The notes beneath the pieces are model-generated. The model saw only the letters and a program-made list of their open reading frames with translations, did not search any database and had not been told where the DNA came from. From Methylobacterium mesophilicum SR1.6/6 (GTDB taxonomy: Bacteria; Pseudomonadota; Alphaproteobacteria; Rhizobiales; Beijerinckiaceae), in contig NZ_CP043538.1 of NCBI RefSeq assembly GCF_000364445.2, forward strand, positions 4,979,447-5,043,446: a stretch of 64,000 nucleotides of DNA, given 5' to 3'. How positions within the stretch are numbered: position 1 is the first letter of the stretch; every line of letters begins with the position of its first letter. A program made the position numbers and the translations under genes. Below are positions 1-64,000 of this stretch, in pieces.

Positions 1-2285
1 GCCGCGGCCGGGGTCGGCAGCGCCTTGAAGGCGCCGTCGAGCAGCGTCCGCGCCGCGGTCTCGGCGTCGGCCCGCGCCTTGAGCTTGGCGCCGAAATCGC
101 CAGCCTGCTCCCGCGCCTCGGCCGGCAGCGCCGCGAAGGCGGTCGCGGCCGCCGGGAGGTCGCCGCGGTCGAGGGCCGCCTGGACCTTGGCGGCCGGATC
201 GTCCGACGCCTCCGGCGCCGCCGGGGCATCGACCTTGCGCACCTGAACGAGCCCGTCGGCCATGCTGAGGAGCTTGGTGCGGAAGTCGCCGGTCTCGGCC
301 GCAGTCTTGGCGCGCTGCGCCTGTCTCTGGGCGGCGATGCGCTCGGCGATCGGCTGGAAATCGTCGGCCAGCCGGGACGCCGTGGGGGCGCCGGTCTCGG
401 CGAAGGGGGCGAGCGCCTGGGCCTGCGCGTCGGTATCCGGATCGAGCTTGCGCAGGGTCGCCAGCGGCTCCGCGAAGGGCATCCCGGATTCCAGGGCCGC
501 CGCCACGCGGTCGGTCACGACGACCCGGAGGGCGGCCTGGACCGTACCGGCCTCGGCGCGCTGCGCCACGCTCTTGTCGAGCGCCGCGATCTTGTCGGCC
601 TGCTCCTGGAGGCGCCGGTCGACGGCCTTCGCAGCCTCAGCGGCCTGGGTCTGACCGGCCTCGGCGGCGGTGCGGCTGGCCTGGGTCGCGGCCTGCACCG
701 CCTCGGTGGCGGCCTTCACCCGTTCGTCGAGGGCCTGCTGCAGCGAATCGAGGCGCTGGCCCAGGGCCGCGTCGGCCTCGGCATTGGCCTTGGTCTTCTG
801 ATCCACCGTGCTCTGCAGCGCGGCGAGCTTCTGCGAGGCGTCGTCGGAGGCGCCCTTGTTGGCGCCGCTCGCCTCGACGGCCTTCAGGCGCGCCTCAAGA
901 TCGGCGAGCTGCTTGCCGCTCTCCTGGACCGCGTTGAGCTTGGAACCGGCGGCCTGGTCGCGGCCGGGTTCCTGGCCCGGCTCCTCCTGCAGGGCGGCCA
1001 CGCGCTGGTCGAGGCTGTCGAGGCGCGCGATCAAGTCCGCCGGAACGGCGGGCGCCTGACCCGAGGCGGACCCGTCCGGCGCGGCCGCAGCCGGAGCGGG
1101 GGCGCCGGCGGCCTTGTCCAGCGCCTGCTTGGCGCTCGACTCGGCGGCGGCGACCCGCTTGTCGAGGGCGGTCAGCGCATCGCGCGAGGGGAGCCCGTCG
1201 AAGCGTTTGTCGAGGGCCGCGATCTGGCCCGAGAGCTTCTGGTCGAGGGCGTCGAGGCGCGGATCCGGTCCGATGCCGGCCTTCTCGGCGCCGAACAGCA
1301 GGCCCGCGCCGATCACTCCGCCGAGCAAGCCGGCGGCCGCGAGGGAGCCGAAGCCGGCCCGGGCCCGGCCGGGGGCGGCCGCCCCGCGCGTCGCGCTGTC
1401 GGCCGCGGCCGGGATCGGCCCCCTCGGCGGCTCCTTCCTGTCCGCCGCAGAGTCCTTGGCCGAGTCCTTGGCCGGGTCCTTGGCCGCGTCCTTGGGAGGC
1501 TCCTTCCCGGAGGTCGGAGAATCCGGGATGCGCTTGGCCTTCATGTCGATGATCGGCCCCGCCGTCACCGCACCGGCCGCCACCGTGCCGGCGGCGCCCG
1601 AGGCCGGTCCGCCTGGACGGGCCCCGGTTTGAGGCCCTGGGCCAGTCTGGCCCGCCTTCGGAGGCTCGGCCTTCGGATCCGACGTGCCGGGCCCCGCCTT
1701 CGCGCCGAAAGCCGACGATGCGGCGGAGGCCGTCGGGGATGCGGTTGTCGAGGATGAGGCGGTCGTCGAGGATGAGGCCGTCGCGTCCGTCCTGGCCGTC
1801 GGCCCCGACGAGCCCGTGAGACCGGTCTTCGGCGGCTCCGTCTTCGTTTCGGTCTTGGCGGGCTCGGCTTTGATGCCGTCCGGCTTGATGGCGGCCGGCT
1901 GGGCAGCCGGCGCGGCCGACGGCCTCGGGCCGCTGGCGTTGGCACCCGGCCTTCCGGCGTCCGGCCGCGCGTCAGACGTGCCGGGCTTGGCGGCGACCAC
2001 CGGATCGGTCGCCGGCCGGGGCGGCGTCCCGGATCCTTGCCCAGATCCTTGCCCGGATCCCTGCGGCGCATTCGCGGCTGGACCGGGTGTGCCGGGCTTC
2101 CCGCCGCCGGTCGCGGCCGACGACGTGGGCGCCGACGACGTGGACGCCGACGACGTGGACGCCGTGGCGCCGGCCGGTCGGGCCATGGTCCCGGACGGGT
2201 TGGGTTGGCCGGGCTTCCCGGGCGCGGGATCGGGCTTCCGGCCGCCGGATCCGGGCTTGTCGACGTCGCTGGGCGGTGGCGTCAC
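1..2285 (-). CDS. Mitofilin-like (COG4223-type) inner-membrane protein, C-terminus off the left edge
   Basis: The minus-strand frame is open from a GTG at 2285 (in-frame ATG at 2330) to the window edge. GTG is preferred because a GGAGG lies about 7 bases before it. Residues 1-250 or so are a Pro/Ala/Ser/Thr/Lys-rich low-complexity stretch built partly from tandem DNA repeats. Next comes one hydrophobic membrane segment (FGSLAAAGLLGGVIGAGLLF, about residues 305-325). A long Ala/Gln/Asp/Lys-rich probable coiled coil (LDQRVAAL, LDSLQQALDERV) follows, then a helical C-terminal region. This order of disordered region, single anchor and coiled coil matches alphaproteobacterial mitofilin relatives, which sit next to hemD in many genomes. 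The family is thought to act in membrane shaping or heme-pathway organisation; that role is not visible here. The gene is 105 bp downstream of hemD on the same strand. All plus-strand ORFs here are shadows. Confidence 0.8.
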   Translation of the reverse strand, partial: MTPPPSDVDKPGSGGRKPDPAPGKPGQPNPSGTMARPAGATASTSSASTSSAPTSSAATGGGKPGTPGPAANAPQGSGQGSGQGSGTPPRPATDPVVAAKPGTSDARPDAGRPGANASGPRPSAAPAAQPAAIKPDGIKAEPAKTETKTEPPKTGLTGSSGPTARTDATASSSTTASSSTTASPTASAASSAFGAKAGPGTSDPKAEPPKAGQTGPGPQTGARPGGPASGAAGTVAAGAVTAGPIIDMKAKRIPDSPTSGKEPPKDAAKDPAKDSAKDSAADRKEPPRGPIPAAADSATRGAAAPGRARAGFGSLAAAGLLGGVIGAGLLFGAEKAGIGPDPRLDALDQKLSGQIAALDKRFDGLPSRDALTALDKRVAAAESSAKQALDKAAGAPAPAAAAPDGSASGQAPAVPADLIARLDSLDQRVAALQEEPGQEPGRDQAAGSKLNAVQESGKQLADLEARLKAVEASGANKGASDDASQKLAALQSTVDQKTKANAEADAALGQRLDSLQQALDERVKAATEAVQAATQASRTAAEAGQTQAAEAAKAVDRRLQEQADKIAALDKSVAQRAEAGTVQAALRVVVTDRVAAALESGMPFAEPLATLRKLDPDTDAQAQALAPFAETGAPTASRLADDFQPIAERIAAQRQAQRAKTAAETGDFRTKLLSMADGLVQVRKVDAPAAPEASDDPAAKVQAALDRGDLPAAATAFAALPAEAREQAGDFGAKLKARADAETAARTLLDGAFKALPTPAA
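1450..1497. repeat. Four 12-bp tandem repeats inside the mitofilin-like gene
   Basis: Four near-identical copies of a 12-bp unit (GAGTCCTTGGCC and variants) read on the minus strand as Lys-Asp-x-Ala repeats. Nearby in the same low-complexity region are a 2 x 18-bp repeat (1744-1779) and a 12-bp repeat (2031-2063) coding Gly-Ser-Gly-Gln. Such in-frame repeats often vary in copy number between strains. Confidence 0.75.
2119..2163. repeat. Three 15-bp tandem repeats inside the mitofilin-like gene
   Basis: Three copies of a 15-bp unit (GACGACGTGGACGCC, with one base different in the first copy) lie head to tail. On the minus strand they code for Ala/Ser/Thr-rich pentapeptides. The repeat keeps the frame and lies in the disordered N-terminal region. 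Confidence 0.8.
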
Positions 2286-2390
2286 GGGCAAGTCCTCCAA
2301 CTTTTCGGCGTCGCCGCGTCCCCCTAGCATCGCGGCGGCGCCGAGCGCGAGGGCGAGATACGGCGGCTCGCGCTCCCTGTCACCGCACCC

Positions 2391-3098
2391 TTAGAGGGGG
2401 TGCGGCCCGAGAGCGTCGAGCAGTTCCGCTTCGCGCGGGCGGGCCGCGACGAAATGGACCGGGACGCCGGCCGCTTCCAGGGCCGCGGCGACATCCACCG
2501 ATAGGCAGTAATGCCTCAACCCGCGGAAAGCTCCGCCGTGACCTGCGGCTTCCGCCAACGCCAGGGCGACGGCGGCGCTGCGCCGGGAGTAGTGGAGGGC
2601 GGCCTCGAGGCGTCCGCCGGCCAGGGCGCCGTCGACGGCGTCCGGCAACCGGGACAGTGCCTCCGCCGCGTAGGCCACGAGGGTCGCGACCCGGAAGCCG
2701 GCCGCCGTCAGCGTCGCCGCCGGTTCGTCCTTGCGCTCGGCTCCGGCGGCGTGGAGCAGGCGCGCCCCGGGCGGAAGCGTATCGGCCACCAGGGCGGCAA
2801 GCCCGGAGCCCTCCCCCGGACCCTCCCGCACGGGGCCGAGCCCGGCCCGGGCCGCCAGGGCGGCCGTCCGGGCGCCGACGGCGAAGACCGGCAGGCCGCG
2901 CAGCGCCGGTTCGTCCTGCAGGACCGGCACCGCGTTGGCGCTGGTGAGGAGCAGCGCGTCGAAGGGGCCGGCGGGCGGGGCGGCACCAGTGGGCCGCACC
3001 ACCAGGACCGGGGCGATCAGGGGCGCGTGGCCCCGCGCCGCGAGGGCGGCGCCGGAGCGCGTCGCACCGGGCTCGGGCCGCGCGACCCAGACGTGCAA
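2391..3098 (-). CDS. hemD: Uroporphyrinogen-III synthase
   Basis: This 235-residue protein has the length and features of HemD, which closes hydroxymethylbilane to uroporphyrinogen III in heme, cobalamin and bacteriochlorophyll synthesis. The N-terminus (VWVARPEPGATRSGAALAAR) is the usual HemD opening. A LLLTSANAV segment follows at about residues 50-58 and an AVGARTAALA segment at about 75-84. HemD is poorly conserved, so these segments and the context carry the call. The start is TTG at 3098, with GAGG shortly upstream. It starts 4 bp after the epimerase-like gene and is followed by the mitofilin-like gene, an arrangement common in alphaproteobacteria. Confidence 0.85.
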   Translation of the reverse strand: MHVWVARPEPGATRSGAALAARGHAPLIAPVLVVRPTGAAPPAGPFDALLLTSANAVPVLQDEPALRGLPVFAVGARTAALAARAGLGPVREGPGEGSGLAALVADTLPPGARLLHAAGAERKDEPAATLTAAGFRVATLVAYAAEALSRLPDAVDGALAGGRLEAALHYSRRSAAVALALAEAAGHGGAFRGLRHYCLSVDVAAALEAAGVPVHFVAARPREAELLDALGPHPL

Positions 3099-3102
3099 GA
3101 CC

Positions 3103-3978
3103 TCAGCCTTCCAGCGTCAGGCGCACGCCGTGGCGCGCCTCGGCACCCGGGGCGAGCAGGCGCTGCGAATCGCGCTCGGCGAGCGGGCCGGCGAAATCCG
3201 CCCAGTCGGCGTAGCCGGTCCAGCATTCGAGCGACAGGAACGGCGCCGTCGGCTTGGTCCAGACGGCGAGGTGCGGGAAATCCGCCATCTCCATGCGGAT
3301 CGCCTTTCCGGGCCCGGTAAAGCGCATCCGGCGGCTGCGGGCGTTCCGGAACACGAAGGCCTCGGTGAAGAGCGCCGGATCGAGGGGCAGGGTGTCGCCG
3401 GCGAGCGGGATCGGCTGCTCGTCGCGCAGCAGCAGGCCGCCGGGGCCGACCTGCGGGGCGAACGGGCGCTCCGCGTGCTCGAACGCCACCGCGTAGCCGC
3501 CGTCCCGGGCGCGCGTGCCGCCCGCGAACGGCCAGGGGAAGGCCGGATGGAACCCGAGCGCGTAGGGCAGGGGGCCATCCCCGGTATTGGCCACGGTCAC
3601 GTCGAGATCGAGGCCGGCCGGGCGGACCCGGGCGGCGACGTCGAGGCGGAAGGCGAAGGGATAATGCGCCCGGCTCTCGGGCCCGTCGGTGAGGCGCAGC
3701 GTCACCGCGTCGGCGCTCTGCGCGACCACCCGGAACGGCAGGTCGCGGGCGAAGCCGTGCTGGCCCATCGGGTAGCTGTCGGACCCGACCCGCACCTGCC
3801 CGCCCGCCGAGGCGCCGACCACCGGGAAGAGCCAGGGGGCGTGGCGGTTCCAGTGCGCCGGGTCGCCGCTCCAGAGGTACTCGGCCCCGCCGACCCGCCA
3901 GGAGACCGGCTCGGCCCCGTGCGTGACGAGCGCGGCCGTGGTGCCGTCCGGGGCGGTCAGGTCGATGCGCGCGCTCAC
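3103..3978 (-). CDS. Aldose 1-epimerase family protein (GalM-like mutarotase)
   Basis: A 291-residue member of the galactose-mutarotase-like superfamily (COG2017), which interconverts the alpha and beta anomers of aldoses or hexose phosphates. Recognisable parts are LVTHGAEPVSWR near the start, the NRHAPWLFPVVG segment at about residues 43-54, GQHGFARDLPF with the conserved His at about 70-80, and LGFHPAFPWPF with the second His at about 140-150. I chose the GTG at 3978 because GGGAGG lies a few bases upstream; the open frame continues upstream to 4587 but that part is unlike the family. The stop is 4 bp before hemD, so the two are probably co-transcribed. The substrate is not known. Confidence 0.85.
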   Translation of the reverse strand: MSARIDLTAPDGTTAALVTHGAEPVSWRVGGAEYLWSGDPAHWNRHAPWLFPVVGASAGGQVRVGSDSYPMGQHGFARDLPFRVVAQSADAVTLRLTDGPESRAHYPFAFRLDVAARVRPAGLDLDVTVANTGDGPLPYALGFHPAFPWPFAGGTRARDGGYAVAFEHAERPFAPQVGPGGLLLRDEQPIPLAGDTLPLDPALFTEAFVFRNARSRRMRFTGPGKAIRMEMADFPHLAVWTKPTAPFLSLECWTGYADWADFAGPLAERDSQRLLAPGAEARHGVRLTLEG

Positions 3979-4079
3979 AGGTTCCTCCCGGTCCTCTCGA
4001 TGAGCCGAGGTAACGGAGGCAGGGCGGGGGGCAAGGGGCCACGCATCAGGCCGCTCATCAGGCCGCTCATCGCGCCGAT

Positions 4080-5831
4080 TCACGCCGCCGTGCCGAGCCC
4101 CGGCAGAACCACCGCGGGCGGCCCGGAGGCCACGAGCCGCCCCGCCTCCAGCACGTGGACCGCGTCGGCGGCCTCCAGCGTCGAGAGGCGGTGGGCGATC
4201 AGGATCAGGGTCCGCCGGCCCGCCAGCGCCTGGAGCGCCCGCATCACGGCCCCTTGCGTCTCCTCGTCGAGGGCCGAGGTCGCCTCGTCGAACACGATCA
4301 CGTCCGGATCGTGGTAGAGCGCCCGGGCGATGCCGAGGCGCTGGCGCTGTCCACCCGAGAGGCGCGCCCCGCGCTCGCCGACCCGCGCGCCGTAGCCGTG
4401 CGGCAGCGCCGTGACGAAGTCGTGGGCGCCCGCCAGCCGCGCCGCGCGCTCGACGGCGGCGCGATCCGGCGCGTCGATCCCGAGGGCGATGTTCTCCGCC
4501 ACCGTGCCGTCCACCAGGAACACGTCCTGCGGCACGTAGCCGATGCGGTTCTGCCAAGCCGGCAGCGTCCCGGGATCGAGGGGGCATCCGTCCACGGTGA
4601 TCCGCCCCGCGCCCGGGCTCAGGACCCCGAGGATCAGGCCGGCGAGCGTCGACTTGCCCGAGCCCGTCCGGCCGGCGAGCCCGACCGTGGTGTGGACGGG
4701 GATTGTCAGATCGATGCCGGAGAGGGCCGGCCGGCCGGTGCCGTAGTCGAAGCCGATCCCTTCGAGCCGGATCTCCCGCGCGAAGGGCAGGCGTTCCGCG
4801 GTGCGGGGCAGGGAGGTGCGCTCGTCGGCGAGTTCGTCGACGATCACCCGCACCGCCGGCAGGGTGAAGCGCATCAGCGCCACCGAGGTGAAGATGTTCT
4901 GGAAGGCCGGCAGCATGCGGTAGCCCGCGAAGGCGAACAGGCCGAGCAGCGGCAGGATCCCGGCGACGTCCAGCCCCTGGGCCAGCGCGAACAGCACCAC
5001 CACGATCACGCCGCCGAAGGCGAGGGCCTCGATCACGAAGCGCGGCATCTGGCCGGTGAGCAGGCTCGCCGCCGTGGCGACCGCGTAGGCGCGGGCCGGG
5101 GCGTCGAACCGGCCCGCGAAGGCCTCGGCCCGGCCGTAGAGCTTGAGTTCGGTGAGCGCCCCGAAGGTCTCCTGGACGATCCGGAAGCGGGCCTCGTTGT
5201 CGGCGACCGTGCGCGCCCCCAGCCGCGCGAGCCGCGCCCGCATCACGAGGTAGATCCCGACATAGAGCCCGCCGAAGCCGCCGCCGAGGATCAGCGCGAG
5301 CTGCGGCGCGTAGGCCAGCAGGAACGCGATCACCGCCAGCGCCGAGCTCGCCCGCGAGGCCAGCACGGTGGCCGGGGTGAGGGCGCCCACCACCAGCCGG
5401 TCGGTCTCGGAGAGCACGTTCTTGGCGAGCTCGGCGCTGTTGGCCCGCGTGAAGAACAGCCGCTCGCGGTCGAGGTAGCGGAACAGCAGGCGCCGGCTGA
5501 AGCCGTAGCCCGCCAGATGCGTGAACCGGAGCTGCGCGTAGGTCAGCCCGGCATTGACCAGCGCGGTGACGAGGATCGCCACCAGGGCGGCGGCGCCGGT
5601 CGCCAGCAGGAAGCCGCGCTCGTCGGTCAGCCCGAGGAGCGCCCGCGCCTGGACCAGGTAGGGGATGCGGGTCGCCGCCGACGGGTCGCCGACCAGCGTC
5701 AGGAACGGGATCACCGAGGCGACGCCCACCACCTCCAGAAGCGCCGCCACCGCCAGCCCGAGGGCGATGAGCGCCAGCCGCCGCCGGTCGGGCGCCCGCA
5801 TGGCGCGGACGAGGTCGATCAGCGCACGCAT
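4080..5831 (-). CDS. ABC exporter with fused membrane and ATPase domains (PglK-like)
   Basis: A 583-residue ABC half-transporter. The N-terminal half holds about six hydrophobic segments (LALIALGLAVAALLEVVGVA first). The C-terminal half is an ATPase with Walker A GRTGSGKST at about 385-393, the signature LSGGQRQ at about 491-497, and Walker B VIVFDEATSALD followed by a switch His (LIAHR). The opening with ALLEVVGVASVIPFL resembles PglK-type lipid-linked oligosaccharide flippases. The substrate cannot be read from sequence, and other lipid or drug exporters are possible. It is on the same strand as the mutarotase-like gene, 101 bp upstream of it. No glycan cluster is next to it. Confidence 0.85.
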   Translation of the reverse strand: MRALIDLVRAMRAPDRRRLALIALGLAVAALLEVVGVASVIPFLTLVGDPSAATRIPYLVQARALLGLTDERGFLLATGAAALVAILVTALVNAGLTYAQLRFTHLAGYGFSRRLLFRYLDRERLFFTRANSAELAKNVLSETDRLVVGALTPATVLASRASSALAVIAFLLAYAPQLALILGGGFGGLYVGIYLVMRARLARLGARTVADNEARFRIVQETFGALTELKLYGRAEAFAGRFDAPARAYAVATAASLLTGQMPRFVIEALAFGGVIVVVLFALAQGLDVAGILPLLGLFAFAGYRMLPAFQNIFTSVALMRFTLPAVRVIVDELADERTSLPRTAERLPFAREIRLEGIGFDYGTGRPALSGIDLTIPVHTTVGLAGRTGSGKSTLAGLILGVLSPGAGRITVDGCPLDPGTLPAWQNRIGYVPQDVFLVDGTVAENIALGIDAPDRAAVERAARLAGAHDFVTALPHGYGARVGERGARLSGGQRQRLGIARALYHDPDVIVFDEATSALDEETQGAVMRALQALAGRRTLILIAHRLSTLEAADAVHVLEAGRLVASGPPAVVLPGLGTAA

Positions 5832-5910
5832 CGGATCGAGGGGTGAGGCGGGACGGGTCGCATGGCCGGGCCGGGCTTAAGGGTGCCGTCCCGGCCTGTC
5901 CACGGCGGGC

Positions 5911-6228
5911 TCAGTCGAGCTTCCTGCGGGAGGCGAGATCCACGTCGCCGGTCTGGCTTGTGAAGGTCAGCGTCTTCGCGCCCCCATCCGCCTGCGCCAC
6001 CCCGCCGATCCGGTGATCGCCGCTGTCGTAGGTCGAGACCTGACCGTCGCGCTCGATCAGCAGCCGGTTCTTGTCCGGGAAGACGGCGTATTTCATGCCG
6101 TTCTGGGCGCCGCTGGTGGAGGGTTCCCCGAGATTCTTCGGCCACCAGGGCTCCGCGCCCTTCATCGGTTCCATGGGCTTCATCGGCTCCATGGGCTTCA
6201 TGGGTTTCATCGGCTCCACGGCACGCAC
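5911..6228 (-). CDS. Small conserved protein with Met-Lys-Pro / Met-Glu-Pro repeats
   Basis: A 105-residue protein with a short tandem repeat of Met-Lys-Pro and Met-Glu-Pro triplets (residues 7-25), followed by a compact domain beginning WWPKNLGEP. That domain contains NGMKYAVFPDKNRLLIE and STYDSGDHRIGGV. I recall similar short proteins in rhizobia but cannot name a domain. There is no signal peptide or membrane segment. The listed start is GTG at 6228; a GTG at 6219 has a GGAG about 8 bases upstream and is equally likely. The direct DNA repeats in the N-terminal region suggest slippage-based growth. Function unknown. Confidence 0.65.
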   Translation of the reverse strand: MRAVEPMKPMKPMEPMKPMEPMKGAEPWWPKNLGEPSTSGAQNGMKYAVFPDKNRLLIERDGQVSTYDSGDHRIGGVAQADGGAKTLTFTSQTGDVDLASRRKLD

Positions 6229-6303
6229 TCCCGCCTCGCGAAAGACAGGAGGACGCGGCAGGGCGGGAAGGGTTGCATGGCGTCGAACCCGTCCCGGCCC
6301 GGA

Positions 6304-6996
6304 TCACAGCATCGGCCGCTCGCGCACCTGACCGTCGAAGCCGACATGGAGCTGGCGTTCGCGCCCGTCCCGGTCCTTGGCGGCGACCTCCAGATGGCGC
6401 GGCCCGCGGCCGGTGATGCGCACGTCGCTGTAGCCGGCCGCCTGGACCGAGGCCGTCAGGCCCGCCAGATCGGGCTTCGGCCCGAGGCCGATCCGATCCT
6501 TCGCCCAGTCCAGGCTGCCCATCGGCGGGCCGCCGGCCGGCCCGAGCAGGTTGGTGCGCCCGTCCCCGTGGGTCAGGACCCGGGCGTGCAGGAAGCCGGT
6601 CTCGAACCGCCCCTGGACGGTCACGGTCTCGCCCTTGGCGACGAGACCGCCGCCCTCACCCTCGCGGCCGGTCTCCACCAGGGCCCGGCCGGTCCCGTCC
6701 TGGACCACGAACTTGTTGCCGAAGATCTCGGCGACCTCGCCCTTGACGGCGGTCGCCCCGGAGGGGGCCAGGGCCTGGATCGCCACGGGCGCCACGGGCG
6801 TCGGCTGGAACGCCGTGCCCTGGGCCAGGGACAGGCCCACGGCGCCGAGCAGCAGTGGGGCCGCCACCGCGCCCACCACCCAGGTCCGGCGGGGGATCGG
6901 GGGCCGCCGCGGACCGGCCGCATCAAGACCCGGCTCGGGGATCTCCCGGGCCGTGCCGTCGATGGTCTTGTCGTTCGTCGTCCTGTCGTCCGTCAT
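6304..6996 (-). CDS. Membrane-anchored protein with OB-fold-like and PepSY-like regions
   Basis: A 230-residue protein with a polar N-terminus, one hydrophobic anchor (about residues 40-60, VVGAVAAPLLLGAVGLSLAQ), and an OB-fold-like segment at about 85-150 (VKGEVAEIFGNKFVVQDGTG, then ETVTVQGRF). The C-terminal 60 residues look like PepSY (VQAAGYSDVRITGRGPRHLEV, then VGFDGQVRE). The region after the anchor is probably periplasmic. It is divergent from the two-component system at 7332, and a PhoP-box-like repeat lies 85 bp upstream, so I infer that it is a target or accessory of that system. PepSY proteins are often found beside PhoPQ/PmrAB-like pairs. The domain calls are by eye and tentative. 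Confidence 0.7.
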   Translation of the reverse strand: MTDDRTTNDKTIDGTAREIPEPGLDAAGPRRPPIPRRTWVVGAVAAPLLLGAVGLSLAQGTAFQPTPVAPVAIQALAPSGATAVKGEVAEIFGNKFVVQDGTGRALVETGREGEGGGLVAKGETVTVQGRFETGFLHARVLTHGDGRTNLLGPAGGPPMGSLDWAKDRIGLGPKPDLAGLTASVQAAGYSDVRITGRGPRHLEVAAKDRDGRERQLHVGFDGQVRERPML

Positions 6997-7331
6997 GGTG
7001 TGTCGCCTCTGAAGGGTCCGGATCCGCTCGATCCGTGGCCCCTTGGTACGGCGGCGTCGCCAATCCGGTCTGAACCGCCCGGTTCAGGCCCGGTTAAACC
7101 CGGCCCCGTAGACCGCGTCCGGCGGAACCCGTGCCGCCTCAACGATTTGGCGGCAGGCGCTGAGGCAGGCCGGCAGATCGGCGCCCACGTGCCATGGGCT
7201 TAACAGGCGACGTGAAGACACAGCTATAAATTTCTCTTCAAGTTGGATTTTCCACGGTTTTTGTTGGGCACGGTGCGCTCCGGCGGGGTTCGATTCCCGG
7301 CTTCGAAGGCCGGGCGGGGGAGACGGGACGG
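6997..7331. promoter_or_regulatory. Divergent promoter region of the PepSY-like gene and the two-component system
   Basis: This 335-bp gap between divergent genes contains no convincing ORF. It holds an 18-bp perfect palindrome at 7070-7087 (arms CTGAACCG and CGGTTCAG), a PhoP-box-like repeat at 7081-7097, and an A/T-rich patch at about 7220-7265 that stands out from the surrounding GC. A possible plus-strand promoter is TTAACA at 7200-7205 and TATAAA at 7225-7230, with a rather long 19-base spacer. Confidence 0.5.
7081..7097 (+). promoter_or_regulatory. PhoP-box-like direct repeat
   Basis: GGTTCA, five bases, then GGTTAA: two hexamers at 11-bp spacing, close to the enterobacterial PhoP box (G/T)GTTTA-N5-(G/T)GTTTA. 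The first hexamer is also the right arm of the palindrome at 7070-7087. Binding by the response regulator encoded at 7332 is inference. Confidence 0.45.
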
Positions 7332-7997
7332 GTGAAGATCCTGCTGGTGGAGGACGATGCGGCGCTGGCCGCCGAGGTGGCCAAGGTCCTGCGCGCGGAG
7401 AACTTCGTGCTCGACCAGGCCGCCACCGGCGAGGACGCCCAGCATCTCGGCGCGACGGAGGGCTACGACGCCGTCGTGCTCGACCTCGGCCTGCCGAAGG
7501 GCGACGGCGTCTCGGTGTTGCAGGCCTGGCGGGCGGCCGGTCGGACGCACCCGGTGCTGGTTCTCACCGCCCGGGACGGCTGGAGCGACAAAGTCGCGGC
7601 CTTCAAGGCCGGCGCGGACGATTACCTCGTCAAGCCGTTCCGCGTCGAGGAACTGGTGATCCGCCTGCGCGCCCTGGTGCGCCGGTCCCAGGGGGGCGGG
7701 GCGAGCCGGCTCGCCTGCGGTCCGCTGAGCTTCGATCCCGGGCTCGGGGCCTTCGAGCACGAGGGCCTGCCGCTCAGGCTCACCGGCCTCGAATGGCGGG
7801 TCCTGTCCTGCCTGATGCTCAACCGCGAGACGGTGGTGCCGCGCCTCCACCTGATCGAGCGGGTCTACGAGGGCGACGCCGACGTCGATTCGAACTCGGT
7901 GGAGGTGATCATCACGCGGCTGCGCCGGAAGATCGCCCCGGCCCGGATCGAGAGCGTGCGCGGCCACGGCTACCGCCTCCACGCGGACCCCGCCTGA
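7332..7997 (+). CDS. OmpR/PhoP-type response regulator
   Basis: A 221-residue two-domain regulator. The receiver domain (1-115) has the acidic pair EDD at 7-9, the phospho-acceptor Asp51 in VLDLGLPKGDG, and the conserved Lys in LVKPF at about 102. The C-terminal winged helix (about 125-220) has RLTGLEWRVLSCLM, VYEGDADVDSNSVEVII and VRGHGYRL, which are typical of OmpR-family members such as PhoP/QseB. The start is GTG at 7332 behind GGGGGAG. Its stop overlaps the ATG of the kinase (TGATG), so the pair is translationally coupled. The signal is not known; PhoQ-like systems usually sense divalent cations, acid or envelope stress. Confidence 0.92.
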   Translation: MKILLVEDDAALAAEVAKVLRAENFVLDQAATGEDAQHLGATEGYDAVVLDLGLPKGDGVSVLQAWRAAGRTHPVLVLTARDGWSDKVAAFKAGADDYLVKPFRVEELVIRLRALVRRSQGGGASRLACGPLSFDPGLGAFEHEGLPLRLTGLEWRVLSCLMLNRETVVPRLHLIERVYEGDADVDSNSVEVIITRLRRKIAPARIESVRGHGYRLHADPA

Positions 7998-9319
7998 TGC
8001 CGGAGACGCCGCGCCGCTCGCTCCGCACCCGCCTGCTCGCCGCCGCCCTGGTGCTGGTGCTGGCGGCCCTGGTGGTTGCGGGCCTCGCCATCGGGGTGAT
8101 CCTGCACCGGTTCGTGCGCGGGCAGCTCGACGGGCGGCTCGACGCCCAGATCGTCGCCCTGCGGGCCGGCCTGGAGGCCGGGATCCTGCCGGGAAGTCTC
8201 GACGCGCCGCCCTACGACCGGCCGGGGCCCGGCTGGGCCTGGGAGGTGCGCCGGGGGGCCGAGACCATCCGCTCCGGCTCCCTGGGCGGCGGCGACCTCC
8301 GCCTGGCCGATCCGGGGCCGGTGGACGATCCGGGCCGCCCGCACCCGGTCTCGGCCACCGGGCCGCGGGGCGAGCCCCTGGTCGCCCGGGTGCTCACCCT
8401 GCCTGGGCCGCAGCCGGCCACGATCGTGGTCGCGGCCCCCGAGGGCGAGCTGCGGGGGCCTTTGCGCGAGGCTCTGACCAGCCTCGCCCTGGCGCTCGGG
8501 ATCCTCGGCCTCTGCCTCCTCGCCGGGCTGGCGTTCCAGGTGCGCCTCGGCCTCGCGCCGCTGAGACGCCTGCGCTCCGACCTCGCGGCGGTGCGCGCCG
8601 GCCGGCGCGAGCGGGTGCCGGCGGAGCAGCCCACGGAGATCGCGCCCGTCGTATCGGAACTCAACGCGCTGCTGGATCAGAACGCCCAGAACCTGGAGCG
8701 CGCCCGCGGCCACGTCGCCAACCTCGCCCACGCCCTGAAGACGCCGCTCGCCACCCTGTCGATGGCGCTGGCCGAGCCCGCCCGCGATCCGGACGGGGCG
8801 CTCCGCCGGCAGGTGGACGACATGGATCGGCGGGTGCGCCACCACCTGCGCCGGGCGCGGGCCGCCGCGCTGGCGGGCTCGGCGCGGGGCCGCACGCCGC
8901 TGGCGCCGCGGCTCTCCGACCTGCGCGCGGCGCTGGCGCGGCTCTACGCCGACAAGGGCGTGGCGATCGACCTCGCCGTGCCGGCGGATCTGTCCGTTTC
9001 CTGCGAGGGCCAGGATCTCGACGAGATGCTCGGCAACCTCGTGGACAATGCCTGCCGCTGGTGCCGCAGCCGGGTCCGGATCGCGGCCTCCGCCCGGGAC
9101 GGCCGCGTGCAGGTGGACGTGGAGGACGACGGGCCGGGCCTCGACGCGCAGGCGGCCGCCGCCGTGATGGCGCGGGGCCGGCGCCTGGACGAGGGCGTGC
9201 CGGGCCACGGCTTCGGCCTGCCGATCACCCTGGAACTGGCCGAACTCTACGGCGGCGGGCTGAGCCTCGGGCGGTCGGATCTCGGCGGATTGCGGGCGGC
9301 GCTGGTCTTGCCGGCGTGA
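7997..9319 (+). CDS. Sensor histidine kinase, PhoQ-like
   Basis: A 440-residue membrane kinase. It has a first membrane helix at about residues 11-37 (LLAAALVLVLAALVVAGLAI) and a periplasmic sensor stretch of about 120 residues. A second helix follows at about 160-180 (LALALGILGLCLLAGLAF), then a HAMP-like linker. In the H-box, His245 lies in NLAHALKTPLATL, the PhoQ-type variant. The ATPase domain has NLVDNACRWC, DVEDDGPGLD and GHGFGLPI. The ATG at 7997 overlaps the stop of the regulator; the open frame further upstream is in the regulator gene and not real. The sensor domain has no motif I can assign. Confidence 0.92.
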   Translation: MPETPRRSLRTRLLAAALVLVLAALVVAGLAIGVILHRFVRGQLDGRLDAQIVALRAGLEAGILPGSLDAPPYDRPGPGWAWEVRRGAETIRSGSLGGGDLRLADPGPVDDPGRPHPVSATGPRGEPLVARVLTLPGPQPATIVVAAPEGELRGPLREALTSLALALGILGLCLLAGLAFQVRLGLAPLRRLRSDLAAVRAGRRERVPAEQPTEIAPVVSELNALLDQNAQNLERARGHVANLAHALKTPLATLSMALAEPARDPDGALRRQVDDMDRRVRHHLRRARAAALAGSARGRTPLAPRLSDLRAALARLYADKGVAIDLAVPADLSVSCEGQDLDEMLGNLVDNACRWCRSRVRIAASARDGRVQVDVEDDGPGLDAQAAAAVMARGRRLDEGVPGHGFGLPITLELAELYGGGLSLGRSDLGGLRAALVLPA

Positions 9320-9636
9320 TCCGGGACAACCGGAATTACCCGTTTCGCATCGCATCGCGCCGTGCGGCGGTCGAGGAGACGGGAGAGGTCGCGAGATGGG
9401 ACCGGGCAGACGTACCTCCCGGATCCTGCATATCCGCGGACGGTTGAGCCTCCACCCCGTCGTCCCGGGGCGCCGGAGGCGAGCCCGGGACCCTGCCCCG
9501 CCGACGGCGCACATCCCTGGCTCCACGAGGGTTCTGGATCCCGGGCTCCGCTGCGCGGCCCCGGGATGACGGACGTGTCCTCGAAGCGGCCCGGGCAACG
9601 GCCGGGTCCGAGCTTCCGCTCAGGAAACCCCGCTTG
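9320..9636. other. Intergenic region between convergent genes
   Basis: 317 bp between the 3' ends of the kinase gene and the MocR gene. The only recognisable element is the dispersed palindrome at 9458-9572. The rest shows no ORF with plausible composition and no clear terminator with a T run. Confidence 0.6.
9458..9572. repeat. Dispersed intergenic palindrome, family B
   Basis: An imperfect inverted repeat. The left arm begins CGTCGTCCCGGGGCGCC and runs to GAGCCCGGGA; the right arm begins GGATCCCGGGCTCCG and ends CCCCGGGATGACGG. A related copy lies at 45888-46016. It could form a long RNA hairpin and may act as a bidirectional terminator between the convergent genes. Confidence 0.7.
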
Positions 9637-11028
9637 TCAGCCCAGCGCTTCCCGCAGGATCGGGCGGATGCGCGGGTCGACGCAGTGGGCGACGTTGAAG
9701 CGCATGTAGCCGTTCCAGGCGTCGGACAGGCTGAACGAGGTCCCGGGCGCCAGCACCATGCCCCGGGCGAGCGCCCGGCGGGCGACGTCGGCCCCGTCGC
9801 GCCCGTCCGGCAGGCGCATCCACAGGAAGAACCCGCCCCGGGGCTGCGACCAGGGCTCCAGGCCGCAGGCGCGCAGCTCCGCATGGGCCTGGACCATCGC
9901 GCCGGCGAGGCGGCGGCGGGTCTCGGCAAGGTGGCGCCGGTAGGCGCCTTCGCTGATCAGCGTGTGCACCAGGGCCGCCGTGACATGGCCGTTGCCGAGG
10001 CTGAGCGCCAGCTTGAGATCCACCAGCGGCTCGACCCAATCGGACCTGAGCGCGATCCAGCCGCAGCGCGCGGCGGCCGACAGGGTCTTGGAGAAGCTGC
10101 CGATCTGGATCACCCGTTCCAACCCGTCGAAGCCCGCGAGCCGCGGGGCCGCATCCGGTTCGAGGTCGCCGAAGATCTCATCCTCGACGATGAGCGTGTC
10201 GTGCGCCTCGCACAGCTTCAGGAGACGATGCGCCACGGTGGGCGCGAGGCTCGCGCCCGTCGGGTTCTGGAGCGCCGCGTTGGTCAGATAGAAGCGCGGA
10301 CGGTGCTGCTCCAGAAGGGTGGCGAGCGCCCGCAGGTCCGGCCCCTCCGGCGTGATCGGCACGCCGACCACCGCCACGCGCTGGGCGCGCAGCAGCGCCA
10401 GGAAGTTGAAGTAGCAGGGATCGTCCACCAGCACGGTGTCGCCGGGCTGGAGCAGGAAGCGGCAGACGAGGTCCAGCGCCTGCGTGGCCGATTCGACCAG
10501 CACGATCTGGCCGGGTTCGGCGCCGACGCCCTTCTCGCCGACCTTGCGGGCGATCTGGTTGCGCAGGGGCTCGTAGCCGAGCGGCCGGTCGTAGTTGGTC
10601 ATCTCTGCGAGGTCGGCCCGGGCCACCCGGCGCAGGCCCCGCCGGATCGCCTCGTGAGGCATCCACGAATCGGGCAGCCACCCGGCCCCGGGCTTGAGCT
10701 GGTCGGAGCCGGCCTGCTGCGCCTGCCGGGTGATCCAGAGCGGGTCGACGATCCGGTCGAGCCGCGGCCCCATCGCCTGGAGCGAGAGCGGCCGCGTCTT
10801 GCCGGCGACGTAGAAGCCCGAACCCGCACGGGCCACCACCGCCCCCTCGGCGGCGAGGCGCTCGTAGGCCTCCACGACGGTGGATTTCGAGACGCCCATC
10901 GTGTCCGCGAAGGCCCGGACCGACGGGATCCGGACGCCGGGAACGAGGCGCCGCGCCGCGATCCGCTCGCGGATCTCGCCGACCACGGCCTCGACGCGGG
11001 TCCCGGGACTCCTGACTGCGACCGCCAT
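9637..11028 (-). CDS. MocR/PdxR-type regulator: GntR helix-turn-helix fused to class I aminotransferase fold
   Basis: A 463-residue protein. The first 75 or so residues are a GntR winged helix (RIPSVRAFADTMGVSKSTVV, then AYERLAAEGAVVARAGSGFYVAG). The rest is an aspartate-aminotransferase-like domain with VESATQALDLVCRFLLQPGD, DPCYFNF, LTNAALQNPTG and the PLP lysine in IGSFSKTLS at about residue 313. MocR proteins use PLP or a PLP-amino acid adduct as a ligand and usually control a neighbouring gene. Here the divergent EamA transporter and DUF1127 gene are the likely targets, with an inverted repeat 28 bp upstream of this start. Not an enzyme of metabolism as far as context shows. Confidence 0.9.
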   Translation of the reverse strand: MAVAVRSPGTRVEAVVGEIRERIAARRLVPGVRIPSVRAFADTMGVSKSTVVEAYERLAAEGAVVARAGSGFYVAGKTRPLSLQAMGPRLDRIVDPLWITRQAQQAGSDQLKPGAGWLPDSWMPHEAIRRGLRRVARADLAEMTNYDRPLGYEPLRNQIARKVGEKGVGAEPGQIVLVESATQALDLVCRFLLQPGDTVLVDDPCYFNFLALLRAQRVAVVGVPITPEGPDLRALATLLEQHRPRFYLTNAALQNPTGASLAPTVAHRLLKLCEAHDTLIVEDEIFGDLEPDAAPRLAGFDGLERVIQIGSFSKTLSAAARCGWIALRSDWVEPLVDLKLALSLGNGHVTAALVHTLISEGAYRRHLAETRRRLAGAMVQAHAELRACGLEPWSQPRGGFFLWMRLPDGRDGADVARRALARGMVLAPGTSFSLSDAWNGYMRFNVAHCVDPRIRPILREALG

Positions 11029-11055
11029 CCGTACTGCTCGCTAGACCGGACAATT

Positions 11056-11074
11056 CTTCGGAACCGTACCGAAG
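11056..11074. promoter_or_regulatory. Inverted repeat, candidate MocR operator
   Basis: CTTCGG, seven bases, CCGAAG: a perfect 6-bp inverted repeat 28 bp upstream of the MocR start and 67 bp upstream of the DUF1127 start. The place fits autoregulation and control of the divergent genes. No binding data can be inferred beyond symmetry and location. Confidence 0.5.
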
Positions 11075-11141
11075 TGTTCCTGTCGCCGCCAGCCCCGTGG
11101 GATCAAGATCCGCTAGCCCCGGAGAAACGGAGGAGGGGATC

Positions 11142-11432
11142 ATGGACCAGTGCCTATCCGAGACCGCCGGAACGCGGCCGCCGTGGATCGCCCGGTTGGC
11201 CGCGCACGCCGCCGCGTTCGGCGCCGCGGTGCGGGCCGGCCTGTCGCGCGCCGCCATGAACCGGCGCGTGCTGCAGCGGCTCTCGACGCTGTCGGAGCGC
11301 GAGCTGAAGGATATCGGGCTGACGCCGCAGGACGTGGCGGATGCCTGCGCGCCCGGCACCGGCGATGCGATTGACCTGCTTGTCGGCCGCCGCGACGAGC
11401 GCCGGCATGCACGGGCGGCATGGCACTGGTGA
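11142..11432 (+). CDS. DUF1127 domain protein
   Basis: A 96-residue protein carrying the Arg-rich DUF1127 motif near its C-terminal half (RRVLQRLSTLSERELKDIGL, about residues 41-60). DUF1127 proteins are small and common in alphaproteobacteria; some bind RNA or act in phosphate, arginine or small-RNA regulation. The ATG at 11142 is preferred over the longer frame from 11097 because AGGAGGGGAT precedes it. It lies between the MocR operator region and the EamA gene (29 bp gap), so it may be under MocR control. Confidence 0.75.
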   Translation: MDQCLSETAGTRPPWIARLAAHAAAFGAAVRAGLSRAAMNRRVLQRLSTLSERELKDIGLTPQDVADACAPGTGDAIDLLVGRRDERRHARAAWHW

Positions 11433-11461
11433 CGGCACGGGCGGGATCGTAGGATCCGCCC

Positions 11462-12370
11462 ATGACGCTGCGCGACGTGCTGGCCGCCCTCCTGGTGGTC
11501 ACGATCCTCGGTTTGGCCTTCGTGGCCATCAAGGCCGGCCTGGAGACGGTCCCGCCGCTGATGCTGTGCGCCCTGCGCTTCGCCTTCGCGGCGGTGCCGG
11601 CGGCGCTGGTGATCCGCCCGCCCCGCGCGCCCGGCGTGCTGGTGGCGGCGTTCGGGCTCGCCCTCGGCATCGGCCAGTTCGGGCTGCTGATGACCGGCAT
11701 CCGCCTCGGGATGCCGGCCGGGCTGTCGTCGCTGCTGATCCAGATCCAGGCGCCGTTCACCGTGGCCCTCGCCTGGGCGGTGCTGGGGGAACGCCCGCGG
11801 GCGCTTCAGGTGCTGGGCGGCGCGGTCGCGCTCCTCGGCGTCGTCGCGGTCGCGCTCGGGCGCGGCGGGGCCGCACCGCTGGGGCCCCTGCTGTTGGTCG
11901 TCGGCGCGGCCCTGGGCTGGGCGAGCGCGAACATCATCGTGAAGCGGATCGGCCGGGTCGACATGCTGGCGCTGATGGTCTGGGGCAGCCTCGCCACCAC
12001 GCCGCCGCTCATCCTCCTGTCGCTGATCGTGGAGGGCCCCGCCGCCCTCGCGGCGCTGACGCACCCGAGCTGGGCGGCGATCGGATCGGTCGCCTTCCAG
12101 GCCTATCCGACGACGCTCCTGGCCTTCGGTCTCTGGAACCGCCTCCTGACACGCTATCCCGCGGCGACCGTCACGCCCTTCGCGCTGCTGGTACCGGTGG
12201 CGGGGATCCTGAGCACGCACATCGTGCTCGGCGAGCCGCTGAGCGCCGACATCCTGACCGGCGGCGGCCTGATCCTGACGGGAATCGCGCTGAGCCTCCG
12301 GGGCGGGCGGCGGTCGGGCTCCGTCGGCGCATCGCCGGCCGAGACGGTGCCGCCGGCGACGGCAGCATGA
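11462..12370 (+). CDS. EamA family (DMT superfamily) membrane transporter
   Basis: A 302-residue protein with about ten hydrophobic helices in two similar halves, the EamA layout. Examples are AFVAIKAGLETVPPLMLCAL and, in the second half, LGWASANIIVKRIGRVDML. The family exports amino acids and other metabolites. The MocR gene upstream suggests a substrate linked to amino acids or vitamin B6, which is inference. The gene follows DUF1127 by 29 bp. The C-terminus is a short polar tail. Its 3' end faces the tRNA-Asp gene. Confidence 0.88.
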   Translation: MTLRDVLAALLVVTILGLAFVAIKAGLETVPPLMLCALRFAFAAVPAALVIRPPRAPGVLVAAFGLALGIGQFGLLMTGIRLGMPAGLSSLLIQIQAPFTVALAWAVLGERPRALQVLGGAVALLGVVAVALGRGGAAPLGPLLLVVGAALGWASANIIVKRIGRVDMLALMVWGSLATTPPLILLSLIVEGPAALAALTHPSWAAIGSVAFQAYPTTLLAFGLWNRLLTRYPAATVTPFALLVPVAGILSTHIVLGEPLSADILTGGGLILTGIALSLRGGRRSGSVGASPAETVPPATAA

Positions 12371-12484
12371 TCGCGAACCCGCGGGCTCGGCCGATCCGCA
12401 CCGGTTTCCGCGGTACCCCGGAGCCAGAGGCAGCGATGCCGCCTCTCACGCGAGACGGGCCGGCCTGATCGTGAAGGAAGGACG

Positions 12485-12561
12485 TGGCGCGGGCGACGGG
12501 GCTCGAACCCGCGACCTCCGGCGTGACAGGCCGGCACTCTAACCAACTGAGCTACGCCCGC
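12485..12561 (-). tRNA. tRNA-Asp (anticodon GTC)
   Basis: The minus strand folds into a full cloverleaf of 77 nt. The acceptor arm is GCGGGCG paired with CGCCCGC, the anticodon stem-loop is CCGGC-CTGTCAC-GCCGG with anticodon GTC, and the T-arm GCGGG-TTCGAGC-CCCGT has one G-T wobble. The discriminator is G and the 3' CCA is encoded. Confidence 0.96.
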
Positions 12562-12887
12562 ACGGCGTGGTCGCCTCGAAGGGGCGTTTCGCCCGGCGAC
12601 GGGGCGGGGTTTATGGGCGGCTTCGGGACCTGTCAAGCGCATCCGGCAGGGATTCGGCCGGAGCACGGCCGGCGGGCCTGCGCGCTTCCGTCGTGTTGCA
12701 GGCATGCCGCCCATTCCCATTTCAGGGGAGCACTGACAGCGCGCTTTGTGCGACGCGACAAGCCATTGTCACGGGCCGGCGGCTCGACTAAGCCTCCGGC
12801 CGCGCGCATCCTGGCATAAGAACAATTCCACGGGCGAGACCGGGTCGGCGTCGCACCGCGGTTTCTCACGCCCTGCGAGGCCCTGGC
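12562..12887. other. Upstream region of the nuo locus and of tRNA-Asp
   Basis: 326 bp between the 5' end of the minus-strand tRNA and nuoA. It must hold the tRNA promoter on one strand and, most likely, the main nuo promoter on the other. I cannot point to a strong -35/-10 pair. The short ORFs in this stretch look like shadows. Confidence 0.5.
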
Positions 12888-13253
12888 ATGACCGGATTGT
12901 TGGCGGATTACCTGCCGCTCATCGTGTTCATCGGCGTGGCGCTGTTCATCGCCACGGCTCTGCTGGTCGTGCCCTTCATCGTGGCCTTCAAGAGCCCCGA
13001 TCCGGAGAAGCTCTCGGCCTACGAATGCGGGTTCAACGCGTTCGACGACGCCCGCATGAAGTTCGACGTGCGGTTCTACCTCGTCGCCATCCTGTTCATC
13101 ATCTTCGACCTCGAGGTCGCGTTCCTGTTCCCCTGGGCGATCACCTTCGGGGATCTGGGCTGGTTCGGCTTCTGGTCGATGATCGTCTTCCTGGGCGTGC
13201 TGACCGTCGGCTTCGTCTACGAGTGGCGCAAGGGCGCCCTCGAGTGGGATTGA
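12888..13253 (+). CDS. nuoA: NADH-quinone oxidoreductase subunit A
   Basis: A 121-residue membrane subunit of complex I with three helices. The conserved loop after helix 1 has [21 protein letters not shown] at about residues 43-63, including the Cys in YECGF. After that come [15 protein letters not shown] and a third helix. It is the first gene of the nuo locus, 42 bp ahead of nuoB. NuoA lies at the membrane-arm/Q-module junction and takes part in quinone-site coupling. Confidence 0.96.
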
Positions 13254-13288
13254 GCCCCGTCAGCCCCCGCCCGCACCGGATTTTCTGA

Positions 13289-13882
<594 letters not shown>

Positions 13883-13891
13883 GGGGCTGCC

Positions 13892-14542
13892 ATGACGAAC
13901 GGCATCTCGATCCTGCCCCACACCCAGCCGGCCTACGGCGCCGACGCCGTGGCCGCCCTGGCCGAGCGCGTGACCGGCGCGCTGGGACCGGCGGTGGTGT
14001 CCCACGCCATCGCGTTCGGCGAGCTGACGCTGGTGGTGCAGGCCTCCGACATCGTCTACGCGCTCACCTACCTGCGCGACGACACGGCCTGCGCGTTCCG
14101 CAACTTCATCGACATTTGCGGGGTGGACTATCCGCAGCGCGAGAAGCGCTTCGACGTGGTCTATCACCTGCTGTCCCTGCGCCATAACCTGCGCATCCGC
14201 GTGAAGGTGCAGACCGACGAGGTGACGCCGGTCCCCTCGGTGATCGAGGTCTTCCCGGCGGCCAACTGGTACGAGCGCGAGACCTACGATCTCTACGGGA
14301 TCCTGTTCTCGGGCCATCCCGACCTGCGCCGCCTGCTGACCGATTACGGCTTCGAGGGGCATCCCCTGCGCAAGGATTTCCCGCTGACCGGCTTCGTCGA
14401 GGTCCGCTACGACCAGGACCAGGCGCGCGTCGTGTACGAGCCGGTGAATCTCACCCAAGAATTCCGCAACTTCGACTTCCTCTCGCCTTGGGAGGGCACG
14501 GATTACGTGCTGCCGGGCGACGAGAAGAAGACGTCGGCCTGA
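13892..14542 (+). CDS. nuoC: NADH-quinone oxidoreductase subunit C
   Basis: A 216-residue peripheral-arm subunit corresponding to the mitochondrial 30-kDa subunit. The family signature [20 protein letters not shown] at about residues 129-148 and the ending [14 protein letters not shown] are present. It is separate from nuoD (not fused as in E. coli), as usual in alphaproteobacteria. It starts 9 bp after nuoB and ends 16 bp before nuoD. Confidence 0.96.
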
Positions 14543-14558
14543 GCCGCGGAGACCGTCG

Positions 14559-15749
14559 GTGACAGAACACAACATCCGCAACTTCGCGATCAACTTCGGC
14601 CCGCAGCACCCGGCGGCGCACGGCGTGCTGCGCCTCGTGCTGGAACTCGATGGCGAGGTGGTCGAGCGGGTCGATCCGCATATCGGGCTGCTCCATCGCG
14701 GCACCGAGAAGCTGATCGAGTACAAGACCTACCTGCAGGCGACGCCCTACTTCGACCGGCTCGACTACGTGTCGCCGATGAACCAGGAGCACGCCTTCTG
14801 CCTGGCGATCGAGAAGCTCGCCGGGATCGAGGTGCCGCGGCGCGCGCAGCTGATCCGCGTGCTGTTCTGCGAGATCGGCCGCCTGCTGTCGCACCTCCTC
14901 AACGTCACCACGCAGGCGATGGATGTCGGCGCCCTCACGCCCCCGCTCTGGGGCTTCGAGGAGCGCGAGAAGCTGATGATCTTCTACGAGCGGGCCTCCG
15001 GCGCCCGGCTCCACGCCAACTACTTCCGGCCCGGCGGCGTCCACCAGGATCTGCCGCCGAAGCTCATCGACGACATCGACGCGTTCTGCGACCCGTTCCT
15101 GCAGGTCGTCCAGGATCTCGACGACCTCGTCATGGCCAACCGCATCTTCAAGCAGCGCAACGTCGATATCGGCATCGTGTCGGTGGACGAGGCGATGGAG
15201 TGGGGCTTCTCCGGCGTGATGGTGCGCGGCTCCGGCATCCCGTGGGACCTGCGCAAGGCGCAGCCCTACGAGTGCTACGAGGAGATGGAGTTCGACATCC
15301 CCGTCGGGAAGAACGGCGACACCTACGACCGCCAGGTGATCCGCATGGAAGAGATGCGCGAATCCGTGCGCATCATGAAGCAGTGCGTCGCCAAGCTGCG
15401 CGAGCCCGCCGGCCAGGGGCCGATCGCCTCGATCGACGGCAAGTTCGCGCCGCCGCCGCGCCGGGAGATGAAGCGCTCGATGGAGGCGCTCATCCACCAC
15501 TTCAAGCTCTACACGGAAGGCTTCCACGTGCCCGAGGGCGAGGTCTACGCCGCCGTGGAGGCGCCGAAGGGCGAGTTCGGCGTGTATCTCGTGTCCGACG
15601 GGACCAACAAGCCGTATCGCTGCAAGATCCGCGCGCCGGGCTTCGCGCATCTGCAGGCGATGGACTGGATGTGCCGCGGGCACCTTCTCGCCGACGTGTC
15701 CTGCGTGCTCGGCACGCTCGACATCGTGTTCGGCGAAGTGGATCGGTAA
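14559..15749 (+). CDS. nuoD: NADH-quinone oxidoreductase subunit D
   Basis: A 396-residue Q-module subunit (49-kDa homologue) that forms the quinone pocket with NuoB. Typical features are [14 protein letters not shown] at about residues 12-25, [12 protein letters not shown] at about 44-55, the [15 protein letters not shown] quinone-site stretch at about 64-78, and the C-terminus DIVFGEVDR. The start is GTG at 14559. It overlaps nothing and lies 10 bp before nuoE. Confidence 0.96.
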
Positions 15750-15759
15750 GACTCAAGCG

Positions 15760-17121
15760 ATGGCCAACCGCAGACTCGCCCCCGCCTCCGAGCAACCCGA
15801 GAGCTTCGCGTTCTCGCCCGAGAACGCCGAGTGGGCGAAGACCCAGATCGCCAAGTACCCGGAAGGCCGTCAGGCCTCCGCGGTGATCTCGCTCCTGTGG
15901 AAGGCGCAGGAGCAGAACGGCGGCTGGCTGCCGCGGGCGGCGATCGAGGCCGTGGCGGCCGAACTCGGCATGCCGAACATCCGCGTGCTGGAGGTCGCGA
16001 CCTTCTACACGATGTTCGCGCTGGAGCCGGTGGGGCGCTACTGGATCCAGGTCTGCGGCACGGTCCCGTGCGATTCCTGCGGCGCGCGCGGGCTGAAGGA
16101 GATGCTGCAGGAGCGGCTCGGGCCGCCCGGCCACGTCTCGGCGGACGGCACCTTCTCCTGGCTGGAGGTCGAGTGCCTGGGCGCCTGCTGCAACGCGCCG
16201 ATGGTGCAGATCAACCAGGATTATTACGAGGACCTGACGCCCGAATCGCTCGGCACGCTGATGGACGACCTCGCGGCCGGCCGGCCCGTGAAGATCGGAT
16301 CTCAGACCGGGCGCGTCTCGTCGGAGCCGCAGGGCGCGGTGAACACCCTCACCGATCCGACCCTGTTCGACGGGTCCCGGGTCGGCGCTTGGCGCAAGCG
16401 CTTCGAGGAGGCGGGCAAGGCAGAGGATCCGGCCGCCAAGACCGGTGAGGCTGCCGCCGGCGCGCAACAGGCCGCAACGAACCCGAAGCCGGCGCGGCCC
16501 GATGCCGGCCGCCCGGTCGAGCGGACCGTGAGCGATGCACCGGCCCAGCGCGCCGCCAGCGGCGAGGAACCGGTCAAGCCCGAGGATCGCGCCGACGCGG
16601 CCGAGCGCGGCCGCTCCACCGCCAAGCATGGGTCGGCCCGGCAGGGCGACGCGGACGTGCTCGACTCGCCGGCCAAGCGCGTCGCCGAGGGCGAGCCCGC
16701 CGCAGGCGAGCAGGGCCACCAGGACGTGCCGGACCGTGATGCCGTCCCGCAGCAGCCGGAGGCTTCCGGCGCGAGCGAGGGCGAGGTGGCGGCCGAGGCC
16801 GAGGAGGCCCGCGTCGCCGGCGCGCTCGCGGCCCTGCCGAAGGATGCAAGCCCCGAGCAGAAGGCCGACGCGGTCGGCAAGCGCCCCCCGGGGCTGGACG
16901 CGGCCCGGGCCGGGCAGCCGGACGATCTCACCCGGATCAAGGGCATCGGTCCGGGCAACAGCCAGCGCCTGAACGGGCTCGGCATCTACCATTTCGACCA
17001 GATCGCCGCGTGGTCCAGCGACGAGATCGCCTGGGTCGGCACCTACCTCGCGTTTCCAGGTCGCATCGACCGGGAGAACTGGGTCGGGCAGGCCAAGGCC
17101 CTGTCGGCGCCGGCTCAGTGA
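15760..17121 (+). CDS. nuoE: NADH-quinone oxidoreductase subunit E with long C-terminal extension
   Basis: The first 170 or so residues are a normal NuoE (24-kDa homologue), with thioredoxin-like fold and [2Fe-2S] ligands in VCGTVPCDSCGARG (about 97-110) and ECLGACCNAPMVQ (about 137-149). The protein is 453 residues, far longer than the 160-170 of E. coli NuoE. Residues of about 210-385 are a Glu/Ala/Pro/Lys-rich low-complexity linker. The last 70 form a helix-hairpin-helix-like domain (TRIKGIGPGNSQRLNGLGIY, then FDQIAAWSSDEIAW). Rhizobial NuoE proteins are known to carry a similar tail. The role of the tail is unknown. Nine bp separate it from nuoF. Confidence 0.94.
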   Translation: MANRRLAPASEQPESFAFSPENAEWAKTQIAKYPEGRQASAVISLLWKAQEQNGGWLPRAAIEAVAAELGMPNIRVLEVATFYTMFALEPVGRYWIQVCGTVPCDSCGARGLKEMLQERLGPPGHVSADGTFSWLEVECLGACCNAPMVQINQDYYEDLTPESLGTLMDDLAAGRPVKIGSQTGRVSSEPQGAVNTLTDPTLFDGSRVGAWRKRFEEAGKAEDPAAKTGEAAAGAQQAATNPKPARPDAGRPVERTVSDAPAQRAASGEEPVKPEDRADAAERGRSTAKHGSARQGDADVLDSPAKRVAEGEPAAGEQGHQDVPDRDAVPQQPEASGASEGEVAAEAEEARVAGALAALPKDASPEQKADAVGKRPPGLDAARAGQPDDLTRIKGIGPGNSQRLNGLGIYHFDQIAAWSSDEIAWVGTYLAFPGRIDRENWVGQAKALSAPAQ

Positions 17122-17130
17122 GGACCTGAC

Positions 17131-18432
17131 ATGCTGTCGGATCAGGATCGCATCTTCACCAATCTCTACGGCCTGCACTCGCCGGGCCTGGAGGCCGCCA
17201 AGAAGCGCGGCGCGTGGGACGGGACCAAGTTCCTGCTGGAGCAGGGCCGCGACTGGATCATCGAGGAGATGAAGGCCTCGGGCCTGCGCGGCCGCGGCGG
17301 CGCGGGCTTCCCCACCGGCCTCAAATGGTCGTTCATGCCCAAGAAGTCCGACGGGCGCCCGCACTACCTCGTGGTCAACGCCGACGAGTCGGAGCCGGGC
17401 ACCTGCAAGGACCGGGAGATCATGCGGAACGACCCGCATCTCCTGATCGAGGGCTGCATGCTGGCCTGCTTCGCGATGAACGCGCATGCCTGCTACATCT
17501 ACATCCGCGGCGAGTACGTCGCCGAGAAGCACGCCCTCCAGAAGGCCGTGGACGAGGCCTACGCGGCCCGCCTCGTCGGCCAGTCGAACGTCCACGACTA
17601 CCCGTTCGACATCTACGTCCACCACGGCGCAGGCGCCTATATCTGCGGCGAGGAGACGGCGCTGATCGAGAGCCTCGAGGGCAAGAAGGGCATGCCGCGG
17701 CTGAAGCCGCCGTTCCCGGCCAATATGGGCCTCTACGGCTGCCCCACGACCGTGAACAACGTCGAGTCGATCGCGGTCGCCGGCACGATCCTGCGCCGGG
17801 GCGGCGCGTGGTTCGCGGGGCTCGGCGGCAAGAACAACACCGGCACGAAGCTCTTCTGCGTCTCCGGGCACGTCAACAAGCCGTGCAACGTCGAGGAGGA
17901 GCTGGGCATCACCTTCCGCGAGCTCATCGACCGCCATTGCGGCGGCATGCGCGGCGGCTGGGACAACCTGCTGTGCTCGATCCCGGGCGGCTCCTCGGTG
18001 CCGCTGGTGCCGGCCGAGCAGATCGTCGACGCCAAGATGGATTTCGACACCCTCCGCAACCTGGGCTCCGGCCTCGGCACCGCGGCGGTGATCGTGCTCG
18101 ACAAGTCCACCGACATCGTCGCGGCGATCACCCGGATCTCGTACTTCTACAAGCACGAATCCTGCGGCCAGTGCACGCCCTGCCGCGAGGGCACCGGCTG
18201 GATGTGGCGGGTCATGCAGCGCATGACCGAGGGCCGCGCGCAGAAGCGCGAGATCGACATGCTGTTCGAGGTGACCAAGCAGATCGAGGGTCACACGATC
18301 TGCGCGCTGGGCGACGCCGCGGCCTGGCCGATCCAGGGCCTGATCCGGCACTTCCGCCCGGAGATCGAGAAGCGCATCGACCGCTACACGGCCAACCCGC
18401 ACAGCGAGCCTGTGCCGATGGCCGCGGAGTAG
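17131..18432 (+). CDS. nuoF: NADH-quinone oxidoreductase subunit F (NADH-binding, FMN and N3)
   Basis: A 433-residue subunit that oxidises NADH. It has the FMN/NADH-binding Gly-rich stretch [16 protein letters not shown] at about residues 51-66, [14 protein letters not shown] at about 86-99, and [20 protein letters not shown] at about 169-188. The [4Fe-4S] ligands are in [15 protein letters not shown] near 345-360, with a last Cys in TICALGDAA. The downstream gap to nuoG is unusually long (192 bp) and holds a palindromic element. Confidence 0.97.
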
Positions 18433-18460
18433 GAGCACGATGCCGGTGTCCAACCCACAG

Positions 18461-18572
18461 CCTCATCCTGAGGTGCCCGCGACAGCGGGCCTCGAAGGAG
18501 GCCTCCGGGCAGCGCGAGGCGGGCTGGACATCTCCTTCGAGGCTCGACCGCGCCGCGCACCTCGGGATGAGG
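18461..18572. repeat. Dispersed palindrome, family A, between nuoF and nuoG
   Basis: The element begins CCTCATCCTGAGGTGC, passes through CCTCGAAGGAGG and CTCCTTCGAGG, and ends GCACCTCGGGATGAGG, so its arms are inverted copies of each other. Similar copies lie at 31157-31262 and 48346-48446. It sits inside the nuo transcription unit, where the RNA could fold into a long hairpin. Confidence 0.8.
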
Positions 18573-18624
18573 GCGTGGGTGGAAGCCGGCCTCGCGCGTT
18601 TGGGCCAGTTTACGAGACGATCCG

Positions 18625-20706
18625 ATGACAAAAATCCTCGTCGACGGCACCGAGGTCGACGTCCCCGCCGATTACACGCTGCTCCAAGCCTGCGAGGCCG
18701 CGGGGGCCGAGATCCCGCGCTTCTGCTTCCACGAGCGCCTGTCGATCGCCGGCAATTGCCGCATGTGCCTCGTCGAGCTGAAGGGCGCGCCGAAGCCGGT
18801 GGCCTCCTGCGCCTACGCGGTGAAGGATTGCCGCCCCGGCCCGAACGGCGAGCCGCCGGAGGTGCTGACGCGCTCGCAGGGCACCAAGAAGGCCCGCGAG
18901 GGGGTGATGGAGTTCCTCCTCATCAACCACCCCCTGGACTGCCCGATCTGCGACCAGGGCGGCCATTGCGACTTGCAGGACCAGGCCATGGCCTACGGGG
19001 TCGATTCGACCCGCTACACCGAGAACAAGCGCGCGGTCGAGGAGAAGCATATCGGCCCGCTGGTGCGGACTGCGATGAACCGCTGCATCCACTGCACCCG
19101 CTGCGTGCGCTTCCTCGCCGAGGTGGCGGGCGTGCCCGACCTCGGCGCCATCGGCCGCGGCGAGGACATGGAGATCACCAGCTACCTCGAGCAGTCGATG
19201 GCCTCGGAGCTCCAGGGCAACGTCGCCGACCTCTGCCCGGTGGGCGCCCTCGTGCACCGGCCGCAGAGCTACAACATCCGCCCCTGGGAGCTGAACAAGA
19301 CTGAGTCGGTCGACGTGATGGACGCGGTCGGCTCGTCGATCCGCATCGACACCCGCGGCCGCGAGGTCATGCAGATCGAGCCGCGGATCAGCGAGGAGAT
19401 CAACGAGGAGTGGATCTCCGACAAGACCCGCTACCACATCGACGGGCTGCGGATGCAGCGCCTCGACCGGCCGTACCTGCGCGAGAACGGCCGGCTGCGG
19501 CCCGCCTCCTGGGGTGAGGCGTTCCAGGCCATCGCCGCCAAGGTCAAGGGCGCGGATCCGAAGCGGATCGGCGCGATCGTCGGCGACCTCGCGGGCGTCG
19601 AGGAGATCTTCGCGCTGCGCGAGCTGATCAGGAGCCTCGGCTCGCCGAACCTCGATGGCCGCCAGACCGATGCCGGCCTCGACCCGGCGCTCGGCCGCGC
19701 GTCCTACATCTTCAACCCGACCATCCCGGGGATCGAGGCGGCGGACGCGATCCTGATCGTCGGCGCCAACCCGCGGACCGAGGCCTCGCTGCTGAACGTG
19801 CGCATCCGCAAGCGCTGGCGCATGGCGCCGCTGGCGGTGGGCGTGATCGGCGAGCCGGTCGACCTGACCTACCCGAGCCACTACATCGGCGCCGGGCCCG
19901 ACTCGCTCGCGGCGCTCGCCCGCGGCGAGCACAGCTTCCTCGAGATCCTCAAGGAGGCGAAGGCGCCGCTCGTCATCGTCGGCGCCAACGCCGAGCCCGG
20001 CATCCTGGCCGCGGCGGCCACGCTCGCCAAGGAGATCGGCGCGGTCTCGGCCGAGGGGAACGGCTTCGGCGTGTTGCACACGGCCGCGGCCCGGGTCGGC
20101 GCCCTCGATCTCGGCTTCGTGCCGGGGGAGGGCGGCCTGACCTTCGCCCAGATGCTGGAGCCGGGCGCGCTCGACGTCCTGTTCAACCTCGGCGCCGATG
20201 AGCGCGACGTCGCCCCGGGCGCCTTCGTGGTCTACCAGGGCAGCCACGGCGACCGCGGCGCCTCCCGCGCCGACGTGATCCTGCCGGGCGCCGCCTACAG
20301 CGAGAAGTCGGCGACCTGGGTGAACACGGAAGGGCGCGTCCAGATGGGCAACCGCGCCGCCTTCCCGCCGGGCGACGCCCGCGAGGACTGGGCGATCCTG
20401 CGCGCGCTCTCGGACGTGCTGGGCAAGCGCCTGCCCTTCGATTCGCTCACCGCGCTCCGCCGGGCGCTCTACGCCGCCCACCCGCATCTCGCGGCGGTCG
20501 GGGCCGTGGAGCCCGGGAACGTCGCGGAGGCGGTGGAGAAGCTCGCCACCCTCGGCGACGCCACGGGCGGCCCCGCCTTCGCGTCGCCGGTGACCGATTT
20601 CTACCTCACCAACCCGATCGCCCGCGCCTCGCGGACCCTCGCCGAGTGCTCGCGCATCGCCCGGGAGCGCGCCGCCGAGGCGCGGCCCCTGGCGGCGGCC
20701 GAGTAG
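18625..20706 (+). CDS. nuoG: NADH-quinone oxidoreductase subunit G
   Basis: A 693-residue electron-wire subunit (75-kDa homologue). The N-terminal [2Fe-2S] ferredoxin domain has CFHERLSIAGNCRMC at about 33-47. HPLDCPICDQGGHCDLQDQ (about 105-123) gives a His/Cys cluster, then CIHCTRCVRF (about 154-163) and CPVGAL (about 205-210) give further cluster ligands. The rest is the molybdopterin-oxidoreductase-like domain (NPRTEASLLN, NTEGRVQM). The ATG at 18625 follows the palindromic gap. The C-terminus is Ala/Glu/Arg-rich. Confidence 0.97.
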   Translation: MTKILVDGTEVDVPADYTLLQACEAAGAEIPRFCFHERLSIAGNCRMCLVELKGAPKPVASCAYAVKDCRPGPNGEPPEVLTRSQGTKKAREGVMEFLLINHPLDCPICDQGGHCDLQDQAMAYGVDSTRYTENKRAVEEKHIGPLVRTAMNRCIHCTRCVRFLAEVAGVPDLGAIGRGEDMEITSYLEQSMASELQGNVADLCPVGALVHRPQSYNIRPWELNKTESVDVMDAVGSSIRIDTRGREVMQIEPRISEEINEEWISDKTRYHIDGLRMQRLDRPYLRENGRLRPASWGEAFQAIAAKVKGADPKRIGAIVGDLAGVEEIFALRELIRSLGSPNLDGRQTDAGLDPALGRASYIFNPTIPGIEAADAILIVGANPRTEASLLNVRIRKRWRMAPLAVGVIGEPVDLTYPSHYIGAGPDSLAALARGEHSFLEILKEAKAPLVIVGANAEPGILAAAATLAKEIGAVSAEGNGFGVLHTAAARVGALDLGFVPGEGGLTFAQMLEPGALDVLFNLGADERDVAPGAFVVYQGSHGDRGASRADVILPGAAYSEKSATWVNTEGRVQMGNRAAFPPGDAREDWAILRALSDVLGKRLPFDSLTALRRALYAAHPHLAAVGAVEPGNVAEAVEKLATLGDATGGPAFASPVTDFYLTNPIARASRTLAECSRIARERAAEARPLAAAE

Positions 20707-20718
20707 GAGCCAAGACCG

Positions 20719-21741
20719 ATGACGCCGCTCGAAATGCTCGGGACCGTGCTCCTGATCGCGCTGAAGAGCTTCGTGCTCCTCGCCGCGCTCCTCGTGTTCA
20801 TCGCCTACGCGCTGCTCGCCGACCGGAAGATCTGGGCGGCGGTGCAGCTCCGCCGCGGCCCCAACGTGGTCGGGCCGTTCGGGCTGTTCCAGTCCTTCGC
20901 CGACCTGCTGAAGTTCGTGCTGAAGGAGCCGGTGATCCCGGCGGGTGCCAACAAGGCGATCTACCTGCTGGCGCCGCTGGTCTTCGCGATGCTGGCCCTG
21001 TCGAGCTGGGCGGTGATCCCGCTGGCCGACGGCTGGGCGATCGCCGACCTCAACGTCGGCATCACCTACATCTTCGCGATCTCGTCGCTCGGCGTGTACG
21101 GCGTCATCATGGGCGGCTGGGCCTCGAACTCGAAATACGCGTTCCTCGGCGCCCTCCGCTCGGCGGCGCAGATGATCTCCTACGAGGTCTCGCTCGGCTT
21201 CGTGATCATCTGCGTGCTGCTCTGCGCCGGCTCGCTCAACCTCTCGCGCATCGTGATGGCGCAGGACACCAGCCTCGGGATCTTCGGCTGGTACTGGCTG
21301 TGGCTGTTCCCGATGTTCGTGGTGTTCTTCGTCTCGGCGCTGGCGGAGACCAACCGCCCGCCCTTCGACCTGCCGGAGGCCGAATCGGAGCTCGTGGCCG
21401 GCTACATGGTCGAGTACTCCTCGACGCCGTACCTGCTGTTCATGCTCGGCGAGTACGTCGCCATCATGAGCATGTGCGCGCTCGGCACGGTCCTGTTCAT
21501 GGGCGGCTGGCTCTCGCCGATCCCGTTCGCGCCGTTCACCTGGGTGCCCGGCGTGATCTGGTTCGTTCTCAAGGCGAGCTTCCTGTTCTTCCTGTTCGCG
21601 ATGGTGAAGTCCATCGTGCCCCGCTACCGCTACGATCAGCTCATGCGCCTCGGCTGGAAGGTCTTCCTGCCGATCTCCCTGATCTCGGTCGTCGTCGTCG
21701 CCTTCGTGCTCAAGCTGACCGGCCTCGCGCCGGGCGCCTGA
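20719..21741 (+). CDS. nuoH: NADH-quinone oxidoreductase subunit H
   Basis: A 340-residue membrane subunit (ND1 homologue) with eight or so helices at the membrane/Q-module interface. Recognisable features are [20 protein letters not shown] at about 34-53, the quinone-channel loop with [10 protein letters not shown] at about 154-163, the conserved [20 protein letters not shown] at about 212-231, and [19 protein letters not shown] near the end. It lies 12 bp after nuoG and 28 bp before nuoI. Confidence 0.97.
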
Positions 21742-21769
21742 GCCCACCCTTCGCATCGGAGATCCGGGC

Positions 21770-22258
21770 ATGAAGCTCGATCAGGTCGCCAAGAGCCTTC
21801 TCCTGAAGGAATTCGTGTCCGGGATGATCCTCGGCATGCGCTACTTCTTCAAGCCGAAGGCCACGATCAACTACCCCTTCGAGATGGGCCATCGCGGTCC
21901 GCGCTTCCGGGGCGAGCACGCGCTGCGCCGCTATCCCAACGGCGAGGAGCGCTGCATCGCCTGCAAGCTCTGCGAGGCGATCTGCCCGGCCCAGGCGATC
22001 ACCATCGAGGCGGGTCCCCGCCGCAACGACGGCACCCGCCGCACCACGCGCTACGACATCGACATGGTGAAGTGCATCTACTGCGGCATGTGCCAGGAGG
22101 CCTGCCCGGTGGACGCCATCGTGGAAGGTCCGAACTTCGAGTTCTCGGTCGAGACCCGGGAGGAGCTGCTCTACGACAAGCAGAAGCTCCTGCTGAACGG
22201 CGACCGCTGGGAGCGCGAGATCGCACGCAACATCGCGATGGACGCGCCCTACCGCTAA
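21770..22258 (+). CDS. nuoI: NADH-quinone oxidoreductase subunit I
   Basis: A 162-residue ferredoxin-like subunit (TYKY homologue) carrying clusters N6a and N6b, bound by [16 protein letters not shown] (about 63-78) and [16 protein letters not shown] (about 102-117). The N-terminal amphipathic segment ([13 protein letters not shown]) contacts the membrane arm. It is followed by an unusually long 223-bp gap before nuoJ that contains two palindromes. Confidence 0.97.
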
Positions 22259-22260
22259 CG

Positions 22261-22305
22261 CGTCATCCCGAAGGGTGGGATCCCGGCTTTCGGGAGAAGA
22301 TGACG
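22261..22305. repeat. Short palindrome downstream of nuoI
   Basis: CGTCATCCCG at the left and AGATGACG at the right, with GGGATCCC and further pairing between, form an imperfect 45-bp inverted repeat starting two bases after the nuoI stop. It resembles the outer ends of family B copies. Confidence 0.6.
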
Positions 22306-22314
22306 CAAATTCAA

Positions 22315-22365
22315 GGCTCTAGAGCGTCGGGCCGGTTCCGGTTTCCGGCGCGATGCTCTAGAGCC
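22315..22365. repeat. CTCTAGAGC inverted repeat in the nuoI-nuoJ gap
   Basis: The 11-bp arms GGCTCTAGAGC (22315-22325) and GCTCTAGAGCC (22355-22365) are exact inverse complements around a G/C-rich centre (CGGTTCCGGTTTCCGG). Each arm is also internally palindromic. I recall CTCTAGAGC-bounded elements as frequent intergenic repeats in Methylobacterium genomes. Confidence 0.7.
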
Positions 22366-22481
22366 ATGCCGGGGGCGCTGTTGTGCCCCCGCCGACCGGG
22401 TTCTATAGACGGCCCGCCCGCTGCGGACCGTCTTCACGCACGGCAGAAGGGGCCGCTTCGGCGGCCGATCCCGACCAGCGC

Positions 22482-23102
22482 ATGACCGCAGCAGCCGCCT
22501 TCTTCTATCTGTTCGCGAGCATCACGGTCGCGTCGGGCTTCATGGTGATCGCCTCGCGCAATCCCGTCGCCTCGGTGCTGTTCCTGATCCTCGCCTTCGT
22601 GAACGCCGCCGGATTGTTCGTCCTGATGGGCGCCGAATTCCTCGCGATGATCCTCGTGGTCGTCTACGTGGGCGCAGTCGCGGTGCTGTTCCTGTTCGTG
22701 GTGATGATGCTCGACGTGGACTTCGCCGAGCTGCGCCAGGGCTTCCAGCAGTATCTCCCGATCGGCGCCCTCATCGGCGCGATCTTCCTGGTTGAGATTT
22801 TGCTGGTGGTCGGCTCCTGGAGCATCAATCCGGGCCTCGTCCAGGCCCCGCTCGGCAATGTCGCCTCGGCCGAGAACCTCACCAACGCCCAGGCGCTGGG
22901 CCGCGTGATCTACACGGACTACGCGTACTTCTTCCAGCTCGCCGGCCTGATCCTGCTGGTCGCCATGATCGGCGCGATCGTGCTGACGCTGCGCGACCGG
23001 CCGGGCGTCAAGCGCCAGAATATCTCGGTTCAGAACGCCCGCACCCAGGCCATGGCGGTGGAGACCCGCAAGGTCCCGTCGCGCCAGGGTGTCGAGGTCT
23101 GA
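22482..23102 (+). CDS. nuoJ: NADH-quinone oxidoreductase subunit J
   Basis: A 206-residue membrane subunit (ND6 homologue) with five helices. The pi-bulge helix region [20 protein letters not shown] (about 49-68) is clear, followed by FVVMMLD. The ATG at 22482 begins [12 protein letters not shown], the usual NuoJ opening; the frame runs upstream to 22383 but that part is unlike NuoJ. The hydrophilic C-terminus ends in Val-Glu-Val. It takes part in the conformational coupling between the Q site and the proton channels. Confidence 0.95.
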
Positions 23103-23136
23103 TGCGCGGTCGGATGAAAGCCCGAGGAGTCGAACG

Positions 23137-23442
23137 ATGATCGGCCTGAGCCACTACCTCACCGTCGCGGCGATCCTGTTCACGCTCGGCGTGCTCGGCA
23201 TCTTCATCAACCGCAAGAACATCATCGTCATCCTGATGTCGGTCGAGCTGATCCTGCTCTCGGTCAACATCAACCTCGTCGCCTTCTCGACGCAGCTGAA
23301 CGACATCACCGGACAGGTCTTCGCCCTGTTCGTGCTGACCGTCGCGGCCGCCGAATCGGCGATCGGCCTCGCCATTCTAGTGGTGTTCTTCCGCAACCGC
23401 GGCTCCATCGCGGTCGAGGACGTGAGCATGATGAAGGGCTAG
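23137..23442 (+). CDS. nuoK: NADH-quinone oxidoreductase subunit K
   Basis: A 101-residue three-helix subunit (ND4L homologue). It shows the conserved membrane acidic residues in [12 protein letters not shown] (about 32-43) and [12 protein letters not shown] (about 70-81). The ATG at 23137 (start MIGLSHYLT) matches the family; the longer frame from 23089 overlaps the end of nuoJ and is not favoured. Confidence 0.96.
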
Positions 23443-23523
23443 GGCCTCCTTCCCCGCCGCCCCGATTCACATCCGGACGCCGCCGCTTCGCGGCCGGCCC
23501 GGAGGACGGACTGCAAGAGAGCG

Positions 23524-25632
23524 ATGTATCACGCGATCGTCTTCTTCCCGCTCATCGGCTTCCTGATCGCCGGCCTGTTCGGCCGGTACATCGGGGCGCG
23601 GGCCTGCGAGTACATCACCACGGCGTTCCTCGCCTTCACGGCGCTGATCGCCTGGGGCGTGTTCATCGACGGCGGCCACGCCGAGCGCGTGCAGGTGGCG
23701 TCCTGGTTCTCGGCCGGCGACCTGCAGGTCGACTGGGCCTTCAAGGTCGACACCCTGACCCGGGTGATGCTGGTGGTGGTGACCACGGTCTCGACCCTCG
23801 TGCACCTCTACTCCGTGGGCTACATGGAGGAGGATCCGCACCGGCCGCGCTTCTTCGCCTACCTGTCGCTGTTCACCTTCGCCATGCTGATGCTGGTGAC
23901 GGCCGACAACCTCGTGCAGATGTTCTTCGGCTGGGAGGGCGTGGGCCTCGCCTCCTACCTGCTGATCGGCTTCTGGTACGAGAAGCCCTCGGCCAACGCC
24001 GCCGCCATGAAGGCCTTCATCGTCAACCGCGTCGGCGATTTCGGCTTCTCGCTCGGCATCTTCCTGACCTTCGTGCTCACCGGCTCGGTGGCGTTCGACG
24101 CGATCTTCGGCAAGGTCGACGCAATCAAGACGCTGACCTTCCACTTCCTCGGCTACGACTGGAACGCCCTGACGCTCGCCTGCCTGCTGCTGTTCATGGG
24201 CGCGATGGGCAAGTCGGCGCAGTTCCTGCTGCACACGTGGCTGCCGGACGCCATGGAGGGCCCGACCCCGGTCTCGGCGCTGATCCACGCCGCCACCATG
24301 GTGACCGCCGGCGTGTTCATGGTCGCGCGCCTGTCGCCGCTGTTCGAGGAGGCGCCGAACGCGCTCGTCGTCGTGACGGTGATCGGCGGCATCACGGCGT
24401 TCTTCGCGGCCACGATCGGCCTCGTGCAGAACGACATCAAGCGGGTGATCGCCTACTCGACCTGCTCGCAGCTCGGCTACATGTTCGTGGCGCTCGGCGT
24501 CGGGGCCTACTCGGCCGGCGTGTTCCACCTGTTCACCCACGCCTTCTTCAAGGCTCTGCTGTTCCTCGGGGCCGGCTCGGTCATCCACGCGATGCACCAC
24601 GAGCAGGACATGCGGAACATGGGCGGCCTGCGCCGCTACATCCCCTACACCAGCGCCATGATGGCGATCGGCTCCCTCGCGCTGATCGGCTTCCCCTACA
24701 CGGCCGGCTACTACTCGAAGGACGCGATCATCGAGGCGGCTTACGCCTCGACCCGTCCTGGGCACACGCTCGCGTTCCTCTGCGTCGTGGTGGCGGCGTT
24801 CTTCACCTCGTTCTACTCCTGGCGCCTGTTCTTCATGACCTTCGAGGGTCCTGAGCGCTGGGGCGCCCATGCCGCCCACGACCATCACGCAGCCCCCGCA
24901 GTCGCGCATTCCACCATGGCGCACGAGGCCGACGGCCCGACCGGCCACACCGAGGGCGTCGCCCACGACGACAAGGGCCACGATATCGAGCCGGCCCACA
25001 TGAGCGATGTCGTCCCCGACGACCATCACGGGCACGGCCACCATGGCGACCACACGCCCCACGAGAGCCCGCTCGTGATGACGATCCCGCTGGCGATCCT
25101 CGCCTTCGGCGCCCTGTTCGCCGGAATCATCTTCCACAACCGCTTCATCGGCGCGGGGATGGACGCGTTCTGGGGCCACGCCCTGGCGCACGGCCCGAAC
25201 AACCACATCATGCACGAGATCCACGAGGTCCCGGCGCTGGTGTCCTATTCGCCGCTGATCATGCTGATCCTCGGCTTCGTACTGGCCTACTGGATGTATA
25301 TCCGCCGTCCGGAGCTGCCGGGCGAGCTCGCCGCGCAGCAGCCGTCGCTGTACCGGTTCCTGCTCAACAAGTGGTACTTCGACGAGATCTACGACCGGAT
25401 CTTCGTTCGCCCGGCCAAGGATTTCGGCCTGTTCCTGTGGAAGCAGGGCGACGGCCGGATCATCGACGGGCTCGGCCCGAACGGCATCGCGGCCCGCGTC
25501 GTGGACGTCACCCGCGGGGTGGTCCGCCTCCAGACCGGCTACCTCTACCACTACGCCTTCGTGATGCTCATCGGCGTCGCCGGCCTGATCAGCTGGTACC
25601 TGATGTCCGGCCTGCCCAAGGGTGCTCACTGA
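23524..25632 (+). CDS. nuoL: NADH-quinone oxidoreductase subunit L with His-rich loop
   Basis: A 702-residue antiporter-like proton-pumping subunit (ND5 homologue). Core features are the [19 protein letters not shown] helix (about 136-154), [20 protein letters not shown] (about 238-257) and [18 protein letters not shown] near 305-322. The C-terminal lateral helix region follows. Between about residues 447 and 515 lies a loop with about twenty His, plus Asp and Glu ([11 protein letters not shown] and similar), of the kind seen in some alphaproteobacterial NuoL proteins. The stop TGA overlaps the nuoM ATG by one base. Confidence 0.96.
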
Positions 25633-27152
25633 TGTTCGGCCTCGGCATCCTCTCCGGCCTGCTGATCGTGCCGCTCTGCGGCGCGGCCTTCATCCTGACG
25701 CTGAACGGCGACGAGGAATCGGTCGCGCGCAACAGCCGCTGGGCCGCGCTCGCCACCACGGTCGTCACCTTCCTGCTCTCCCTGGTGGCCTGGAACCGCT
25801 ACGACGCCGCCTCGTCGAGCTTCCAGCTGGTCGAGAGCCATGCCTGGCTGACCGAGACGATCCGGTTCAAGCTCGGCGTCGACGGCTTCTCGATGCCGCT
25901 GATCCTGCTGACCACCTTCCTGATGCCGTTCTGCATCGGTGCCTCGTGGCACTCGATCCACTTCCGCGTGAAGGAGTACTTCGTCGCCTTCCTCGTCCTC
26001 GAGACGACGATGATCGGCGTGTTCGCCTCCCTCGACCTGCTGCTGTTCTACCTGTTCTTCGAGGCCGGCCTGATCCCGATGTTCCTGATCATCGGCATCT
26101 GGGGCGGACAGCGTCGGATCTACGCGAGCTTCAAGTTCTTCCTCTACACCCTGCTCGGCTCGGTGCTGATGCTGCTCGCCGTGATGGCGATGTACTGGCA
26201 GGCCGGCACGACCGACATCCCGACCCTGCTGCAGTACCGCTTCCCGGTGCAGATGCAGACCTGGCTGTGGCTCGCCTTCTTCGCCTCGTTCGCGGTGAAG
26301 ATGCCGATGTGGCCGGTCCACACCTGGCTGCCCGACGCCCACGTCGAGGCGCCGACCGCAGGCTCGGTGATCCTGGCCGGCATCCTCCTGAAGATGGGCG
26401 GCTACGGCTTCATCCGGATCTCGCTGCCGATGCTGCCGGTGGCGAGCCACGACTTCGCGCCCTTCGTGTTCGCCCTGTCGGTGATCGCGATCATCTTCAC
26501 CTCGCTCACCGCGATGATGCAGACCGACATCAAGAAGCTGATCGCCTACTCGTCGGTGGCCCATATGGGCTTCGTGACGCTCGGCCTGTTCACCCTGAAC
26601 GAGCAGGGCATCCAGGGCGCGCTGTTCCTGATGATCTCCCACGGCATCGTGTCCGGCGCGCTCTTCCTCTGCGTCGGCGTGGTCTACGACCGGATGCACA
26701 CCCGCGAGATCTCGGCCTATGGTGGCCTCGTGAAGCGGATGCCGCTCTACGCGGTCGCCATGATGGTGTTCACCATGGCCAATGTCGGCCTGCCCGGCAC
26801 CTCGGGCTTCGTCGGCGAGTTCCTGGCGATGCTCGGCGCCTTCAAGGCGAACCCGAACGTCGCGTTCTTCTCGACCTTCGGCATCATCCTGTCGGCGGGC
26901 TACGCCCTGTGGCTCTACGCAAGGGTCGTTTACGGGAAGCTGGAGAAGCCGAACCTCCAGGGCATCCTGGACCTCGACACCCGCGAGAAGATCATCCTGG
27001 CGCCGCTGGTCGCGCTGACGATCTATTACGGCGTGCATCCGGCCCCCGTGCTCGACGTGTTCGCGCCCTCGACCGACGCGCTGATGGCGAGCATCAAGAC
27101 CGCCCTCTCGAACACCCAGACGGCCGCCGCGGCGCTGCCGGTCCCGCGCTGA
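25632..27152 (+). CDS. nuoM: NADH-quinone oxidoreductase subunit M
   Basis: A 506-residue antiporter-like subunit (ND4 homologue) with about fourteen helices. The conserved [20 protein letters not shown] (about 141-160), [20 protein letters not shown] (about 230-249) and [17 protein letters not shown] (about 300-316) are present. The ATG at 25632 overlaps the nuoL stop (TGATG), which suggests coupled translation. The frame reaches upstream to 25371 within nuoL but that part is not real. Confidence 0.96.
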
Positions 27153-27162
27153 GGCGGACACC

Positions 27163-28608
27163 ATGACAACCGTCCACTCCGTCCTGCCCTCGCTGGCGCC
27201 GCTCCTGCCCGAGCTGATCCTCGGCATCGGCGTCATGGTGCTGATCCTCTACGGCGCGTGGCGCGGGGATCGCTCGGCCGAGTCCGTCAGCATCGGCGCC
27301 CTAGTCCTGCTCCTCGTCGCCCTGTCGGTGGTGATCTCCCAGCCGGTGAACGGACGGGTCACGACCCTGTCGGGCGCGTTCGTGTCGGACAGCTTCGCCA
27401 AGGTGATGAAGTCGCTGGTGCTGCTCGGCTCCTCGGCGACGATCCTGCTGGCGCACGATTTCTTCAAGCGCGAGCGGATCGACCGGTTCGAGTTCCCCGT
27501 GTTGATCGTGCTCTGCACCATCGGCATGATGGTGATGGTCTCGGCCAACGACCTGATCGCGCTCTATCTCGGTCTGGAGTTGCAGTCGCTCGCCGCCTAC
27601 GTGATCGCGGCGTTCCACCGAGACGACGTGAAGTCCACCGAGGCCGGCCTCAAGTACTTCGTGCTCGGCGCGCTGTCGTCCGGCATGCTGCTCTACGGCG
27701 CCTCGCTGGTCTACGGCTTCACCGGCACGGTCTCGTTCCCCGGCATCGTCTCGGCGCTCAACGAGAATGCCGGCTTCGGCATCGTGCTGGGCATCGTGTT
27801 CCTGGCGGCCGGCGTCTGCTTCAAGCTCGCGGCCGTGCCGTTCCACATGTGGACGCCCGACGTCTACGAGGGCTCGCCGACCCCGGTGACGGCCTTCTTC
27901 GCCTCGGCGCCCAAGATGGCCGCGGTGGCGATGACCGTGCGGGTCTTCATCGGCGCGATGCCGGACGTGACGGCGATCTGGCAGCAGATCTTCATCTTCG
28001 TCTCGGTGGCGTCGATGGCGCTGGGCTCCTTCGCGGCCATCGGCCAGACGTCGATCAAGCGCCTGATGGCCTACTCGTCCATCGCCAATATCGGCTACGC
28101 GCTGATCGGCCTGGCGTCCGGCTCGGAGGAGGGGATCAGCGGGCTCGTCACCTACATGATCATCTACCTCGCGATGACGCTCGGCACCTTCGCGATCATT
28201 CTGTCGCTGCGGCGCCGGGACGTGATGTTCGAGAAGATCGAGGACCTGTCGGGCCTGTCGCGCACCCATCCGTGGCTCGCCTTCTGCCTTGCGGCGATGA
28301 TGTTCTCGCTGGCTGGCATCCCGCCGCTCGCCGGGTTCTTCGCGAAGTTCTACGTCTTCGCCGCCGCCATCAAGGCAGGCCTCGTGACGCTGGCGGTGAT
28401 CGGCGTGGTGACCAGCGTGGTCGGCGCCTACTACTATCTGCGTGTCGTGCGGATCATGTACTTCGACGAGCCGAAGGAGCCGTACGAGGCGATGGCCCCG
28501 GGCCTGCGCGTCGTGCTCGCTTTGTCGAGCGTCGTAGTGGTCCTGTTCTTCCTCCTGCCCGGGCCGCTGGTCGGCGCCGCCGGCCGGGCCGCCAAGTCGC
28601 TGTTCTAG
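27163..28608 (+). CDS. nuoN: NADH-quinone oxidoreductase subunit N
   Basis: A 481-residue antiporter-like subunit (ND2 homologue) with about fourteen helices. Landmarks are LYLGLELQSLAAYVIAAF (about 130-147), FKLAAVPFHMWTPDVYEG (about 222-239) and SIKRLMAYSSIANIGYAL (about 297-314). It is the last subunit gene of the locus; birA begins 7 bp after its stop, so the two are probably co-transcribed. Confidence 0.96.
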   Translation: MTTVHSVLPSLAPLLPELILGIGVMVLILYGAWRGDRSAESVSIGALVLLLVALSVVISQPVNGRVTTLSGAFVSDSFAKVMKSLVLLGSSATILLAHDFFKRERIDRFEFPVLIVLCTIGMMVMVSANDLIALYLGLELQSLAAYVIAAFHRDDVKSTEAGLKYFVLGALSSGMLLYGASLVYGFTGTVSFPGIVSALNENAGFGIVLGIVFLAAGVCFKLAAVPFHMWTPDVYEGSPTPVTAFFASAPKMAAVAMTVRVFIGAMPDVTAIWQQIFIFVSVASMALGSFAAIGQTSIKRLMAYSSIANIGYALIGLASGSEEGISGLVTYMIIYLAMTLGTFAIILSLRRRDVMFEKIEDLSGLSRTHPWLAFCLAAMMFSLAGIPPLAGFFAKFYVFAAAIKAGLVTLAVIGVVTSVVGAYYYLRVVRIMYFDEPKEPYEAMAPGLRVVLALSSVVVVLFFLLPGPLVGAAGRAAKSLF

Positions 28609-28615
28609 GACGGCC

Positions 28616-29419
28616 TTGCCCTACCGACTCGGGCCCGAGGCGCGCAGCCAGGGCCACCGCCTGCACGTCCATGACACCCTCGGCTCCACCAACACGGAGG
28701 CGATGGCGCAGGCGCGCGCGGGCGAGACCGGACCGCTCTGGGTGGTGACGCACCGGCAGGAGGCGGGCCGCGGGCGGCGCGGCAACAGCTGGACGGCCCT
28801 TCCGGGAAACCTCGCTGCAAGCGTGCTCTGGCCGGTCGCCGGGGTGGCGTCGGATCACCTTGCCGAACTGGGCTTCGTGGCTGGGCTGGCGCTGATCGAG
28901 GCGCTGCAGGCGGCCTGCGGCACCCTGCCGGATACCGGATCCGGGGCGGACGCCCGATCTCTCCGGCTCAAATGGCCGAACGACGTGCTGCTCGGCGGCG
29001 CCAAGCTCGCGGGCTTGCTTCTGGAGGCCGAGACGCTGCCGGGCGGCCGGCGTGCCGTAGTCGTCGGCTTCGGCGTCAACGTCGCGGCGGCTCCGGACGG
29101 GCTTCCCGCCACAAGCTTGGCGGCGGCGGGTTACGCCGTCGACGCTGAGGCGCTACTGGAACACCTCTCGGATCGGATGGCCGCGCGGGCGCGCGCCTGG
29201 GACCGGGGACGGAATTTCGCTGCCCTGCGCGCCGATTGGCTGGCGCGGGCCGCCGGTCTCGGATCCGAGATCGCGGTGCGCAGCGGCGGACATACCCTCA
29301 CGGGCGTGTTCGAGACGATCGACGAGGGGGGGCGGCTCGTGATCCTCGCCCCCGATGGGAACCGGCATACCGTGACGGCGGGCGAGGTGCATTTCGGATC
29401 GGCCGCGACGGCGGCCTGA
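28616..29419 (+). CDS. birA: Biotin--[acetyl-CoA-carboxylase] ligase
   Basis: A 267-residue biotin protein ligase that attaches biotin to carboxylase carrier domains. It has STNTEAMAQA (about 23-32), the nucleotide/biotin loop GRGRRGNSW (about 52-60), and KWPNDVLLGGAKLAGLLLE (about 121-139) with the conserved Lys. The N-terminal DNA-binding domain of E. coli BirA is absent, so this is a class I enzyme without a repressor role. The start is TTG at 28616 behind AGGA. It follows nuoN by 7 bp and precedes the RNase J gene by 16 bp, an arrangement common in alphaproteobacteria. Confidence 0.93.
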   Translation: MPYRLGPEARSQGHRLHVHDTLGSTNTEAMAQARAGETGPLWVVTHRQEAGRGRRGNSWTALPGNLAASVLWPVAGVASDHLAELGFVAGLALIEALQAACGTLPDTGSGADARSLRLKWPNDVLLGGAKLAGLLLEAETLPGGRRAVVVGFGVNVAAAPDGLPATSLAAAGYAVDAEALLEHLSDRMAARARAWDRGRNFAALRADWLARAAGLGSEIAVRSGGHTLTGVFETIDEGGRLVILAPDGNRHTVTAGEVHFGSAATAA

Positions 29420-29435
29420 GTTTGGACGACGACAG

Positions 29436-31109
29436 ATGGCAACAGGACAGGAAGAGCTCGTCTTCCTGCCGCTCGGCGGCGTGGGCGAGATCGGGATGAA
29501 TGCGGCGCTCTACGGCTTCGGGCCGGAGAAGGGCCGCAAGTGGATCATGGTCGATTGCGGCATGGGCTTCGCCAGCGAGGAGAAGATGCCGGGCATCGAC
29601 CTGATGTACCCGGACCTCACCTTCATCGAGGAGAAGCGCAAGGACCTGCTCGGAATCTTCATCACCCACGCCCACGAGGACCATATCGGAGCGATCTCGG
29701 AGCTGTGGTCGCGGCTCAAGGCGCCGGTCTACGCGACCCGCTTCGCCAAGAACCTGCTTGAGACCCGCCGCCTGTCCGAGGCCGGCGCCCCGAAGGTGGA
29801 CCTGCGCGAGGTGAAGCCCGGCCGGCGCGTGACCGTCGGTCCGTTCGAGCTCGAATATGTGCCGGTCTCGCACTCGATCCCAGAATCGAACGCCATCGCG
29901 ATCCGCACCGCGGCCGGCCTCGTGGTTCATACCGGCGACTGGAAGATCGACCCGACGCCGGTGGCCGGCGAGGTCACCTCGCCCGAGGCCTTCACGGCGC
30001 TCGGCGACGAGGGCATCCTGGCGCTCGTCTGCGATTCCACCAACGTGGTCCGCGAGGGCTTTTCCCCCAGCGAGCGCGAAGTTGCGGCGACCCTCAAGAC
30101 CCTGATCGCCGAGGCACCCCACCGGGTCGCGGTGACCACCTTCGCGTCGAACGTCGCGCGCATCCGGGCCGTCGCCGAGGCGGCGGTGGCGTGCGGCCGC
30201 GAGATCGTGGCGGTCGGCCGGGCCATGGACCGGGTGATCGACGTGGCCCGCGAGTGTGGCTACCTCGACGGCCTGCCTGAGTTCCGCCGCTCGGATTCGT
30301 GGAAGAGCCTGCCCAGGGAGCGGGTCGTGGCCCTGCTCACCGGCTCGCAGGGCGAGCCGCGGGCGGCTCTGGCCCGGGTCTCCCGCCGCGACCACCCGGA
30401 CATCAGCCTGACCGCGGGCGACCGGGTGATCTTCTCCTCGCGCGCGATTCCCGGCAACGAGCGCGACGTCGGCGCGATCATCAACGACCTGATCGAGCAG
30501 GGCGTCGAGGTGATCACCGACCGCACCGCCCTGGTCCACGTCTCCGGCCACCCGCGCCGGGACGAGATGGTCGAGATGTACAAGTGGACGCGGCCCGGCA
30601 CCGCGATCCCGGTCCACGGCGAGGCGCTTCACCTCGACGAGCATGCCCGCTTCGCCCGCGCGCAAGGCGTGCAGAACGTCGTGAAGGCCCGCAACGGCAG
30701 CCTGATCCGCCTGAGCCCCGGCACGCCGGAGGTGATCGACCACGTGAAGGCCGGCCGCCTGTTCAAGGACGGCGACGTCCTGATCGACGAGAAGGACCGG
30801 GCGATCCCGGAGCGGCGGAAGCTGATGCAGGCGGGCCTCGTCTCGGTGGCGATCGCCATCGACGAGGACGGCGTCGTGCTCGGCGAGCCGGCAGTGGACA
30901 TCATCGGCCTGCCGAACCGGGGACGGTCCGGCGAGCCGCTGATCGAGACCGTGGTGGATGCCGTGTCGCGGACCCTGTCGGGGATGTCGCGGGGCAAGCT
31001 CAAGGACTCGGAGAGCGTCGAGAAGACGGTCGACCGGGCGGTGCGCACCGCCGTCAACGAGGTCTGGGGCAAGAAGCCCGCCTGCCACGTGCAGGTTGTG
31101 GAGGTTTAG
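29436..31109 (+). CDS. rnj: Ribonuclease J
   Basis: A 557-residue metallo-beta-lactamase/beta-CASP ribonuclease with 5'-exo and endonuclease activity in mRNA decay and rRNA maturation. The opening FLPLGGVGEIGMNAALYGFG, the metal motif HAHEDH at residues 78-83, VPVSHSIPES, HTGDWKID and CDSTNV identify the family. The beta-CASP part has LTGSQGEPRAALAR and SSRAIPGNE, with VHVSGHPRRDEM and IPVHGEALHL beyond it. The length fits the roughly 555-residue alphaproteobacterial type. It is probably in one transcription unit with birA. Confidence 0.95.
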   Translation: MATGQEELVFLPLGGVGEIGMNAALYGFGPEKGRKWIMVDCGMGFASEEKMPGIDLMYPDLTFIEEKRKDLLGIFITHAHEDHIGAISELWSRLKAPVYATRFAKNLLETRRLSEAGAPKVDLREVKPGRRVTVGPFELEYVPVSHSIPESNAIAIRTAAGLVVHTGDWKIDPTPVAGEVTSPEAFTALGDEGILALVCDSTNVVREGFSPSEREVAATLKTLIAEAPHRVAVTTFASNVARIRAVAEAAVACGREIVAVGRAMDRVIDVARECGYLDGLPEFRRSDSWKSLPRERVVALLTGSQGEPRAALARVSRRDHPDISLTAGDRVIFSSRAIPGNERDVGAIINDLIEQGVEVITDRTALVHVSGHPRRDEMVEMYKWTRPGTAIPVHGEALHLDEHARFARAQGVQNVVKARNGSLIRLSPGTPEVIDHVKAGRLFKDGDVLIDEKDRAIPERRKLMQAGLVSVAIAIDEDGVVLGEPAVDIIGLPNRGRSGEPLIETVVDAVSRTLSGMSRGKLKDSESVEKTVDRAVRTAVNEVWGKKPACHVQVVEV

Positions 31110-31156
31110 GGTACGAAACCGACACGACGTATCCAGGCAGATCCGACCCATCCCCC

Positions 31157-31262
31157 CTCATCCTGAGGTGCCCGCGAACTGGGCCTCGAAGGAGCTCTCC
31201 AGAAGGCGTCGCGTTTCCTGAAGGCCTCCTTCGGAGCTTCTGCGCAGCCCCCTGGGATGAGG
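31157..31262. repeat. Dispersed palindrome, family A, downstream of RNase J
   Basis: Same layout as the copy in the nuoF-nuoG gap. It opens with CCTCATCCTGAGGTGCC, includes GGCCTCGAAGGAG and its inverse GCCTCCTTCGGAG, and closes with CTGGGATGAGG. It lies between the RNase J gene and the epimerase gene, which start in the same direction. Confidence 0.78.
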
Positions 31263-31319
31263 TCGGCGGATGGGAGAGGTAAGACCTGCCGATCGGTGCG
31301 CGAACGGGGAGGAACAACC

Positions 31320-31724
31320 ATGATCGGCCGTCTCAACCATGTGGCCATCGCCGTGCAGGATCTCGATGCCGCCTGCGCGGTTTATCGCGACACGCTGGGC
31401 GCGACGATCACCGCACCCCTGCCGCAGCCGGAACACGGCGTCACCGTCGTGTTCGTGGAGCTGCCGAACAGCAAGATCGAGCTGATGGCGCCCCTAGGCG
31501 AGGGCTCGCCGGTCGAGGCCTTCGTGGCGCGCAACCCGGGCGGGGGCATCCACCACGTCTGCTACGAGGTCGACGACATCCTGGCCGCCCGCGACAAGCT
31601 GAAGGCGCAGGGCGCCCGGGTGCTCGGCACCGGCGAGCCGCGGATCGGCGCCCACGGCAAGCCGGTCCTGTTCCTGCACCCCAAGGACTTCCTCGGCACC
31701 CTGGTCGAGCTGGAACAGGTGTGA
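31320..31724 (+). CDS. mce: Methylmalonyl-CoA epimerase
   Basis: A 134-residue glyoxalase-fold protein that interconverts (2R)- and (2S)-methylmalonyl-CoA. It starts GRLNHVAIAVQDLDAA with the metal His at residue 7. It continues with VVFVELPNSKIELMAPLGE and GGGIHHVCYEVDDI (second metal His), and ends FLHPKDFLGTLVELEQ with the conserved Glu. ATG 31320 is preferred over the upstream start at 31257 because GGGGAGG lies just before it. In Methylobacterium this enzyme serves the ethylmalonyl-CoA pathway for C2 assimilation. Confidence 0.93.
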   Translation: MIGRLNHVAIAVQDLDAACAVYRDTLGATITAPLPQPEHGVTVVFVELPNSKIELMAPLGEGSPVEAFVARNPGGGIHHVCYEVDDILAARDKLKAQGARVLGTGEPRIGAHGKPVLFLHPKDFLGTLVELEQV

Positions 31725-32056
31725 GCCGGTTGATGGCGACGCTCGCCCGCTCCACGCCGATGACGCTCGCCGTCATCACCGCGCTGGTGGCCGTCTTCGT
31801 GGCCGCAGGGGTGAGCCTGTTCAAGCTGACGGTGGGGGGCGCCATCGCCCTCTACTTCGTGGTCTGGTGGACGCTGCTCTTCGCGGTTCTGCCCCTGCGC
31901 AACCAGCCGGAGACGCGACCCAGCCACGTGGTGCCGGGACAGGACCCGGGCGCGCCCGCGGCGCCGCGGCTGCGCGAGAAAGCCATCTGGACGACGCTCG
32001 TGGCGGGGGCCGCCTTCCTCATCGCCCTGGCGGTGTTCCCGCTCACCGGGCTGTAG
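31721..32056 (+). CDS. DUF1467 family membrane protein
   Basis: A 111-residue protein with two membrane helices (about 15-35 and 90-110) separated by a conserved cytoplasmic loop (WWTLLFAVLPLRNQPE, then LREKAIWTTL). This pattern is DUF1467, small alphaproteobacterial proteins usually found next to methylmalonyl-CoA epimerase, as here. The GTG at 31721 overlaps the epimerase stop (GTGA); an ATG at 31733 is an alternative. Function unknown. Confidence 0.82.
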   Translation: MSRLMATLARSTPMTLAVITALVAVFVAAGVSLFKLTVGGAIALYFVVWWTLLFAVLPLRNQPETRPSHVVPGQDPGAPAAPRLREKAIWTTLVAGAAFLIALAVFPLTGL

Positions 32057-32062
32057 GGCGGA

Positions 32063-32269
32063 TCAGAGCAACGTTCCCGGCAGCGTCCCGGAGGGCGTCA
32101 CCGTCAGCGACTTGCCGGCCCGCGCCACCAAGTGGGCGAAGGCGAGGGCGGCCGCCGAGGCCTGCGCGGCCGACGGGAAGGTCTGGTCCGACTCGGCGAT
32201 CGTCTCGTCGGCCTCGCCGAGCAGGACCCAGGACCAGCGGTCGCCGTCTTGGCGGATCTGGAAGTGCAT
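32063..32269 (-). CDS. Small protein, possibly DUF1508/YegP-like
   Basis: A 68-residue protein starting MHFQIRQDGDRWSWVLLGEA and continuing with TIAESDQTFPSAAQASAA, a beta-rich then helical pattern that recalls the short YegP/DUF1508 repeat. That link is tentative. ATG at 32269; the frame is open upstream to 32758 but the extra stretch overlaps a candidate small RNA and looks non-coding. It converges with the DUF1467 gene, whose stop is 6 bp away. Confidence 0.6.
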   Translation of the reverse strand: MHFQIRQDGDRWSWVLLGEADETIAESDQTFPSAAQASAAALAFAHLVARAGKSLTVTPSGTLPGTLL

Positions 32270-32483
32270 GGTCGGGCTCGCGGCGACAGGGCCTCGTGCG
32301 CGACCATGCCCGGCCGAAAGCCCCACCGGGTAAACGGCTCGGTCCGGCACTGTCGAAACCTCGACGAAGCCGCGGCTTCTCCGCGCTTTCACCGCTCTCC
32401 CCATCACACGGAGTGTGGCAGCCTGCGAGGGGGGAGAGGTGACCGGCCTTGGCCGAGCCGGCGACGACCCCGCGTGCGGCAAA

Positions 32484-32629
32484 GAATAAAAAAAGCAAGG
32501 CCAGAGGCCTTGCTTTTCAAGCTTCAGTGGCTCGACCTTTGAATATCCTCCGCATTGGCTGCGGGGCGGTCGCTTTTCCTCCCGAGACTCGGACCTTGCG
32601 CCACCTCTTCCGGGCGTCGCAAACATCGC
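32484..32629 (-). ncRNA. Candidate small RNA of about 145 nt
   Basis: A minus-strand transcript is bounded by a -35/-10 pair at 32664-32636 and an intrinsic terminator at 32517-32488. No protein gene lies on the minus strand between 32269 and 36.3 kb, so the pair is orphan. The predicted RNA has internal pairing: CCGC/GCGG around a 7-base loop, enclosed by CGACC/GGTCG, and a possible outer pairing GTGGC/GCCAC. I compared it from memory with SRP RNA, tmRNA, RNase P and 6S RNA and see no match, although 6S cannot be excluded. The 5' end is an estimate. Confidence 0.55.
32488..32517 (-). terminator. Strong intrinsic terminator
   Basis: A 12-bp perfect stem (AAAAGCAAGGCC with GGCCTTGCTTTT) and a 3-base loop. 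On the minus strand the stem runs into seven consecutive T, then ATTC. On the plus strand only four T follow, so it works best for minus-strand transcripts. Confidence 0.85.
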
Positions 32630-32635
32630 GCGACG

Positions 32636-32664
32636 CTTATAGGAACAACAATTCGTGTTGTCAC
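32636..32664 (-). promoter_or_regulatory. Sigma70-like promoter of the candidate small RNA
   Basis: On the minus strand: GTGACA at 32664-32659, a 17-base spacer, and TATAAG at 32641-32636. Both hexamers are close to consensus and the spacing is optimal. Confidence 0.55.
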
Positions 32665-32880
32665 CGGGTCTGCGAGAAAAATCTGCGCTTTCTTGCCGGC
32701 AAATGGGCAGACCGCTTCCAGCCTGGGCAGAGATCCTCCGGGACGCCCCCAACGCCACCGCTTCGCCGCGATTACGCCGCGCCTTGGTCCCGCAGTGCTT
32801 GTAATTTGCGTCTCCGGCGTGTTGTGTGCCGGCGCGCCGCGGCTCCTCCCGGCCGGATCCTCTCCCAAGACTCTGCCGAC

Positions 32881-34206
32881 ATGCGTCTCTCCCGCTACTT
32901 CATGCCAACCTTGCGCGAGACGCCCAAGGAAGCCGAGATCGTCTCGCACCGGCTGATGCTGCGCGCCGGTCTAGTCCGCCAGGAAGCCGCCGGCATCTAC
33001 GCTTGGCTGCCGCTCGGCCTGCGGGTGCTGGAGCGCGTCTGCGCGGTGATCCGCCGGGAGCAGGACCGCTCCGGCGCCATCGAGATCCTGATGCCGACGG
33101 TGCAATCCGCCGAGCTATGGCGGGAATCCGGTCGCTACGACGCCTACGGCAAGGAGATGCTGCGCCTGAAGGACCGGCACGAGCGCGAGATGCTCTACGG
33201 TCCCACCGCCGAGGAGATGGTCACCGAGATTTTTCGCGCGAGCGTCCGATCGTACAAGGATCTCCCGAAGAACCTCTACCAGATCTCGTGGAAGTTCCGC
33301 GACGAGGTGCGGCCGCGCTTCGGCACCATGCGCTCCCGCGAGTTCCTGATGAAGGACGCCTACTCGTTCGACTTCGATCAAGCCGGCGCCCGCCACGCCT
33401 ACAACCGGATGTTCGTGGCCTACCTGCGGACCTTCGCGGGCCTCGGCCTCAAGGCGATCCCGATGCGCGCCGATACCGGCCCGATCGGCGGCGACTTGTC
33501 CCACGAGTTCATCATCCTGGCCAAGACCGGCGAGAGCGAGGTCTTCTGCGACAAGGCCTATCTCGACTTCGACATCCCGCCCGAGACCGTCGATTTCGAC
33601 GACGTCGCCGCTCTTCAGGGCATCGTCGATGCCTGGACCTCGCACTATGCGGCCACCGAGGAGATGCACGAGCCGGAGGCCTTCGCGGAGGTGCCGGAGG
33701 AGAGCCGCCTCGCGGCCCGCGGCATCGAGGTTGGCCACATCTTCTATTTCGGGACCAAGTACTCCGAGCCGATGGGCGCCAAGGTCGCCGGGCCGGACGG
33801 GATCGAGCGCCCGGTCCACATGGGCTCCTATGGCATCGGCCCGAGCCGGCTGGTGGCGGCGATCATCGAGGCGAGCCACGACGAGGCCGGGATCATCTGG
33901 CCGGACGCGGTAGCGCCGTTCGACGTGGCGCTGATCAACCTCAAGGTCGGCGATGCTGCCACCGACGCCGCCTGCGCGCAGATCCAGTCAGACCTCGAGA
34001 CCGCCGGCCTGTCGGTGCTCTACGACGACCGCGACGAGCGCCCCGGCGCCAAGTTCGCCACCGCAGACCTGATCGGCCTGCCCTGGCAGGTGATCGTCGG
34101 GCCGAAGGGTCTGGCCGAGGGCAAGGTGGAGCTGAAGCGGCGTGCCGGCGGCGAGCGCGAGAGCCTCGCGACCGTCGACCTGCTGGCGCGCATCCGGCGC
34201 GTCTGA
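32881..34206 (+). CDS. proS: Prolyl-tRNA synthetase, short alphaproteobacterial type
   Basis: A 441-residue class II synthetase that charges tRNA-Pro. It has [20 protein letters not shown] at the start, motif 2 around [21 protein letters not shown] (about 138-158), [11 protein letters not shown], and motif 3 [15 protein letters not shown] (about 316-330). The anticodon-binding domain follows ([20 protein letters not shown]). It lacks the roughly 180-residue editing insertion of E. coli ProS, as is usual in this class. ATG 32881 fits the family; the open frame from 32449 extends through the intergenic region and is not real. It is 9 bp upstream of lolC/E. Confidence 0.96.
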
Positions 34207-34215
34207 GGCGGGCAG

Positions 34216-35517
34216 ATGGCGGCATCGGCGGCGATGGACCGGCTGAAGGGCCTCTTTGCGGCCTCGTTCCGCGAGGGCACCGCGCCCTTCGCGCCGTTCG
34301 AGTGGATCCTCGCCGGCCGCTACCTCCGGGCGCGGCGCCGGGGTGGCGGCGTATCGGTGGTGGCGTTCTTCTCGGTGCTGGGCATCGCGCTGGGCGTCGC
34401 CACGCTGATCATCGTGCTTTCCGTGATGAACGGCTTCCGCGCCGAGCTGCTGTCGAAGATCGTGGGCATCAACGGCCACCTCTTCGCCACGCCGATCGAC
34501 CGACCGTTCGACGACTGGACCGACCTCTCGGAGCGCCTGTCGAAGGTAGCGGGTGTGCGCGCGGCGGTGCCGCTGGTGGAGGGACAGGCCTTCGCCTCGT
34601 CGCAGTACGGCGGCTCCGGCGTCATCATCCGCGGCGTGCGGGCGGCCGATCTCGACGCCCTGGCGGCCGTGTCCACCTCGATCCGCGGCGGCACCCTGGA
34701 GGGTTTCGATGACGGCACCGGCGTCCTGATCGGCCGGCGGCTCGCCGACACGCTGGGCCTGCAGGCCGGCGACACGATCACGCTGGTGACGCCGAAGGGC
34801 TCGTCAACGCCCTTCGGGACCGCGCCGCGCACCAAGAGCTACACGGTCAAGGCGGTGTTCGAGGTCGGCATGACCGAGTTCGACCAGACCTTCGTGTTCA
34901 TGCCGCTCGCCGAGGCGCAGGCCTTCTTCAACAAGGACGGCGACGTCAGCATGATCGAGATCTACGTCGACGATCCCGACCATGTCGGCGACATGCGCGA
35001 GCCCCTGGAACTGGCGGCGGAACGCCCGATCCTGCTCACCGACTGGCGCCAGCGCAACCGGACCTTCTTCGGAGCCCTGGAGGTCGAGCGGAACGTGATG
35101 TTCCTGATCCTCAGTCTGATCGTCGTGGTGGCGACGCTCAACATCGTCTCCGGGCTGATCCTCCTTGTGCGCGACAAGTCGAGCGACATCGCGATCCTGC
35201 GCACCATGGGGGCGACGCCGGGCACGATCATGCGGGTATTCCTGATCAACGGCGCCCTGATCGGCGTGGTCGGCACGCTCAGCGGGCTGGCGCTCGGCAT
35301 CCTGATCACGCTCAACATCAAGCCGATCCAGCACGTGCTGTTTCCGGGCGCCTGGGATCCCACCGTGCGCTTCCTCGCCGAGATCCCGGCCCAGATGAAC
35401 CCGAAGGAGATCACCGCCGTGGTGATCACCTCGCTGCTGCTGTCGCTCGCGGCGACGCTCTATCCCTCCTGGCGCGCCGCCCGGCTCGATCCGGTGCAGG
35501 CCCTCCGCTACGGCTGA
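34216..35517 (+). CDS. lolC: Lipoprotein-releasing ABC transporter permease LolC/LolE
   Basis: A 433-residue inner-membrane permease that extracts lipoproteins for transfer to the outer membrane. It has the N-terminal helix after [34 protein letters not shown], and a large periplasmic domain at about 75-300. A FtsX-like domain with three helices follows ([34 protein letters not shown]). The C-terminus is [17 protein letters not shown]. Only one permease gene is present, so it probably acts as a homodimer with LolD. It follows proS by 9 bp and precedes lolD by 14 bp. Confidence 0.94.
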
Positions 35518-35531
35518 CGGGCCCCTTTCCG

Positions 35532-36245
35532 ATGAGCGATTCGAGCCAGACGACCGGCGACCAGCCGGTGCCGGCCCTGTTCTTCTCCCGCGTCGAGCGG
35601 CGCTACGCCCAGGCCGAGGGCGCGCTGGAGATTCTGCGCGGGGCCGACCTCGCGATCTGGCCGGGGGAGCTGGTGGCGCTGGTGGCGCCGTCGGGCGCCG
35701 GCAAGTCGACCCTGCTGCACCTCGCCGGCCTGCTGGAGCGGCCGGACGGCGGCGAGATCTACATCGGTGGCCAGCCCACCGCCGCGATGGCGGATTCCGA
35801 GCGCACCCGCCTGCGCCGCGAGGAGATGGGTTTCGTCTACCAGTTCCACCATCTGCTGCCGGAATTCTCCGCCCTGGAGAACGTGGTGATGCCCCAGCTC
35901 ATCCGCGGCCTGAAGCGCCCGGAGGCCCGAGCCCGAGCCACCGAACTCCTGAGCTTCCTCGGCCTCAAGGAGCGCCTGCCGCATCGCCCGGCGGAGCTGT
36001 CGGGGGGCGAGCAGCAGCGGGTGGCGATCGCCCGGGCGGTGGCCAACGGCCCGCGGCTCCTGCTCGCCGACGAGCCCACCGGCAATCTCGACCCGGGCAC
36101 GGCCGGGCACGTCTTCTCGGTGCTGATGGCCCTGGTCCGCGCCTCGGGCCTCGCCGCCCTGGTGGCGACCCACAATCTGGACCTCGCCGCCCGTATGGAC
36201 CGCCGGGTGACCATCCGCGACGGGCTGATCACGCCGCTCGACTGA
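35532..36245 (+). CDS. lolD: Lipoprotein-releasing ABC transporter ATPase LolD
   Basis: A 237-residue ABC ATPase. Walker A is APSGAGKST (about 54-62), the Q-loop is [18 protein letters not shown] (about 102-119), the signature is [15 protein letters not shown] (about 154-168), and Walker [13 protein letters not shown] follows (about 176-187). The FHHLLPEF and NLD segments are typical of the LolD/MacB group. Direct linkage to the LolC/E permease settles the role. A hairpin at 36269-36299 may end the proS-lolC-lolD unit. Confidence 0.94.
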
Positions 36246-36268
36246 TCCGGTTCGCGCCAGATGCCTTC

Positions 36269-36299
36269 TGCACCGCCTCGCTGTGAGCGGAGCGGTGCA
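36269..36299 (+). terminator. Hairpin after lolD
   Basis: TGCACCGC and GCGGTGCA pair (8 bp) with additional internal CGCT/AGCG pairing. There is no T run after it, so it may be a rho-assisted or weak terminator, or an mRNA 3'-end stabiliser. Confidence 0.45.
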
Positions 36300-36382
36300 A
36301 TTCAGGGACGCACGTCGAAGGTCGCACTGCCCTGGATCACCGCGCCGCGCGCGCGATGATGCTGCGAGCGGCCTCGAAGGCC

Positions 36383-36655
36383 TCAATCGGAACGGATATC
36401 GGCCAACCGCCCGGCGCGGGCCGAAGCCGGCTCTTCGTCCTCGCCCATGCGAAGCGGCGCGTCGCCCCGCTCCGGATTCATCCGCTCGACCGCCCGCGCC
36501 ATTCGCAGATCGTAGGCGCGGTCGTTCGGGTCGCGGCCGCCCGTCCCGCGACCCGAACGACCGCGCCGGACGAAAAGCTGCAGGGCGGCGGCCCTGCGGG
36601 CTTCCCGGCTGCCGGATCTCGCGCCCTCGAACATCCCGAACGTCCGGCCGCGCAT
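36383..36655 (-). CDS. Doubtful 90-residue ORF
   Basis: An Arg-rich ORF whose second half (YDLRMARAVERMNPERGD, then LADIRSD) looks protein-like and whose third positions are mostly G/C. It has no clear ribosome-binding site, and the 22-bp inverted repeat lies inside it. It could be a remnant of a decayed gene. I do not recognise it. Confidence 0.22.
   Translation of the reverse strand: MRGRTFGMFEGARSGSREARRAAALQLFVRRGRSGRGTGGRDPNDRAYDLRMARAVERMNPERGDAPLRMGEDEEPASARAGRLADIRSD
36515..36567. repeat. Perfect 22-bp inverted repeat with 9-bp centre
   Basis: The arms 36515-36536 and 36546-36567 are exact inverse complements (left arm starts GGCGCGGTCGTTCGGG). The centre is nine bases. It is not followed by T on either strand, so it is not a classical terminator, and it is not one of the family A or B elements. 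Confidence 0.85.
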
Positions 36656-36876
36656 CGCGCCAGCGGCTTCTGGTTACCCTGGATGGCCGCATTCGCGGCA
36701 TCGCCGGCCTGAACCCGAGGCGCTGCCGGCATCCCTTGGGGCACGGGTCTTTTAATCCATCGCGCCACGTGCGGGGAGACACCCCGCAAAAGACATCGAC
36801 CCACTATATTGCAATTACGCAAGACTAAACAGAGCCGAACAACCGGCCTGTACTGCGTTATCTCTGGAGCCTTGCC

Positions 36877-37134
36877 ATGAAGAACCGTATCGCCATCGCC
36901 CTAACCGCGCTTGTCCTTGGCGCCGCCCCGCTCTCGTCCGCCTTGGCCGGTGAGGCCCGCTGGACCGGCTTCGCGCCCTACACGCCCGAGACCACCGGCA
37001 CGCTGGGCCTCGGCGTCCACGACAATCCCTACTACGAGGGCTGCCCGATGAGTTCGGCCGCCGAGGGCAACGCCAACCAGCAGACCCGCCTCGTGAAACA
37101 GTACGGGCAGACCGCCGGCGGCAACCGCTGCTGA
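36877..37134 (+). CDS. Small secreted protein of unknown function
   Basis: An 85-residue protein with a Sec signal peptide (KNRIAIALTALVLGAAPLSS, probable cleavage after Ala-Leu-Ala at about residue 24). The mature part of about 61 residues has two Cys (in EGCPMSS and the final NRC) and is rich in Gly, Asn, Gln and Thr. It is probably periplasmic with one disulfide. I do not recognise a family. A 32-residue membrane peptide follows 18 bp downstream and may be co-transcribed. Confidence 0.7.
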   Translation: MKNRIAIALTALVLGAAPLSSALAGEARWTGFAPYTPETTGTLGLGVHDNPYYEGCPMSSAAEGNANQQTRLVKQYGQTAGGNRC

Positions 37135-37152
37135 TCCGGAAGGCCAGTGCAG

Positions 37153-37251
37153 ATGAAGCTCAAGGTCGTCTCCTACGCGATGATCGGTGCTTTCGTGAGC
37201 GGCCTGCTCGCGACAGTGATCGGCACGGCAAGCCTCCTCCTGAGCCATTGA
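37153..37251 (+). CDS. 32-residue single-helix membrane peptide
   Basis: A short ORF starting MKLKVVSYAMIGAFVSGLLA and ending SLLLSH. It has one long hydrophobic helix, a basic N-terminus (inside) and a short outside tail. It begins 18 bp after the stop of the small secreted protein, in the same direction, with no strong Shine-Dalgarno sequence. Composition suggests a real membrane peptide, but only comparison with relatives can confirm it. Confidence 0.45.
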   Translation: MKLKVVSYAMIGAFVSGLLATVIGTASLLLSH

Positions 37252-37360
37252 CCCCGCATTGCCGCAGCCGCGCATCGGGGCTCTGAGAGCCCGGCGGCCC
37301 GGCGACGCGAGATGGCAGCTGACACGATCTGCGACCGGGGTCAGCGACGCGGCCCCGGTT

Positions 37361-38743
37361 TCAGGCCGTCCAGCGGCGTTCCGCCCGGGCGCGGCGCGGA
37401 CTTCCCACATCGCGGCCCACATCACTGCGTGGACTCGGCGTCCCCAAGCCGTTCGCGACGGCGATTGCCTCGACCTGCGCGCAGGCCTCCGCAGTAGCGT
37501 CGCGACCCTCCGCGATGCGCGCCTTGGCCTGCGCGCAGGCGCGGGCCACCTCCGGATCGGCCAGCAGCCGGCCGATCACCCGGGCGGCGCGAGCCGGCCG
37601 GAAGATCCGGCGGCTCAAAGTCGCCCCGAGGCGCCGGTCCTTAAGGCGCCGGCCCTCGTCGAAATGGTCGAACGCCACTGGGACGACGAGTTGCGGCACC
37701 CCCGCGGCCAGGGCCTGTGCCACGGTCCCCACGCCCCCGTGATGGACCAGGGCGGCGCTCAGGGGCAGCAGCGCGCTCAGGGGCGCGTAGGGCACGTGGA
37801 TGATCCCGTCGGGCAGCGGCCCCGGGATCTGGCCGCCCTGCGGCGCGAGCAGGACGCCGCGGCGGCCCATCCGCCGGCAGACCTGCACCGCGGTCTGGAA
37901 GAAGCCCGCCCCCTGGCGCATGGCCGAACCGTAGGTGAACACGATCGGCGCATCGTCCGGGGTCCGGCCCGCGGCCAGGAACGACTCCAGTTCCGGCGGC
38001 ATGGCCGGGACATCGCCGAAGCGGTCGACCAGCGGGAAGCCGAGCTGCACCGCCTGGGCCGGCCAGTCGGGCTGCGGGGCGGCGTACCAGTCCGGGAACA
38101 TCAGCAGCATGGCGGTGGGACTGTTCCACCAATGGCGCAGCCGGCGGACCGGGTCGAGGCCGAGGCGTCGGCGTAGCGCGTTGAGCGGCGGCAGCGTGAA
38201 CGGACCCACCGCGACTTTGTCGGTGCCGCGGTTGATGAAGGCGCGCAGGCGAGCGGGCAGGAGGCGCGGCAACGGCAATCCGGGCAGCCGCGGCGGATCG
38301 AACCAGCTCTCGATCAGGAACGGCATCACGTGCAGCGTGGCGGTGGGCAGATCGTAGAGATCCTGGGCGAGCCGTGCGCCCCAGCTCAGAGGCGAGGCCA
38401 CCACGATCAGGTTCGCGGTGCGCGCCCGGGTGGCGCCCAGCCACAGGCAGGTGGGCTCGGCCACCTTGAGGGCGAAGTCGAACATCGGCTTGAAGCCCCG
38501 GCGCGGATGCCACAGGTCCGGCTGCCGGATCACTGCGTCGTAGTCGGCGGTGCTGCCGAGGGGCTGGAAAGCCAGGCCCGCCCGGCGGGCCATGGCCTCG
38601 AACGGGGCCGGGGCGGCGAGGCTGACACCGTGGCCGCGGGCCAGGAGTTCATGGCCGAGCGCGATGAACGGTAGCACGTCGCCGTGTGTCCCGACGGCTA
38701 CGAGCGCGATCTCGATCCGTCCGACCGTCGGTATCGCGGGAAT
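37361..38743 (-). CDS. GT1-family glycosyltransferase (MurG/sterol-glucosyltransferase-like)
   Basis: The C-terminal domain carries the GT1 donor site: VPYAPLSALLPLSAALVHHG, then GGVGTVAQALAAGVPQLVVP and AFDHFDEGRRL. The N-terminal acceptor domain has LPFIALGHELLARGHGVSLA, typical of UDP- or dTDP-sugar transferases acting on lipids, sterols or polyketides. The first ATG/GTG/TTG in frame is GTG at 38677, but that lies inside the conserved first strand (IEIALVAVGTHGDV). The real start must be upstream, where the frame has none. An ATT at 38743 has AAGGAG six bases before it and gives a complete 460-residue protein. Acceptor unknown. Confidence 0.85.
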   Translation of the reverse strand: MPAIPTVGRIEIALVAVGTHGDVLPFIALGHELLARGHGVSLAAPAPFEAMARRAGLAFQPLGSTADYDAVIRQPDLWHPRRGFKPMFDFALKVAEPTCLWLGATRARTANLIVVASPLSWGARLAQDLYDLPTATLHVMPFLIESWFDPPRLPGLPLPRLLPARLRAFINRGTDKVAVGPFTLPPLNALRRRLGLDPVRRLRHWWNSPTAMLLMFPDWYAAPQPDWPAQAVQLGFPLVDRFGDVPAMPPELESFLAAGRTPDDAPIVFTYGSAMRQGAGFFQTAVQVCRRMGRRGVLLAPQGGQIPGPLPDGIIHVPYAPLSALLPLSAALVHHGGVGTVAQALAAGVPQLVVPVAFDHFDEGRRLKDRRLGATLSRRIFRPARAARVIGRLLADPEVARACAQAKARIAEGRDATAEACAQVEAIAVANGLGTPSPRSDVGRDVGSPRRARAERRWTA

Positions 38744-38884
38744 GACCTGCTCCTTCGAACCCCCCGATCCGACGACGCGTTCAATGCGCCGCCAGGGAGA
38801 TGACAGCCCGGCCGGGGCGCATCAAGGTTCTTTTCACCATCTCCGCGAGATGTGACCCCGCGTCGCCAACGCCGCCTAGCATTA

Positions 38885-38899
38885 GAACAAAACATGAAC
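38885..38899 (+). promoter_or_regulatory. LexA (SOS) box upstream of the 34-residue membrane peptide
   Basis: GAAC-AAAACAT-GAAC, which is GTTC-N7-GTTC on the other strand, the exact alphaproteobacterial LexA box. It ends 31 bp before the ATG at 38931 and touches a possible -10 (TAATGA), so LexA binding would block transcription of that gene. Confidence 0.7.
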
Positions 38900-38930
38900 A
38901 TAATGAGCCATGCACAGAGGAGGCACGGCG

Positions 38931-39035
38931 ATGATGAAACGGATGATCCTGACCGGGATGGCCGAGTTCATGGCGTTCGGAATGCTGTTTGCCGCGGTGG
39001 GCGCCTGGGCGGTAGCCTTGGCACCGGTTCGTTAG
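38931..39035 (+). CDS. 34-residue single-helix membrane peptide under a LexA box
   Basis: A small ORF starting MMKRMILTGMAEFMAFGMLF and ending AVALAPVR. It has a basic N-terminus, one hydrophobic helix and a short basic end. AGAGGAGG lies 7 bases before the ATG, a near-perfect ribosome-binding site, and a LexA box lies 31 bp upstream. The size, single helix and SOS control resemble SidA, the 29-residue SOS-induced division inhibitor of Caulobacter. I see no sequence identity that would prove homology. dnaE follows 205 bp downstream in the same direction. Confidence 0.65.
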   Translation: MMKRMILTGMAEFMAFGMLFAAVGAWAVALAPVR

Positions 39036-39240
39036 CCGGTTTTGACGGAAGCCCCTCCGGTTCCGGCCCGATGGGACTTATGCACAGGCGATCGGCCATT
39101 CGGCGCCGATTGTCCACAGGGACAGCCCGAACTGGTGCCCCCGGAGCACGGCCGGTGGATATCGTCCCGGAAGGCCCCGCCGCACGTCGACTTGAGCCGG
39201 CCGAGCGGGGATGCTGCACGACCCCTGAACAAGGTCGGCC

Positions 39241-42759
<3,519 letters not shown>

Positions 42760-42823
42760 CGGACCGCTGCTGAGGCCGCGCCCTCCTCGCGTGCGGAGCG
42801 AAGCCGCACGGAGCAGGGTTCGC

Positions 42824-43447
42824 TCAGAACGGCGCCGCGAGACATCCGCCGAGCGCGCCCTTCAGCGCCGCGGAATCGCCCTCGGACGGGGTGAAGGTCG
42901 CCGTCAGGGCCGGGTCGCCGGCGCGCGGGCTCGCCTGCGTCCAGGTCAGCTTGGTCCCGGGCTCGGTGAGCGCCAGCGCGACCCCGCGCAGGGGATCCTC
43001 GCCGCGGCGGGCCCCCGTCACCGTCAGGGTGAAGCCCGCATCGGGTCCGGTCGCCGCGCCCCGGACGGGCATGCGCACGGAGCGCACGCTTCCGGCGCTC
43101 GAGACCAGGATCCCGGTGAGCGGCGTCTCGCCGCCGGAGCCTTCGAGCCCGGTGACGTCGAAGCGCGGCGCCAGCTCGGCGAAGCGCGGCACGACCAGGG
43201 CCGCCGACAGGCCGGTCCCGGCCGGGTCGCAGGCGACGCGCAGGGTCGCCGGGCGCCGGTCCGTGCCGAGCGCCGCCGTTCCGGAGAGGTCGGCGGTGCC
43301 GCCGGGAGCCCGGGCGGCGCCGGCCAGCAGCGGCGTTTGTCCGGTGAGGATGTCGGACAGCCTTTCGCCGCGGCTGAGCGGCCCCGCCAGGAGGGCCGCG
43401 GCGGCGATGATCACGACCGCCAGGGCCACGCCGATCCGAAGCCGCAT
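42824..43447 (-). CDS. Exported or membrane-anchored hypothetical protein
   Basis: A 207-residue protein with an N-terminal hydrophobic segment (GVALAVVIIAAAALLAGPLS, residues 5-24). The rest is a predicted extracytoplasmic domain, Gly/Thr/Ala-rich, with two Cys (RVACDPAG and GGCLAAPF). ATG 43447 has GGAGG five bases upstream. I recognise no domain. Its 3' end faces the 3' end of dnaE (64-bp gap). Confidence 0.6.
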   Translation of the reverse strand: MRLRIGVALAVVIIAAAALLAGPLSRGERLSDILTGQTPLLAGAARAPGGTADLSGTAALGTDRRPATLRVACDPAGTGLSAALVVPRFAELAPRFDVTGLEGSGGETPLTGILVSSAGSVRSVRMPVRGAATGPDAGFTLTVTGARRGEDPLRGVALALTEPGTKLTWTQASPRAGDPALTATFTPSEGDSAALKGALGGCLAAPF

Positions 43448-43592
43448 TCCATCCTCCACCTGGGGACATACCGGGCCGGCGGCATAGACGATCGCGGCCG
43501 GGCCGCAACCCTCCGTTCACCATGAACGCGGGAACTGCGCCGCGATAGCGCCTGCGTGCATTGCAGCAACTCCGTAAAAACCGATCGGTCCT

Positions 43593-43766
43593 ATGCACGC
43601 TCGCTCAAGCCTGAGCGTCGCCATGCGCACGAAGATCCTGCTCGCCCTTACCCTGATGGTCTATCTCATGACCGGCCGCGCACCCGGCATCCGGGAGCCG
43701 CGCAACCCGGATGCGGAGCATGCGGGCGGGCGCGTCGCCGTCGTGATGAAGCGCGCCTGGGCCTGA
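43593..43766 (+). CDS. Possible 57-residue peptide
   Basis: A short ORF whose middle is hydrophobic (RTKILLALTLMVYLMTGRAP) and whose tail is polar (REPRNPDAEHAGGRVAV). A start at 43623 would give 47 residues. No strong ribosome-binding site is visible. It converges with the ChaC-like gene, whose stop is 3 bp away. It may be a small membrane peptide or chance. Confidence 0.3.
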   Translation: MHARSSLSVAMRTKILLALTLMVYLMTGRAPGIREPRNPDAEHAGGRVAVVMKRAWA

Positions 43767-43769
43767 GGC

Positions 43770-44471
43770 TCACGCCGCCGGCGCGCCGGTCCTGAGCCGC
43801 TCGGCCACCAGGGCCTGGAGGTTCCAGAGGTGCCGGTCGCGGATGCCGAGGCGCTCGCAGGCCTCCACGGTCCGGAACAGGTACTCGGCGCTCGGTCCCT
43901 TGTGCCCGCAGGCGGCGGCGATCTTGTCGGCGATCTCGCCATCGGAGAGGCGCCCGGCGTAGCGGTCGCTGGCGCGGTTGGCCAGGAAGGTCAGGGCCGG
44001 GACGGTCCCGGCCTCGGTGGCGACCGGCAGCCAGCGGGCGACGTAGCCGCGGCCGCGCATCTCCCGCCGCCAGACGGGCATCAGGGCCTCGCGGATCTCC
44101 ATGCCGGGCAACCGGAACGCCACGCCCCGGCACAGACCGCCCCGGTCCAGCGCCAGGACGAAGCCCGGGCGGTCCGGCGTTCCGCGGAAGCGCCGCTGGA
44201 GCAGGCAGAAGCGGCGGTGGAAGCCGCGGACCGTCCCGATCCGCCGCTCCGCCACCGGGAATTCCGGGTTCCACATCAGCGACCCGTAGGCGAAGACCCA
44301 GAGGTCGCTGCCTTCACGGCCGGCGACGATGGCGTCGAGCCCCGGGCGCAGCTCCGCGTCGGTCAGCACGTCGAGGGCGCTCGGATCGTCGGGCACCGGG
44401 ACGGCATGGGCACGGGCGATGAGGTCGAGGCTGAGGTCGAGGGCGCGGGCGGTCGCGGGCATGGCCGTCAA
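43770..44471 (-). CDS. ChaC-like gamma-glutamylcyclotransferase
   Basis: A 233-residue protein of the GGCT/ChaC fold, which cleaves glutathione to 5-oxoproline and Cys-Gly. It has the diagnostic LWVFAYGSLMWNPEF (about 57-71), VRGFHRRFCLLQRRFRGTPD (about 82-101), GLVLALD-like FVLALDRGGLCRGVAF, and EYLFRTVEACERLGI near the end. The ATG at 44471 is the likely start; an ATG three codons on is an alternative. It probably functions in glutathione turnover. Confidence 0.88.
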   Translation of the reverse strand: MTAMPATARALDLSLDLIARAHAVPVPDDPSALDVLTDAELRPGLDAIVAGREGSDLWVFAYGSLMWNPEFPVAERRIGTVRGFHRRFCLLQRRFRGTPDRPGFVLALDRGGLCRGVAFRLPGMEIREALMPVWRREMRGRGYVARWLPVATEAGTVPALTFLANRASDRYAGRLSDGEIADKIAAACGHKGPSAEYLFRTVEACERLGIRDRHLWNLQALVAERLRTGAPAA

Positions 44472-44481
44472 CGCGGAGGCG

Positions 44482-44946
44482 TCACGGCTTGTTGCCCAGG
44501 ATCTCCAGTTCGGGGAACGGCTGGCTGCGGTGCCCGCTGCAAGCCTCGTCGTCGTCGATCACCGCGAGCCGGTCAGCCTCGTGGCGCAGCGCCACCCTCG
44601 GCCGCTCGGGCTTGCCGAAGGTCCGGCCGCTCATGCGGCTCGACACGCAGTAGATCACCCGGCCTCCGTCCTCGATCGGGCCCGCGAGTCGGCTGCCCTC
44701 GAACCGCACCGGCAGCAGCGACATCGAGCCGAAGGCGACCTGCTTCAGGGTCAGCGCCGCGATCCGCGCCCGCAGGGCGGGGGAGGGGGCATCCTCGGCC
44801 GCGGGCTTCGCCTTCGAGGCCGCCGCTGCCGGGGTCGCGGCCAGCGCCAGCGCGATGAGGCCGCATCGGACCAGCCTCCGATCGCGCCGGCGTCGCGCGG
44901 AAGGCCGTCCGTCACGACCCCTCTCGCGGACCGAAAACCCCGGCAT
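44482..44946 (-). CDS. Exported hypothetical protein
   Basis: A 154-residue protein with a long Arg-rich N-region followed by a signal-peptide-like core ([20 protein letters not shown]) and a mature domain of about 105 residues ([20 protein letters not shown], then [18 protein letters not shown] and [14 protein letters not shown]). The start is uncertain: ATG 44946 gives a long n-region, and the frame continues upstream to 45075. It ends 10 bp before the start of the ChaC-like gene on the same strand. Function unknown. Confidence 0.6.
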
Positions 44947-45104
44947 TGCCCGACATCCCCCAGTGCGTTTCGCCGATCGGGACGGGACGAGGGCCCCGAA
45001 TCGATCCGGCACGCCGCATCGTAGGCGTTTTCGCCGCGGGTCAGGAATTTTTTCAGTCGCGATCGTGGCTGCCAAGATGGCCTCGGAATGCCTATCTCTG
45101 CGTG

Positions 45105-45824
45105 ATGCAGTGGACCGATGAGGGGATCGTTCTGGGCCTGCGCCGGCACGGGGAGACCGGCGTCATCCTGGAGGCGATGACCGAGAGCCACGGGCGCCAT
45201 CTCGGCCTCGTGCACGGCGGTCGCTCGCGCCGGATGCAGCCGGTGCTGCAGCCCGGCAACCGGGTGCGGCTGAGCTGGCGGGCGCGCCTCGACGAGGGCC
45301 TCGGTTCGTACGCCGTGGAGCCCCTGGACTCGCAGGTCTCGCGCCTGATCGCGTCGAGCCTCGCGCTCTACGGGATGGGCCACATGGCGGCGCTGCTGCG
45401 GCTGCTGCCCGAGCGCGACCCGCATTCCGCCCTCTACGAGGCCGCCGGGATCCTGGTGGAGCACCTCGACGACCCGGCCATCGCCCCGCCCCTGATGGTG
45501 CGCTTCGAGCTGGCGATCCTGTCGGAACTCGGCTTCGGCCTCGACCTGACCGCCTGCGCGGCCACCGGCGGCAACGACGCCCTGGCCTACGTCTCGCCGA
45601 AGAGCGGGCGGGCGGTGAGCGCCTCGGCGGGGGAGCCGTTCCGCGATCGCCTGCTGGCGCTTCCCACCTTCCTGCACGCCGGCGGTTCCCCCGGTCCGGA
45701 CGGCGTTGCACAAGGGTTTACCTTGACGGGGTATTTCCTCGACCGTCACGTCTGGCGCCCCCGCGGCCTCGGGCCGCCGGAGGAGCGGGCGCGATTCGTT
45801 GCGCTCGGCCGCGAGGCCGGGTAA
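45105..45824 (+). CDS. recO: DNA repair protein RecO
   Basis: A 239-residue RecO, which loads RecA onto SSB-coated gaps with RecR. It starts [20 protein letters not shown], with the N-terminal OB fold. A helical domain follows ([31 protein letters not shown]), then the [14 protein letters not shown] region. The zinc site of some RecO proteins is not evident. ATG 45105 matches the family; the frame reaches up to 44946 but that part overlaps the divergent promoter. A LexA box begins two bases after its stop. Confidence 0.9.
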
Positions 45825-45825
45825 T

Positions 45826-45840
45826 GTTCGTGTTCTGTTC
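45826..45840 (+). promoter_or_regulatory. LexA (SOS) box between recO and parC
   Basis: GTTC-GTGTTCT-GTTC fits GTTC-N7-GTTC exactly. It lies 2 bp after recO and 232 bp before the parC ATG, the only gene downstream. The intervening space holds a family B palindrome, so a LexA-controlled parC promoter here would have a long structured leader. Confidence 0.55.
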
Positions 45841-45887
45841 CAAACCCGTCCGGGCTTGAGCGCCGCTCGACCCGGAACGAACAAACC

Positions 45888-46016
45888 CGTCCTTCCGGGG
45901 CCGCGGAGCGGAGCCCGGAATCCAGAATCGCGCTGCCGGCAGGACGGGTCCGTCTCCCCCGGCCTGTCGGGCGGATCTGGATTCCGGGCTCGCCTTCGGC
46001 GCCCCGGAAGGACGGA
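45888..46016. repeat. Dispersed palindrome, family B, upstream of parC
   Basis: CGTCCTTCCGGGGCCGCGGAG at the left and GCCTTCGGCGCCCCGGAAGGA at the right, with GAGCCCGGAATCCAGA and its inverse CTGGATTCCGGGCTC inside. The outer and inner arms pair in register over about 45 bp each. Related to 9458-9572. Confidence 0.8.
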
Positions 46017-46072
46017 TTGCTGCACGCGGCGGCGCTGCCTTCCGGCGGCCCCGCCCTGAGACAGGAGCCGTC

Positions 46073-48319
46073 ATGGGCCAGCCCTTCGAGCCGCCGTCCG
46101 GCGACGGGATCGAGAGCGTCGAGCTGAAATCCGCGCTGGAGGAGCGCTACCTCGCCTACGCGCTCTCCACGATCATGCACCGGGCCCTGCCGGATGCCCG
46201 CGACGGGCTGAAGCCCGTGCACCGGCGCATCCTGTACGGGATGCGGCTGCTCCGGCTCGACCCGACCACCGCGCACAAGAAGTGCGCCAAGATCGTCGGC
46301 GACGTGATGGGCGACTTCCACCCCCACGGCGACCAGGCGATCTACGACGCGCTGGTGCGGCTCTCGCAGGACTTCGCCCAGCGCTACCCGCTGGTCGACG
46401 GCCAGGGCAATTTCGGCAACATCGACGGCGACGGGCCTGCCGCCTACCGCTACACCGAGGCGCGGCTCACCGAGGTCGCGCGCCTGCTCCTCGACGGGAT
46501 CGACGAGGACACGGTCGACTTCCGCCCGTCCTACAACGGCGAGAAGGAGGAGCCGGTGGTGCTGCCGGCGGCCTTCCCGAACCTGCTCGCCAACGGCAGC
46601 CAGGGCATCGCGGTCGGCATGGCGACCTCGATCCCGCCGCACAACGCCGCCGAGCTGTGCGACGCCGCGCTCTACCTGATCAACCACCCCGAGGCGACCT
46701 CGGGGCAGCTCGCCAGGTTCGTCCAGGGGCCGGATTTCCCCACCGGCGGCATCCTGGTCGATTCGGCCGAAGCGATCGCCGAGGCCTACCGGACCGGCCG
46801 CGGCGCGTTCCGGGTCCGCGCCCGCTGGGCCAAGGAGGATCTCGGCCGCGGCACCTGGAACATCGTCGTCACCGAGATCCCCTACGGCATCCCGAAGGGC
46901 CGGCTGATCGAGAAGATGGCCGAGCTGCTTCAGGAGAAGAAGCTGCCGCTCCTCGCCGACGTGCGCGACGAATCGGCCGAGGACGTGCGCGTCGTGCTGG
47001 AGCCGCGCTCGCGCACGGTGGATCCGGTGATCCTGATGGAATCGCTGTTCCGGCTGACCGAGCTGGAGGCGCGGATCCCGCTCAACCTCAACGTCCTGGT
47101 CGGCGGCCTCGTGCCGAAGGTGATCGGGCTCGCCGAGTGCCTGCGCGAGTGGGTCGACCACCGCCGCGTGGTGCTGCAGCGCCGCTCGCGCTACCGCCTC
47201 GGCCAGATCGACCGCCGCCTGGAGATCCTGGGCGGCCTGCTCATCGTCTATCTCGACCTCGACGAGGTGATCCGCATCATCCGCGAGGAGGACGAGCCGA
47301 AGGCCGCCCTCATGGCCCGGTTCGAACTCACCGAGCTCCAGGCCAACGCGATCCTCGACACCCGGCTGCGCTCCCTGCGCAAGCTGGAGGAGATAGAGCT
47401 GAAGCGCGAGTTCGAGGCGCTCACCGCCGAGAAGGCCGAGATCGACGCGCTGCTCGCCTCCGAGCCGGCGCAGTGGAAGGCGATCCAGGCGCAGATCCGC
47501 GCCGTGAAGAAGACCTTCGGGCCCGAGACGAAGCTGGGCCGGCGCCGCACGACGCTGGCGAGCCCGCCGGATGTCGGCGGCATCGACTTCACGGCGGCCC
47601 TGGTCGAGCGCGAGCCGATCACCGTGATCGTCTCCACCAAGGGCTGGATCCGGGCGCTGAAAGGTCACGTCGCGGACCTCTCGGGCGTGGCGTTCAAGGG
47701 CGACGACACCCTGAAGATCGCCTTCCCGACCGAGACCACGCAGAAGATCCTGCTGCTCGCCACCAACGGCAAGGTCTTCACGCTGGAGGCCTCGAAGCTG
47801 CCGGGCGGCCGCGGCTTCGGCGACCCGGTGCGCCTGATGGCCGACCTCGACGACGGCACCGAGATCGTGGCGGCTCTGCCCTACCGGCCGGAGACCAAGC
47901 TGCTGATCGCGGGCTCGGACGGGCGCGGCTTCGTGGCGCCCGCCGACGCGCTGGTGGCCAACACCCGCAAGGGCAAGAGCGTGCTCGGCCTCGACGGCGA
48001 CGCCACCGCGGCCGTGCTGGTGCCGGCCGACGGCGACCACGTCGCGGTGGTGAACACCGAGAAGCTGCTCTTGATCTTCCCGATCTCCGAGGTGGCCGAA
48101 CTCGCCCGCGGCAAGGGCGTGCGCCTGCAGCGCTGCCGCAGCGGCAGGCTCCTCGACGCGCACGTGTTCAAGCTGGCCGACGGCCTGCCCTGGCAGGACG
48201 GCTCGACTGAGGGCCGGCTCGCCAACGTGTCGGTGCTGGAGAAGTGGCTCGGCCACCGCGCCGAGGTCGGGCTGATGATGGCGCGCAGCTTCCCGAAGTT
48301 CGAGCGGTTCGGGCGGTGA
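46073..48319 (+). CDS. parC: DNA topoisomerase IV subunit A
   Basis: A 748-residue type IIA topoisomerase breakage-reunion subunit, needed to unlink sister chromosomes. It has [20 protein letters not shown] (about 33-52), [20 protein letters not shown] (about 83-102) and the catalytic Tyr127 in [10 protein letters not shown]. The C-terminal beta-pinwheel is of the ParC type and lacks the GyrA box. The quinolone-resistance region is within 70-110. The start is ATG 46073, with AGGAG 5-10 bases upstream. A LexA box 232 bp upstream raises the possibility of SOS control. Confidence 0.95.
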
Positions 48320-48345
48320 GAGCAGAACGGCCCCCAACCCGCCCC

Positions 48346-48446
48346 CTTCATCCTGAGGTGCCGGAGCGCAGCGGAGGCCTCGAAGGAGGGCTCCACAGAA
48401 GGCGCGCGATTCCTGGAGCCCTGCTTCGCTGCGCCCGCAAGGACGA
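48346..48446. repeat. Dispersed palindrome, family A, downstream of parC
   Basis: Begins CTTCATCCTGAGGTGCCGGAG and GGCCTCGAAGGAGGG as in the copies at 18461 and 31157. The right arm is more degenerate (GGAGCCCTGCTTCGCTGCG). It lies between the convergent parC and alkA genes. Confidence 0.65.
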
Positions 48447-48469
48447 TCCGCTGACGTCATGGACGGCGA

Positions 48470-49411
48470 TCACCGCCCCTTCACGGCCGCCTCATCCGCA
48501 GCCCAGAGGTGCTGCGCCGCGTAAGATCGATACGGCCGCCACGCCTCGGCCCGCGCCAGGAGCGCCGCCGGACTCGGACGCCCGGTGCCGGTCTCCAGCG
48601 CCCGCAATAGCCCGACATCGCCCACCGGCAGGGCGTCCGGCAGCTTGAGCGCCCGCATGGCGATGTACTGCGCCGTCCACGGCCCGATTCCGCGGATCGC
48701 CGTGAAGCGCAGAACCGCTGCCTCCAGGGATTCGGCCGGGGCGAACAGATCCGGGTCGGCGAGCGCGGCCGTCGCCAGCGCCCGGATCGCCGCGCCGCGG
48801 GCGCGGGGCATGTTCAGCGCCAGAGCGACATCCGCCTCGACCAGATCCGCCGGCGTGGGGAAGACGTGGGCTAGCCCGCCCATCGGCTTCGCCAGCGGCG
48901 TCCCGAACGCCGCCACGAGCTTCCCGGCGAGCCCGATCGCGGCCGCCACCGAGACCTGCTGGCCGAGGATCGCCCGGCACCCGGTCTCGAACGGGTCCCA
49001 CGCCCCCGGCAGCCGCAAGCCCGGCCGCGCCGCCACGAGCGGGGCCATGACAGGATCCCGGGCGAGGCAAGCCGCGATGGCGGCCGGGTCGGCGTCGCAG
49101 TCGAACAGGCGGCGCAGGCGCGCGGCAACGGCCGGACCCTCACCCGAGTCGATGCCGTGGAGCCCGACATGCAGGCTTTCGTCCCCGGGCTGCACCGTCA
49201 GGATGCCGTGGCGCCCTGCCAGGCTCACTGTGCGCGCATAGGCCAAGCCGCCGGTCTCGACCGCCTCGACGCCGGGGATCGCCCGCTTGGCCAGGAAGGC
49301 GCGGATCGCAGCCCAATCGTAGGGCGGGTGGTAGGGCAGGCGGAGCGCGACCGCCTCCGCAAACGCGAAGGGCGGCCTCTCGGCCGCCCCGCTGAACTTG
49401 ATCCGGGACAG
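48470..49411 (-). CDS. alkA: DNA-3-methyladenine glycosylase II (AlkA-like)
   Basis: A base-excision glycosylase for alkylated purines. It has an N-terminal AlkA domain (LRLPYHPPYDWAAIRAFLAK, then PGVEAVETGGLAYARTV). The helix-hairpin-helix core follows: GCRAILGQQVSVAAAIGLAG, then FTAIRGIGPWTAQYIAMRAL with the Gly/Pro hairpin, and the catalytic Asp in LPVGDVGLLRAL. The N-terminus has no ATG, GTG or TTG. The given start is a CTG at 49411 that follows GAGG; other rare starts up to the LRLPYHPPY segment are possible. A hairpin at 49370-49389, just after gltA, lies within this proposed N-terminal region. Confidence 0.8.
   Translation of the reverse strand: MSRIKFSGAAERPPFAFAEAVALRLPYHPPYDWAAIRAFLAKRAIPGVEAVETGGLAYARTVSLAGRHGILTVQPGDESLHVGLHGIDSGEGPAVAARLRRLFDCDADPAAIAACLARDPVMAPLVAARPGLRLPGAWDPFETGCRAILGQQVSVAAAIGLAGKLVAAFGTPLAKPMGGLAHVFPTPADLVEADVALALNMPRARGAAIRALATAALADPDLFAPAESLEAAVLRFTAIRGIGPWTAQYIAMRALKLPDALPVGDVGLLRALETGTGRPSPAALLARAEAWRPYRSYAAQHLWAADEAAVKGR
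49370..49389 (-). terminator. Hairpin after gltA
   Basis: On the minus strand GGGCGGCC, loop GAGA, GGCCGCCC, then TTCGCGTTT: an 8-bp perfect G/C stem starting about 31 bases after the gltA stop. The T tract is weak. It overlaps the probable start region of alkA. Confidence 0.5.
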
Positions 49412-49419
49412 GGGCCGCC

Positions 49420-50709
<1,290 letters not shown>

Positions 50710-51241
50710 GGATCGTGGACCCTTCTGTGGCGACGTGGCGGATGCCGGCCTCGGGCGCCCCTGAACCGGTCCCGGGGGCCTTGAGCGCCCGCGCTATGCT
50801 GCGGGTGCTCACTGGCATGCGTTACCCAAACGGCACTGCAGCAGCAACGGGGTCGGTGACATCCGAACCCCGACGCCAAGCGGATTCGTCAAGCGAAGTC
50901 CACCAAGCGAAATCCGGGCCGCAGCCCGCAGTTCCCAGCCCGGGTGGCGACGCTGCTCCAGGGCGGCCGTGGCACCGCACCTCTTCTCCGCGCGCGGAGC
51001 GACGGTATTCACACCTCTCTGGCCGGAGCGCCCTCTCCTCCCCCTTGCGGGGAGGAGTTGGAGGTGGGGGTGGTGCAGAAGGCACCTCACGGCTCGATCC
51101 TGAACCACCCCCATCCCTGACCCCTCCCCGCAAGGGGGAGGGGAAAGCACGCTTCCTTCAGAGTGTTGGCGCCAAGCCGAGGTGTTTGAATCCGGTCGGC
51201 GCGCGCGGGGGAGAGGGCGCTCCGTGCGCGAGCGGTCACCC
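50710..51241. other. Intergenic region between gltA and gltX
   Basis: 532 bp between the gltA start and the gltX stop. It holds the gltA promoter and leader near 50710-50830 and two G/C hairpins at 51035-51057 and 51121-51143 that are inverted copies of each other. I see no credible gene in it. Confidence 0.6.
51035..51143. repeat. Inverted pair of G/C hairpins
   Basis: CTCCTCCCC/GGGGAGGAG (51035-51057) and CCCCTCCCC/GGGGAGGGG (51121-51143), each with a 5-base loop, lie in opposite orientation and are joined by GGTGGGGGTGGT and its inverse ACCACCCCCA. The whole can fold on itself over about 40 bp. A related smaller palindrome lies inside imuB at 63549-63580. Confidence 0.75.
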
Positions 51242-52669
51242 TCAGCCCTGCGGCACCTGATCGCCGAGGCGCGCGAGGGTCTCGTCCCGCCCGAGCACCG
51301 CCATCACGTCGAACAGGGGCGGGGAGGTGGTGCGGCCGGTGAGCGCCGCCCGCAGGGGCTGGGCGACCTGCCCGAGCTTGCAGCCCGCCGCCTCCGCGTA
51401 TTGGCGCACGGCACCTTCGGTGGAGGCCGCGCTCCAGTCGGTCAGCGCCTCCAGCGCCGGGCGCACGCCGGCGAGGCGGGCGCGGCCCTCGTCGGAGAGC
51501 AGGGCGCGGGCCTTGTCGTCCAGCGCCAGGGGACGCTGGGCGTAGAGGTAATAGGCGCTGTCGATGAGCTCGATCAGGGTCTTGGCCCGCTCCTTCAGGC
51601 CCGGCATGGCCTGGATGAGCTTGGCCTTGAGATCGGCCGGGAGCGGCGCCGACAGGCCGCGCTCGGGCCCGACCTGGGGCAGGATCGTCTCGATCGCCGC
51701 CACGAGGTCGGCATCGGCGCTGCCGCGGATGTACAGGCCGTTGAGGTTGGCGAGCTTGGCGAAGTCGAACCGCGCGGCCGAGCGCCCCACCGCACCGAGA
51801 TCGAAGGCCGCGATCATCTCGTCGGTGGAGAACACTTCCTGGTCGCCGTGGCTCCAGCCGAGCCGCACGAGGTAGTTCCGGAGCGCCGCCGGCAGGTAGC
51901 CGAGGTCGCGATAGGCCTCGACGCCGAGCGCCCCGTGCCGCTTCGAGAGCTTCGCCCCGTCGGCCCCGTGAATCAGCGGGATATGGGCCATCTTCGGCAC
52001 GTCCCAGCCCAGCGCCGAGAAGATCTGGGTCTGGCGGGCGGCATTGGTGAGGTGGTCGTCGCCGCGGATGATCTGCGTGACGCCCATGTCGTGGTCGTCC
52101 ACCACGACGGCGAGCATGTAGGTCGGCGTGCCGTCCGAGCGCAGCAGCACGAGGTCGTCGAGGTCCTTGTTGGCCCAGGTCACCCGGCCCTGGACGGCGT
52201 CCTCGACCACGGTCTCGCCCTCGGTCGGCGCGCGCAGGCGGATGACCGGCTTGGCGCCGGCGGGGGCCTCGGACGGGTCGCGGTCGCGCCAGCGGCCGTC
52301 GTAGCGGGGCGGGCGGCCCTCGGCACGGGCGGTCTCGCGCATCTGCGCGAGTTCCTCGGCGGTGGCGTAACAATGATAGGCGCGGCCGGCAGCCAGCAGC
52401 GCCTCGGCCACCGCCCGGTGGCGCTCGGCGCGGGCGAACTGGAACACCACGTCGCCGTCCCAGTCGAGGCCGAGCCAGGTGAGCCCGTCGAGGATCGCGT
52501 CGATCGCGCCCTTCGTGGAGCGCTCCCGGTCGGTGTCCTCGATGCGCAGCAGCATCCGGCCGCCCGTGTGGCGGGCGTAAAGCCAGTTGAACAGGGCCGT
52601 GCGGGCCCCGCCGATGTGGAGGTAGCCGGTGGGCGAGGGGGCGAAGCGCGTGACGACGGCTGAGGACAT
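51242..52669 (-). CDS. gltX: Glutamyl-tRNA synthetase
   Basis: A 475-residue class I synthetase. The HIGH region is [20 protein letters not shown] (about 9-28) and the KMSKS region is AKLSKRHGA at about 238-246. [17 protein letters not shown] lies between them, and the anticodon-binding alpha-helical domain follows. ATG 52669 starts [15 protein letters not shown], typical of the family; the frame beyond it is not real. Alphaproteobacteria often have two GltX paralogues, one also charging tRNA-Gln for later amidation; which one this is cannot be told here. It is divergent from comEC. Confidence 0.95.
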
Positions 52670-52836
52670 CGGTCCGGTATGTTCGGGGGCGGGGCGCGGG
52701 GATGGAGCGGCGAGGGGCTCGACAGGGCGCCCGTAGCACGAAGTGCCGCCTGTAGCACGGGTCGGCGGATGGGTTAAGAATCGGCCGGAGAATCGCCGGC
52801 CGACGACGACAGGTCGCGCGGATCGAGGCGGCGGCA

Positions 52837-55119
52837 ATGCGGCGGATCGGCGCGAGGCAGGCGGGGGGTGCCCTTGCGCTCGCCGGCCCGCGCGCGCTCA
52901 CCCCTCCGGCGGTCCGCCGCTGGGTGGCGGAGGGGCTCGGCCGGGAAGCCGAGCAGCGGCGCCTGTTCCCCTGGCTGGCGGTGGCCTTCGGCGCGGGGAT
53001 CCTGGTCTACTTCGCGGCGGCCGATGGGACGCCGATCCTGGCCGCGCCGCTGGTGGGGGCGGCTCTGGCCCTGGCGCCGGTGCCGTTCCTGGGGGCGCGG
53101 CCCGTGGCCCTGGCGCTGGCCCTCGCGGCCGCGGCCGGGTTCCTCGGCTTCGCGGCGGCCACGTGGCGGGTCACCCAGGTGGCCGCCCCGATCCTCACCC
53201 GGACCACCATCGGCCCCCTCGTCGGGATGGTCGAGGCGCTGGACGAGCGCGAGGTCGGCGCCCGGCTGGTGATCCGCGTGGAGAGCTTCGCCGGGCTCGC
53301 GCCGGAGGCGCGGCCGGTCCATGTCCGGGTGTCGTTCCGCAGGACGCCGATCCCGCGACCCGGGGACGTCATCGCCGCAACCGCCCGGCTGCTGCCGCCG
53401 CCGGAGGCCGCCCGGCCCGGCGGCTACGACTTCGCCCGGGACGCGTATTTCCAGGGTCTCGGCGCCGTGGGCTCGCTGGTCGGAGCGGTCACGGTCCGCG
53501 CGCCCGCGGAGCCGCCGCCCCTGCGCCTGCGGCTCGCCGCGACGCTGGACGCGGCCCGCAACGCGTTGACCCGCCGGATCGCGGAGGCCGAGGGCGGGCA
53601 GGCGGGGGCGGTCGCGGCGGCCCTGGTGACGGGCAAGCGCGGGCTGATCGGGCCGGCGACCAACGACGCGCTGCGCGCCGCCGGCATCTACCACGTGGTG
53701 TCGATCTCCGGGCTCCACATGGTGCTGGCCGCCGGCGTGGTGTTCTGGCTGGTCCGGGCGGCCCTCGCCCTGGTGCCGTACTGCGCGCTGGTCTGGCCGA
53801 TCAAGAAGATCGCGGCCGGCTTCGCCATGGTGGGCGTGACCGCCTACTGCGCCTTCTCGGGCTGGGACATCGCCGCCGAGCGCTCGCTGATCATGACCCT
53901 GATCATGCTGGGCGCGATCCTGGCAGACCGGCCGGCCCTGTCGATGCGCAACCTCGCGCTCGCCGCCCTGATCGCGCTCGCCCGCGAGCCGGAGGGCCTG
54001 CTCGGCCCGAGCTTCCAGATGTCGTTCGGGGCGGTGGCGGGGCTGATCGCCTGCGCGCGCCTGATCGACGGCCGGCTGTTCGTGCGCCCCGGGGCGGGAC
54101 GGATCGGGCGCCTTGTGGGCAGCGGCCTGTCGGCGGTCACCGGGACCCTGGCCACGACCCTGGTGGCGCAGGTCGCCACCGCGCCCTTCGCCACCTACCA
54201 CTTCCAGACCGTGCAGCCCTTCGGGCTCGTCGGCAACGCCCTGACGCTGCCCCTCGTCTCCCTGGTGGTGATGCCCGCCGCGGTCCTCGGGATCCTGGCC
54301 TATCCCTTCGCCCTCGACCGGCCGGTCTGGTGGCTGATGGGTCAGGCGGTGGGGGGCATGCTGGCGATTTCCGAGTGGATCGCCGGGTTCGAGCGCGCCA
54401 TCCTCGTGCTGCCGGCCTTCGGAACCGCGGCGCTGACCCTGCTGACCGCAAGCCTGCTGCTGGCGACGCTCCCGGTCTCGCGCCTGCGCTGGCTCGCCGG
54501 GCCGCCCCTCCTGCTGGGGCTCTGGCTCACCGTGCTGCCGGACCGCTACGACGTCTACGTCGACCGGCAGGGCGGCGGCGCGGCGGTGCGGGGGCCGGAC
54601 GGCCGCCTCGCCGCCCTGGGCAGCCCCTCCGGCTTCGTGCTGGAACAGTGGCTGAAGGCGGACGGCGACGGGCGGCGCCCCGGCGCGCTGGTCACGCCGT
54701 CCGGAAGCGGGCGCTGCGACCGGCTCGGATGCACCGCGCGCCTGCCGGATGGGCGGGCGGTCGCGCTGGTCCGGGATCGCCGCGCCTTCCCGGAGGATTG
54801 CGCCCGGGCCGCGGTGCTGATCACCGGCCTCGCGGCGCCCCCGACCTGCACGGGGCCCCTCGTGATCGACCGGCATGTCCTGGCGGATCACGGAGCCGTG
54901 GCGCTCCGGGCCGAACCCGGCGGGTTCACCGCGCGCTACGCCCGGACCGGTGATCGCGGCCTGCCGTGGCGACCGCACCGGGACACGAAGCCGGCACCGC
55001 CGATGACCGCCGCAGTCGACAGCAGTCGCGCCATGGAGGAGCCTGCGGCCCCGGCTGAGGCCGACGGATCGAGCGGCGGGGACGCGCCCGGCGACGCGCC
55101 CGCCGAACCGCTTCAGTAG
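52837..55119 (+). CDS. comEC: ComEC/Rec2-type DNA-uptake channel protein
   Basis: A 760-residue polytopic membrane protein. It has N-terminal helices, a soluble DUF4131/OB-like region (about 120-230), and the competence domain with [20 protein letters not shown] and [18 protein letters not shown] (about 280-310). About ten helices follow, with [17 protein letters not shown]. The C-terminal 170 residues are soluble and hold eight or so Cys-containing turns ([12 protein letters not shown]), but I do not see the metallo-beta-lactamase motif of longer ComEC. The end is an acidic Pro/Ala tail. ATG 52837. DNA uptake for transformation is the family role; natural competence is not shown. Confidence 0.88.
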
Positions 55120-55838
55120 CGGCGGACGAGACTCACGAGGCGGCCCTGGATCTGGACCCGGTCGGGCCCGAGGACGCGGGTCTCGTAGGCCGGGTTGGCG
55201 GCCTCCAGGGCGATCGAGGAGCCGCGGCGGCGCAGGCGCTTGAGCGTCGCCTCCTCGTCGTCGATCAGGGCCACGATGATATCGCCCGTGTTGGCGGTGT
55301 CCTGCTTGCGGATCACCACGAGGTCGCCGTCGAGGATGCCGGCCTCGACCATCGAATCACCGCGCACCTCCAGGGCGTAGTGCTCGCCGCCGGCCAGGAA
55401 GTCCGGCGACAGGGTGATGGCGTGGCTCTGGTTCTGGATCGCCGAGACCGGCGTGCCGGCCGCGATCCGGCCCATGACGGGGATCGACACCGCCCGTCCG
55501 GCCTCGTCGATCATGCGGGCATTGGCGGGCAGCGGTGGCTGCTTGGACTTGCCACCCTCCACCACGCTCGGGGTGAACCGGCGGGGCTCGGCGGGCGCCT
55601 GGGCCGCGGCCGCCTGCGTCAGGCTCTCGGGGATGCGGATCACCTCGATGGCGCGCGCCCGATTCGGCAGGCGCCGGAGGAAGCCGCGCTCCTCGAGGGC
55701 CGTGATCAGCCGGTGGATGCCCGACTTCGACTTCAGGTCGAGGGCGTCCTTCATCTCGTCGAAGGACGGCGGGACGCCGCATTCCTGCATGCGGTTCTGG
55801 ATGAAGCGCAGGAGGTCCAGCTGCTTGCGCGTGAGCAT
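55113..55838 (-). CDS. lexA: LexA repressor
   Basis: A 241-residue SOS repressor. The N-terminal winged helix starts [20 protein letters not shown] and has [20 protein letters not shown] as recognition region. A linker follows (about 80-110). The S24 peptidase domain has the Ala-Gly cleavage site in GRIAAGTP at about 126, catalytic Ser162 in [14 protein letters not shown], and Lys in [11 protein letters not shown] 55838; the frame upstream is intergenic. An exact GTTC-N7-GTTC box lies 70 bp upstream, so it represses itself. Its last bases overlap the comEC 3' end by 7 bp in convergent orientation. Confidence 0.96.
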
Positions 55839-55908
55839 CGACGTGGGCCTCGCGGCTTGAGGGACCGCCTCGTGGCGGCCACAGAAACAAATCACGAACA
55901 CGTTAAAC

Positions 55909-55923
55909 GTTCCGCAAGTGTTC
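55909..55923. promoter_or_regulatory. LexA (SOS) box of lexA
   Basis: GTTC-CGCAAGT-GTTC on the plus strand, 70 bp upstream of the lexA ATG. A direct-repeat box of this form is the known LexA site in alphaproteobacteria. Confidence 0.85.
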
Positions 55924-56065
55924 CGCAAGAGAGATATGGCCACGCTTGCGTGCGTGGCGGCCGCCTGCCGGGGAGAAACGCATTGACGGCGCAAGCGGAG
56001 CCGTTTCAATGCGTCCAGCCGGCCGTCCGGGGATAAGCCCGGGGCGCGGCGTGGATCGGGCTGGG

Positions 56066-56545
56066 ATGACGAGGATGCGACGACCCGCAGCTCTGCTGCC
56101 CCTCGGCGTGGTGACCTTCGGCGTGGTGACCCTCGGCCTGGCGCTCGCCGGCTGCACGACCGGGTTCTCCTACATCTCCCGGAACTACGTCGCGCTGACC
56201 CCGCAGGTGGTGACGATCGGCTGCAAGGAGCCCTACGAGGTCTACGACAACCGGCAAGTGCGCCGGATGCTGATCGTCTCGAACGCCCTGCGGGAATATG
56301 CCGGCTGCAACCTGAGCGAGGTCCGGATCGATCCCGAGCCCGAGGCGACGCGGGTGAAGCGCTTCCGGACCGCGGCCCGGGCCTATCTCGACGAGACCGT
56401 GCGCGAGGATTGCCGGATCACCGGCGAGACCGTGTTCGATCCGCTGAAGACAGAGTTCGCCTACGCGTGCGACGCGCCGATCGAGAAGCGCGGCACGGTG
56501 GTTCCGCGGCTTCCGGGCCGCAATCCGGGCCTGATCCTGCGCTGA
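56066..56545 (+). CDS. Putative lipoprotein
   Basis: A 159-residue protein with a lipoprotein signal ([14 protein letters not shown], lipobox LAGC, so the mature protein starts at Cys, about residue 29). The mature domain has [20 protein letters not shown] and [20 protein letters not shown], four Cys in all after the lipid Cys. ATG 56066 or 56075. I do not recognise the family. It is alone in its direction until 56880. Confidence 0.65.
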
Positions 56546-56583
56546 ACCGCGGGCCCGGCGCCCGCGCCCGTCAGGTCCCCGGC

Positions 56584-56799
56584 TCAGGTCCCCGGCTTGG
56601 GGAAGGTGCGCTCGGTCGCGTCCCCAGCCGCCGCCAGCAGCGCGCGGGCGAAGGCGCGGGCCTCCGCCCGGTCCAGGGTGATGGCGGCGGTGACCGGCGC
56701 GCCGCCGAGGTCGGATAGGGCGAGTTCCAGGCGCACCCCGTCGGGCACGGCGCTCGCCTGAAGGCTCCAGCCGGAACCCCGATCCGTGCTCTCCGCCAT
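56584..56799 (-). CDS. Small conserved-looking protein
   Basis: A 71-residue acidic protein starting MAESTDRGSGWSLQASAVPD and containing VRLELALSDLGGAPVTAAIT followed by a helix (RAEARAFARALLAAAG). GGGAGG stands about 7 bases before the ATG. There is no membrane segment. Codon use matches neighbours. Function unknown. It faces the lipoprotein gene in convergent orientation. Confidence 0.6.
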   Translation of the reverse strand: MAESTDRGSGWSLQASAVPDGVRLELALSDLGGAPVTAAITLDRAEARAFARALLAAAGDATERTFPKPGT

Positions 56800-56879
56800 C
56801 TCAATTCCTCCCGCGGGCTCCCGGGAAAACGCCGCAGGCGTCCGCCGGAACTGCCGCCGCCCGGGACTGTTCCCGAGCC

Positions 56880-58121
56880 GTGCCCAGCGCTTCCCTGCCC
56901 CGCCTGTCCGCGTTCCTCAAGGCCGCGGGCCCGGGACTGGTCGTGATGCTCGCCGATACGGATGTCGGCAGCCTGATCACGGCGGCCCAGAGCGGCGCGC
57001 GCTGGGGCTACTCGCTGCTGCTCCTGCAGATCCTGCTGGTGCCGATCCTCTACGTCGTCCAGGAGCTGACGGTCCGGCTCGGGACCGCCACGGGCCGCGG
57101 CCATGGCGAGCTGATCCGGACGCATTACGGGCCGGCCTGGGCCTGGATCTCCTACGGCGGCCTCGTGGTCGCGGGAATCGGCGCCATCGTGACGGAGTTC
57201 TCCGGGATCGCCGGGATCGGCGACCTGTTCGGGGTTCCGCGGCTCGTGAGTCTCGGGCTGCCGGCGACCCTGCTCCTCGGGCTGGTCTTCACCGGCAGCT
57301 ACCGGCGCGTCGAGGTGGTGGCGATCGCAGTCGGCCTGTTCGAGCTGGTCTTCGTCGGGCTGGCGATCGCGGCGCGGCCGGACGTGCCGGAGATCGTCGC
57401 CTCCTTCGGGCACATCCCGCTGGGTGACGGGCAATACCGGGTGCTGATCGCCGCCAATATCGGCGCGGTGATCATGCCGTGGATGATCTTCTACCAGCAG
57501 TCGGCCATCGTCGACAAAGGCCTCGGCTGGGACCATGCGCGCCGCTCGCGGCTCGACACCCTGGTGGGTGCGGTGATCTCGCAATGCGTGATGGGGGCGA
57601 TCCTGATCGCGGCCGCCGCCACGATCGGCAAGTCCGGGCAGGGCAGCGCGAAGGGGCTGGAGACCGTGGGCGACCTCGCGGGCGCCTTCACCCCGGCCCT
57701 CGGGCCCTGGCTCGGGCAGGTGGTGTTCGGGGTCGGCATCATCGCGGCGGCCTTCGTGGCTTTGAACGTCGTGGCCCTGGCGCTGGCCTGGGGCTTCGGC
57801 GACGTGACCGGCCGGCCGCACTCCCTCGGGCAGTCGCCCCGGGAGGCGCCGGCCTTCTACGGCGCCTTCGCGCTGGCGGTCGCCGCGGGGGCGGTGGCCG
57901 TGCAGCTCGTGCCGAACCTCGTGGCGCTCAACATCGCGGTCGAGGTCATGAACGCCCTGCTCCTGCCCCTGGCGCTCGGCCTGCTGATCCTGCTGGCCAC
58001 GCGCGCCCTGCCGGAGGGGCAGCGCGTGGCCGGGGCCTACAGGTGGGTCGTCTACGCCGTGTCGGGGATCACGATCGCCTTCGCGATGATCGGCGTGCTC
58101 GACGGGGTCGGCCTGCTCTGA
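56880..58121 (+). CDS. NRAMP-family transporter, atypical metal site
   Basis: A 413-residue protein with about eleven helices of the NRAMP fold. TM1 has LADTDVGSL (residues 25-32) in place of the canonical Asp-Pro-Gly-Asn, and TM6 has MPWMIFYQQS (from 199) in place of Met-Pro-His. Such variants occur in a sub-branch of NRAMP-like proteins; some NRAMP relatives lacking the metal-site Met carry Mg2+ or Al3+. Substrate therefore uncertain: Mn2+/Fe2+ is not a safe assumption. The start is GTG at 56880. It stands upstream of the Fae paralogue (62 bp) in the same direction. Confidence 0.85.
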   Translation: MPSASLPRLSAFLKAAGPGLVVMLADTDVGSLITAAQSGARWGYSLLLLQILLVPILYVVQELTVRLGTATGRGHGELIRTHYGPAWAWISYGGLVVAGIGAIVTEFSGIAGIGDLFGVPRLVSLGLPATLLLGLVFTGSYRRVEVVAIAVGLFELVFVGLAIAARPDVPEIVASFGHIPLGDGQYRVLIAANIGAVIMPWMIFYQQSAIVDKGLGWDHARRSRLDTLVGAVISQCVMGAILIAAAATIGKSGQGSAKGLETVGDLAGAFTPALGPWLGQVVFGVGIIAAAFVALNVVALALAWGFGDVTGRPHSLGQSPREAPAFYGAFALAVAAGAVAVQLVPNLVALNIAVEVMNALLLPLALGLLILLATRALPEGQRVAGAYRWVVYAVSGITIAFAMIGVLDGVGLL

Positions 58122-58183
58122 CGCGATTGACGCGAGCCCTCCGATGATGTCTCCCGCGGGCTCCGATCAGGTGGAGTTCGAAC

Positions 58184-58723
58184 ATGCAAGAGATCTGGTT
58201 CCGCACGGGCGAGGCCACGGTGCTGGCGGCCGAGGGCCAGTACACCGACGCCATGCCGGAGGTGCTGATCGGCTCGGTGCGCGGTCCGGTCGGTCAGGCC
58301 TTCGCGTCGATGATGGGGCAGGTCCAGGGCCACACGCGGATGTTCGTGGTCCGCGACCTCAACCAGCTGGTCCGCCCCGCCACGATGATGACCACCAAGG
58401 TCACTATCCACACGGCCGAGTATGCCGAGCTCCTCGGCGGCGTGGTCCAGGCCGCCACCGGCGACGCGATCGTGGACTGCATCATCGAGGGCATCCTGCC
58501 GAGGGACGGGCTCGACGAGCTGTGCATGATCATCATGATCTGGCTCGACCAGCGCTGCGCCGAGGACGACAACCTCGACCAGAAGGACCTCTACCGGACC
58601 AACTACGAGGCGACGAAGCTCGCCATCGCCCGCGCCCTCAAGGGCGAGCCGACGGTGGACGAGCTGATCGCCAACCGGAAGACCGTGAAGCACTACGCGC
58701 TCGACGGCGTGATCGAGTACTGA
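58184..58723 (+). CDS. Formaldehyde-activating enzyme paralogue
   Basis: A 179-residue homologue of Fae, the enzyme that condenses formaldehyde with tetrahydromethanopterin in methylotrophs. Shared segments are TKVTIHTAEYAELLGG, AIVDCIIEGILP and the C-terminal TNYEATKLAIARALKGEP. Residue 24 is Met (DAMPEVLIG) where Fae has the proposed catalytic His (AHIDLIIG), so it is probably not a normal Fae and may be one of the Fae2/Fae3 type paralogues of unclear role. ATG 58184. Its stop meets the stop of the Uma2 gene in a TGATCA palindrome. Confidence 0.85.
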   Translation: MQEIWFRTGEATVLAAEGQYTDAMPEVLIGSVRGPVGQAFASMMGQVQGHTRMFVVRDLNQLVRPATMMTTKVTIHTAEYAELLGGVVQAATGDAIVDCIIEGILPRDGLDELCMIIMIWLDQRCAEDDNLDQKDLYRTNYEATKLAIARALKGEPTVDELIANRKTVKHYALDGVIEY

Positions 58724-59338
58724 TCAGCCCTGTGCGACGGGCGTGCGGGCATAGAGATCCGCCACGGCGCAATCGAGGCCGAAACCGGGGAGGACCAGAC
58801 GGTCATCCCCGGTCAGGCGGGCGCAGGTCCAGGTCTCCCCGCTGCGCACCGACAGGGTCAGCGCGCGGCTCCTCTGCTCGATCAGGAGCACGGCCTGACA
58901 GAGCGGCAAGGCCTCGTAGCCCGCGCGCTTGACGTCGATCTTCGTCTGGCGCGTGCCGGGCAGCTTCCGGTGATCGCTCGGCGAGAGGATCTCAGCGGCC
59001 AGATAACAACCGTCGACGACGTTCCGGTCAGGCTCGATGGTGGCCGCGTCGATGACCGCGACGTCCGGGACGTAGGTATGGCCCGTGATGAACGGCCTGA
59101 GGTCGATGGCGGGATCGTGGATGGCGATCCACGAGGAGCCCGACCGTTCCAGAGCCTCGTTCAGCAGGCGCTGGAGAGTCACGACGATGACCTGATGGAT
59201 GAGGCTCGGCCGGGCCTGCATCACGATCTGGCCCTCGATAAGCTCCCACTTCTCCTCATCGGGGCGCGTCTCGATGAAGTCCCAGAATCCCCGATGGGGA
59301 TCGGTCCTCTGGACGGGCGGGGTTTCGAGAGTCGTCAT
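58724..59338 (-). CDS. Uma2 family protein (DUF820, PD-(D/E)XK fold)
   Basis: A 204-residue protein of the Uma2 family, restriction-endonuclease-like proteins abundant in cyanobacteria and some alphaproteobacteria. It has WELIEGQIVMQARPS (about 31-45), YVPDVAVID (about 89-97) and AAEILSPSDHRKL with TKIDVKRAGYEAL (about 112-140), which hold the acidic and Lys residues of the PD-(D/E)XK core. Biological role unknown. The stop codons of this gene and the Fae paralogue are directly adjacent. Confidence 0.85.
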   Translation of the reverse strand: MTTLETPPVQRTDPHRGFWDFIETRPDEEKWELIEGQIVMQARPSLIHQVIVVTLQRLLNEALERSGSSWIAIHDPAIDLRPFITGHTYVPDVAVIDAATIEPDRNVVDGCYLAAEILSPSDHRKLPGTRQTKIDVKRAGYEALPLCQAVLLIEQRSRALTLSVRSGETWTCARLTGDDRLVLPGFGLDCAVADLYARTPVAQG

Positions 59339-59403
59339 GGGCAGCCCGGGCCGAGTCGACAGGGATCAAGGATCCCGCCGGCCACGCCCTCGGTCAAGAG
59401 CCC

Positions 59404-59880
59404 CTATCCCGGCGGGATGCGCCCCACCGAGCACAGGGTGCGCATCGTGGTGCTGCCCGGGTCGGTGTAGCAGGAGGCCGACCAGCCGTTCTGCTGGATG
59501 AACGACTTGCGCCGCTCCGACAGCGCGGTCCGGTAGGCGTTGGCGATGATCGGCTCGACGGTGGCGGCCGGCTCGCCGACGAGGATCTCGGAGGCCACCG
59601 ACAGGTCCCGGAAGAAGGCCGCCGAGGGGGTCGGCTCGGCCGAGGTCGCCTGCACGATCGGCTCGACCCGGCAGGTCACGTCGAACTTGATCGGGCCGGC
59701 CATGCGGATGTCGATGCTCGGGCCCGCGCGCTTGCCGACCCGGCCGCCGATGGCGCCGGCGATCTGGCGGGTGAGGTCGTCGCAGCTGTCGGCCCGGGCG
59801 GCCCCCGCCAGGAGGGGCAGGGCGAGCGGCAGAGCCGCGCAGGCGGCGAGGAGGAGGCGCGGAACGGCGAAGCTCGACAT
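59404..59880 (-). CDS. Secreted hypothetical protein
   Basis: A 158-residue protein with a clear signal peptide (VPRLLLAACAALPLALPLLA, cleavage near Ala-Arg-Ala at 27-30). The mature domain has SCDDLTRQIAGAIGG and later Cys in DVTCRVEP, SASCYTD and RTLCSVG, four in total after the signal, which could form two disulfides. ATG 59880. I recognise no family. Confidence 0.7.
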   Translation of the reverse strand: MSSFAVPRLLLAACAALPLALPLLAGAARADSCDDLTRQIAGAIGGRVGKRAGPSIDIRMAGPIKFDVTCRVEPIVQATSAEPTPSAAFFRDLSVASEILVGEPAATVEPIIANAYRTALSERRKSFIQQNGWSASCYTDPGSTTMRTLCSVGRIPPG

Positions 59881-59924
59881 GGCCGCACTCTACGCGCGAC
59901 GCGGGGCCTGTCGAGGGGTTGGCG

Positions 59925-62900
59925 TCAGTGGAAATCCCGGCTGCGATACACGCGCCGATCCGGGGGCGCACTGAAATCCGTGGTCTCGGGCGGCAGCCTC
60001 ATCCCAGCCTCGCGCAGGTCGCGCAGGGAGGCACTGAGGTCGCGGAACCCTTCCGCCACGAGGTGGACCACCCCGCCCGCCCGCTGGATCCGGCCGCGCA
60101 CGGCCAGGAACCGGGCCTGCATGGCGGCCCTTCGGTTCGCCTCGAACACGGTTTTCCAGACGATCACGTTGGCGATACCGGTCTCGTCCTCCAGCGTCAG
60201 GAAGACCACGCCCTTGGCGGTGCCCGGCCGCTGGCGGATCAGCACCAGCCCCGCCACCGTGACCCGCGCGCCCTGGGGCAGGGCCGGATCCAGATGGGCC
60301 CGGGCCGGGATCGCGCCGATCCGGGCGAGCCGTCCCCGGAAGAACGCGACCGGGTGCCCCTGCAGCGACAGGCCGGTGGCGGCGTAATCCTCGGCCACCG
60401 CCTCGGACGGGGCGAGGGCCGGAAGCTCCACCGCCGGCTCGTGCCGGAACAGGCCGTCATCGGCGTGCCACGCGAAGAGCGGCAGGGGCGCCTCGAGGAG
60501 ATGGGCCCGGCGCTCGGAGCCGTCGGCCCTGGCGGCCTTGCGGGATGACGTCCCCTCCAGGGTGCGGACCATCCACAGGGCGGCGCGCCGGTCGAGGCCG
60601 AGCGAGCGGAACGCGTCCGCCTCGGCCAGGCGCTCCAGGGTGTTGCGGGGCAGGGCGAGGGAGGCCTGCAGGCCCTCGATGCTGGCGTAGCCGTTGGCGC
60701 GCAGCCGCACGAGCCGGCGCATCGCCGCCTCCGGCAGGCCGCGCACCGCGCGCAGGCCGATCCGCACGGCGTGCCGCTTCGGATTCCCGGCCGGCTCCAG
60801 AGTGCAGTCCCAGTCGCTGGCGTTGACGCAGACGCCCCGGACCTCGACCCCGTGGGCGCGGGCATCGCGCACCAGCTGGGCCGGCTGGTAGAAGCCCATG
60901 GGCTGGGCGTTGAGGATCGCGGCCAGGAAGACGTCGGGGTGCCGGCACTTCATCCAGGCCGAGGCGTAGACGAGGAGCGCGAAGCTCGCCGCGTGGCTCT
61001 CCGGGAAGCCGTAGGTGGAGAAGCCGCGGATCTGCGCGAAGCAGCGCTCGGCGAAGTCCTGCGGGTAACCCCGGCGGGTCATGCCGCCGACAAACTTCTC
61101 CGCGAACCCGCCGATCGAGCCGACATGGCGGAAGGTCGCCATCGCCCGGCGCAGCCCGTCGGCCTCGGCCGGGCTGAAGCCCGCCGCCGTGATGGCGATC
61201 TGCATGGCGTGCTCCTGGAACAGCGGCACCCCGTAGGTCTTCTGCAGGACCTCCTTCAGCTCGTCCGCCGGGCCGTGATCCGGGTGCGGGGCCGGGTATT
61301 CCACCGGGTCGATCCCGGAGCGCCGCCGCAGGTAGGGATGGACCATGTCGCCCTGGATCGGGCCGGGGCGCACGATCGCGACCTGCACCACGAGGTCGTA
61401 GAACTCCTTGGGCTTCAGGCGCGGCAGCATCGACATCTGCGCCCGGCTCTCGACCTGGAACACGCCGACGGAATCGGCCTTGGCGAGCATCGCGTAGGTC
61501 TCGGGATCGTCCTGCGGCAGGTCGGCCAGCGTCTCGTAGAAGGTGCTGTGATCCCTCTCCAAAAAATCGAGGCCGCGCTTGAGGCAGGTCAGCATGCCGA
61601 GCGCCAGCACGTCGACCTTCATCAGGCCGATCGCGTCGATGTCGTCCTTGTCCCACTCGATGAAGGTGCGGTCCGCCATGGCGCCGTTGCCCACCGGCAC
61701 GGTCTCGTCGAGGCGGCCGCGGGTCAGCACGAAGCCGCCGACATGCTGCGAGAGGTGGCGGGGAAAGCCGATCAGCTGGTGGGCGAGGTCGAGCGCCTGC
61801 CGGATCGCCGGGTTCTCCGGGTCGAGGCCGGCCTCGCGCACGTGCTGGTCCGGCATGCCGGTGCCCCAGGAGCCCCAGACCGTGTCGGCGATCGCCGCGG
61901 TCACGTCCTCGGTCAGCCCCAAAACCTTGCCGACCTCGCGGATCGCCATGCGCGGGCGGTAGTGGATCACCGTGGCGCAGAGGGCGGCCCGCTCCCGGCC
62001 GTAGCGGGCGTAGAGGTGCTGGATCACCTCCTCCCGGCGCTCGTGCTCGAAATCGACGTCGATGTCGGGGGGCTCGCCCCGGTTCTCCGAGATGAAGCGG
62101 GCGAAGAGCAGCCGGTGCTTCGACGGGTCGACCGCGGTGATGCCGAGGCAGAAGCACACGGCGGAATTGGCCGCCGAGCCCCGGCCCTGGCAGAGGATGC
62201 CCCGGCCGCGGGCGAACTCGACCACGTCGAATAGGGTCAGGAAGTAGCGGGCGTAGTCCATCTGGGCGATGAGCCGCAGCTCCTCGCGGAGCGTCGCCGC
62301 GACGCCGGGCGGGACGTCGCCGCCGTAACGCCAGCGCGCCCGCTCCCAGGTCTTCTCCTCCAGGTATTCCTGCGGCGTGCGCCCGGGGGGCACCGGCTCG
62401 TCGGGATACTCGTAATGGAGCTGCGCCAAGTCGAAGTCGCAGGCCTCGGCGATCTCGACGGAGCGGGCCAGCGCCTCCGGGTGGTCGGCGAACAGCCGGG
62501 CCATCTCGGCGGCGGGCTTCAGGTGGCGCTCGGCATTCGCCTCCAGCCGGTAGCCGGCCTCGCCGATCCGGCAGCCGGCGCGGATGCAGGTGACCACATC
62601 CTGCAGTTGGCGCCTTTCGGGATGGTGGTAGAGCGCGTCCGAGACCGCGACCATCGGGGCGCCGGAGGCCGCGCCCAGCTCGGCGAGCAGCCCGAGGCGC
62701 CGCCGCTCGTCGCCGCGGCGCGTGTGGCTTGCCCCCAGGAAGGTCCGGCCCGGGGCGGCGGCGGCCAGCGCCTCCAGCCGCGCCCTGAACCCCTCCGGCA
62801 GGCGCCGGGCCGGCGGCATCGCGATGAACATCTGCCCCTCGGCGGCCTCCACCATCTCGGCGAAGGAGAAGCGGCACGCGCCCTTGCGGACGCGCCGGTT

Positions 62901-63215
62901 GCCCAGGGTGAGCAGCCGGCAGAGGCGCCCCCAGGCGCCCCGGTCCATCGGGTAGGTGACGGCCTCGAACCCCTCCTCGGTGACGAGGCGCACCCCCGGC
63001 AGGATCCGGAGCGCGGTCCCCTGCGGTTCGAGGGCGCGTGCCGCCGCGTGCGCACGCACGACGCCGGCCACGGTGTTGCGGTCGGCGATGCCGATGGCCC
63101 TGAGGCCGTAGGCCGCCGCCTGCACGACGAATTCCTGCGGGTGCGAGGCGCCGTGCAGGAAGGAGAAGTTCGTGGTGACGGCGAGTTCGGCGTAGGCGGT
63201 CCCGGAACGGCTCAC
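59925..63215 (-). CDS. dnaE2: Error-prone DNA polymerase DnaE2 (ImuC)
   Basis: A 1096-residue C-family polymerase, shorter than replicative DnaE. It has a PHP domain ([20 protein letters not shown] at the start), the palm [18 protein letters not shown] and the catalytic [17 protein letters not shown] at about 381-397. DnaE2-type segments include [20 protein letters not shown], the [20 protein letters not shown] fingers, [15 protein letters not shown] and a C-terminal OB fold. It works with ImuB in SOS mutagenesis. Its GTG at 63215 overlaps the imuB stop (GTGA). The upstream open frame to 63629 runs through imuB and is not real. Confidence 0.95.
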
Positions 63216-64000
63216 GCGAACAGCCCGTGGACGTACCACGCGGCCGGACGGTCGGGGGCGTGCGCCCCGTCGCGGTAGAGCCAGAGGCGGTGCCCGGCCT
63301 CGCACTCGATGCGGTAGTAGTCCCGCGTCTCCGCGGGCGCGCGCCACCATTCGGCGGCGATCCGCTCCGGTCCCTCGGCGTGGACGACGCGATGGATCCG
63401 GGCCCGCCAGCGGAAGCGCCGGGGCGGACCCTCGGGCACGGTCGAGAGCACGTCGCAGGCGGCCTCGCCGCGGGGGAAGATCACCAGGGGACGGGGCGGG
63501 AGGTGGTCGGGCCAGGGGGCGTCGAAGAAGGCAGTCATGGCTCGGGAGCCACCCTCCCCCGCAGGGGAGGGAGGGGGTGGCGCCTGTATCCGGCCCCGGA
63601 CCGAACTCGGCACCGATCCGGCCCTCCACAGAACACCCCGGTCGGCCCGCTCCGGCAGATGGCTCGCCCGCGGCTCGAGCCGCAGGAGCGCCCGTCCGAG
63701 GCGCTGCGCCAGGGCGTCGGCCAGGAAGCCGATCCCGTCGCCCTCGGTCGCGGCGCCGAGATCCGCTTGGCGGGCCGGCATGGGGCCGGTCACCGTGACG
63801 GCCAGCACCACCGTCTCGAAGCCGAAGCCGGCCTCGAGGGCGGATCCCAGCCGGTCGAGGCGCAGGGCGACGAGGGCCGCGACCCGCTCCGGGCAGCGCT
63901 CGGGGCGCGACAGGCCGAGATCGAGGGCCCGCACCGCCCCGTCGACCCGATGGAGGGCGAGGCGCAGGGTGCAGGCGCCGAGCCCGGCGCGCTCCAGCTG
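63212..64000 (-). CDS. imuB: ImuB, Y-family polymerase-like protein, 5' part off the right edge
   Basis: The frame is open from the edge (263 codons) to the stop at 63212. This is the C-terminal part of ImuB: the little-finger-like stretch [18 protein letters not shown] and [20 protein letters not shown], then the conserved ending [40 protein letters not shown] and [10 protein letters not shown]. ImuB has no polymerase activity and links DnaE2 to the beta clamp. A G/C palindrome at 63549-63580 codes for Pro-Pro-Pro-Pro-Ser-Pro in frame between the two regions. Coupled to dnaE2 by a GTGA overlap; any imuA and LexA box would be outside the window. Confidence 0.92.
63549..63580. repeat. G/C palindrome inside imuB
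   Basis: CCACC at the outer left and GGTGG at the outer right enclose an 8-bp stem CCCTCCCC/GGGGAGGG (63552-63559 and 63564-63571). It resembles the intergenic hairpins at 51035-51143 but lies within the imuB reading frame. Confidence 0.7.

Follow-up and report, generated by a model that had tools for sequence, protein, structure and literature searches.

A conserved 34-residue peptide gene between a LexA-type box and dnaE in Methylobacterium, a candidate member of the SidA family

The open reading frame at positions 38931–39035 of the window, by which is meant the whole 64-kb stretch (64,000 nucleotides) of Methylobacterium DNA that was analyzed, is a real, unannotated gene, and homologues or positional counterparts of it, in which a LexA-type box precedes a one-helix peptide of 27–47 residues and then dnaE, are present in other genera and families. 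From the comparisons described below, the ORF is likely to encode a peptide of the SidA family that is repressed by LexA, induced by DNA damage, inserted in the membrane, and able to block division.

The peptide gene and its promoter region

The features of the locus, with their coordinates in the window, are as follows.

38876–38881, plus strand: weak candidate −35 element, at a spot where many relatives have a TTTACA/TTGACA-like sequence
38885–38899, plus strand: LexA-type box GAACAAAACATGAAC, an exact GAAC-N7-GAAC and putative LexA site
38899–38904, plus strand: likely −10 element CATAAT, abutting the box, from reading of the sequence and the promoter alignment of 37 genomes
38916–38923, plus strand: ribosome-binding site AGAGGAGG, a purine-rich stretch kept across the 37-genome alignment
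38931–39035 including the stop codon, plus strand: 34-residue SidA-family candidate peptide MMKRMILTGMAEFMAFGMLFAAVGAWAVALAPVR, kept in 37/37 genus genomes
39241–42759, plus strand: dnaE, replicative DNA polymerase III α subunit, with Pfam DNA_pol3_alpha, finger, and PHP domains
55650–55841, minus strand: lexA, N-terminal DNA-binding domain (PF01726, E 8.3e-16), with the start codon read at 55838

The peptide ORF consists of 34 codons (38931–39032) followed by TAG at 39033–39035, and a gap of 205 bp separates it from the dnaE ATG at 39241. These coordinates bear out the arrangement described in the original prediction, namely an exact GAAC-N7-GAAC box, a −10 element touching the box, a ribosome-binding site, a 34-codon ORF, and dnaE at a distance of 205 bp. 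The LexA_DNA_bind (PF01726) match at 55650–55841 is the single one in the whole genome and is located in the same window as the peptide; the lexA gene at this position is presumed to encode the repressor that acts at the peptide box. Another box, at 55909–55923 on the minus strand, is directly upstream of the lexA start, as expected for self-control of lexA. There is also a LexA-type box, GAACAGAACACGAAC, at 45826–45840 on the minus strand, between recO (44946–45824) and parC (46073–48319). Elsewhere in the same genome, a DUF6456 gene (L047:1501–2364) has a box identical to GAACAAAACATGAAC overlapping its start, and boxes are found upstream of dnaB-like and imuA-like ORFs (L042 and L038, respectively, the names being assigned by reading).

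It should be noted that the window contains four exact GAACN7GAAC sequences, as compared with 0.93 expected, and that 2 of 100 shuffles of the window reach the same number, so that a single box is little proof of regulation. A simple consensus scan detected no σ70 promoter in the region 38300–39400. Comparison of the 37 genus genomes places an exact box 44–58 nt before the ORF start in every one of them (37/37), and most have a TTTACA/TTGACA-like −35 element just before the box, the −35 being weak in the window's own clade; the box therefore sits, in the majority of these genomes, in the spacer between the −35 and −10 elements, a position from which a repressor obstructs polymerase. Many of the 37 genomes also have an TTAACCAT-like element, which we take to be a CtrA half-site, about 40–50 nt upstream of the box; the TTAACCAT-like element of the window, at about 38830–38839, is degenerate.

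A search of 61 genomes gave a match to the peptide in all 37 that belong to the same genus (E 1.5e-16 to 0.0123), and the other 24 gave four weak matches with E values of 0.117 or worse. Box and ORF are both retained in 52/52 named loci from Methylobacterium, Methylorubrum, and one Beijerinckiaceae MAG, a set that overlaps in species with the 37 genus genomes. In the alignment of 37 rows, residues M1, E12, W26, A29, L30, and P32 are invariant and the third codon positions are the most variable. Purifying selection is indicated by a median ω of 0.34, with 281/281 pairs below 1, calculated from the 281 of 666 codon-aligned pairs for which pS was between 0.08 and 0.5. The 34-residue form is the conserved one; an alternative in-frame start at 38910, corresponding to 41 residues, is not conserved. 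Conservation of the box, the ribosome-binding site, and the frame in relatives, from which the original prediction drew its first check, is thus what was found: box and frame are kept in 37/37 genus genomes and the purine-rich stretch is kept in their alignment. The conservation of peptide and box in all 37 genomes, together with purifying selection, rules out a chance ORF, and a non-coding RNA of a known family is ruled out by the absence of any Rfam match (0 matches). The window peptide does not belong to any Pfam or NCBIfam family; Of the 37 genus members, 3 gave NF033492, with a best E of 0.36, and this assignment is not believed.

AlphaFold predicts a single helix comprising residues 2–30, with a mean pLDDT of 96.5, which is to be expected for so hydrophobic a peptide. 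With 34 residues, one predicted helix, and a hydrophobic sequence, the product is predicted to be located in the membrane.

Counterparts in other genera and probable relationship to SidA

When a profile of the 37 peptides was compared with 248 genomes of the family, 102 matches at E ≤ 0.5 were obtained, most of which are weak, lie in long frames, and are probably due to chance. Two further genera of the family, g56 and g42, contain 14 short-ORF loci, and at each of these (14/14) there is an exact box or a pair of them, with dnaE downstream of the peptide. Two exact boxes, 21 bp apart, precede the peptide in 11/12 of the g56 loci (L113–L123 and L126). For the class as a whole, dnaE was sought in 387 genomes, 305 of which gave a match and 78 of which were searched again, and 100 dnaE-upstream regions were picked for spread over families. 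An exact forward box is present in 16 of the 100 regions, from 12 families, and absent in the remaining 84. An ORF of 22–60 residues with one helix starts within 130 nt in 14/16 boxed regions, as compared with 632/5000 random positions (12.6%) and 59/588 positions in box-less regions; in the remaining two boxed regions, L188 and L207, a short hydrophobic ORF was recognized by eye. Four of the 100 regions have a box in the opposite orientation alone and lack a one-helix ORF.

A search of 297 genomes of the order with a nine-peptide profile built at the same level (A4), which includes no dnaE sequence, produced 189 matches at E ≤ 1, many of them certainly due to chance. The A4 loci examined numbered 44, comprising 24 of 30 automatic fetches (six of the window's genus being omitted) and 20 matches that were picked because their frames are short (E 1.9e-8 to 0.146) and therefore provide no rate for weak matches in general. 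In all 44, dnaE follows in the same direction within 764 nt, and in 38/44 an exact box is found no more than 140 nt away. Since the profile was built from peptides only, the presence of dnaE beside 20/20 of the picked matches indicates that these are not chance matches.

The locus of Caulobacter sidA was examined in genome G755, whose ParB has full identity, across 244 residues, with that in PDB entries 6t1f/7bm8, which we take to be Caulobacter ParB entries. The order in G755 is box, 64 nt, a 29-residue ORF, and dnaE; the other flank carries an inosine-uridine nucleoside hydrolase gene in divergent orientation. In the passages available from the respective papers, SidA is described as a 29-residue inner-membrane protein that acts on FtsW (PMC4211646), sidA is CCNA_02004 (PMC10769358), and CCNA_02005 encodes an inosine-uridine preferring nucleoside hydrolase (PMC3667746). 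The same kind of passages give dnaE as CC1926 and recN as CC1983 (PMC1839093) and also recN as ccna_02062 (PMC12700426), from which it follows that the CC and CCNA numberings are about 79 apart in this region. These published locus tags, as far as the passages give them, together with the layout in G755, identify the ORF flanked by dnaE and the hydrolase as sidA. A relative of the 29-residue peptide was found at E ≤ 1 in 166/199 genomes of f78, the Caulobacteraceae-like family of G596; of 30 f78 loci that were read, dnaE is where expected in 28 and an exact box is present in 21, and 20 further f78 loci, picked for reading, have both box and dnaE in all cases (20/20). The place next to dnaE is common to the peptide of the window's genus (32/36 testable genomes) and to sidA of G755.

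SidA (CCNA_02004) resembles the Methylobacterium peptide in having a LexA-type box, a length of about 30 residues, one helix with a basic N terminus, and a location upstream of dnaE. The two differ in length, 29 residues in SidA as opposed to 34, and the Methylobacterium peptide, unlike SidA, has a conserved Trp and a conserved Pro on its C-terminal side; there is no significant direct alignment between them. In a direct hhalign comparison of the Methylobacterium profile (A1) with the SidA profile (A2), the probability was 0.6%. Among 943 decoys, which are natural small-helix peptides, 299 outscore the window peptide against the SidA profile and 273 outscore SidA against the Methylobacterium profile. 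With the SidA profile, the peptides of g26, f26, f34, and g50 score above all 943 decoys and that of f24 above all but 4, and in a stricter control with 6000 shuffles drawn from the candidate peptides, SidA shuffles included, 5–59 shuffles outscore these five. With the Methylobacterium profile, the peptides of g56 and g42 score above everything else and that of f26 is below two decoys.

With a profile of members of the order from which the window's genus and SidA were both omitted (A5), SidA of G755 and 15/16 SidA relatives outscore all 943 decoys. On this profile, 2/943 decoys exceed the window peptide, and, among the 21 Methylobacterium rows, nine deep-branching ones have no decoys above them and the other eleven have 60–671. 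A5 gave 69 matches at E ≤ 1 in 119 f78 genomes, and the dnaE-linked peptide was recovered in 12 genomes among those matched or fetched; in 7 f78 genomes the A5 match is at the same place as the 29-residue peptide. Other short-frame A5 matches, near the top or fetched besides, are upstream of dnaE in 5/6 cases (G750, G715, G795, G775, and G780), the exception being G696, and G777 gave a false match. Among genomes of g346, a Caulobacter-like genus, the A5 matches listed, those of G755 included, lie away from the dnaE-linked peptide.

Peptides with a single helix are short and carry little information, which counts against kinship that is based on sequence. Homology between the Methylobacterium peptide and SidA, although not reflected in a direct alignment, appears to be supported by position, promoter, and the transitive profiles. 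The original prediction put forward the peptide as an analogue of SidA; the SidA-like reading gains support from the 37/37 conservation of box and frame, the genomic place shared with sidA, and the transitive profile link, and the last two exceed analogy in that they point to a relationship.

Proposed function and alternative peptide functions

If the peptide acts as a SidA-family member, its gene would be silenced by LexA at the box in the −35/−10 spacer, and DNA damage would activate RecA, lead to cleavage of LexA, and allow the peptide to be made. The peptide would then be inserted as one inner-membrane helix, presumably with its basic end inside, and would hold cytokinesis, most likely at FtsW/FtsI/FtsN by analogy with Caulobacter SidA. 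The block would last until the damage is repaired and LexA is back. Conservation of a Glu and a Trp within the helix suggests that the peptide has a specific protein partner.

DidA of Caulobacter is, in the passages seen, also a small, one-helix division inhibitor that is induced by DNA damage, but by this description it has 71 residues, is activated by DriD, and is independent of the SOS response (PMC4211646). YneA, DivS, ChiZ, SosA, and SulA are likewise SOS-induced division inhibitors but, from the partial descriptions consulted, are unrelated genes of other lineages.

TisB is a LexA-controlled short membrane peptide, an antisense-regulated toxin of enterobacteria; tisB carries a long structured leader and the antisense RNA is IstR. 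A toxin of this type, a LexA-controlled, one-helix peptide that depolarizes the membrane and thereby produces dormant, tolerant cells, would be in the same size class as the window peptide and would share its predicted LexA control and single helix. However, the region 38600–39300 (701 bases) has no match to IstR or to any other Rfam family at E ≤ 1, and the ribosome-binding site follows the −10 hexamer by about 12 nt, which leaves no room for a long leader of the tisB type; in these respects the window locus differs from that of TisB. Invariance of Glu and Trp in the region of the helix and the place shared with sidA also favor a specific protein partner, and a TisB-like function is considered unlikely. 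It is also conceivable that the product is an SOS membrane peptide that shares its descent with SidA but has a different target at present, such as an envelope protein or a phage-related process. The large divergence in sequence from SidA would be consistent with this, but place, promoter layout, size, and helix are the same as those of sidA, and we regard a change of target as quite improbable.

Assignment of the box to the peptide or to dnaE

Although the SidA-family reading assigns the box to the peptide, dnaE was also considered as its target. dnaE adjoins the peptide in 32/36 testable genus genomes (the contig of L016 ends too early), read-through across the 205 bp is possible, and dnaE of C. 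crescentus is named as SOS-regulated in the passage available from PMC3323433. In one clade, however, represented by L019–L022 (4/37 genomes), there is no dnaE within 1500 nt and box and ORF are both retained; in L019, a long convergent ORF occupies the usual place of dnaE downstream of the peptide. Among the named loci, dnaE is adjacent in 48/52, and the other four, L074–L077, have no dnaE within 3000 nt; at least two of these are on the same contigs as loci among L019–L022. The relocated dnaE of G008, the one genome examined in this respect, has no exact box in the preceding 1000 nt. Since dnaE has moved and the box and peptide have stayed together, the box belongs to the peptide, and dnaE as its sole target is rejected. 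This evidence, together with the protein-level selection on the ORF, makes it highly improbable that the box serves dnaE through a transcript that raises the level of the replicative polymerase in the SOS response, with the ORF as a leader or incidental. The suggestion in the original prediction that read-through could link dnaE to the SOS response is likewise weakened by the retention of the box with the peptide and by the lack of a box within 1000 nt of the single relocated dnaE that was inspected.

In G696, a clearly related peptide (L347; E 7.5e-6) lacks an exact box, and dnaE is not found within 700 nt of it; this is perhaps another case of separation of peptide and dnaE. A perfect DnaA box, TTATGCACA, is present at 39078–39086, between the peptide and dnaE. 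In a scan of intervals with a located dnaE start, 12 loci without one being left out, a DnaA box was found before dnaE in 9/32 genus intervals, all from the window's clade, and in 0/29 other intervals; dnaE may have its own DnaA-linked promoter.

The results suggest that the boxes behind the SOS-regulated dnaE of C. crescentus serve the peptide at least in part, and references to a “LexA-regulated dnaE” in Alphaproteobacteria should be treated with caution. No description of a SidA-type family outside Caulobacter was found in the open-access literature (titles, abstracts, and some passages), and the founding SidA paper could say more. The Methylobacterium peptide is put forward as a newly recognized candidate member of the SidA family with a wide candidate family behind it. 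More broadly, we lean toward the view that SidA is an old alphaproteobacterial checkpoint peptide, whose gene originally stood between a LexA box and dnaE and was missed because of its size, that the boxes credited to dnaE mostly serve the peptide, and that division is controlled through this peptide during the SOS response in rhizobia, methylobacteria, and related bacteria.

The division inhibitors of the SOS response are in most accounts specific to their lineages and unrelated to one another. Should the family hold, one bacterial class would share an inherited inhibitor that is linked to the gene for the replicative polymerase, and the list of genes and the conserved residues (Glu12 and Trp26) would be available for studying the way in which one helix brings FtsW-driven wall synthesis to a halt. 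The LexA sites that are annotated to dnaE in Alphaproteobacteria would then need re-examination, and a checkpoint gene would have been missed by the annotation of small ORFs.
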